The position numbers were made by a program, and so were the translations under genes. From Spirochaetia bacterium (GTDB lineage: Bacteria > Spirochaetota > Spirochaetia > B11-G9), in NCBI GenBank assembly GCA_029932585.1, contig JAOZPU010000009.1, forward strand, positions 4,092 through 39,451: a stretch of 35,360 nucleotides of DNA. The letters are read 5' to 3'. Shown piece after piece: positions 1 through 35,360 of this stretch; position 1 is the first letter of the stretch, and each line of letters opens with the position of its first letter. Under the pieces are notes generated by a model. It was given only the letters and a program-made list of their open reading frames with translations, was not told the DNA's origin and searched no databases.

Positions 1-973
1 TTCCCTGATTTTTCTGCAGAACAAACTGTACAGAACTACCCTTCTTCTTTTTATCTTTTTTTAAAGCATTTATTATTGCTAATGTGTCAATATTATCTGG
101 TGTTTGTAAATTATATGAATATTTTTCTACAAGTTTCAAAACTTCTGTAAGCCAGTTAGAATCTGTGACTCCCATTATTACACCAGTTTCTAAAGCTTTA
201 ATAATACCCCATATTACGGCTTCTCCATGAGAAAAGCCGGTAAAATTTGAAACTGATTCCAGAGCATGACCAAAGGTATGTCCTAAATTTAAATGTGTCC
301 TAATACCAGATTCTACAGCATCCTGTTCCACATACCATGCTTTTACACCAATAGACAGTTCAACAAGTTTAATTAAGACATCATGATCTCTTTCTAAAAC
401 AGCTTCATACTGGTTAGTTAAAATGTTTAAAATTTCTGTATCCCAAAGTAATCCATGTTTTATAATTTCTGCCAAACCACTCATGTATTCTCTATCTGGT
501 AGTGAATCCAATAAATCGATACATATTCGAACTTCTGCAGCTGGAGCAAAAGTACCAATCATATTTTTAAATTTAAGAAAATCTATGCCTGTTTTTCCAC
601 CTAATGCTGCATCTGCCATAGCCAGGAGGGTTGTAGGAATAAGAATAATTTCTGCACCCCGCATATAGATAGATCCTGCGAAAGCAGTCATATCACAGAC
701 TACCCCTCCTCCAACACCTACAAACAGAGAATCTCTGGCTGCTCCAACATCTACTGCTTTGGATAAAATAGCTTCAATGCTATCCCATTTTTTTGTAATT
801 TCACCTGGTTGAAGTACTATCTCTTCTACAGGAATAGTATTTGGAAAAAGCTTTCTTGTATTTGTATCAAATACTGCCAATACTGATTTATGCTCAAAAT
901 ATAATAAATCAATCAAAGAGAGAAATCTAACTGTAGTTTTTTTATTACCTATAATAACGGTATGTTCTTTCAA
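1..973 (-). CDS. aroB: 3-dehydroquinate synthase AroB (3' end outside window)
   Basis: AroB converts DAHP to 3-dehydroquinate in the cytoplasmic shikimate pathway, using NAD and a divalent metal. The reading frame is open from a TTG at 973 to base 1 (324 codons), so roughly the last 20-40 residues of a usual ~350-residue protein are missing. Visible family motifs in order: the glycine-rich NAD segment GGGVVCD, then YMRG, GGKTGID, NMIGTF, the metal-ligand Glu segment GLAEIIKHG, the metal-binding GHTFGHALE, and HGEAV. The TTG is preceded by AGGA about 6 bases upstream and lies 7 bases beyond the stop codon of the ArsR-like gene, so the two are almost certainly co-transcribed from the arsR promoter. 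No ATG lies nearer the conserved N-terminus. Pairing a shikimate enzyme with an ArsR regulator is unexplained and may be only positional. Confidence 0.93.
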   Translation of the reverse strand, partial: MKEHTVIIGNKKTTVRFLSLIDLLYFEHKSVLAVFDTNTRKLFPNTIPVEEIVLQPGEITKKWDSIEAILSKAVDVGAARDSLFVGVGGGVVCDMTAFAGSIYMRGAEIILIPTTLLAMADAALGGKTGIDFLKFKNMIGTFAPAAEVRICIDLLDSLPDREYMSGLAEIIKHGLLWDTEILNILTNQYEAVLERDHDVLIKLVELSIGVKAWYVEQDAVESGIRTHLNLGHTFGHALESVSNFTGFSHGEAVIWGIIKALETGVIMGVTDSNWLTEVLKLVEKYSYNLQTPDNIDTLAIINALKKDKKKKGSSVQFVLQKNQG

Positions 974-980
974 AACAATC

Positions 981-1280
981 CTACTTGAGCATATCCTTTA
1001 TAAGTGACTTAATAAAAGGATCTAAAATAGAATAATATCTTTTATTACCCTTTACTTCGGATGCTACAATATCTTTTTCCTTCAGAACAGCAAGATGCTG
1101 GGAAATTACTGGCTGAGATTGATTAAGACAAGTCCATAACTCTGTAACACAGGCATCCTCATTTTCTATAAGACATAAGATCTTCAGTCTTAAGGGATGG
1201 CCGCACACCTTAAGCTTCTCTGCATAAGATTCAATAATTATACCGGAACAACATGTTTTTTCTTTCATATATACAGACAT
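981..1280 (-). CDS. ArsR/SmtB-family winged-helix regulator, cysteine-rich
   Basis: A 99-residue DNA-binding repressor of the ArsR/SmtB type. The recognition helix region reads NQSQPVISQHLAVLKEKDIV, which matches the family core, and a wing follows (KGNKRYYSI). ArsR proteins usually release DNA on binding metal, metalloid or reactive sulfur. Here Cys occur as a CC pair near the N-terminus (TCCSG), in KVCGHP, in KILCLI, and as C-V-T-E-L-W just before the recognition helix. This last place is where classic ArsR has C-V-C, so one of its two cysteines is replaced by Thr and the ligand set may differ. The gene is divergent from a cysteine desulfurase and lies just upstream of aroB. A perfect TATAAT ends five bases before the ATG, suggesting an almost leaderless message; an in-frame ATG four codons later is an alternative start. 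The true inducer cannot be read from sequence. Confidence 0.88.
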   Translation of the reverse strand: MSVYMKEKTCCSGIIIESYAEKLKVCGHPLRLKILCLIENEDACVTELWTCLNQSQPVISQHLAVLKEKDIVASEVKGNKRYYSILDPFIKSLIKDMLK

Positions 1281-1314
1281 TACACATTATATAGTCTTTT
1301 TGCAAGTAACTAAG
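1281..1314 (-). promoter_or_regulatory. arsR promoter, leaderless type
   Basis: On the minus strand TATAAT occupies 1291-1286 and is followed by five bases and then the ATG at 1280. A -35 at the proper distance (around 1314-1309, CTTAGT) is poor, so recognition may depend on an activator or on the perfect -10. No Shine-Dalgarno is present. Confidence 0.5.
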
Positions 1315-1376
1315 AAAAATGGTTAATAGAATTTCATAAAACTCCATTAGTAATTTTAGGTGTTTCCATATTTTAC

Positions 1377-1462
1377 AATTGCATGGCGAATTGCACATGA
1401 AATTATAGACATAAAAAAGCTAATTAGAGCTAAAAATTGTTTTATATGTTATCAGTGCAATT
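1377..1462. promoter_or_regulatory. Repeated AATTGCA motif in the arsR / cysteine desulfurase intergenic region
   Basis: AATTGCA occurs at 1377-1383 and again at 1389-1395, a 12-base period, and in inverted orientation (TGCAATT) at 1456-1462, nine bases upstream of the cysteine desulfurase -35. An AGCT-flanked near-palindrome lies at 1419-1432. These could be operator sites for the adjacent ArsR protein or another regulator. This is a pattern seen in the sequence only; the region is AT-rich and chance is not excluded. Confidence 0.3.
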
Positions 1463-1470
1463 AGCTGCCA

Positions 1471-1505
1471 TTGAAATGAATACGTTCTTTGCTTATTATC
1501 CGTGT
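1471..1505 (+). promoter_or_regulatory. Cysteine desulfurase promoter, leaderless type
   Basis: TTGAAA (1471-1476), a 17-base spacer, TATTAT (1494-1499), then six bases and an ATG at 1506. Both hexamers match the sigma70 consensus at five of six positions. Transcription would start at or within a base or two of the ATG, so the message has no room for a ribosome binding site. This decides the start codon of the gene. Confidence 0.65.
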
Positions 1506-2669
1506 ATGGAATCTATCTATTTTGATTGGGCTGCTACTGCACCAATTCTACCCGAATTACCACAACTAATCTCTGAAGCATTGTTTACTTTTCAGGGCAA
1601 TCCATCGTCTATTCACTCCTCTGGGAAAAAATCAAAAACAGAACTGGAGTATAACAGAAAAGTATTCGCAAAATTATTGGAGACTAAACCAGAACAACTT
1701 ATATTTACTTCAGGAGGATCTGAATCCAATAGTATTATTTTCTCATCATTATTTTTAAAGAAACCGGGATCACATATAATACTTTCTGCAATTGAACATC
1801 CTTCAATTTATGAATTTGCTACAAATCTTAAAAGTTTTGGGTATGAAATTGATTTCATTAAACCAGCTGCAAACGGTATTATTATTCCAGAAAATATAGA
1901 AAAACACCTTAAAAAAAATACTACTCTAGTATCAATAATGACTGTTAATAATGAAACAGGTGCAATTCAGAAAATAAATGAAATTGGTAAACTTATTAGA
2001 CATTTTGAACAAAAAAACGGTAGAAAAGTTCACTTTCACACAGATGCAGTACAGGCATTAGGAAAGATTCCTTTTAAACCAGGACTATTAAATATTGACT
2101 CTGCTTCATTTAGTGCTCATAAAATTGGGGGTCCCAAAGGAGTAGGAATGCTGTTTTTAAAAAAACCTTTAAATGTAATCTCTTCTGGAGGTGGCCAGGA
2201 ATTTACAATTCGTCCAGGCACAGAAAATATAGCTGGTATAAAAGCTTTTGCAAGAGCAATGGAAATTAGCCTGGAGAAATTAGATATAAACTATAAACTT
2301 GTTCAGTCTTTAAAAACTATACTTATTGATGAATTAAAGAAAATAAAAGGAATTAAATTTTTATTTGATAATAATTTTGAATCTGATTACTCTCCATATA
2401 TTGTAAATGCTACTGTTGCACCCATTCCAGGCGAAGTTGTTGTAAGAATGCTTAGTGATGAAGGAATACAAATCTCAACAGGATCAGCATGTTCTTCCCG
2501 AAACAGTAAAAAAAAGCTAAGAGTACTTACAGCCTCGGGGATTTCAGAACAGGAAGCCTCAGGGTCTATAAGAATATCCTTAGGGTGGTCCAGTACCAAA
2601 GAAGAAATATTAAATTTTAGTTTAGTTTTAAATACTATAATTTCAAAATTAAGAATATATCATAAATAA
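1506..2669 (+). CDS. NifS/IscS-like cysteine desulfurase
   Basis: A PLP enzyme that removes sulfur from cysteine and hands it on as a persulfide. The frame is open from a TTG at 1437, but the conserved N-terminus (ESIYFDWAATAP) begins at the ATG at 1506, which also sits six bases after a good -10, so 1506 is preferred (387 residues). Visible: FTSGGSESN, NNETG, the HTDA Asp, the PLP lysine in SAHKIGGPKG (codon at 2121, residue 206), and the catalytic cysteine in STGSACSSR (codon at 2490, residue 329). ThiI follows 16 bases downstream and lacks a rhodanese domain. That is the NifZ-ThiI arrangement known from Bacillus, so this enzyme is probably the dedicated sulfur donor for tRNA 4-thiouridine. 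A general Fe-S role is not excluded, since no iscU or sufU is adjacent. Confidence 0.92.
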   Translation: MESIYFDWAATAPILPELPQLISEALFTFQGNPSSIHSSGKKSKTELEYNRKVFAKLLETKPEQLIFTSGGSESNSIIFSSLFLKKPGSHIILSAIEHPSIYEFATNLKSFGYEIDFIKPAANGIIIPENIEKHLKKNTTLVSIMTVNNETGAIQKINEIGKLIRHFEQKNGRKVHFHTDAVQALGKIPFKPGLLNIDSASFSAHKIGGPKGVGMLFLKKPLNVISSGGGQEFTIRPGTENIAGIKAFARAMEISLEKLDINYKLVQSLKTILIDELKKIKGIKFLFDNNFESDYSPYIVNATVAPIPGEVVVRMLSDEGIQISTGSACSSRNSKKKLRVLTASGISEQEASGSIRISLGWSSTKEEILNFSLVLNTIISKLRIYHK

Positions 2670-2685
2670 TTTCCAGGAGAAAGTT

Positions 2686-3849
2686 GTGAAAAATTTTTAT
2701 CTGATTAAGATTGGAGAGATTTCTCTCAAAAAGGGTAATAGAAAGAGTTTTGAAAAACAATTAAGATTTAATATTAAAAAAAAGCTCCATTCCCCTTCTA
2801 AAATTACAATACAACGAGGAAGATTTTTTCTTGAAACTGAAGAGGAGGATATTAATAATATTAAGTATGCTCTTGGAACAACTCCTGGCATGGTAAGTTT
2901 CTCCAGAGCTGTAAAAGTAGAGAAAAAGATTGAAACTATAAAGAAAGCAGCTTTGAATTTTGCAAAAGAACTTGTTATAAAATATCCCTCTGGAACATTC
3001 AAAATAGAATCAAGACGTGCAGATAAAGGTTTCTCATATACTTCATATGAGATTTCTGCACTTGTAGGCGAATATCTACTTGAAGAACTTCCTTCTTTAA
3101 AAGTTGATGTTCATAATCCGGACTGGATAATTAATGTAGAAATAAGAAATCTTGCATATGTCTATGGAGCCCAGGAAAAAGGTGCAGGAGGACTTCCTGT
3201 AGGTAGTGCAGCGAAAGGTATGCTCCTACTATCCGGAGGTATAGACTCCCCTGTTGCTGGATATCTAATGGCAAAAAGAGGTCTTCGAATGGATGCTATA
3301 TATTTCCATGCCTATCCATATACCTCTGATGATGCTTTGGAAAAGGTAAAAACTCTTGCATCTAAAATTGCTCCATATCTATCTGGTTTAAGTCTTTTTG
3401 TTGTTCCTTTTACAGAGTTTCAACTATTATTAAAACAGAAAGCGGAAGAAGAGGAAGTTACTCTATTAATGCGTGCAGGTATGGTCAAGATAGCAGAAAT
3501 GATATCTAAAGAGAGGGATGGAACCTGCCTGGTTACAGGAGAATCTCTTAGTCAGGTTGCAAGTCAAACTGTGGAAAGTATTAACTATACAGGCAGTGAA
3601 ACAAATTTAACAATTTTCCGTCCTCTTATTGGAATGGATAAAGAGGATATAATTAAAATAGCAACAAAAATAGATACCTTTAATACATCAATTTTACCTT
3701 TTGAAGACTGCTGTACTATTTTCTCACCAAAACATCCACTGCTTAAACCTGATACAACAAAGCTAAAAAAATCATTTATTATGCTGGAAGGTGAAGAATT
3801 GTTGAAAGAAGCTGCGGAAAAAGCAGAACGGATTTATTTTAGACCGTAA
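2686..3849 (+). CDS. thiI: tRNA 4-thiouridine synthetase ThiI (rhodanese-less form)
   Basis: ThiI adenylates U8 of tRNA and inserts sulfur to make s4U, a near-UV sensor; in some bacteria it also serves thiazole synthesis. This is the 387-residue form: an N-terminal ferredoxin-like plus THUMP region to about residue 165, then the PP-loop ATPase domain with SGGIDSPVAG near residue 183. The C-terminal rhodanese domain of E. coli ThiI is absent. A conserved PFEDCCTIFSPKHP segment holds Cys342 and Cys343, corresponding to the catalytic-cysteine region retained in short ThiI proteins. The start is a GTG preceded by CAGGAGAAAG. It forms an operon with the cysteine desulfurase, which would supply the persulfide directly. 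A REP-like palindrome begins 15 bases after the stop. Confidence 0.95.
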   Translation: MKNFYLIKIGEISLKKGNRKSFEKQLRFNIKKKLHSPSKITIQRGRFFLETEEEDINNIKYALGTTPGMVSFSRAVKVEKKIETIKKAALNFAKELVIKYPSGTFKIESRRADKGFSYTSYEISALVGEYLLEELPSLKVDVHNPDWIINVEIRNLAYVYGAQEKGAGGLPVGSAAKGMLLLSGGIDSPVAGYLMAKRGLRMDAIYFHAYPYTSDDALEKVKTLASKIAPYLSGLSLFVVPFTEFQLLLKQKAEEEEVTLLMRAGMVKIAEMISKERDGTCLVTGESLSQVASQTVESINYTGSETNLTIFRPLIGMDKEDIIKIATKIDTFNTSILPFEDCCTIFSPKHPLLKPDTTKLKKSFIMLEGEELLKEAAEKAERIYFRP

Positions 3850-3864
3850 TGTATTTATAAATCG

Positions 3865-3890
3865 TAGGGACAGGTCGCGACCCGTCCCTA
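3865..3890. repeat. REP-like 26-base palindrome between thiI and the FmdB gene
   Basis: A near-perfect 26-base inverted repeat: TAGGGAC at the left, GTCCCTA at the right, and a GC-rich self-complementary core GGTCGCGACC, with only one mismatched pair. It is strikingly GC-rich for this region. It lies between convergent genes and contains the stop codon of the FmdB-type gene (3888-3890). There is no downstream T-run, so a simple intrinsic terminator is unlikely, although the hairpin could stabilise 3' ends. It resembles dispersed palindromes with GTAGGGAC-type ends that I recall from other genomes. I see only one copy in the window. Confidence 0.7.
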
Positions 3891-4172
3891 GGATGTTTTG
3901 ACGGTTTCTTTTTTAGTTTCTGTTTTTTTTGAAGGGGCAGATTCTGATTTTTCTGACGATTTTACTTTTGGAGTTGATGAATTACTGTTTTTACTTTTAT
4001 TATCTGTCACATAAAAACCACTGCCTTTAAAAATTATACCGAGACCACCACCAATCAATCTTTTTAATGGACCACTGCATTCCTTACAAACAGTTAAGGG
4101 ATCATCTGACATTGATTGGAAATATTCAAAAGTTCGCCCGCATTGTTCGCATTTATAATCATAAGTTGGCAT
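3888..4172 (-). CDS. FmdB-family zinc ribbon protein
   Basis: A 94-residue protein with the FmdB/CxxC_CxxC_SSSS N-terminal zinc ribbon: MPTYDYKCEQCG and, 21 residues further, CKECSG, then the usual GGLGIIFKGSGFYVTD. The C-terminal third is a low-complexity Ser/Lys/Glu/Thr tail. The family is sometimes called a regulatory protein after the formamidase cluster in which it was named, but its function is essentially unknown. GGAG lies eight bases before the ATG. The final two sense codons and the stop run into the REP-like palindrome, so the present C-terminus may have been set by insertion of that repeat. It lies downstream of hisF on the same strand but after a 90-base gap with its own possible promoter, so it is probably a separate unit. 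Confidence 0.85.
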   Translation of the reverse strand: MPTYDYKCEQCGRTFEYFQSMSDDPLTVCKECSGPLKRLIGGGLGIIFKGSGFYVTDNKSKNSNSSTPKVKSSEKSESAPSKKTETKKETVKTS

Positions 4173-4262
4173 ATTTATTTCTCCGATGAGAGTAATTTCT
4201 ATTTGTAAACATAATATATCGATAATTGTATATAATAATCAAGAACTCTAAACAAATTAAGG

Positions 4263-5027
4263 TTAAATTCTAACTGGGATATTCTCTTTATTAAGAAATT
4301 CTTTAATTCCACCCACAGTATATCCATCAATGTGAACCATTGATGCAATAAGAGCGGCATCTGCTTTTCCTTCATTAAAAACATCTGCAAGATGCATTGA
4401 AGTACCAGCGCCACCAGAGGCTACAACAGGAATACCCACTGATTCTGAAATCATACGTGTTAATTTAATTTCATACCCATTTTTTGTGCCATCGGCATCT
4501 ATGGAGTTTAAAACTATTTCACCTGCCCCTAATTTCTCTATTTTCTTAGCCCATTCAAGAGCATCGAGATCAACCTTTGTTCTTCCACCATTAATTACAA
4601 TTCCATAACCAGATGGCTTACTAAAGTCCATTTCTACATCCATACCAACAACTATACACTGTTTACCAAAATGCTTGGCACCTTCAGATATAATTGAAGG
4701 ATTTTTTACAGCAGAACTATTAACACTTACCTTTTCAGCCCCTGCAAGTATTACCTGTTTCATATCTGAGAGAGTCCTTATCCCACCACCAACTGAAAAT
4801 GGTATAAAAATTTTTTCTGCAACTTTTTTTACAATATCGATCATTATTCCCCGTTTCTCAGAGGAAGCAGTAATATCATAGAAAACAAGCTCATCTACAC
4901 CTTGCTTGTAGTATTCCTCTGCCATTAAAACAGGATCACCTATATCAACATTACCTTTAAATTTAACACCTTTAGTTGTTTTTCCATCTCTAACATCAAG
5001 ACATACAATTATTCTTTTTTGGAGCAT
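4263..5027 (-). CDS. hisF: Imidazole glycerol phosphate synthase, cyclase subunit HisF
   Basis: HisF, a TIM-barrel enzyme, uses ammonia from HisH to turn PRFAR into imidazole glycerol phosphate and AICAR, linking histidine and purine synthesis. It is 254 residues, the usual size. Asp11 (CLDVRDG) and Asp130 (VVGMDVE) are the catalytic pair. Phosphate-binding loops appear as SVGGGIR and VASGGAG. The segment [12 protein letters not shown] matches the family's FLDITAS, with Tyr for Leu. It follows hisH by three bases in the same operon. No other his genes are present in the window, so the pair is detached from the rest of the pathway. A HisF2-type role in amidotransfer on surface sugars is possible in principle, but the sequence follows the ordinary histidine enzyme closely and no partner of the WbpG type is nearby. 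Confidence 0.95.
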
Positions 5028-5030
5028 TAT

Positions 5031-5648
5031 TTAGACCCCCTGGGTTTTTGAGATAAAATTATCCAGAAGTTTAAGTCCATGGGGACCTGATTTCTCAGGA
5101 TGAAATTGAACTGCAACAAGATTATCCACAGAAAAAGCTGAACTAAATGAAATACCATAATCTGTTAAAGCTATAACTGCATTTTGATTATCCGGATCCG
5201 GATAATAAGAATGTACAAAATAAAAAGAGCTATTATTGGGAATATCTTTAAAAATATAATGATTGTTAGTAGATTGAACCTGATTCCATCCCATATGAGG
5301 TATTTTCAAATCCATATTATGAGAAAACTCTTTTGAATTACCAGGAACTAAACCTACACACTTAGTATTCCTCTCTTCTGAAGAATCAAGAACTATCTGG
5401 CAACCCAAACAAATACCGAGTATAGGATTCCCCTTTTTAAAATATTCCCTAAGAAAAATATCCAACCCTCTCTTTTTTAAAATTTTCATTGAGGATTGAG
5501 CCTCTCCCACTCCAGGGAAAATAAGTTTATCACTTTTTGCAAGTTCATAAGGATCACTTGAAACAAAGTATTTAGCGCCCAAATGAGCTAGTGCGGTTTC
5601 TACACTTTTAAGATTTCCTGCATCATAGTTTAAAATTCCAATCTTCAT
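5031..5648 (-). CDS. hisH: Imidazole glycerol phosphate synthase, glutaminase subunit HisH
   Basis: HisH is the class I glutamine amidotransferase that supplies ammonia to HisF. At 205 residues it has the full triad: Cys80 in GICLGCQ, and His183 and Glu185 in QFHPEKSG. The oxyanion-strand segment PGVGEA and the MGWNQV motif typical of HisH are also visible. The ATG follows the TAA of the upstream lipoprotein gene with no intervening base, which indicates translational coupling, and hisF begins three bases after its stop. Confidence 0.95.
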   Translation of the reverse strand: MKIGILNYDAGNLKSVETALAHLGAKYFVSSDPYELAKSDKLIFPGVGEAQSSMKILKKRGLDIFLREYFKKGNPILGICLGCQIVLDSSEERNTKCVGLVPGNSKEFSHNMDLKIPHMGWNQVQSTNNHYIFKDIPNNSSFYFVHSYYPDPDNQNAVIALTDYGISFSSAFSVDNLVAVQFHPEKSGPHGLKLLDNFISKTQGV

Positions 5649-6524
5649 TTAGTTTCCAGCTAAGAGAGTCATCATTTCATTAGAGTCAAGAAGAATATTA
5701 TTTATAATAATCTGATTATCCACAGCATTAATTTCTGATGTATGAACAACTTTCATTATTGCCGACTTACCTGTATCATTCATTTTCATTAATAAACCTA
5801 ATTTTAAAGCTATAGAAAATATTTTTGCATCAAAATTATTCGAGAAATCAAGAACACCGGATATAGAATAATTATCTTCAATTTTTTTAACTACAAAAAA
5901 CAAATTCTGAACCAACATTTTTTCTAATGGAATGTTTAATGATTTATAGATTGCTGCCCCGGGAAGATGAGAATATACAGTAATTGCTGATTGCTCAAAT
6001 TCTGTCTTTACTTTCTCTGGGATAAAATTTCTACTCCCGGAATCAATGAACTCCAAATTGGTATCAATATCTGTGCTGGAAATTATTGCTACTGACTTAA
6101 GAGGAACTGAAGCAAAAAGACTGTACTCCTTGTATTCCCACCAAATGTAATCATCTTTATGTTTTTCCCAGTTTTTATCTTTTCCAATGGCATAATTTGT
6201 AAAAAACTTTGAATACTTTCCCTCTGCCAGAATAGAAAAATTAGATTCAGGATCCAATCCTGCTACAGAAAAAGATAATCTATCTGTTCGTTTAATTATT
6301 GGAGACAAATCATTTTCAGAATACCTGGACATAAAATTGTCCAGTAACTCTCTATCTTTTGAAAGATTAAAATAAAGGAGAAGTCGTCCATCCTCTACTA
6401 CTACTCCCGGATAATTTTTCTCTGCAAAATCCGGGGTAGTACTACACCCTGTAATTATAAATATATATACAGAAAGAACAAAAACAAGTGAAATAATTAA
6501 TTTACTATCTTTTACAAGTTTCAT
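5649..6524 (-). CDS. Predicted lipoprotein of unknown function
   Basis: A 291-residue protein that I do not recognise. It starts with a basic stretch and a long hydrophobic segment ending in the lipobox IITGC (Cys27), so it is probably lipid-anchored, facing the periplasm or outer leaflet. The mature part is soluble with alternating beta-like hydrophobic segments and no repeats. It lies 11 bases downstream of ileS and abuts hisH, hence it is in their operon. Such fillers between housekeeping genes are common in spirochaetes, and context gives no clear function. Confidence 0.7.
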   Translation of the reverse strand: MKLVKDSKLIISLVFVLSVYIFIITGCSTTPDFAEKNYPGVVVEDGRLLLYFNLSKDRELLDNFMSRYSENDLSPIIKRTDRLSFSVAGLDPESNFSILAEGKYSKFFTNYAIGKDKNWEKHKDDYIWWEYKEYSLFASVPLKSVAIISSTDIDTNLEFIDSGSRNFIPEKVKTEFEQSAITVYSHLPGAAIYKSLNIPLEKMLVQNLFFVVKKIEDNYSISGVLDFSNNFDAKIFSIALKLGLLMKMNDTGKSAIMKVVHTSEINAVDNQIIINNILLDSNEMMTLLAGN

Positions 6525-6535
6525 TTGGATTTTAC

Positions 6536-9500
6536 CTATACACTCCTATTGAGATCTATAAAACAGCTTATATCCCCCCACATCATTTCTGTTGAATCAG
6601 GACTCCTTTCCCAGATAATACTATCTGCAAGAGTTTCTATTAAAAGATGTTCTTTAAAAGTATCAACTGCACTTTTCAGCCAATCATTTCCATCCAATTT
6701 CAAAACTATACGGTCAGTTACATCCAAATTTCTTTCTTTTCTAAGATTCTGTATACTTCGGACAATATCCCTTACAGTACCTTCTCTAAGGAGATCTTCT
6801 GTTATTTCACTATCTAATCCAATTGTTAAAGAACCCTCATTGAGAACTTTTAAATTTTCTTTCTCAAATCTTTGAATTACAATACCATCTTCTTTCAAAG
6901 TGAATTCACCTGACCCATAATTTATCTGTAAGGCTGAACCTTCCAAAAGACTTTGTATTTCAACCATGGACAACTCTTCAATTTTTAATGCTGCCGATTT
7001 CATATTCTTGCCAAGCAACTTGCCAAGTACTTTAAAATTAGCTTTGGCCTTGTATTCGACAAGATCCTCTTCATTATCTTTAAAAATAACATTTTTTACA
7101 TTTAATTCTTCAATAATAATATCTTCCATTTCTCTAAGAACTGCTTTTTCTTTAGAATCTCTGGTAACAATATATATTGATTTCAATGGCTGCCTTATTT
7201 TTAAGGAATGAATACTTCGAAGAGATCTTCCCATGGAAACAGCCTGTCTTGTTATTTCCATCTTTTTTTCAAGCTCAGGATCACGAATTTTATTGTCTGC
7301 AATTGGATAATCTGTAAGATGGATAGATTCAGGCATCTTATCTGTTCTTAGATTTTGATAAATTTCTTCGGTAATAAAAGGAATAAAAGGTGCTGCCACA
7401 TGAATAATACTCATTAGAACTGAATAAAGTGTTTCATAGGCCTGTAATTTATCAATATCATTTTCTGACCGCCAAAACCTTCTACGGGATCGTCTGATAT
7501 ACCAATTGTTAAGTAGATCAATAAATCTAATAATATCACCTATACCTTTTGATAAATCATACTTATCCAAATGGCTGGTTACCTCTGCCACCAAAGATTC
7601 TGCTTCTGATAAAATCCATCTATCCAAAGGATTGTCAGGATTTTCGGGTACTCCACTGGATTCAAAATTATCAATATTTGCATATGTAATAAAAAAGCTG
7701 TAAGCATTCCAAAAAGGGATTATAAAACCTTTAAGAACATCTTTAATTCCTTCATCAGAATATTTTAAATCTTCACCTCTAACAACTGCAGAATTGATTA
7801 AAAACATACGCAGAGCATCTGCACCAAAACTATTAATAATATCTTTTGGATCCGAAAAATTTCTTTCTGACTTGGACATTTTTTTACCGTCTTCTGCCAG
7901 AACAAGACCATTAACAATAACATTTTTAAAAGCAGGTTTATCAAACAGAGCAGCTGCAAGTATAGTTAAAGTATAAAACCATCCACGAGTCTGATCCAGA
8001 CCCTCAGAAATAAAATCTGCAGGAAAATTATTCTCAAACCACTCTTTATTTTCAAAAGGATAGTGAATCTGTGCATAAGGCATAGCTCCGGATTCAAACC
8101 AGCAATCCAAAACATCAGGGATTCTTCGCATAGTTCCCTTACCGTCAGGGCTTGGCCATGTAATTTCATCTACAAAATGTTTGTGTAGATCATCTACCAT
8201 TACACCGGATTTTTCTTTTAACTCTTCTCTGGAACCAATTACTTCCATATGATCAGAACCATCGCATTTCCAGATTGGAATTGGATTACCCCAATATCTG
8301 TTTCTACTAATAGCCCAGTCTCTGGCTCCCTCAAGCCATTTACCAAATCTTCCAGATTTTATATGACCAGGCATCCATTCTACCTGATTATTGGCAGAAA
8401 TCATCTTCTCTTTAATTTTTGAGATATCTACAAACCAACATGATATTGCACGATATATTAATGGTTCCTTTGTACGATAGCAAAAGGGATAACTATGATT
8501 ATAATTTTCTCTTTTTACAAGCTTACCCTCATCTTTTAGTCTTTTTATAATTGCTTTATCTGCATCTTTTACAAAAAGACCTTCATAGTCAGAAATCTCA
8601 TCAGTAAATTTACACTCAGCATCTATGGGACAAACAATAGGAACACCTGTGTTTTTCATTACATTATAGTCATCTTCTCCAAATCCCGGAGCAGTATGAA
8701 CAATTCCAGTTCCATCTTCAACTGTTACATAATCTGCTACAAGAGTTTTAAAAGCATTTTGTTTATCCAAATCTTTGAAATAGGGAAATAAAGGTATATA
8801 ACTTATCCCTTCAAGTTCCTTCCCTGTAAGCTCTTCAATAATTTCATAATCTTCAGGATCTTTATAATATGAAGAAAGACGTTCTTTTGCCAAAATATAG
8901 ACATCATCACCATCCTTTATTTTTGTATAAACAATTTCCGGGCCTAATGCTAAGCCCAGGTTTGAAGGAAGAGTCCATGGTGTTGTAGTCCATGCCAGAA
9001 AATAAGCATCTTCCTCTTTAAGTTTAAATCTTACAGTTATCGCAGGATCGATAACATCTTTGTAACCACCTAAATTGACTTCAAAATTCGACAGAGGTGT
9101 TGACAATTTTGGGCTATAGGGCATGATATAAAAACCTTCATACATCAACCCTTTTTCCATAAGCTGTTTTATTATCCACCATATAGATTCCATATAATCA
9201 GAATCCATAGTTTTATATCCATTATCAAAATCAACCCATCGACCCATTCGGGTAACTATTTCTTCCCATTCAGAAGTGTAACGTTGAACTATAGATCTGC
9301 AGGAGTCATTAAATTTAGCAACTCCAAATTCCTCTATTTGATACTTTCCGGATATACCCAACTCTTTTTCCATCTCATATTCTACAGGTAGTCCATGACA
9401 ATCCCAGCCAAAGGTTCGATCGACCTTTTTACCCTTCATAGATTGATATCTGGGTATAATATCTTTTATTGTTCCAGGTACAAAATGTCCAAAGTGTGGT

Positions 9501-9658
9501 AGCCCTGTTGCAAAAGGAGGTCCGTCATAAAATACGAATTCCTCATTTCCTTCTCTCTGGTTTATTGATTTTTTAAAAATATCATTCTTTTTCCAAAACT
9601 CCAGTATCTTTTCTTCCATCTTTGGAAAACTAACTTTTGAATTTACAGGTTTATACAA
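6536..9658 (-). CDS. ileS: Isoleucyl-tRNA synthetase, eukaryote-like (type 2) form
   Basis: IleRS charges tRNA-Ile and edits misactivated valine. The 1040-residue protein has the class I signatures HFGH (residues 55-58, within the ATGLPHFGHF segment) and GKKMSKSERN (about residue 593), with the CP1 editing domain between them (TTTPWTLPSN and the later HTAPGFGEDDY). It lacks the C-terminal Cys-rich zinc motif of ordinary bacterial IleRS and has the longer C-terminal extension of the eukaryote-like clade. That clade is known in spirochaetes and is often resistant to mupirocin. The start is a TTG with GGAGG five bases upstream. It heads the operon ileS-lipoprotein-hisH-hisF. No T-box leader is visible. 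Confidence 0.96.
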   Translation of the reverse strand: MYKPVNSKVSFPKMEEKILEFWKKNDIFKKSINQREGNEEFVFYDGPPFATGLPHFGHFVPGTIKDIIPRYQSMKGKKVDRTFGWDCHGLPVEYEMEKELGISGKYQIEEFGVAKFNDSCRSIVQRYTSEWEEIVTRMGRWVDFDNGYKTMDSDYMESIWWIIKQLMEKGLMYEGFYIMPYSPKLSTPLSNFEVNLGGYKDVIDPAITVRFKLKEEDAYFLAWTTTPWTLPSNLGLALGPEIVYTKIKDGDDVYILAKERLSSYYKDPEDYEIIEELTGKELEGISYIPLFPYFKDLDKQNAFKTLVADYVTVEDGTGIVHTAPGFGEDDYNVMKNTGVPIVCPIDAECKFTDEISDYEGLFVKDADKAIIKRLKDEGKLVKRENYNHSYPFCYRTKEPLIYRAISCWFVDISKIKEKMISANNQVEWMPGHIKSGRFGKWLEGARDWAISRNRYWGNPIPIWKCDGSDHMEVIGSREELKEKSGVMVDDLHKHFVDEITWPSPDGKGTMRRIPDVLDCWFESGAMPYAQIHYPFENKEWFENNFPADFISEGLDQTRGWFYTLTILAAALFDKPAFKNVIVNGLVLAEDGKKMSKSERNFSDPKDIINSFGADALRMFLINSAVVRGEDLKYSDEGIKDVLKGFIIPFWNAYSFFITYANIDNFESSGVPENPDNPLDRWILSEAESLVAEVTSHLDKYDLSKGIGDIIRFIDLLNNWYIRRSRRRFWRSENDIDKLQAYETLYSVLMSIIHVAAPFIPFITEEIYQNLRTDKMPESIHLTDYPIADNKIRDPELEKKMEITRQAVSMGRSLRSIHSLKIRQPLKSIYIVTRDSKEKAVLREMEDIIIEELNVKNVIFKDNEEDLVEYKAKANFKVLGKLLGKNMKSAALKIEELSMVEIQSLLEGSALQINYGSGEFTLKEDGIVIQRFEKENLKVLNEGSLTIGLDSEITEDLLREGTVRDIVRSIQNLRKERNLDVTDRIVLKLDGNDWLKSAVDTFKEHLLIETLADSIIWERSPDSTEMMWGDISCFIDLNRSV

Positions 9659-9691
9659 TGTTGCCTCCGAAATAATCAGTTCTGAAGGGCT

Positions 9692-9720
9692 ATACTATGA
9701 TATTTTTCTGTATCCTTCAA
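9692..9720 (-). promoter_or_regulatory. Candidate ileS promoter
   Basis: On the minus strand TTGAAG (9720-9715), a 17-base spacer and TAGTAT (9697-9692) precede the TTG at 9658, giving a leader of about 25-30 bases that carries the GGAGG ribosome binding site. The -10 matches only four of six positions. Confidence 0.4.
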
Positions 9721-9764
9721 GCTTTGCAGGAGCCTTTAAAACTCTTATTTATTTATTTTTTTCC

Positions 9765-9791
9765 TAATTTCTTATTTTGAAAATCCGACAT
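9765..9791 (+). promoter_or_regulatory. Sigma28 (FliA/WhiG)-type promoter of flaB
   Basis: TAAT (9765-9768), exactly 15 bases, then TCCGACAT (9784-9791). The flagellar sigma28 consensus is TAAA-N15-GCCGATAA, so the spacing is exact and the -10 matches at five of eight positions. The predicted start, around 9798-9800, would place the leader hairpin (9801-9818) at the very 5' end of the message. No sigma70 promoter of similar quality is visible here. Confidence 0.5.
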
Positions 9792-9800
9792 ATTAATTAA

Positions 9801-9840
9801 CTGGACAAGGATGTCCGGACTTTATACACAATCAAGGAGG
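9801..9840 (+). promoter_or_regulatory. flaB leader with CsrA-type hairpin and second GGA at the Shine-Dalgarno
   Basis: CTGGACA (9801-9807) pairs with TGTCCGG (9812-9818), leaving the four-base loop AGGA. The core ACAAGGATGT matches the published in-vitro-selected CsrA/RsmA site (ACARGGAUGU) at every position, with GGA in the loop as required. About 25 bases later AAGGAGG (9834-9840) is the ribosome binding site of flaB and provides a second GGA. Two-site CsrA control of flagellin leaders is known for Bacillus hag, and flaB is a reported CsrA target in Borrelia. Confidence 0.7.
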
Positions 9841-9845
9841 ATTGT

Positions 9846-10718
9846 ATGATAATCAATCACAACATGAGCGCTATGTTTACTCAAAGACAGAATGGTATGA
9901 ACAACTGGCGGGTAAATGGTAACATGGAAAAATTATCTTCTGGAATGAGAATCAACAGAGCTGGTGATGATGCATCAGGTCTTGCTGTTTCTGAGAAGAT
10001 GCGTGCACAGATCAGAGGTTTAAGAAGAGCTGAGAAAAATGCACAGGATGGAGTATCTTTTATTCAGACAACAGAAGGATATCTACAGGAAACTCAGGAT
10101 ATTCTACACAGAATGAGAGAACTTGCTATTCAAAGTTCAAATGGAATCTATTCTGATGAAGACAGAATGCAGATTCAGGTAGAAATCAGTCAGCTGGTTG
10201 ATGAAATCAACAGAATTTCTTCACATGCTCAGTTCAATGGTATGAACATGATGACTGGTCGTTTTGGTAAAGAAACTGGTGAAAATTCTGTAACTGGCAG
10301 CATGTGGTTGCATATTGGTGCAAACATGGATCAAAGAGAAAGAGTTTATATTGGAACAATGACAGCTCAGGGTTTAGGATTACAGGGTCTTGGAGCAAAA
10401 CCTCATGCAGCAACATTTTTCTCTATAGGTTCACCTGACAGTGCGAATATGTCTCTTTCTTTAATTGATGGTGCTCTAACAAAAGTAAGTAAACAAAGAG
10501 CAGATTTAGGTGCTTATCAAACAAGACTTGAATATGCTTCACAGGGACTTAATATTGGAGCAGAAAATCTTCAGGCCGCTGAATCAAGAATACGTGATAC
10601 AGATATGGCAGAAGAAATGGTTGAATTTACTAAGAATCAGATTCTTGTACAAACATCTAATGCTATGCTTGCTCAGGCTAATTCAAAGAGTCAGTCAGTT
10701 CTTCAGTTATTCCAGTAA
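9846..10718 (+). CDS. flaB: Periplasmic flagellar filament core protein FlaB
   Basis: FlaB is the core flagellin of spirochaetal periplasmic flagella. At 290 residues it has the short spirochaete architecture: a conserved N-terminal coiled-coil D0/D1 region ([29 protein letters not shown]) to about residue 140, a short variable middle, and the conserved C-terminal D1/D0 region (residues ~205-290) ending in SVLQLFQ. The variable D2/D3 domains of external flagellins are missing. There is no signal peptide, as expected for export through the flagellar type III apparatus. Control is probably by sigma28 at the promoter and by CsrA at the leader. It is monocistronic, closed by a strong terminator 22 bases after the stop. 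No fliW or csrA is nearby in the window. Confidence 0.97.
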
Positions 10719-10740
10719 TTAAAAAGAATAAATTGTAAAA

Positions 10741-10767
10741 GGCGACCCCTTTGGGTCGTCTTTTTTT
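10741..10767 (+). terminator. Intrinsic terminator of flaB
   Basis: GGCGACCC (10741-10748), loop CTTT, GGGTCGTC (10753-10760), then seven T. The stem pairs throughout with one G-T wobble, and the position directly after flaB is ideal. Confidence 0.95.
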
Positions 10768-10772
10768 ATTTG

Positions 10773-10807
10773 TTGATGAATCGCTTTATATGATGTATTA
10801 ATACTAT
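10773..10807 (+). promoter_or_regulatory. Promoter of the CCA/poly(A) polymerase gene, leaderless type
   Basis: TTGATG (10773-10778), a 17-base spacer, TATTAA (10796-10801), then six bases and the ATG at 10808. There is no ribosome binding site. It lies immediately after the flaB terminator, so the gene needs its own promoter. Confidence 0.55.
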
Positions 10808-12166
10808 ATGAAGCATTTTCATGTTACCCCTACTCTCCGTCATTTCTCAAATATTTTCTCTTTAAATGGATACAACTGTTTTCTGGTGGGGGGGGCTCTT
10901 AGAAATCATTATGCAGGAATACAACCTACAGATTTTGATTTTGCAACAGATGCGAGCCCTGAAGAAGTTCAGAAAATTTTCCATAATGTTATTCCTACGG
11001 GAATTAAACATGGAACTGTAACCGTAATTTTTAAAGGTCATCAATTTGAGGTAACCACATTTAGAATAGAAGGAGATTATTCAAATTCAAGACACCCGGA
11101 TAATATTACTTTCAGCCCTTCAATTTTTGAAGATTTAAAAAGACGTGATTTTTCTATAAATTCAATTGCCATGAATCTTCAGACAGGGGAAGTTCTCGAT
11201 CCACATAATGGTATTCAGGATCTTAAAAGAAAAATAATAAGAGCAATTGGGAATCCTGTCGAAAGGTTTAATGAAGATGGCCTAAGGCTTATGAGAGCCT
11301 GTAGATTTACTGCACAATTAAATTTCACAATAGAAAAAAAGACTTTTGAAGGTTTGGTTGAGTGTAAAAAAAATCTTAAAAACGTTTCCTCAGAAAGAAT
11401 AAGAGATGAAATAATTAAAATTCTTTCTTCAGAAAAACCATCTGTTGCATTTAAAATTATGGAAAGTTCAGGAATACTCGAACTGATTATTCCTGAATTA
11501 TCTCTTTGCAGGGGCATAGACCAAAAAGGATATCATGATTTTGATGTTTTGGATCATCTTTTTTATTCTTGCGACGGAGGACCCAGGGATGATATTATTT
11601 TACGTTTAACCTGCCTGCTTCATGATATAGGAAAACCTCAATCCCTGGTTCTAGATTCTGATGGTTTCCCTACATTTTACAATCACGAAAACATTTCTGA
11701 AAAACTGGCAACAAATATTATGCAAAAATTACGTTTTTCAGGGAATGATATAAAACGATCAGCTCATCTTATATTACATCATATGTTTAACTATACTGAG
11801 GAATGGAGTGATGCTGCGGTTAGAAGATTTATTTCGAAAGTAGGAATTGAAAGTATAGACGATCTCTTCAGACTAAGAATTGCTGATCAGTTTGGTATGA
11901 CAAATTCAAAAAAATTATCAGAAAATTTAAAACTTTTCAAAATTAGAATAAATAAGATTATAAATGAAGGTTCTGCTTTTTCGATTAAAAATTTAAATAT
12001 TACCGGTACAGATTTAATTGATAATTGTAATATAACAAAGGGTCCTCTAATTGGTACAATTTTAAAAGAGTTACTTGAAACTGTCTTAGATGATCCAAAA
12101 TTAAATGAAAAGGGGAAATTGCTGTTTATAGCAACTAATCTTGTAAAAAAATACTCAAATAACTAA
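10808..12166 (+). CDS. CCA tRNA nucleotidyltransferase / poly(A) polymerase with HD domain
   Basis: A class II nucleotidyltransferase that adds CCA to tRNA 3' ends, or in some bacteria poly(A) to RNA. At 452 residues it shows LVGGALRN (about 27-33), the metal-binding DFD (42-44), and RRDFSINSIAMN, the family signature following the fingers region. An HD phosphohydrolase motif LLHDIGKP lies near residue 271. CCA-adding and poly(A) enzymes cannot be separated reliably by eye; the HD domain and the absence of another candidate in the window do not settle it. The ATG sits six bases after a -10 and has no ribosome binding site. Its stop overlaps the stop of the convergent rnc gene (12163-12166), so the two mRNAs are complementary at their 3' ends. 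The Borrelia homologue is, from memory, also next to rnc. Confidence 0.92.
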   Translation: MKHFHVTPTLRHFSNIFSLNGYNCFLVGGALRNHYAGIQPTDFDFATDASPEEVQKIFHNVIPTGIKHGTVTVIFKGHQFEVTTFRIEGDYSNSRHPDNITFSPSIFEDLKRRDFSINSIAMNLQTGEVLDPHNGIQDLKRKIIRAIGNPVERFNEDGLRLMRACRFTAQLNFTIEKKTFEGLVECKKNLKNVSSERIRDEIIKILSSEKPSVAFKIMESSGILELIIPELSLCRGIDQKGYHDFDVLDHLFYSCDGGPRDDIILRLTCLLHDIGKPQSLVLDSDGFPTFYNHENISEKLATNIMQKLRFSGNDIKRSAHLILHHMFNYTEEWSDAAVRRFISKVGIESIDDLFRLRIADQFGMTNSKKLSENLKLFKIRINKIINEGSAFSIKNLNITGTDLIDNCNITKGPLIGTILKELLETVLDDPKLNEKGKLLFIATNLVKKYSNN

Positions 12167-12909
12167 GATTTACTAAAATGCTTATAAGCCAGGGCAGCCG
12201 CTTTTTGTTCAGCTTCTTTCTTGTTTTTACCAATACCAGGTCCATAAAGCTCATTATCAACTTTTACTTCAATCCAAAAAGTTCTATCGTGATCAGGTCC
12301 TGATTTCTTAATTAATGAATACTTAGGATAATTTTTAAAATTCTTTTGTACATATTCCTGAAGTAAGGTCTTATAGTCTTTTTTATGTCTATTTTCAAGA
12401 ACCTTATTAATTTCAGGTATCAGATATTTAAGAATAAAATTCTGAGAAGCTTTAAATCCGGAATCAATGAAATAAGCTCCAAACACGGCTTCCATACAAT
12501 CTGCAAGTATTGCTTTCTTATTCCGGCCTCCGGAATACTCCTCACCCTTACCTATAAGAATAAAATTATCAATTTTGAGAATTTTTGCGATAATAGCAAG
12601 ACTGTCCTCACTAACTACAAAAGATTTTATTCTTGCAAGATCGCCTTCATTTTTATTAGGAAGATTTTTATAGAGATATTCGCTTACAACAAGTCCGAGA
12701 ACACTATCTCCAAGGAATTCTAATTTTTCATTATTTTCAATACTTTCTTTACTTTCGTTTGCAAAAGATCTGTGGGAAAAAGCAAGGTTCAGGAAATCTA
12801 ATTTCCTGAACCTAATACCTGCATTTTTTTCAAAAAGCTGCAACTCCTTCTTCCTCACCTGGTTAACAGGTGGAGGTCTAAAGTTACCTGCTCTGAAACT
12901 TCGATTCAC
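12163..12909 (-). CDS. rnc: Ribonuclease III
   Basis: RNase III cleaves double-stranded RNA in rRNA processing and antisense control. The 248-residue protein has the catalytic domain signature NEKLEFLGDSVL (Glu64, Asp68) and the second acidic pair in ADCMEAVFGA (Asp137, Glu140; the family more often has ADALEA). A C-terminal dsRNA-binding domain (about 177-246) ends with KKEAEQKAAALAYKHF. An N-terminal extension of about 20 basic and proline-rich residues precedes the domain. It is last in coaD-rpmF-acpP-rnc, six bases after acpP, and converges on the CCA enzyme gene with overlapping stops. Confidence 0.96.
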   Translation of the reverse strand: MNRSFRAGNFRPPPVNQVRKKELQLFEKNAGIRFRKLDFLNLAFSHRSFANESKESIENNEKLEFLGDSVLGLVVSEYLYKNLPNKNEGDLARIKSFVVSEDSLAIIAKILKIDNFILIGKGEEYSGGRNKKAILADCMEAVFGAYFIDSGFKASQNFILKYLIPEINKVLENRHKKDYKTLLQEYVQKNFKNYPKYSLIKKSGPDHDRTFWIEVKVDNELYGPGIGKNKKEAEQKAAALAYKHFSKS

Positions 12910-12915
12910 TAATTA

Positions 12916-13152
12916 TTAAGCTTCCTGAGATTTAAGAAAGTTTAAAGCGTCTCCAACAGTTTCAAATTCGTTAGCTTTTTCATCTGGAATAGTAACACCC
13001 ATTTCTTCCTCAATAGCATATACAAGTTCATATGTATCAAGACTATCAGCACCAAGATCTTGTCGAAAAGATGCTTCAGGTGTAATTTTTGATTCTTCCA
13101 CTTCCAGTTTCTCAGCAATAAGCTTCTTCAATTTGTCAAAAAGTTCGTCCAT
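12916..13152 (-). CDS. acpP: Acyl carrier protein
   Basis: ACP carries growing fatty acyl chains on a 4'-phosphopantetheine arm. At 78 residues it is standard in length, strongly acidic, with the attachment serine in GADSLDTYEL (Ser37; most ACPs have DSLDTVEL, so Tyr replaces Val). It lies between rpmF and rnc. The neighbouring coaD makes the CoA precursor from which the pantetheine arm is derived, and rpmF-acp neighbourhoods are common in bacteria because L32 and lipid synthesis genes are co-transcribed. Confidence 0.97.
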   Translation of the reverse strand: MDELFDKLKKLIAEKLEVEESKITPEASFRQDLGADSLDTYELVYAIEEEMGVTIPDEKANEFETVGDALNFLKSQEA

Positions 13153-13172
13153 AATATACTCCTTAAAAAATA

Positions 13173-13361
13173 TTAAGCCATATTTTCAAGTTCTAATACT
13201 TGATTTCCCCTATAATAACCACACTTAGGACAAACACGATGTGGTAATACTTTATTACCACATGTTCCGCATTCGATAAGTCCTGGTACTATTAGTTTCA
13301 TATTCGCAGATCGTCTTGTACGTGATCGTTTTTTTGACGTCTTATATTTTGGTACTGCCAT
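13173..13361 (-). CDS. rpmF: 50S ribosomal protein L32
   Basis: A 62-residue basic protein starting MAVPKYKTSKKRSRTRRS, the diagnostic L32 N-terminus. It is the zinc-binding version, with Cys31-x2-Cys34 and Cys44-x2-Cys47 forming a ribbon, as opposed to the Cys-less paralogue some bacteria use under zinc limitation. GAGGATG lies just upstream of the ATG. It lies 62 bases downstream of coaD and 20 bases upstream of acpP. Confidence 0.97.
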   Translation of the reverse strand: MAVPKYKTSKKRSRTRRSANMKLIVPGLIECGTCGNKVLPHRVCPKCGYYRGNQVLELENMA

Positions 13362-13423
13362 TGTAACATCCTCTCTAAGTTAGCAAAAAGTCAGTGTGAA
13401 ACTACCCTAAATCGAGCTTAATG

Positions 13424-13906
13424 TCAACTGCCTCGTAATCGCTGTTTTAAAGCAAATGCAACTTCCGGAGGTACCATAGCCCCTATATCACCATCAAGTA
13501 GAGCAATCTCCTTAATAGCTGAGGACCTCAAGACAAAATACTTTGGATCAGTTGGCATGAACATAATATCAACATCAGGACTTAACTCCTTATTTGTCAT
13601 TGCAAGTTCAAACTCATATCCAAAGTCAACAAGTGCACGAACACCTCTTACCATCACTTTTACATGATTTTCTTCTGCGAATTTAACTATTAGTTTATCC
13701 CATAACTTCACAGTTACATTAGAATAATCCTTTACTAGTAAACTCATCATCTCAAACCGTTCATCTGGTGAAAACAGAGTCTTTTTCTGGTTATTCACCG
13801 CAATAACGACATAGAGTTCCTCAAAAATAGAGGATGCCCTTTTTATGAGATTCATATGACCATTTGTTGGAGGATCAAATGAACCTGGAAACATAGCTTT
13901 TATCAC
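13424..13906 (-). CDS. coaD: Phosphopantetheine adenylyltransferase CoaD
   Basis: CoaD makes dephospho-CoA from phosphopantetheine and ATP, the penultimate and regulated step of CoA synthesis. At 160 residues it has the nucleotidyltransferase N-terminus FPGSFDPPTNGH (TNGH, residues 14-17, is the T/HxGH motif), the VRGVRALVDFGYE segment, and RSSAIKE near the C-terminus. The GTG at 13906 is chosen because homologues usually have three or four residues before xFPGSFDP and because a -10 lies six bases upstream. The ATG at 13894 would leave too short an N-terminus. It is first gene of coaD-rpmF-acpP-rnc. Confidence 0.96.
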   Translation of the reverse strand: MIKAMFPGSFDPPTNGHMNLIKRASSIFEELYVVIAVNNQKKTLFSPDERFEMMSLLVKDYSNVTVKLWDKLIVKFAEENHVKVMVRGVRALVDFGYEFELAMTNKELSPDVDIMFMPTDPKYFVLRSSAIKEIALLDGDIGAMVPPEVAFALKQRLRGS

Positions 13907-13942
13907 GTTGACAATTTACTCACTATATACCATCAAAGTCAA
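13907..13942 (-). promoter_or_regulatory. coaD promoter, leaderless type
   Basis: On the minus strand TTGACT (13942-13937), an 18-base spacer, TAAATT (13918-13913), then six bases and the GTG at 13906. There is no ribosome binding site. The spacer is one base longer than ideal and the -10 matches four of six positions. Confidence 0.5.
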
Positions 13943-14053
13943 GATATATATCGGTCGGCAACCGAAATAATACATTATTTTTAAAAGTTTTTTTCTAAAA
14001 CCCAATTAAATGCCTTTATTTTTATAAAATTTCAATGTTTATTAATTTTCGTT

Positions 14054-14089
14054 TTGACAAATACTGAATGACTATATAAACTATGTCTA
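14054..14089 (+). promoter_or_regulatory. Promoter of the 14090 lipoprotein gene, near-leaderless
   Basis: A consensus TTGACA (14054-14059) is followed after 17 bases by TAAACT (14077-14082), or after 15 bases by the better TATAAA (14075-14080). Either choice puts the start within about three bases of the ATG at 14090. No ribosome binding site is visible. Confidence 0.55.
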
Positions 14090-14647
14090 ATGAGAAAATT
14101 ATATATTTATTTAGTTAGCAGTATACTTCTGGCAGGTTTATTTTCCTGTACCACTCTACCACCTGAAGAAAAAACAATTGAACCTTCTAAAGAAATTGTT
14201 CAGGAAGTAGTAATACCTATAGAAAATAAATCTGAAAAAATAGAGGAAAAACCAAGCAATACACTTTCGGAAACCGAAATGGAAACAGTAGAAACAGATA
14301 TTTCTGAACTTATAGAAAAACTTAATGGTATTATTAAATCAAAAGATTTTATAGTCTGGAAACAATATCTATCACAGGATTATATAAACTATTATAGTGA
14401 TCCGGAAGTTTTAAAAGAAAAGTCTCAATCTCCTCTTTTGACAAAATACAAGATTGTTCTACGATCACTTGAAGATTATTTTAATTTTGTTGTTGTTGGC
14501 AGCAGACAAAATGTTAAACTGGATGAAATTAAAGCTCTCGACAGAGATCGAATAAAAGCATATATGTTTATTAATAATACTTCTGTTATAATATATGAAC
14601 TTATAAGAATCGATAATACCTGGAAAATAGGGAAATTTTCAGAATAA
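14090..14647 (+). CDS. Predicted lipoprotein of unknown function
   Basis: A 185-residue protein with a short basic N-terminus, a hydrophobic segment and a lipobox-like GLFSC (Cys20), so probably lipidated; the -2 Phe is of the relaxed kind accepted in spirochaetes. A Glu/Lys/Ser-rich linker (about 25-70) leads into a domain of about 110 residues whose helix-then-sheet pattern (an amphipathic ISELIEKLNGIIKS helix, then VVVGSRQNV, IKAYMFINNTSVIIYELIR and a final TWKIGKFSE strand) resembles NTF2-like or DUF4878-like folds. That assignment is a guess from pattern. It is 29 bases upstream of the HEAT-repeat gene and shares its operon. Confidence 0.7.
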   Translation: MRKLYIYLVSSILLAGLFSCTTLPPEEKTIEPSKEIVQEVVIPIENKSEKIEEKPSNTLSETEMETVETDISELIEKLNGIIKSKDFIVWKQYLSQDYINYYSDPEVLKEKSQSPLLTKYKIVLRSLEDYFNFVVVGSRQNVKLDEIKALDRDRIKAYMFINNTSVIIYELIRIDNTWKIGKFSE

Positions 14648-14676
14648 CAACCCCACAAGGGAAATGGAGAATCAAT

Positions 14677-15384
14677 ATGAAAAATAAATTTTTCACCATA
14701 ATAATACTGGTTTTTGTCTTAATGCCGATATCTACACTGTTTGCTCAGCAGCAATCTAATGACAAAGAAACTACTGTTGAGGAGTTATTTCTCCAAAGCA
14801 TAGAATTAACAGTAATTGGAGAGATGGCAACCAATACCTCCAGAGACGCAAAACTGGATGCACTTGAAGCTATTGAAGAAATGATAGGAGAAGGACGTAC
14901 TTCCGGGAATGATCAGGATTTAGTATCAATCCTGGAATATCTATCTATGGAAGGAAATGGTACACAAATGAGAGAATCAGGATTATTAATTAATAATTTT
15001 CCTGAAGTTCGCAGAAGATCTTGTGAATCCCTTGGAAAATTAGGGGGAGAAAGTGCAAAAGCTTCATTAATAAATGTATTATTGACCGAAGAAGAACCTA
15101 TGGTACTTGCAGAAGCAGCATATGGACTTGGTACAATTGGAATCAATAAAGATAATCAAGTAACTCAGGCTCTTGCATACTCAATACTTGGTCAAAATAT
15201 AATGACCCCGGATAACAATTACGCCTTTGCTGTCCTACTCGCTTTTGAAAAAATTGCTGAATCAAATAATGGTATTGATGATCCCAGTGCAATTAGAGCA
15301 CTTATAAGAATACAGAATGGTAATTATATAAAGACTGTTCAGAGAAAGGCAAAAAGCGTTATTGATAAACTTAGAACATTTTAA
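14677..15384 (+). CDS. Exported HEAT-repeat protein
   Basis: A 235-residue protein with a classical signal peptide (KNKFF, hydrophobic core, predicted cleavage after LFA-Q near residue 24). The mature part is all-helical with HEAT/PBS-lyase-like repeats: one around EVRRRSCESLGKLGGESAKASLINVLL and the next around EPMVLAEAAYGLGTIG. It is therefore probably a periplasmic scaffold. No catalytic motif is visible. GGAG lies seven bases before the ATG. It is co-transcribed with the lipoprotein upstream and closed by the long hairpin at 15394-15429. Confidence 0.75.
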   Translation: MKNKFFTIIILVFVLMPISTLFAQQQSNDKETTVEELFLQSIELTVIGEMATNTSRDAKLDALEAIEEMIGEGRTSGNDQDLVSILEYLSMEGNGTQMRESGLLINNFPEVRRRSCESLGKLGGESAKASLINVLLTEEEPMVLAEAAYGLGTIGINKDNQVTQALAYSILGQNIMTPDNNYAFAVLLAFEKIAESNNGIDDPSAIRALIRIQNGNYIKTVQRKAKSVIDKLRTF

Positions 15385-15393
15385 CTAAGGAAG

Positions 15394-15429
15394 AACTGAA
15401 GGCTTTAAAATATATTAAAGTCTTCAGTT
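15394..15429. terminator. Long bidirectional hairpin between convergent operons
   Basis: The arms 15394-15408 and 15415-15429 pair over 15 positions with a single G-T wobble in the middle and a six-base AATATA loop. It lies between the ends of the HEAT-repeat gene and the long minus-strand operon. Flanking T-runs are short, so it may act on both strands as a weak terminator or 3' stabiliser. Confidence 0.7.
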
Positions 15430-15445
15430 TAAATAGATTTAATAT

Positions 15446-15838
15446 CTACCTGTTTTTTAAATTTCTACTAAGCTTTTTGCGCCATTCACTACTACCATCG
15501 CTGCTATTTTCTTTTTCTTCGAACTGAATTGTTTTTCTTATAGAAAGGTCTTTTCCTGATTTATTGTTTATTATTGCAAAATTACCATTTCCAATATATA
15601 TTATTTTTTCTTTAGGTTCTAATTCTTCGTTTTCTGATATTTTTTTAAGAACACAATCAAAATGAGCTGGTTTTTTATCTTCCCCAACAGATATAGCTGT
15701 AAGAAGAAATTTTACTGATTTATTGCATATTGGACATTCAGGATATGTTCTTTTATTTCGGGGTCGTCTGTAATTGTTACGTCTTCTATTTCTGGGAGGA
15801 TTAGAATTACCTGTGCCTGACTCTTGATTATCACTCAA
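15446..15838 (-). CDS. Small basic protein with C-x2-C...H-x2-C putative zinc motif
   Basis: A 130-residue protein that I do not recognise beyond being spirochaete-like. Residues 1-32 are rich in Arg/Asn/Pro and resemble an RNA- or DNA-binding tail. A putative zinc-binding knuckle follows: Cys35-x2-Cys38 (CPIC) and His59-x2-Cys62 (HFDC). The C-terminal half has a beta-rich stretch (KIIYIGNGNFAII) and a charged tail. The start is a TTG at 15838 with GAGGAG seven bases upstream; that site overlaps the end of the preceding small ORF, so translation is probably coupled. It is the last gene of the long minus-strand run. An RNA-related role would suit both composition and neighbours but is inference. 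Confidence 0.7.
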   Translation of the reverse strand: MSDNQESGTGNSNPPRNRRRNNYRRPRNKRTYPECPICNKSVKFLLTAISVGEDKKPAHFDCVLKKISENEELEPKEKIIYIGNGNFAIINNKSGKDLSIRKTIQFEEKENSSDGSSEWRKKLSRNLKNR

Positions 15839-15842
15839 TTAA

Positions 15843-15986
15843 CTACTCCTCGTTAAGATGAAAGATCTCTTTTGTTAGTGTATTTGCTATACTTTTAATT
15901 GCTACATTAATATAATTTTTATCATTAATTTTTTCTTTTAATTCTGCAATTTTTTTAGGGTCGGTGTGTTTAGCTATACGTACCAT
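15843..15986 (-). CDS. Small 47-residue protein, unknown
   Basis: An open frame from an ATG at 15986 to TAG at 15843-15845 encodes a 47-residue protein beginning MVRIAKHTDPKKIAEL and ending IFHLNEE. It is helical in character and Lys/Ile-rich with normal local codon use. It fills most of the otherwise unexplained 206-base gap between the HD-GYP gene and the zinc-motif gene. GGAG lies 12 bases before the ATG, a long spacing. The same frame stays open upstream almost to the HD-GYP stop (back to about 16065), so an unusual earlier start is possible. Its last codons include the ribosome binding site of the next gene, whose TTG begins four bases after this stop. Function unknown. Confidence 0.55.
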   Translation of the reverse strand: MVRIAKHTDPKKIAELKEKINDKNYINVAIKSIANTLTKEIFHLNEE

Positions 15987-16044
15987 ATTTATATAGATCT
16001 CCGTAAATATATTTTGTAAACATTCTTTATATGCACAATTAATC

Positions 16045-17178
16045 TCATTTCCCAGCTCTCTTTTTTATTTCGTCCTTGCTTATTGCTCTAACTATAAATA
16101 ATTTTTTTTCTACAAGCAAATCTATAACTTTTTTTGTTTTTTCATTCAATATACGTCCAGCAGGTGTCATTAATATCTGCACAGAAGGTCTTAAAGGTGC
16201 CTCATTATGCACAAGATCAACACGTGCTATGGAACTATCATTTAATATAACTAAAGAGCCTATAGGATAAATACCCATACTCTTAATAAATATTTTTAAA
16301 ATGCCAGAGTCAAATCTGGTAGAATTATCGTTAAGTATCTCCCTCATGGCTTTATAGCCTATCATCGAATCCCTGTAAGGTCGGTCCTTCAGCATGGCTC
16401 CATATGCATCTGCAACTGAAATAATCCTGGATGCCAAAGGGATATCTTTACCTGACAACCCATTTGGATAGCCCTTACCATCCCAGCGTTCATGATGATG
16501 CAATGCTATCCGTGCAATCTCTTCCTGATATTTTAATGATTTTGTAATAAGTTTATATGTATACATTGGATGAGATTGTATAATTTTCAATTCATCAGAA
16601 CTTAAATTCTCTTCTTTTTTAAGCAATGCTTCTGGTATTTTTGTCATTCCTATATCATGAAGCAAAGCCGCAACAGCAAGAGATATCAATCTACTATTAA
16701 TAATTTTAAATTGCCTTCCAAGAATAATTGAAACTATCATACAATTTAAAGAACTTTGAACCAAATCCTGTTCCGGTTCAACTGATATCATGGTAATTGC
16801 CTTCAACTCTTCCGGTTTATCCCGAAGAAGTGAAAATATATCAGTTATTATAGTATCAATTTCAATTTTATCAGCTTTTGAATATTCTCGTATATCATTA
16901 AAAACAACATTCAATCTTGTAATTGCTTTTTTATAAATCCTAAGAACAGATGTATCGCCTGCATAACCACCAAGAATATCATCAGAAGTTTCCAGATCAG
17001 ATTCTGACAAAAGAGACCCTTCAGTTTCAACAAATTCTATATCCCATCGTATAAGTCTTTTTATATCTTTATCTTTAATTTCAATCTTTTCGGGAACTAA
17101 TAGGTTTTCACCATCAAGATATACTGGTGAAGAAAATTTCATTCCAGCCTTAAGTTCACTAACTTTTATTTTTTTCAT
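16045..17178 (-). CDS. HD-GYP domain protein, probable c-di-GMP phosphodiesterase
   Basis: A 377-residue cytoplasmic protein. The N-terminal 60-70 residues (VSELKAGMKFSSPVY, then LLVPE) are of the kind often preceding HD-GYP domains. The HD-GYP core spans about 140-310: His174-Asp175, His203, the histidine run 227-229 before ERWDGKGYP (GYP at 236-238), Asp257 in VADAYG, and DRPYR. These metal ligands suggest a working hydrolase of c-di-GMP to GMP. The usual HDIGK Lys is Met178 (HDIGMTKIP), which could alter substrate handling. A C-terminal 70-residue beta-rich extension follows. It overlaps the FlhB-like gene upstream by four bases, tying c-di-GMP turnover to that gene. Confidence 0.9.
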   Translation of the reverse strand: MKKIKVSELKAGMKFSSPVYLDGENLLVPEKIEIKDKDIKRLIRWDIEFVETEGSLLSESDLETSDDILGGYAGDTSVLRIYKKAITRLNVVFNDIREYSKADKIEIDTIITDIFSLLRDKPEELKAITMISVEPEQDLVQSSLNCMIVSIILGRQFKIINSRLISLAVAALLHDIGMTKIPEALLKKEENLSSDELKIIQSHPMYTYKLITKSLKYQEEIARIALHHHERWDGKGYPNGLSGKDIPLASRIISVADAYGAMLKDRPYRDSMIGYKAMREILNDNSTRFDSGILKIFIKSMGIYPIGSLVILNDSSIARVDLVHNEAPLRPSVQILMTPAGRILNEKTKKVIDLLVEKKLFIVRAISKDEIKKRAGK

Positions 17179-17426
17179 ATTAAATCCTGGGTTTCTTTAA
17201 TAAAAACAAGTATTTCAGCAACTATATCAAAAACTTCATCAGGGATATACTCCCCAGGTTCCATTAGATACAGGGTTTCAGAAAGTAAATTATCTTTTAT
17301 AACAGGAATATGATGTTCTTCAGCAATTTCCAAAAGCCTTTTTGCAACAAACCCTTTCCCTTTTGCAGAAATAAAAGGTGCTGGAAGATTCTTATTATAT
17401 TTTATTGCTACTGCTTTATTCACCAT
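17175..17426 (-). CDS. FlhB C-terminal domain homologue (YlqH/FlhX-type)
   Basis: An 83-residue protein equivalent to the cytoplasmic C-terminal half of FlhB/EscU, the export switch of type III secretion. The match runs through its whole length: AVAIKYNKNLPAPFISAKG, VAKRLLEIAEEHHIPVI, LSETLYL, and GEYIPDEVFDIVAEIL. The self-cleaving NPTH motif that precedes this region in FlhB is absent (the protein begins VNKAVAIKY), as are the membrane segments. Stand-alone proteins of this kind (YlqH in Bacillus, FlhX elsewhere) have no firmly established role but may replace the FlhB tail. It lies six bases downstream of a FliK-like gene and overlaps the HD-GYP gene by four bases. Confidence 0.9.
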   Translation of the reverse strand: MVNKAVAIKYNKNLPAPFISAKGKGFVAKRLLEIAEEHHIPVIKDNLLSETLYLMEPGEYIPDEVFDIVAEILVFIKETQDLI

Positions 17427-17432
17427 TACACC

Positions 17433-18428
17433 TTAGACTATAAAATTTATACTATCCAATTTACCAGAACTAATACTAGTAAAACCATCTGTCAAATTGC
17501 TGTCACTATTAATATCGTCAATTATTATTCCCTTATTATACAGTTTTTCTTTTAATTTAAGAAATGATGGAGATTTTTCCCATAATTTCTTTTCCGGGCC
17601 AGATATTCGCATATTACCCCTATTTTGAGATTTTGTAAGATTGAAATCCCAAGTATTACCATCACCCAGAGTTAAAACTAAATTAGTAATTAAAAAATTA
17701 TCATTTAGTCTTAATTTCAATATACCATGACCTGTTCTTACATAATCAAAACTCAAAGGTATAATAAGCCAATTATCATGCTTTCCTATACTGTGATTAA
17801 AATACTTAAGAAGCTCATTACCAGAATCTATTTTTTTAATCTGATTCTTTATATTTTCTTTAATAGTTTCTTTATCAAACTTACCAGTTTGTTTGCTTTG
17901 ATTTTTTCTTTTTTGATTTTCAGCATTATTACTACTAAAGTTACCTGAAAAACTTAATATTTCATCTATATTTGTATCACTAAGAGGTATCCCTTTATCA
18001 ATCATCAATAATAATATTTTAACTAATTTATGATCTATTTTCTTATTATTTCTTAATACAGATAGTATTTTCTCAAAATAAGCAGGATCAAGGGGCATAT
18101 ATGTTCTAACAAGACTCTCAGATATTATTTTTTTTCCAGGATCTGTATAACGATCCTCATTGTTTATATTGCTATTTAAAATTTTTCCATCATCAAGTAC
18201 TTTTAATTGTAATCTATTTTTCAGCCAAAACGTTTGTGCATGTATCTTCGATCCAGGATGCAGAATCTTTGAGCTTTTTACATTAACGAATTTACCAAGT
18301 ATTGATATTTGGTATATATTCGAACTTATTTTTTTATTCACAGTAAAAACAACAAAAGTACCGGATTTCAGAGTATTCTGAAGTCCGGTAGCTTTTATTC
18401 TAAATGATCTTGTTTCCAGAAGAAACAT
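17433..18428 (-). CDS. FliK/YlqG-like protein, putative
   Basis: A 331-residue soluble protein. The N-terminal 90 residues are beta-rich (KSGTFVVFTVNKK, PGSKIHAQTFWLKNRLQLKVL). The middle (about 100-200) is helical with an Asn/Lys-rich linker. The C-terminal part carries WLIIPLSFDYVRTGHGILKLRL, the W-x-x-I-P-L...G-x-L-x-L pattern seen in FliK/hook-length-control C-terminal domains and YlqG. Its place directly before the FlhB-tail homologue and directly after rplS parallels ylqG-ylqH in the Bacillus rplS region. FliK normally contacts the FlhB tail, so a FliK-like / FlhB-like pair is coherent. Similarity by eye is weak, and the full hook-length protein may be encoded elsewhere. Confidence 0.5.
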   Translation of the reverse strand: MFLLETRSFRIKATGLQNTLKSGTFVVFTVNKKISSNIYQISILGKFVNVKSSKILHPGSKIHAQTFWLKNRLQLKVLDDGKILNSNINNEDRYTDPGKKIISESLVRTYMPLDPAYFEKILSVLRNNKKIDHKLVKILLLMIDKGIPLSDTNIDEILSFSGNFSSNNAENQKRKNQSKQTGKFDKETIKENIKNQIKKIDSGNELLKYFNHSIGKHDNWLIIPLSFDYVRTGHGILKLRLNDNFLITNLVLTLGDGNTWDFNLTKSQNRGNMRISGPEKKLWEKSPSFLKLKEKLYNKGIIIDDINSDSNLTDGFTSISSGKLDSINFIV

Positions 18429-18433
18429 TTTTT

Positions 18434-18814
18434 TTATTTACTTGCTTGTTTTTTCTGATCCTTTCTACGAATAAGCTCAGGAACCTTTGCAGCTTTTCCA
18501 ACTCTATCTCTAATATAATAAAGTTTGGCCCTTCTTACACGACCTCTTCTAACTACAACAGTTTTCTCTACTCGAGGTGAATGCAGAGGGAAGATTCTCT
18601 CTACTCCAACTCCATAAGACATTTTTCTTACAGTAAAAGTTTTTCTGATACCGCTGTTATTTATTGCAATAACAAGTCCCTCAAAAATCTGAATTCGTTC
18701 TGTCTGACCTTCCACAATCTTAAAATGCACCTTGACAGTATCGCCAATCCTGAAATTTTCAGGGTTTTCTTTTAACTGTTCTGCTTCAATTTCATTTATG
18801 AGTTCCATCCTCAT
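18434..18814 (-). CDS. rplS: 50S ribosomal protein L19
   Basis: L19 lies at the 30S-50S interface. At 126 residues it has the family core: [48 protein letters not shown] and [14 protein letters not shown]. The C-terminal tail ([12 protein letters not shown]) is a few residues longer than in E. coli. A GAGGGGGAAATGAGG stretch supplies the ribosome binding site; the in-frame ATG two codons in is an alternative start. It is in the run rpsP-khpA-rimM-trmD-rplS. Confidence 0.97.
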
Positions 18815-18831
18815 TTCCCCCTCTTCTCAAA

Positions 18832-19503
18832 CTAAATATCTATATTAATATCAGGCCTATTTTCCATAGTCTTTTGAATCCTTTTATCTCTACGCCATTC
18901 ATCAATTTTCGCATGATTACCTGACAATAACACATCAGGGACAACTAAGCCACGAAAATTGGAAGGACGTGTATAATGGGGATACTCAAGAAGCCCATTA
19001 GTAAAACTCTCTTCAACAAGAGATTCACTGCTAATAACACCTTCTAACAGTCTATAAACCGAATCAATTATAACAAGGGTAGATATCTCTCCTGATGAAA
19101 TTACATAATCACCAATTGAAATCTCTTCATCAACGTACAAATCAATTATTCGTTGATCAATCCCCTCATATCTTCCACAAATAAAAACCAATTCATCATA
19201 TCCTGCAAGTCGTTCAGCCTGACTTTGATCAAACTTAATACCTGAAGGACTGGGGTAAATTACCCGCTTCAAGGAACCTCCTATAGAATCAAGAGCAGCA
19301 GCCAAAGGTTCTGGTTTTAAAACCATACCTGCTCCTCCACCATAAGGTGCATCATCACAGGTTTTATGCTTATCCCAGGCATAATCTCTGATATTTATCA
19401 ATGAATACTCAATAAGCCCTTTTTCCACAGCTTTAGCCATAATTGAACTGGTAAAAAAACTTTCAATTATATCTGGAAAAAGTGACAGAATGGTTATTTT
19501 CAA
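18832..19503 (-). CDS. trmD: tRNA (guanine-N1-)-methyltransferase TrmD
   Basis: TrmD methylates G37 of tRNAs reading CNN codons and prevents frameshifting. The 223-residue SPOUT-class protein shows PYGGGAGMVLKPEP, the knotted SAM site segments FICGRYEGIDQR and EEISIGDYVISSGE, and the C-terminal HYTRPSNFRGLVVPDVLLSGNH helix region that binds tRNA. Its start overlaps the end of rimM by four bases, a typical coupled arrangement. Confidence 0.98.
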   Translation of the reverse strand: MKITILSLFPDIIESFFTSSIMAKAVEKGLIEYSLINIRDYAWDKHKTCDDAPYGGGAGMVLKPEPLAAALDSIGGSLKRVIYPSPSGIKFDQSQAERLAGYDELVFICGRYEGIDQRIIDLYVDEEISIGDYVISSGEISTLVIIDSVYRLLEGVISSESLVEESFTNGLLEYPHYTRPSNFRGLVVPDVLLSGNHAKIDEWRRDKRIQKTMENRPDINIDI

Positions 19504-19997
19504 TCAAGTAACCAGAGAGCTGTAAGCTCAACTGTATGCAACCCAATATTAACTTCACCTATATATTCATTCTTAAATGGGATAATAAATATACCCGATT
19601 CTGTCTTAACTTCCAATAATTCATTGATACTGTTTTCACTAATACCAATTATTTTACCTAAAACTTTTCCTGAATTAACAAGCTCGCAACCATTTAAATC
19701 TTTTAGATAATATTCATTATCTCCTAACTTAGCGGCAAATTCCTCACCAACCCAAATTTCCCATCCGGCATAGGTCTTTCCAACTTCCGGACTATCTATA
19801 CCTTTTAACTTTACATATACTGTGCTGCCTGAAGCTTTTATACTTTCTACAGCCAGTACTTTAACTTTTCCATTCTTTTTTAAAACAAATTCCTTTAATT
19901 TAAGGAAATGATCTGTCTGCCCGGAAAAACTTAAAACTTTCACAAAGCCATTAACTCCATGTGAAGTTCTTATTTTTCCTATAGCAATATCATCCAT
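19500..19997 (-). CDS. rimM: Ribosome maturation factor RimM
   Basis: RimM helps assemble the 30S head with S19 and 16S helices 31/33b. At 165 residues it has the N-terminal RimM beta-barrel (IGKIRTSHGVNGFVKVLSFSG, compared with the usual G-x-I-x-x-x-H-G-x-x-G) and a C-terminal PRC barrel (EYYLKDLNGCELV, LLEVKTESG, IIPFKNEYIGEVN). It lies between the KH protein gene (14 bases upstream) and trmD (four-base overlap). Confidence 0.95.
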   Translation of the reverse strand: MDDIAIGKIRTSHGVNGFVKVLSFSGQTDHFLKLKEFVLKKNGKVKVLAVESIKASGSTVYVKLKGIDSPEVGKTYAGWEIWVGEEFAAKLGDNEYYLKDLNGCELVNSGKVLGKIIGISENSINELLEVKTESGIFIIPFKNEYIGEVNIGLHTVELTALWLLD

Positions 19998-20011
19998 ATA
20001 AAATAAAACCT

Positions 20012-20245
20012 TTAATCCAGAATTTCCAGGACAATACGTTTACCCGATTTTGTAGCAGAAGCGCTTAAAATTGTTCGCATTGCTTTTGCAATACGTCCAT
20101 GTTTACCAATTACTTTACCTATATCTTCCTGCGAAACCTTCAGCTCCAGGATAGTTGATTTCTCACCTTCAATGATGTTAACATCCACACCATCGGGATC
20201 ATCAACTAACGATTTGGCAATATATACAACAAGATCTTTTTCCAC
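20012..20245 (-). CDS. khpA: KH-domain RNA-binding protein KhpA
   Basis: A 77-residue single type II KH domain with the GxxG loop as GKHG in IGKVIGKHGRIAKAMRTIL. KhpA pairs with KhpB/EloR and acts in RNA binding and control of cell length in Gram-positive bacteria; in other phyla its role is little studied. The rpsP-khpA-rimM-trmD-rplS order is widely conserved. It begins 11 bases downstream of the rpsP stop. Confidence 0.94.
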   Translation of the reverse strand: MEKDLVVYIAKSLVDDPDGVDVNIIEGEKSTILELKVSQEDIGKVIGKHGRIAKAMRTILSASATKSGKRIVLEILD

Positions 20246-20256
20246 TGTACACCTCT

Positions 20257-20520
20257 TTAGTTTACAGATCGTTCTAAAAAGATTTCCCTTTTATTCAACA
20301 ACTTCTTTACAGTAGCTGTTGGCTGGGCACCTTTTCCAATCCATTCTTTGATCCTGTCTTCTTTAAGCACAACCTGCTTATCTGCTGCTTCAATTGGGTG
20401 ATAAAGCCCAACTTCTTCCAATGTTCTACCATCTCTTGGTGCTCTTGAATCCACAACAACAATTCGATAATATGGTCTCTTTTTTGTTCCAAACCTTTTG
20501 AGTCTGATTTTCACGCTCAT
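20257..20520 (-). CDS. rpsP: 30S ribosomal protein S16
   Basis: S16 is an early 30S assembly protein. At 87 residues it has the diagnostic N-terminus [21 protein letters not shown], then [19 protein letters not shown] and [20 protein letters not shown]. An AGGAGG sequence stands just before the ATG. It lies 31 bases downstream of ffh. Confidence 0.98.
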
Positions 20521-20551
20521 TCGAACCTCCTAATTAACTTCAACTTCAACT

Positions 20552-21880
20552 CTATACTCCAAGGCTTTTCATTAAATTAGCCTGGTATTTCTTACTTTTA
20601 GCAACCTTTTTCATCATAAGCCGCGTTTTTTCAAATTTCTTTAACAGCTTATTTACATCAAAAACAGCTGTTCCAGAACCTTTTGCAATTCTTTTTCGCC
20701 TTGAGGGGCCAATAATTCTATGATTATATCGTTCTTTCAAAGTCATGGAAAGTATTATAGCTTCTTCTCTAACCATTTCCTTCTGATCAATAGCTCCTGC
20801 ATCTATATTACCCTTTGCACCTGGAATCATATCCAAAATAGATTCAATACTGCCCATTTTACGCATTCTTTGAAACTGTTCAAGATAGTCCTGTAAATTA
20901 AAAGTAGCAGAAACCATCTTCTCCTGAAGATCTTCCGCTTCTTTGACATCTATAGTTTCCTGTGCTTTTTCAACAAGACTGACGACATCACCCATTCCAA
21001 GAATTCGAGAGGCTATTCTATCCGGATAAAAAGGCTCAAGGTCATCCATTTTTTCACCAACACCAATAAACTTAAGAGCCTGCCCTGTAACACTTTTTAA
21101 AGATATAGCAGCCCCACCCCTGGCATCAGAATCAAATTTACTTAATATTACACCAGTAATGCCAACTTTCTCATGAAATTCTTTTGCTATAGTTACCGCA
21201 CTCTGGCCTGTCATTGCATCTGCAACAAAAAGAGTTTCACTGGGTTTTGAAACATCTGATATTTTTTTGATCTCCTTCATCATTTTTTCATCAAGATGAA
21301 GACGCCCTGCCGTATCAATAATTATGGTATTAAAAGTTTTCTTCTTACCATATGCAAGGGCATTTTTTACAACTTTAACAGCATCTTTACTATCTTCCGA
21401 GTATACTTCTACTCCTACCTGGTCACCAAGAACCTGAAGTTGCTTAACTGCTGCCGGACGAACAAGATCCGCTGCAACAAGGAGAGGTTTACGTCCCTCT
21501 TTTTTCAATTTCAGAGCAAGCTTTGCTGAAGTTGTTGTTTTACCAGACCCCTGAAGCCCCATAAGAAGAATGACAGATTGGGTATCCGGTCCCTTTAGGT
21601 TTAACTCCTGCTTTGTGTCACCTAAAAGCGAAACAAGCCTGTCATAAACAATTTTTACAAACTGCTGGCCAGGATCTACAGAACGAAGAACTTTCTCACC
21701 TGTTGCTTCTTCAATTGTACGATTAATAAATCTTCTTACAACACGTAAATTTACATCAGCTTCAAGAAGAGTAATTTTAATCTCTTCTACGGCATCTTTA
21801 ATATTTTTCTCGGATATAGTTGCCTTACCGGAAACATTTCTGAAAATATCTGTAAATTTTTGTGAAATACGATCGAGCAT
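20552..21880 (-). CDS. ffh: Signal recognition particle protein Ffh
   Basis: Ffh is the SRP GTPase that targets nascent membrane proteins with 4.5S RNA and FtsY. The 442-residue protein has the N domain to about residue 90, the G domain with P-loop GLQGSGKTTT (108-117), DTAGRL, SKFDSDARGG and the closing GVGEKMDDLEPF, and the methionine-rich M domain with FQRMRKMGSIESILDMIPG and SRRKRIAKGSG for RNA binding. A well-formed promoter and GGGGATAGG precede it, so ffh and the ribosomal genes after it can be transcribed apart from smc. The 4.5S RNA gene itself is not in the window. Confidence 0.98.
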   Translation of the reverse strand: MLDRISQKFTDIFRNVSGKATISEKNIKDAVEEIKITLLEADVNLRVVRRFINRTIEEATGEKVLRSVDPGQQFVKIVYDRLVSLLGDTKQELNLKGPDTQSVILLMGLQGSGKTTTSAKLALKLKKEGRKPLLVAADLVRPAAVKQLQVLGDQVGVEVYSEDSKDAVKVVKNALAYGKKKTFNTIIIDTAGRLHLDEKMMKEIKKISDVSKPSETLFVADAMTGQSAVTIAKEFHEKVGITGVILSKFDSDARGGAAISLKSVTGQALKFIGVGEKMDDLEPFYPDRIASRILGMGDVVSLVEKAQETIDVKEAEDLQEKMVSATFNLQDYLEQFQRMRKMGSIESILDMIPGAKGNIDAGAIDQKEMVREEAIILSMTLKERYNHRIIGPSRRKRIAKGSGTAVFDVNKLLKKFEKTRLMMKKVAKSKKYQANLMKSLGV

Positions 21881-21904
21881 ACCTATCCCCGGGAGTTTTT
21901 TGAT

Positions 21905-21933
21905 TTTATACAGTAAATTACAGGATTAGTCAA
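21905..21933 (-). promoter_or_regulatory. ffh promoter
   Basis: On the minus strand TTGACT (21933-21928), a 17-base spacer and TATAAA (21910-21905). Both hexamers match at five of six positions with ideal spacing. The leader would be about 17-20 bases and includes a purine-rich ribosome binding site. Confidence 0.7.
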
Positions 21934-21944
21934 TTAGCAAGCCC

Positions 21945-23192
21945 CTAACGAATATCAATATATCGTCTCTTTAAGAACCTGTACCTATCCTGAGAGTCTT
22001 CCCAGTAAATACTTGCAGGATAATTGTCAATGAGAGTTTTATAAAATTCTACCGATTTCTTTTCATTACGAAGAGAACTATCTTTTTCATAAATTTTACC
22101 AAGTAGATATAAAAAATAATCTGATCCCGGGGTAATAGAGTCATCAAGAATCAAGGTCTCAAGAATTGATGCAGCGGTAACGAAATATAATTCATTGTAC
22201 AGAAGTTCAGCTATTTCTGGTAATTTATTTGTAACTGAATCGATTTTACTATTTAACAGATCAGGAACTAATAATGCAAGACCGGAAGCATCCCGATTCA
22301 TAATCATTTTATTGACTGAAACTTCCAGATCAAAATTCTCAGCTTCTTCTAAATTGATATTATCAGAAACAGAAGGTAATATCGCATTATTATCTAAATT
22401 TTCCCCATCAATTTTAACAATTTTGAGATCTATTTCTTCAACATTAAAAATATTACTTGATAAATCCTGATATTGAAAACGAAGGATATAATCTCCCTCA
22501 TTTTTTGGTATAAAAGTATATATCGTACGGGCATCAGTAAATTTACGCCCACTATATTCAATACTTTTATTTGAATCTTCCGGGAGATATATCCAGCCCT
22601 GGCCATCCAGAGAAATATCAAGCTTTTCAAAAACAGCAGCATTTATTATTTGTTTAGTAATAATTTTAGTTAAATTTGCTTCACTTTTCTCTACTGAGTT
22701 ATTAGGAATATCTTCCTGAGTCTGTTTATTGACAGGAAGCAGAACATTGACATTATTCTCTGCTTCAGATTTTGTTTCTAGTTCTCTGATAATAACAGTT
22801 TTAGGTAAATAATCCCAGGCATACTCATAGTTATTAGAATCATCAGGGAGATAAACATAATTTGCAATTTTATTCTCATTTATAACTATTTCTTTCTTTA
22901 TGACTTCTGGAAGGTAAATTTCAGTACTTAATTTTTCAATCTCAGGAACCATCCAATCTAAAATTTCTACGGGTAATTGTTTTTCTGGATAATCGGCTTC
23001 AGAAGTGAAACTTCCATCTAACACGATATCATCGTTATTGTTATTAACAAAAGAATCGATAGATGTGGATTCAGCATTATTTTCATTAATTGTCTTGGTA
23101 GTGGGCATTATAACAGGGTAAGAAATGCACCCCGATAATAATAAGATAAGTATGAGCAGAAACTGTTTATGGAATATCTTTAAATATATCAT
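21945..23192 (-). CDS. Predicted lipoprotein with C-terminal TPR-like region
   Basis: A 415-residue protein with a lipobox LLLSGC (Cys22) after a hydrophobic segment, so probably membrane-anchored by lipid. The mature N-terminal region is acidic and of low complexity with repeated short motifs of the form YLPDDSN / YLPEDSN (about 116-121 and 213-218). A beta-sandwich-like middle (GRKFTDARTIYTFIPKNEGDYILRF) follows. The last 110 residues are helical and TPR-like, ending with KSVEFYKTLIDNYPASIYWEDS, a pattern seen in outer-membrane assembly and cell-wall TPR proteins. Its start overlaps the upstream membrane-protein gene by 26 bases with no later in-frame ATG before the lipobox. The gene is between smc and ffh. 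Function unknown. Confidence 0.75.
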   Translation of the reverse strand: MIYLKIFHKQFLLILILLLSGCISYPVIMPTTKTINENNAESTSIDSFVNNNNDDIVLDGSFTSEADYPEKQLPVEILDWMVPEIEKLSTEIYLPEVIKKEIVINENKIANYVYLPDDSNNYEYAWDYLPKTVIIRELETKSEAENNVNVLLPVNKQTQEDIPNNSVEKSEANLTKIITKQIINAAVFEKLDISLDGQGWIYLPEDSNKSIEYSGRKFTDARTIYTFIPKNEGDYILRFQYQDLSSNIFNVEEIDLKIVKIDGENLDNNAILPSVSDNINLEEAENFDLEVSVNKMIMNRDASGLALLVPDLLNSKIDSVTNKLPEIAELLYNELYFVTAASILETLILDDSITPGSDYFLYLLGKIYEKDSSLRNEKKSVEFYKTLIDNYPASIYWEDSQDRYRFLKRRYIDIR

Positions 23193-23523
23193 CTATAACA
23201 CTCTCATTCTGTTCTTCCAAATATTCTAAAATTAATTCTTTTGGATCCTGCCAATATGGTTCTATATCTGTCCAGCTCCATTTTACCTTATCAGGGTATA
23301 AATGAGCCCAGGAAATTTCATGAAATTCCTTAAAGGATTCCGGAACAATAAATTTTGACATGTCAACTGTAGTATTTGAAACTATTTTTTTTTCTATTGC
23401 ACTTTTATGATATCGAAGATAACCGGGAAGAAGAACAATTAAAGTAATAAGCAGTGCAACAAGGGACAATATTCCAACAACAAGAATATAGATCTTAAAT
23501 TCTCTGGGACTTATCCATGCCAT
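23167..23523 (-). CDS. Small single-pass membrane protein, unknown
   Basis: A 118-residue protein with one transmembrane helix (about 11-33, YILVVGILSLVALLITLIVL) followed by a basic stretch (YLRYHKSAIEKK), which predicts a short N-terminal tail inside or outside and an 80-residue acidic C-terminal domain rich in Trp, Glu and Asp. I do not recognise it. It starts four bases downstream of the smc stop and its 3' end overlaps the following lipoprotein gene by 26 bases. The two may form a membrane complex, but that is inferred from coupling only. Confidence 0.7.
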   Translation of the reverse strand: MAWISPREFKIYILVVGILSLVALLITLIVLLPGYLRYHKSAIEKKIVSNTTVDMSKFIVPESFKEFHEISWAHLYPDKVKWSWTDIEPYWQDPKELILEYLEEQNESVIDDIFKDIP

Positions 23524-23527
23524 AAAA

Positions 23528-26338
23528 TTAATCAGCCTCTACATTATTTCTTTTTTTCTCTGCTTCAAGACGCATAGCAACCAGTTTAGATACTCCGGAT
23601 TCTTCCATAGTAACACCAAGAAGTGTTTTTGCACCTGTTACAGTTTTTTTATTATGAGTAATGACAATAAACTGAGATCTTTCACCAAATTCCATAAGTA
23701 AATTTACAAATCTATTTACATTTGCTTCATCTAATGCTGCATCAATTTCATCTAGAATACAAAACGGAGAAGGTTTTACAAGGTAAGTAGCAAAAAGCAT
23801 TCCCACAGCAGTTAATGAACGCTCTCCACCAGAAAGAAGTGCAATATTTTCAAGCTTTTTACCAGGAGGCTGGGCAAATATATCAATTCCTGATGTCAGA
23901 ACATTATCAGGATCAGTAAGCCTTAACTCACCCCGGCCGCCACCAAATAACCTTCTAAACATAATATGAAAATTCTTTTTAATTTTATCATAAGTTTCAA
24001 GAAATAATTCTGTTGATTCAATTTTAATTTGTTTTGTTATTGTAGTTAAATCTTCTCTTGCTTTATATAAATCATCCAGCTGACCAGTTAAAAAATCGTA
24101 TCTTTCCTTTACTTCAATAAATTCCTCAGGAGCCATTAGATTAACATGTCCCAAATCTTTTAATTTTACTTTAACCAAAGATAAACTAATCTTAAGATCT
24201 TTTGCTGTATTCTTAATTTCAAAAACACGACTATCAAACTCAGAAAGATCCCTGGAATGAATATCTTTAAAATTTGAATAGATATTTCGAACTTCCGTAC
24301 TAACTGAAGAGACCTCTATTTGCAGCTGTTCAACCTGGTTTTGTATTTTACCAAGGGATTCCATCTGTTTTTTTAATGAACCTTCTTTGGATAATAAATC
24401 TTTATTTTTATTTGTAATTCCATTTTCAAGTTTGGAAAGTTCTTTTTGAAGATTTTTTTCCTCTTTTTCAAAATCTTTTAATTCTTTTCCCAGTTTTTTA
24501 ATATTACTTTCAATATTTTCAATTTTTTCAAGGTTTCCGGCTATTTCGACAGCCGCCTCTTTAAGTTGTCCCTGAAGCTCTTCTAGCTCTTTATTTAAAG
24601 ATGTTATTAAATCTGCAATACCCGTTTTTTGAGTATTTACCCTTGCCTGGTTTACCCTTAAATCCGAGAGAGTTTTTCGATATTCTTCAATTTTAAGTAT
24701 AAGGCTTTTATTCTCCTCCCTTAGCAGAAGAGATCTTTCGCGTCCTTTGGTGATTGATCTTCTTATTATTTCCTGATTTTCTTCAATATCACGTTTTCTG
24801 GTAATTATACCTTCAGGAGCAAGAAACTCATCTAAAAAAGATGGAATTGTTTCTCTATATCCAGATATTAACTCTTCCAGTTCTAAAACACTTACAGAAG
24901 AATCCTTTAATGTTGAAATTACTGTAACAAAAATATCTTTTATCTCTTTTTCTCCAAAAGAATTAAGAGCAAGAGCATCTTCTAAAAGAGATAGTTTCCC
25001 TTTTAGTTTTATATTTAGCGACTCTATTGTGCTATCTATACTATTTTCAGTTTTTTTTCTTAATTCATATGAATAACCGGCCTCTTTTAGACTTGCATCC
25101 AGCTGTCTTACAATATCATCAGTAAGTCCTCGAAGCTGTTCCTGAAGAAGTAGATTCTCTTCTTCAAAATTAATAATCTCAGACTCTACAGAGGATACTT
25201 CAGCTTCATTTTCTTTAATTCTCTTATCTGCAGTTTCAATATTTTTTTGGAACCCTAATATATTAGTTTCCAGCTCTTTCAATCGATTATTAAAATCTTC
25301 CAAATTTTCTTTTTTTTCAACTATCAGCTGCTCATGCTGCTTAATTTTTTTCTCTATAGAACTTTCTCTTCCACGTTCTGTTTCAATCTGCCTTTTTAAT
25401 TCTTCGACTCTCTCAATTAATATACCAATCTGGCTTGAGCGGTTATTTTTTTCAATATCAATTCCATAAAGTTTTTTCTGATTTTCTATAAGTTTTGATT
25501 CCATAGTATTAACAAGGTCAAGATTTGTTTCAAGAGATTCATTAATGGTATCAATTTTAGTTTTAAGCTCATCCCTTTGTTCTGTTTTTTCTTTTAACTT
25601 CTCGTCCTTGTTGTTCTGTACCTCAAGAAAATCCTTTAACTTTAAAAGATGTATATCTAATTCCAGATTAAAGATTTCTTCTCTATACTTCCTGAAATCG
25701 GCAGTCTTTTCTGATTGTTTTTTAAGATTGTCATATGACCTCTTGACTTCCCCAAGAATACCTTCAACCTGGCGCATATTTTCTTCTGTTTTTTCAAGCT
25801 TTCGTTCTGCTTCTGCACCTTTTTGTTTAAATTTGGTAATACCTGCAGCTTCTTCAAATATATATCTTCTTTCTTCCGGTTTATTGGAAAGAATTTGATC
25901 AATTTTACCCTGTTCCATTATAGAATATGAAGTTTTTCCAATACCAGTATCAAAAAAGAGTTCTCTTATCTCTTTTAGTTTTGCTGGAGTATTATTTATA
26001 AAATATTCACTTTCTCCCGATCTGTGGAGACGTCTTTTTATAGCAATTTCAGATATATCTATAGGAAGAACACCTTCATCATTTGATAAAGTAAGGGTTA
26101 CTTCCGCAACATTTAAGGGCTTCCTGTTTTCGGTACCATTAAAGATGATATCCTCCATCCTTTCTGCCCTTAACATTTTTGTAGCCTGCTCACCGAGGAC
26201 CCATTTTATACTATCAACAATATTACTCTTTCCACAGCCATTAGGGCCCAGAAGGGCACTAATACCCTCGGTAAATTCAAGTTTACTTCTATCTGCAAAT
26301 GATTTAAAACCAAAGATCTCTACACTTTTAAGAAACAC
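23528..26338 (-). CDS. smc: Chromosome segregation ATPase SMC, short form
   Basis: SMC dimers compact and separate replicated chromosomes with ScpA and ScpB. Both ABC half-heads are intact: Walker A GPNGCGKSN (31-39), a Q-loop region, signature LLSGGERSL (about 834), Walker B CILDEIDAALDEAN (about 861), and the H-loop VITHNKKTV. Two long coiled-coil arms lie between. At 936 residues it is about 250 shorter than typical bacterial SMC. The central 430-510 region, where the hinge should be, shows a short non-coiled segment but no recognisable hinge sequence with its conserved glycines. The start is GTG with TTTGGAG upstream. It heads the long minus-strand run and has no scp genes beside it. An SbcC/Rad50 assignment is unlikely because the zinc-hook CxxC is also absent. 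Confidence 0.92.
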   Translation of the reverse strand: MFLKSVEIFGFKSFADRSKLEFTEGISALLGPNGCGKSNIVDSIKWVLGEQATKMLRAERMEDIIFNGTENRKPLNVAEVTLTLSNDEGVLPIDISEIAIKRRLHRSGESEYFINNTPAKLKEIRELFFDTGIGKTSYSIMEQGKIDQILSNKPEERRYIFEEAAGITKFKQKGAEAERKLEKTEENMRQVEGILGEVKRSYDNLKKQSEKTADFRKYREEIFNLELDIHLLKLKDFLEVQNNKDEKLKEKTEQRDELKTKIDTINESLETNLDLVNTMESKLIENQKKLYGIDIEKNNRSSQIGILIERVEELKRQIETERGRESSIEKKIKQHEQLIVEKKENLEDFNNRLKELETNILGFQKNIETADKRIKENEAEVSSVESEIINFEEENLLLQEQLRGLTDDIVRQLDASLKEAGYSYELRKKTENSIDSTIESLNIKLKGKLSLLEDALALNSFGEKEIKDIFVTVISTLKDSSVSVLELEELISGYRETIPSFLDEFLAPEGIITRKRDIEENQEIIRRSITKGRERSLLLREENKSLILKIEEYRKTLSDLRVNQARVNTQKTGIADLITSLNKELEELQGQLKEAAVEIAGNLEKIENIESNIKKLGKELKDFEKEEKNLQKELSKLENGITNKNKDLLSKEGSLKKQMESLGKIQNQVEQLQIEVSSVSTEVRNIYSNFKDIHSRDLSEFDSRVFEIKNTAKDLKISLSLVKVKLKDLGHVNLMAPEEFIEVKERYDFLTGQLDDLYKAREDLTTITKQIKIESTELFLETYDKIKKNFHIMFRRLFGGGRGELRLTDPDNVLTSGIDIFAQPPGKKLENIALLSGGERSLTAVGMLFATYLVKPSPFCILDEIDAALDEANVNRFVNLLMEFGERSQFIVITHNKKTVTGAKTLLGVTMEESGVSKLVAMRLEAEKKRNNVEAD

Positions 26339-26476
26339 AACTACTCCAAATACTAATAATTAGATGACTATATCATAGAGAAAGGGAGAAAGAAAAGAGA
26401 GAATAAGGCTTTTTGCACTATCGTAAAAAACTTATACCTACTTGCAAAAAAATCTCTTTTTCTTCATTCTATTACT

Positions 26477-27750
26477 GTGAACATTAGTAACTTTTTTAAA
26501 CCTATAATCGATACAATTGAGAGAGCTTTATTCATTGGCGAAAAGGGTCCGGTAAAACTTGCAAAGTTTATTGTAAGACTTCTTAGAGAATTCAGACATG
26601 ATAAATGCCTTATTCGTGCTTCAAGCCTCTCTTATACAAGTCTACTGGCTCTAATACCTCTTACTGCATTAAGTTTCTCTCTCTTCACTGCATTCGATGC
26701 TTTTGAAGGAATAAGAGAAAACGTACAAAAATCTCTGGTAAATATTCTTATACCAACACGTCAGGATGAAATACTTATATTTATTGAGAAGTTTCTTGAT
26801 AATTCCAAAACTATGGGTATTATTGGTTTACTTCTTTTTGCAGTTACTTCTGTTATGCTTCTGGATAGAATCAGTGAAAGTTTTAATTCAATATGGGGAA
26901 GTAAAAATGAGAAAAATTTTATTGGTAAATTTACTTCATATTTTTCTGTAATAGTTTTTGGTACTCTATTTATTGGAACAAGTTTTACATTAACAACTCC
27001 ACTAAGAAGATTTTTAGACAGTGTTCCGGAAATTCAGTTTATTCTAAGATGGCTTGTAGTACTATTCCCTTCAATTTTTATTTTTTTACTTTTATTCTGA
27101 TGATTTCTGCAATTCCAGAGGGAAAAGTAAATTTGAAAAGCAGTTTTATTGGAGCTCTTGCTGGAACAGTAATGTGGGACATAGCAAGAAGAGGATTCAC
27201 TGAGGGTACTGGTTATGTAATAAGAATGTCAAAACTATATGGATCCATAGCTGTTATACCAATCTTTCTTTTTTGGCTATATTTAATATGGATAATAATT
27301 TTTCTTTCTCTTGAGGTAAGTTATGTCCATCAGCACAAAACAGGATGGGATAAAGGCGATTCAATTAGAAAACAGCAACCATCAGTAATTATCGAGACGG
27401 GTTTGACAGTATTTCATCTAATTGCCAATAATTTTGATACAGGTAAAGAATATTTTTCTGTATCTGAAATTTCATTAACCCTGTCTATATCCGAAGAACT
27501 TATAGAAGAAATAGTTGAAAATTTCATAAAAGCCGACCTTATATACAAAACTGACGAATCGGTCAGAAAACTACTCCCAGCAAGAAGTCTTAATAAAATA
27601 TTGCTGAAAGATGTAATGAAAGCCATTCTTGGTAACCAGGGGCAACTTGAATCAAACATAACTGTGCATGAAACCTTAAAAAGTTTTTTTTCTGCAGGCT
27701 ATAAAAACATGGGAGTAATTACAGTTGAAGATTTCCTCAAAGAATCATAA
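26477..27750 (+). CDS. YihY/BrkB-family membrane protein, split into two frames near 27082
   Basis: An inner-membrane protein of the YihY/BrkB family (once called RNase BN), whose function is unsettled. The first frame runs from a GTG at 26477 to TGA at 27098-27100 and contains the family N-terminus (RASSLSYTSLLALIPLTALSF, LLLFAVTSVMLLDRISESFNSIWG). The second, in the -1 frame, continues through ISAIPEGKV, SSFIGALAGTVMWDIARRGF and the YGSIAVIPIFLFWLYLIWIIIFL helix to 27750. Joining at the T7 run gives about 424 residues and one uninterrupted membrane helix. The C-terminal 130 residues look like a winged-helix domain, as in longer family members. The break may be a mutation, a sequencing error or programmed frameshifting. 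There is no clear ribosome binding site at the GTG. Confidence 0.8.
27082..27088 (+). other. Candidate -1 slippery heptamer in yihY
   Basis: TTTTTTA read as T TTT TTA in the upstream frame (codons ATT TTT TTA at 27080-27088) is a canonical X XXY YYZ heptamer. Slippage by one base back continues as ACT TTT ATT CTG ATG into the second half of the gene. Only a weak TCTG...CAGA stem is seen downstream. Confidence 0.4.
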
Positions 27751-29212
27751 AATTACAAAATATGCATATATTTTTTCCATAATCCTTATTTCTGGATGTT
27801 CAAATACAGTTTCTCCTGTTTTAGTAAGTATTCCTGAAAATCTTCAGATGTTTTGGAATACAATTATAAAAGACAACCCTCTTCCTGAAAAATTACAATT
27901 AATATATGAAAATCCGGAAAATACACTTATCCCCGAAATAAGGATAAATATTAACTATAATAAAAAAACATCAATATCAAATAATATAATACTACTTGAA
28001 ACAAAATATTTAGTTCCCTGTACTAATTTTAATAACACTAAAACTGATATCAAAAATAACGAACTATCCAATTTTAAACTTCTTTCTTTAGATGAAATAA
28101 AATTGCCTGTTAAGGGTCTATCTATTGAGGGATTATATCCTGGAGATACAAATTATCCCGTTTTCGAAGAAAAAGTTTTATCTTTGCATTTTCCAGATAA
28201 TTATACAGATAAAAATAAATTAAAACTTGAATTAACTTCATGGTTTGAAAATGTAAAATTGTATTACAGGCAAATGGAAATAGTTCCCCCTGAAATTAAC
28301 TGGGTAGCTGGAACCGGAGATATAATGACCCAGCGTGGGATTGAAACAAATTTGTTGTATAAAAATAATGGATCTGATTATATTTTCGGAGATACCCTTA
28401 GTATCCTCCAAAACCAGGACCTTATGATTGGGAATTTGGAAGGTAGTATTACTTATTCCAATACTAAAACTCCAAAATCGTACAATTTTAAATTTGATAA
28501 AAATGTTTTACCAATTTTAAAAGAAGCAGGATTTGACTATTTTTCAATAACCAATAACCATATTTATGATTATGGTGAACCAGGATTTAGAGATACACTA
28601 AACTTTCTAAAAGAAGCAGATATTCCAACATCAGGAGCTGGATTAACAAAAACAGAGGCTTCTGAATATACTGAATTCATTTTTAATAATAATATATTTA
28701 GAGTTCTATCTTTTGGTGCGTATCCTCAGGAAAAAAATGGCTGGGATGGAAGAACTATGGCACAGGTATCTGATACCAGACCAGGTATCCTTTTTGAAAG
28801 TGAATTAACTATGAAAGCTGTAAAGAACATGACAAGCTCTTCAAGTTTTGACATTGTAATGATCCATGGTGGAGAGGAATGGAGCTCTGTCCCCAATGAA
28901 AACCAAAAGAATATATATCGAAGCTATATTGATGCAGGAGTAGATATAATTTTTGGAAGCCATCCTCATGTGCTCCAGGGAATGGAAGAATGGAAGGGTA
29001 AATTAATTGCTTATTCTCTGGGAAATTTTATTTTTCCAGGAATGGGTTCTATGAAATATGCAGAAGAATCTATGATTTTATCTGTAGGTGTTTATAATAA
29101 CGAAATTAAATATATTAAACCAATTCCTGTAAAAATAGATAATCAAAGATTGTCTATTGATAAATCGGGAATTATTCTGGAAAGATTTGAAAATTTAAGT
29201 AAAGATTTATAG
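27725..29212 (+). CDS. CapA-like (poly-gamma-glutamate synthesis type) lipoprotein phosphoesterase
   Basis: A 495-residue protein of the PGA_cap / CapA metallophosphatase-like superfamily. The N-terminus has a lipobox LISGC (Cys25), so the enzyme is exported and lipid-anchored. After a divergent region of about 190 residues come the family motifs: GTGDIMTQRG, GNLEGSI, TNNHIYDYG, MIHGGEEW, FGSHPHVLQG and YSLGNFIFPG. These supply the Asp, Asn and His metal ligands of the calcineurin-like fold. Most members are uncharacterised, and no capB or capC lies near, so capsule synthesis is not implied. The start is a TTG with GGGAG upstream that overlaps the end of yihY by 26 bases. The GH4 gene follows ten bases after the stop, suggesting a shared operon. 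Confidence 0.85.
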   Translation: MKISSKNHKITKYAYIFSIILISGCSNTVSPVLVSIPENLQMFWNTIIKDNPLPEKLQLIYENPENTLIPEIRININYNKKTSISNNIILLETKYLVPCTNFNNTKTDIKNNELSNFKLLSLDEIKLPVKGLSIEGLYPGDTNYPVFEEKVLSLHFPDNYTDKNKLKLELTSWFENVKLYYRQMEIVPPEINWVAGTGDIMTQRGIETNLLYKNNGSDYIFGDTLSILQNQDLMIGNLEGSITYSNTKTPKSYNFKFDKNVLPILKEAGFDYFSITNNHIYDYGEPGFRDTLNFLKEADIPTSGAGLTKTEASEYTEFIFNNNIFRVLSFGAYPQEKNGWDGRTMAQVSDTRPGILFESELTMKAVKNMTSSSSFDIVMIHGGEEWSSVPNENQKNIYRSYIDAGVDIIFGSHPHVLQGMEEWKGKLIAYSLGNFIFPGMGSMKYAEESMILSVGVYNNEIKYIKPIPVKIDNQRLSIDKSGIILERFENLSKDL

Positions 29213-29222
29213 GAGGGGAAAA

Positions 29223-30590
29223 TTGAAAATCGCACTTTTTGGAGCAGGCAGTGCTCAGTTTGGATACGGAACTCTTGGAGATATTTTTCAAAGTAAAATA
29301 CTTGAAGGGGCTGAAATATCTTTAATGGATATAAATAAGGAATCTCTGGAAAAAGTAAGATCAACAGCTTCCGATTTTATTATAAAAAATAATCTAACCT
29401 ACTCTGTTACTGCAACAACATCCAGGGAAGAGGCCCTTAAAGGCGCAGACTTTGTTATTATATCTATAGAAGTTGGAGATAGATTTGAACTATGGGATAT
29501 GGATTGGAAAGTTCCTATGGAATTTGGTATAAATCAGGTCTATGGAGAGAATGGTGGACCAGGAGGTTTATTTCATGCTCTAAGAATAATACCGCCCATT
29601 CTTGAGATTTGTTCTGATGTGGATTCTATTTGTCCGGACGCAACTGTATTTTGTTATTCAAACCCTATGACAGCAATTGTTACGACAGTCTCAAGGAAAT
29701 ACCCGGATATAAAATTTATAGGAATGTGTCATGAAATAGCTTCATTAGAAAGATATTTACCAACTATTCTTCAGACAGATTATTCCAATCTGAAATTACG
29801 AGCTGCTGGATTAAATCACTTTAGCATTCTTCTTGAAGCAAGTTACAAAGATATAAAGAAAGATGCCTATCCTGATATAAGAAAAAAGGCTCCAGTTTTT
29901 TTTAAAGATGAACCAGGGTACAGTGATATATGGGACTATACCAGAAAAACAGGTAGTATCCCTGAAACAGAAGGTTCCGTAAAACGGTTTATCTCTGAAT
30001 CTCCGAAAAATGGAAATATAAGGAGAGAATGGGCTGACAGAACATTATTTAAAGAAATACTTAATAAATTTAATTATCTTCCAATTACTGGTGATAGTCA
30101 TCTTGGAGAATATATATCATGGGCTGGTGAATCTGCTGATTTAAAAGGGATTCTGGATTTTTACTCATTTTATCGATACTCACTTTTAAAAAGGGAAGCA
30201 AAAATTGAATTAAAACTAAAAGAAAGAGTTGTTCCTGTAATGGAAGGAATAGTTACAGATTCAGGATATGAGGAATATGCAGTTAATATTCCAAATAAGG
30301 GTTATATTCCAGATCTTCCATCATGGATAGCTGTTGAAGTACCTGCAAGTATACATAAAACAGAAATAAAGGGTATAACCTTTCCAGATTATCCAAAGGG
30401 GTTTGGAGCACTTTTAAGGAACTATACAGGGGTGTATGATCTTACTGCTGAAGCTGTTCTTACAGGTAAAAGAGAGTATGTTATTCAGGCTTTACTGGTA
30501 AATCCTGTTATTTCCAATATAAGACGTATGGAAGAGATGGTGGACCTTATGCTGGAACAACAGAATAAATGGCTTAGTTATATTAACTAA
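29223..30590 (+). CDS. Family 4 glycosidase (NAD- and metal-dependent)
   Basis: GH4 enzymes cleave alpha- or beta-glycosides by a redox mechanism using NAD and Mn2+. The 455-residue protein has the N-terminal dinucleotide fold (ALFGAGSAQFGYG), the acidic turn SLMDIN, a conserved NGGPGGLFHALR, YSNPM, the metal-ligand Cys in MCHE (Cys169-His170-Glu171), and the second ligand His199 in GLNHFS. In GH4 the residues after this Cys differ with specificity. CH- is found in the alpha-glucosidase, alpha-galactosidase and alpha-glucuronidase branches, while CN- or CD- marks 6-phospho-glycosidases. The substrate is therefore probably an unphosphorylated alpha-glycoside, but which one cannot be told. The start is TTG with AGGAGGGG upstream. 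The 3' end overlaps the convergent M48 gene by eight bases. No sugar transporter is nearby. Confidence 0.88.
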   Translation: MKIALFGAGSAQFGYGTLGDIFQSKILEGAEISLMDINKESLEKVRSTASDFIIKNNLTYSVTATTSREEALKGADFVIISIEVGDRFELWDMDWKVPMEFGINQVYGENGGPGGLFHALRIIPPILEICSDVDSICPDATVFCYSNPMTAIVTTVSRKYPDIKFIGMCHEIASLERYLPTILQTDYSNLKLRAAGLNHFSILLEASYKDIKKDAYPDIRKKAPVFFKDEPGYSDIWDYTRKTGSIPETEGSVKRFISESPKNGNIRREWADRTLFKEILNKFNYLPITGDSHLGEYISWAGESADLKGILDFYSFYRYSLLKREAKIELKLKERVVPVMEGIVTDSGYEEYAVNIPNKGYIPDLPSWIAVEVPASIHKTEIKGITFPDYPKGFGALLRNYTGVYDLTAEAVLTGKREYVIQALLVNPVISNIRRMEEMVDLMLEQQNKWLSYIN

Positions 30591-31833
30591 GCCTATCCAA
30601 TGCTTTAATTCTTTCACCTACTGTAGGATGAGAGTAGTGATAGAAACTATAAAGGGGATGTGGGGTTAAATTGGATAAATTTTCCTTACTCATTATTATC
30701 AACCCCTCTTTTAAGTCCTCACCATAATCGGTATTTTTTGCAGCAAAGGCATCTGCTTCGTACTCATGCTTTCTGGACCACATTGTAAATAGAGGAGTCA
30801 GAAAAAATGTAAATGGCCCGGCAGCAAAACTTAATATGACAAAAATACCATGATAGGATACTCTGGAAAAACCAAAGGCTTCAAATAAAGGAAGATAATT
30901 TAAAAAAATATTTACCACAAAGAAACCAAGAGTTGTAACAAAAAAAGAAAGAACAAGCCCCTTAATAAGGTGATGCTTTTTATAATGACCAATTTCATGC
31001 GCCAGTACTGCTGCTATTTGCTTATTGCTGAGTATAGAAACAAGAGTATCATAAAGAACAATTCTTTTTGCTTTTCCAACACCTGTAAAATAAGCATTTG
31101 AGTGCCCACTTCGTCTGCTCCCATCCATAATAAAAATACCAGTAGTTCTAAATTTAAGTTTATCAGCCAGAACTTTTAATAAATTTTTAAGATCATCCTC
31201 CTGTAAAGGAGCAAATTTATTAAAAAGAGGAGCAATAAATAATGGGTATAGAATACTTAAAACTAACTGGAAAATAATTAAACCAACAGAAGCTATTATC
31301 CACCAAAAGGGACCGGCTTTATCCATAAACATAAAAAGTCCTAACAATAAAAAAGAAAGAATAACTCCGGATAATACAAGATTTTTAATTTGATCTTTAA
31401 TAAACAAACCAGGAGTCATTTTATTAAATCCAAATTTTTCCTCTATTGTAAACTGAGAATAAATAGAAAAAGGTAAACCAATTATGTAAAATAATATTGA
31501 AAGAACAAAAATATATACAATTCCTTCAAGATAGGGATTCAGTCCATAACCACTTATAAATAGATCAATACGCCCAAAAGTTCCCGTTAAAATAATTACT
31601 AAAAGAATTATGGAGCTAAGCATACCGGAAAATATTGTAAAATAACTTTTTACTCTGGTATATTCTACTGATTTTCGATAAGTCTCAAAGTCTATATGGT
31701 TCGCAAAAATTGCAGGAATAGAAACACTGTTCTTTTTAAGCTCTCCAATGTTTAAAACTGTCAAATAATTTTGAAACAGAAAATCCAAACCAAAAAAAAT
31801 TAAATATAGAATAAGAATAGATTGATATGACAT
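30583..31833 (-). CDS. M48-family (Ste24-like) membrane zinc protease
   Basis: A 416-residue integral membrane metalloprotease of the Ste24/CAAX-protease type. The N-terminal half has several hydrophobic helices (for instance IIASVGLIIFQLVLSILYPLF), the zinc motif HEIGHYKKHH lies near residue 278, two more helices follow, and the third ligand is Glu in YEADAFA near residue 358. A closing segment HPLYSFYHYSHPTVGERIKAL is the family's C-terminal signature. Bacteria lack CAAX prenylation, and these homologues are thought to act in membrane protein quality control. GAGG lies eight bases before the ATG. It is downstream of a terminator, so probably a separate transcription unit. Confidence 0.92.
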   Translation of the reverse strand: MSYQSILILYLIFFGLDFLFQNYLTVLNIGELKKNSVSIPAIFANHIDFETYRKSVEYTRVKSYFTIFSGMLSSIILLVIILTGTFGRIDLFISGYGLNPYLEGIVYIFVLSILFYIIGLPFSIYSQFTIEEKFGFNKMTPGLFIKDQIKNLVLSGVILSFLLLGLFMFMDKAGPFWWIIASVGLIIFQLVLSILYPLFIAPLFNKFAPLQEDDLKNLLKVLADKLKFRTTGIFIMDGSRRSGHSNAYFTGVGKAKRIVLYDTLVSILSNKQIAAVLAHEIGHYKKHHLIKGLVLSFFVTTLGFFVVNIFLNYLPLFEAFGFSRVSYHGIFVILSFAAGPFTFFLTPLFTMWSRKHEYEADAFAAKNTDYGEDLKEGLIIMSKENLSNLTPHPLYSFYHYSHPTVGERIKALDRLS

Positions 31834-31866
31834 GGTTATATCCTCTTTTTTAAAATTACAAACAAA

Positions 31867-31892
31867 AAAATCCTGCCGTTTGACAGGATTTT
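31867..31892 (-). terminator. Intrinsic terminator after the small zinc-ribbon gene
   Basis: AAAATCCTG (31867-31875) and CAGGATTTT (31884-31892) pair around an eight-base loop. Read on the minus strand the hairpin is followed by a run of T, so it closes the zinc-ribbon gene upstream of the M48 gene. Confidence 0.85.
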
Positions 31893-31918
31893 ATGAATTA
31901 AGAAATACTCCCTAATTA

Positions 31919-32113
31919 TTATAGAGCAGCTACTGCTTCCTGTTTCTTTCCATGGGCAATAGCCTTATTACATTCTTTACAAACCTTAATTTTCTTTTCA
32001 TTTATTTCGTTTTCATAAAGAACTTTAACACCAGTTCGTTTACAAACAGGACATGTTCCTCTGCCGGCCTTAACAAGCTCCCGAATTCCTACACCTCTAT
32101 GTGCTTTAGACAT
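31919..32113 (-). CDS. Small zinc-ribbon protein, conserved but unknown
   Basis: A 64-residue basic protein: MSKAHRGVGIRELVKAGRG, then Cys-Pro-x-Cys in TCPVCKRTGVKVLYE, then KVCKECNKAIAHGKK. The two CxxC pairs should form a four-cysteine zinc ribbon, and the Lys/Arg content suggests RNA or ribosome binding. The start is set at the ATG at 32113, which has GGAGG five bases upstream; an in-frame TTG four codons earlier lies inside that ribosome binding site and is unlikely. I believe similar short proteins are common in spirochaetes but cannot name a function. It is closed by its own terminator. Confidence 0.75.
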   Translation of the reverse strand: MSKAHRGVGIRELVKAGRGTCPVCKRTGVKVLYENEINEKKIKVCKECNKAIAHGKKQEAVAAL

Positions 32114-32232
32114 TATTTCCTCCAATTATAGCGAAAAACCTCATTAACATTCAGCGTCATACTATAGACTTGGATATTGAAAATGTCAAGATTACTGGCA
32201 ACCAGGCAACCAGCTTATTTAAAAAATGGTAA

Positions 32233-32982
32233 CTATTCAGCATTACACTGACATGCCCCAGGTTTATCAAAAAGTACCTCCAGGGCTATTTCTGTTAATT
32301 TATTTTTTGTTTCTTCTATCTCTTTGTCACTGATAAATTCAAGATCATCTTTTATTCCTGCAGCCCAGTTTATTGAATATGAAACAGCAGCAAGATGTAT
32401 TCCGGCTTCCCTGGCCAGAGCAGTTTCTGTAGCACCTGTCATTCCAACATAATCGGCTCCAAACATTTTATACATTTTTATTTCTGCAGGCGTTTCAAAT
32501 CTGGGTCCATTTGTGCAAATATAGGTACCGGAATCTGCTAAAGGGAACCCTCTCTTTTTTGCAGCTGTAAGTATTTTTAATCGAAGATCAGCACAATAGG
32601 GTTCATCCATAGGCGTATGTTTAAGTCCTGACTTTCCCCCTTCGTAGAAAGTATTTATTCTTCCCTGGGTAACATCAATAAACTGGGAAACTAATCCAAA
32701 CCTGCCTGGAGGTACAATATCGGTTATGGATCCAACTGCATATATGGCAAAAACCCGCTCTATGCCCAAAAGAGTTAAAGCTCTAATATTTGCTCTGTAA
32801 TTAATTTTGTGCGGAGGAATAGTATGATCCAACCCATGTCTTGAAATAAAATATAGATCTTTCCATTTTCCAGTGCCTTTTTTAACTGTTACCAATCCAT
32901 ATTCAGTTTCAACATTCTCATCAACTGTGCTTATTCCCTCTATACTGTAAACTCCTGTTCCTCCAAGAATAGCAGCTTTCAT
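32233..32982 (-). CDS. Purine nucleoside phosphorylase family, 5'-methylthioadenosine/methylthioinosine phosphorylase
   Basis: This family splits methylthioadenosine (or methylthioinosine, 5'-deoxyadenosine) with phosphate into a base and a 5-modified ribose-1-phosphate. The 249-residue protein shows the phosphate loop GGTGVY, RHGLDHTIPPHKINYRANI, YAVGSI, the family signature YICTNGPRFETPAEIKMY, and GMTGATETALARE. The base-recognition loop reads SINWAAG, with Asn205 where adenine-specific MTA phosphorylases have Asp (in TDYD). Asn is associated with 6-oxopurine substrates, so methylthioinosine may be used after deamination. The ATG overlaps the mtnA-like stop by one base (TAATG). It is the last gene of the aldolase-isomerase-phosphorylase operon. 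Confidence 0.88.
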   Translation of the reverse strand: MKAAILGGTGVYSIEGISTVDENVETEYGLVTVKKGTGKWKDLYFISRHGLDHTIPPHKINYRANIRALTLLGIERVFAIYAVGSITDIVPPGRFGLVSQFIDVTQGRINTFYEGGKSGLKHTPMDEPYCADLRLKILTAAKKRGFPLADSGTYICTNGPRFETPAEIKMYKMFGADYVGMTGATETALAREAGIHLAAVSYSINWAAGIKDDLEFISDKEIEETKNKLTEIALEVLFDKPGACQCNAE

Positions 32983-34031
32983 TATTCCTTACCCCAGTTT
33001 TTGTATACATTCCCAAGCCCATAAGCAGAAATTAATCCCTTAGGAGTAATTATACCGGATATAAGATGAGGCGGAACAATATCAAAAGCAGGATAGTATG
33101 CTTTCATATCCGGTCTTGTAGTGGGAACACCTCTTATCATTTTAACCTCTTCAGGATCACGTTCCTCAATAATAATACTTTCTCTCCCCTTCCTGGTCAT
33201 ATCGGGGTCGATAGCCAATGGGAAATAAGGAATACCATGGTAATTTGCAGTAACAGCATTTTGAAAAGTGCCTATTTTATTTGCGACCCAGCCATCACTG
33301 GTTACTATATCGACTGCTGTCATATACTTTTGAATTTTTCCCTGGGACATAACATGAGCACACATACTATCTGTAATTAAAGTTACATCTGCTCCAATTT
33401 CCATTAAACATGGAGCTGTTAACCTTGCTCCCTGAAGATACGGCCTGGTTTCAGGAGAATAAACCTTTATATTCTTCCCCTGTTCCAGGGCCAGAGCAAT
33501 TGTAAGGATAAAAGAAGTTTCTGCAAAACACATTGTTAGAACACCATCACCATCTTCAATTAACCCAGAACCAATTTCGGCCATAGTAAAATAGCTCTTT
33601 TCATACTCTTTTTGGAAATTATCAATATAGCCCTGAACGGCAGACTCCAAAGATTTACCAATTTCAATCTCTTTACATATAATATCTACAAGATCTTCAA
33701 GTATTCTTGCCATAGTGGTATTAGTAGGCCTGGTAATTTGCAACCGCTCTTTTGCTTTAATAAAAATATCAGCAGAGGGTTTTATCTCTCCACGGTCTGC
33801 TTTTCCTGCAAGAAACAGCATGCCTACCATTGCTGCCCTCATAGGACCTCCACCCTGGGTAACCATTGTTTCAATAGCAACCGCCACCTCTTCAATGGAA
33901 TGACATGCTACAAATTCTTTTTTAAAAGGATAGGCGCGTCTGTCCCCAATTAGAATAGTATTATTTTCAATTCTTGCAATATTTATGCTTTTTAATATGA
34001 ATGGAAGATATGAATCTATTTTTCGTTCCAA
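32982..34031 (-). CDS. mtnA: MtnA-like 5-modified ribose-1-phosphate isomerase
   Basis: MtnA isomerises 5-methylthioribose-1-phosphate to the ribulose form. The 349-residue protein has QGGGPMRAAMVG, RPTNTTMAR, the catalytic Cys168 in LTMCFAE, ETRPYLQGARLTA, LITDSMCAHVM, and VANKIGTFQNAV. The catalytic Asp falls on Asp241 (AVDIV) when aligned backward from NKIGT. It departs from textbook MtnA at several places (CFAET instead of CNAG, DGWVANK instead of NGDVANK), so it belongs to a divergent branch that may also take 5-deoxyribose-1-phosphate. The start is TTG with CAGGAG seven bases upstream. It sits between the FucA-like aldolase and the phosphorylase genes, which defines the pathway. Confidence 0.9.
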   Translation of the reverse strand: MERKIDSYLPFILKSINIARIENNTILIGDRRAYPFKKEFVACHSIEEVAVAIETMVTQGGGPMRAAMVGMLFLAGKADRGEIKPSADIFIKAKERLQITRPTNTTMARILEDLVDIICKEIEIGKSLESAVQGYIDNFQKEYEKSYFTMAEIGSGLIEDGDGVLTMCFAETSFILTIALALEQGKNIKVYSPETRPYLQGARLTAPCLMEIGADVTLITDSMCAHVMSQGKIQKYMTAVDIVTSDGWVANKIGTFQNAVTANYHGIPYFPLAIDPDMTRKGRESIIIEERDPEEVKMIRGVPTTRPDMKAYYPAFDIVPPHLISGIITPKGLISAYGLGNVYKNWGKE

Positions 34032-34084
34032 TTACTTACTCCTGTTAGTATACTAAAACAATAATTTCCGGTTAAGAGAGAATA

Positions 34085-34723
34085 TTAGTGATATCCTACA
34101 AACTGCCTGTTCAAATTCTCAACTTCATCATTCGAAAGAATTTGTATTTCCTGACCTGAAGATAAGCAAGTCATATATAATCCTGAAATATATTCCATAT
34201 GACTTGCAATGGAATAAGCCTGATCAATTGTCCTGGCTCCACTGACAAGACCATGATTTCCCAATAAGACAGCTCTTCGTCCAACCATACCTTCAAGAGC
34301 ATTTTTGGCAAGTTCTTTAGTACCAAAAGTAGCATATGGAGCACATCTAAGATTCCCTCCTGCACTTGCTATCATATAATGAATTGCAGGCAGTCCCTTA
34401 TTAAGACATGATAATGCAGAAGCATTAAATGAATGTGTATGAACAACAGCATCGATATCTTCACGATTTGCATAATAAATTGTATGAAGTTTTAACTCAC
34501 TTGAAGGTTTGCCTTTGCCATCTACTACTTTTTCATCAAGATCAACAACTATAATATCTTCAGGGCCCATATCCATATAGTCTTTACTACCCGGCGTTAT
34601 GGCTAACAGTTTTTCTTTTCTATTAAAAACAGAAATATTTCCACCTGTACCAACAACCAGGCCGCTGGTAAGCATCAATTGGGCATATTTAACAACTTCT
34701 CTTCTTTCAAATTCAAGCAGCAT
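34085..34723 (-). CDS. Class II aldolase, FucA-like (DHAP-shunt aldolase Ald2/DrdA type)
   Basis: A 212-residue class II aldolase of the L-fuculose-phosphate aldolase type: GTGGNISV, ITPGSKDY, PSSELKLH with catalytic Glu76, zinc ligands His95 and His97 (VVHTHS) and His157 (LGNHGL), and the FucA-like block PAIHYMIASAGGN followed by CAPYATFGT. It should split a 5-modified ribulose-1-phosphate into DHAP and an aldehyde. The related MtnB dehydratase is of similar size but lacks this FucA block. In front of mtnA and a phosphorylase, the likely products are DHAP plus methylthioacetaldehyde or acetaldehyde. It has AGGAG before the ATG and a fair promoter. A true fuculose or rhamnulose role is less likely because no sugar genes accompany it. 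Confidence 0.88.
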   Translation of the reverse strand: MLLEFERREVVKYAQLMLTSGLVVGTGGNISVFNRKEKLLAITPGSKDYMDMGPEDIIVVDLDEKVVDGKGKPSSELKLHTIYYANREDIDAVVHTHSFNASALSCLNKGLPAIHYMIASAGGNLRCAPYATFGTKELAKNALEGMVGRRAVLLGNHGLVSGARTIDQAYSIASHMEYISGLYMTCLSSGQEIQILSNDEVENLNRQFVGYH

Positions 34724-34744
34724 TTGTTTCTCCTATAAAAACTA

Positions 34745-34774
34745 AATATACAAGAAGAATTATAACTATGTAAA
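34745..34774 (-). promoter_or_regulatory. Promoter of the methylthioadenosine-salvage operon
   Basis: On the minus strand TTTACA (34774-34769), an 18-base spacer and TATATT (34750-34745), both five of six matches. The leader would be about 15 bases and carries AGGAG for the aldolase ATG. The rest of the 203-base divergent intergenic region (34775-34890) shows no riboswitch-like structure to me. Confidence 0.55.
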
Positions 34775-34890
34775 GACAGATTTTTTGATAGAGCTTTTTG
34801 CGCTGTCTCTCATTTCCTATGTCAAAAGCACTTCTTCTCTAATTCAGAACAGCAGAACTGGCGGAAAAAGCCAAAAACAAGCCAATTCAA

Positions 34891-34926
34891 TATACATCTC
34901 ACAAGCCTCTGATATATAATTAACCT
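34891..34926 (+). promoter_or_regulatory. Promoter of the 34927 gene, leaderless type
   Basis: A perfect TATAAT (34915-34920) is followed by six bases and the ATG at 34927. TATACA (34891-34896) at 18 bases gives a four-of-six -35. There is no ribosome binding site. Confidence 0.55.
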
Positions 34927-35360
34927 ATGGAAACAAAAGAAGAGTTATTAAAAGATTTAAGAAAATTAATTAAAGATATTCCTGAAGAAGGTTTAATTTT
35001 CCTCATTGAACAGGCCAATAAACTGGTTTATAACAAAAGAGTAGAGGAAATAAATGCTCTACAGACAAAATTGAATAAAAAGAGTGGTAAAAAATCGAAA
35101 CAACAGCCCATCCAGAAATGTACAATTTCTGTAGAAAGAGGCTCTTTTAATCGAAGTTTTATTCTTATTATTGGAAACACCCGTAAGACTGTAACAGAAG
35201 ACGAAATGGTAAAGCTGGTAAGAATCTGCCACACAGCAAAAAATGCAGCAGATGCTTCTTCCAGACTTTACAATCGTTTAAAACATGAAAGAGATGACAT
35301 TCTTCTCGATTCAGGAATCGGAAGTAAAGAGGACAAATGTCTTGCTGAAATATATAAATA
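34927..35360 (+). CDS. Unknown protein (3' end at or just beyond the window edge)
   Basis: An open frame of 144 codons runs from the ATG at 34927 to the edge, ending ...AEIYK followed by TA, so a stop may come with the very next base. I do not recognise it. Residues 1-40 are a charged amphipathic helical region (LKDLRKLIKDIPEEGLIFLIEQANKL begins this part), followed by a Lys/Ser/Gln linker and then a compact C-terminal region (CTISVERG, FILIIGNTRKTVTEDEMVKLVRICH, RLYNRLKHERDD). There is no signal peptide or membrane segment, so it is probably cytoplasmic. It is divergent from the salvage operon and appears leaderless. Base composition is like its neighbours. Confidence 0.65.
   Translation, partial: METKEELLKDLRKLIKDIPEEGLIFLIEQANKLVYNKRVEEINALQTKLNKKSGKKSKQQPIQKCTISVERGSFNRSFILIIGNTRKTVTEDEMVKLVRICHTAKNAADASSRLYNRLKHERDDILLDSGIGSKEDKCLAEIYK

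Follow-up and report, generated by a model that had tools for sequence, protein, structure and literature searches.

Positions 32233–34723 of the window (i.e., the whole stretch of 35,360 nucleotides analyzed here) harbor a real three-gene operon, whose products are a class II aldolase, a divergent isomerase and a nucleoside phosphorylase. On balance, we favor the view that this operon encodes an anaerobic, deaminating form of the DHAP shunt; its isomerase comes from a little-recognized branch of the methionine-salvage enzyme family. The DHAP shunt of the original prediction kept its pathway logic, but neither the isomerase nor the phosphorylase passed the respective MtnA and MTAP tests, so that the operon would represent a variant and not a plain copy of that route.

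Operon Organization and Conservation

The three genes are co-directional on the minus strand and fill the region exactly. The aldolase gene (34085..34723, 212 aa) comes first and is separated by 53 bases (34032..34084, minus strand; initially given as 54), with a Shine-Dalgarno-like AGGAG ahead of a TTG start codon, from the isomerase gene (32982..34031, 349 aa), which in turn overlaps the phosphorylase gene (32233..32982, 249 aa) by one base in a TAATG junction. Apart from the length of the gap, the tight operon initially described was confirmed. The products were assigned to PF00596, PF01008 and PF01048, respectively, and these families were backed by NCBIfam models and solved structures. 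Because the gene order is kept in same-genus genomes (with identities of 66–90% for the aldolase, 79–92% for the isomerase and 76–86% for the phosphorylase) and the isomerase-phosphorylase pair is kept across several phyla, the arrangement is far beyond chance.

An ORF of 64 aa located 3' of the operon (31919–32113, minus strand), with a zinc-ribbon-like CPVC...CKEC pattern, gave no match in Pfam or NCBIfam. It lies ahead of a hairpin with a T tract that resembles an intrinsic terminator (31867..31892, minus strand); matches to the terminator pattern, this hairpin among them, were not more numerous than in shuffles. Elsewhere in the window, two ORFs (207 and 233 aa; 26477–27750, plus strand) that overlap but are read in different frames look like one frameshifted membrane protein, that is, a pseudogene or an assembly error. 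One genome of the same genus (G001, contig C26; L054/L078) carries an additional copy of the operon that seems to be decaying, with the aldolase present only as a fragment and the isomerase broken by a TAG as well as a change of frame.

The Aldolase Belongs to the DrdA/FucA Radiation

The aldolase scored 272 bits against PRK06833 (cut-off 264), and among solved structures it was closest to DrdA of B. thuringiensis (6btd/6btg; E 2.7e-69), followed by the FucA proteins of S. pneumoniae (E 7.6e-57) and E. coli (E 4.7e-39). In line with the FucA-like aldolase proposed at the outset, it shares 52% identity with B. thuringiensis DrdA and retains all catalytic residues; in the alignment, the catalytic Glu76, the metal-binding His95, His97 and His157, and the phosphate-binding residues were conserved. 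Within a 49-row tree, the aldolase and its genus relatives formed a 100/100 clade of five rows inside the DrdA/FucA radiation, neither tightly grouped with DrdA nor split from S. pneumoniae FucA. To judge from its sequence, the enzyme is catalytically competent.

A Divergent Branch of MtnA-Family Isomerases

The isomerase had been predicted to be MtnA-like. Its AlphaFold model (pLDDT 94) had MtnA structures as best matches, and its scores were below the cut-off of the MtnA equivalog (TIGR00512; 196.6 vs. 279 bits) and far below that of ribose-1,5-bisphosphate isomerase (TIGR00511; 133.8 vs. 314.1 bits). When aligned with MtnA, the RGAPAIG motif is replaced by QGGGPMR (giving the motif VTQGGGP), and CNAGxxAT by CFAETSF, the latter with a 7-residue deletion.

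The 1-phosphate of ribose-1,5-bisphosphate isomerase substrates is held by two Arg residues, the first of which (Arg22) belongs to the RGA motif, together with one Gln and one Lys; the residues at Cys+2 to Cys+4 help to hold the 5-phosphate (PMC5789824). According to the alignment, the RGA Arg, which binds the 1-phosphate in MtnA as well as in ribose-1,5-bisphosphate isomerase, is replaced by Gln59 in the window isomerase (33855..33857, minus strand), a loss that could mean an altered C1 chemistry. The second Arg (Arg101), Gln200, Asn251 and Lys252 were invariant in a 28-row alignment, as were the retained catalytic residues Cys168 (33528..33530, minus strand) and Asp241 (33309..33311, minus strand). 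The Cys+3 position, occupied by Glu171 (33519..33521, minus strand), was acidic throughout the clade, with Glu in all 80 sampled isomerases and Asp in that of L060. Most of the known 1-phosphate and sugar ligands are retained in this alignment, and the segment on the 5' side is rebuilt; this pattern suggests a functional isomerase of aldose-1-phosphates whose C5 side has been remodeled.

A 43-row tree placed the window-type isomerases in a separate 100/100 clade, on a long branch away from canonical MtnA. On the canonical side were the MtnA proteins of T. maritima and B. subtilis, the genome's own MtnA from contig C94, and the Bacilli isomerases adjoining DrdA, which are canonical MtnA and grouped at 100/100. 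An assignment as DrdI was rejected on this tree, in which the DrdA-adjacent Bacilli isomerases stood in for B. thuringiensis DrdI and the window clade lies apart from them. Similarly, a profile search of Spirochaetota gave window-type matches above about 300 bits and canonical ones below about 242 bits, with a clear gap between them.

A sister subclade with VTQSAGP and CFGET or CFGDT (L149, L183, L202, L060) adjoins an MtnK-like kinase and an aldolase and, in Enterococcus, lies near sugar PTS genes and a glycerate kinase; it probably serves another sugar pathway. Isomerase ORFs of ~470 aa were observed in Robiginitomaculum and Kordiimonadales/Emcibacteraceae (L101, L103, L113 and similar loci), and Pfam recognized an N-terminal rhodanese domain fused to the alphaproteobacterial isomerase of L101.

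The Phosphorylase Carries an MTIP-like Asn

In this phosphorylase superfamily, an Asn at the base-recognition position is established to favor 6-oxopurines. The window phosphorylase has such a residue (Asn205; 32368..32370, minus strand), as do 6-oxopurine enzymes such as PNP and P. aeruginosa MTIP, whereas S. tokodaii MTAP has Asp, and the column was invariant in a ten-sequence alignment. The MTIP model was its best NCBIfam match and a near miss (PRK09136; 213.9 vs. 223 bits), and its scores were below the cut-offs for MTAP (TIGR01694; 206.3 vs. 274.85 bits) and for inosine/guanosine PNP (TIGR01700; 77.1 vs. 293.35 bits). Only MTAP/MTIP structures were found among the 50 matches listed for its structure model. 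The MTA-type phosphorylase initially proposed does not agree with this profile; because the base-recognition residues are MTIP-like and not MTAP-like, MTA or 5'-deoxyadenosine would need to be deaminated first. A candidate acid for binding the 5'-OH in the phosphorylase was dropped, as it was not conserved.

Genome and Genus Background

The mtnB/C/D/E/K genes had been stated to be missing. This was correct at the operon and, with regard to MtnD (the dioxygenase, ARD), for all six genomes of the genus (G000–G005), in line with the predicted lack of oxygen-dependent methionine salvage, but not for MtnK: contig C94 of the same genome encodes a true MtnK (476 bits, cut-off 275) together with the canonical MtnA (408.4 bits, cut-off 279). 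In this locus (L013; G000 C94, 1–5879), mtnA-mtnK is accompanied by a ribose-type ABC transporter, with no aldolase alongside, and likewise in relatives, where a periplasmic binding protein and a SorC-like regulator come first. It looks like a locus that takes up and activates methylthioribose or 5-deoxyribose. Like the window operon, it employs an MtnA-family isomerase for sugar-1-phosphates, but differs in its canonical MtnA, its sugar kinase and importer, and in that no aldolase was seen beside them; the aldolase of the window operon might also serve this kinase and isomerase.

The same genome also encodes a Pfs-type MTA/SAH nucleosidase (C144; 113 bits, cut-off 73.8), an MTA/SAH-deaminase-like protein (C67), a PNP adjoining a nucleoside-type ABC importer (C181) and the phosphopentomutase DeoB. 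If its nucleosidase, MtnK and canonical MtnA handle MTA and 5'-deoxyadenosine via the sugar, the operon pair would be redundant for these compounds. No SAM decarboxylase of the prokaryotic type was found in the six genus genomes; ordinary spermidine synthesis therefore seems to be missing, which weakens a polyamine origin of MTA and, with it, the suggestion that the operon disposes of polyamine by-products.

Related Loci across Phyla

A scan of named genomes yielded 80 isomerase loci from Spirochaetota, Chloroflexota, Pseudomonadota, Actinomycetota, Bacillota and others, many of them from related genomes and hence not independent. The phosphorylase gene followed that of the isomerase in 69 of the 78 usable loci, usually closely or with an overlap of 1 or 4 bases. 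A deaminase of one of three unrelated types was present nearby in 46/80 loci, namely an amidohydrolase resembling MTA/SAH deaminases (19 loci), a CDA-fold deaminase (19 loci, always immediately upstream) or an adenosine-deaminase-like protein (8 loci). Furthermore, class II aldolases of two subfamilies were located near the pair in 24 loci (RhaD-like in 15, DrdA-like in 9), a methionine-gamma-lyase-like PLP enzyme in 16 (and as a fragment in L074, of the same genus) and an RpiR-type regulator in 11. One logic recurs across these loci with unrelated deaminases and aldolases.

An ECF importer that includes a QueT-family component was found near the pair in 19–20 loci; in Chloroflexota and Spirochaetota, this substrate component (L085, 7953–8786, and homologues) is linked to the pair, and it may carry the pathway substrate. 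Queuosine salvage, at which the QueT-family component hinted, was discarded, as no queuosine gene was present among the neighbors examined. As a clue to the substrate, riboswitches of the SAM, SAH, purine and preQ1 classes were looked for at the end of the window and in 35 related loci, but none was detected, and our search of the open literature found nothing on such an ECF transporter or on a ribose-1-phosphate isomerase of the window kind.

Proposed Pathway and Alternatives

Known DHAP shunts (Rhodospirillum MtnP-MtnA-Ald2, E. coli Pfs-MtnK-MtnA-Ald2 and B. thuringiensis DrdK-DrdI-DrdA) resemble the window operon in combining, within a single operon, a phosphorylase or kinase with an MtnA-family isomerase and a class II aldolase. 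They are oxygen-free and yield DHAP and an aldehyde, products that are also predicted for the window operon. In contrast to them, the window isomerase comes from a separate clade without RGAPAIG and CNAGxxAT, the phosphorylase is of the 6-oxopurine type, and relatives of the operon often have deaminase neighbors. With P. aeruginosa, in which an MTA deaminase and a 5'-methylthioinosine phosphorylase (PA3170, PA3004) operate, the window shares the phosphorylase Asn, and the family of this deaminase adjoins the isomerase-phosphorylase pair in Chloroflexota; the window phosphorylase differs in scoring under the MTIP cut-off and in being coupled to an isomerase and an aldolase.

The phosphorylase-isomerase-aldolase logic leading to DHAP and an aldehyde, as originally predicted, is well supported at the sequence level. 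With regard to substrate, direction, step order and products, we infer the following. The substrate would be a 6-oxopurine nucleoside in which the 5' position of the ribose is modified or is the distinguishing feature; 5'-deoxyinosine and 5'-methylthioinosine, supplied by an MTA/5'-deoxyadenosine/SAH deaminase encoded elsewhere, are the most likely candidates. Phosphorolysis by the MTIP-like enzyme would release hypoxanthine and leave a derivative of ribose-1-phosphate. The divergent isomerase would then convert this aldose-1-phosphate to its ketose-1-phosphate, which the DrdA/FucA-like aldolase would cleave into DHAP and a two-carbon aldehyde, the whole route proceeding without ATP and without oxygen. 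The linkage to the phosphorylase (69/78), the recurrence of different class II aldolases near the pair, the frequency of deaminases (46/80), the invariant Asn, the MTAP/MTIP matches of the phosphorylase model, the retained residues and ligands of the isomerase, the deaminase-like gene on C67 and the ARD-less genus argue for this deaminating variant; against it count the possible redundancy with the nucleosidase, MtnK and canonical MtnA of the genome, the lack of a deaminase adjacent to the window operon, the loss of the RGA Arg in the isomerase and the scores of the phosphorylase, which are under both the MTIP and the MTAP cut-offs.

A plain DHAP shunt, in which MTA and 5'-deoxyadenosine are directly phosphorolyzed, isomerized and aldol-cleaved, would account for a gene content identical to that of the MtnP-type shunt (PMC10986504, PMC6079011), for an aldolase whose nearest PDB relative is DrdA, and for the absence of the methionine-regenerating dioxygenase. 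Nevertheless, we regard it as rather unlikely in view of the Asn in place of the MTAP Asp, the score of the phosphorylase under the MTAP cut-off, the position of the isomerase outside the MtnA/DrdI clade, and the separate presence of MtnK and MtnA in the genome.

The haloarchaeal guanosine pathway also employs a nucleoside phosphorylase, an IF-2B-family isomerase and a FucA-like aldolase to form DHAP, but its route passes through ribose-1,5-bisphosphate and involves both a kinase and a phosphatase, its last step being catalyzed by a ribulose-1-phosphate aldolase (PMC9700705); the window isomerase, by comparison, scores far under the ribose-1,5-bisphosphate isomerase cut-off. A one-phosphate counterpart, in which unmodified inosine or guanosine is converted via ribose-1-phosphate and ribulose-1-phosphate into DHAP and glycolaldehyde, would fit the conserved acid at Cys+3 of the isomerase, beside the 5-phosphate site of ribose-1,5-bisphosphate isomerase, which could bind a 5-OH. 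It would also fit two related loci: an operon in L059 that joins the isomerase and a class II aldolase to a phosphorylase that qualifies as a genuine inosine/guanosine enzyme (331 bits, cut-off 293), and L077, which holds canonical MtnA, a window-type isomerase and a PNP-like protein together. This option is unlikely for the window operon, whose phosphorylase is of the MTAP/MTIP type by sequence and fold, not a PNP, and lacks conservation of its presumed 5'-position acid, in a genome that already has DeoB and a PNP with a nucleoside importer.

S-inosylhomocysteine (deaminated SAH) is a very unlikely substrate: cleavage of the resulting homocysteine-bearing aldehyde by the methionine-gamma-lyase-like PLP enzyme would agree with this Cys/Met-metabolism enzyme near the pair, the nearby amidohydrolases of the MTA/SAH deaminase kind, the rhodanese fusion and a conserved acid near C5 that could bind the amino group, but the 5' pocket of known MTAP/MTIP enzymes is understood to be closed, the genome has its own MTA/SAH nucleosidase for SAH, and the PLP enzyme could equally assimilate methanethiol.

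Beyond the deaminating variant proposed for the window operon, we tentatively consider, as a possibility somewhat against the balance, that the whole clade of MtnA paralogues, widespread and so far unassigned, comprises aldose-1-phosphate isomerases with a new C5 specificity (e.g., for S-ribosylhomocysteine-1-phosphate or ribose-1-phosphate). With their dedicated phosphorylase, they would define an undescribed route, present in several bacterial phyla, in which purine nucleosides are deaminated, phosphorolyzed, isomerized and cleaved to yield DHAP.

Implications

If the proposed reading is true, genomes with a window-type isomerase are probably annotated as containing MtnA or the DHAP shunt, though the function would be related but different, and the VTQxxGP / C[FW]x[ED] signature would provide a simple motif test separating these isomerases from MtnA. 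Likewise, anaerobic Spirochaetota and Chloroflexota, as well as marine Proteobacteria, would possess a kinase-free and oxygen-free route by which deaminated SAM by-products or nucleosides enter central carbon metabolism.
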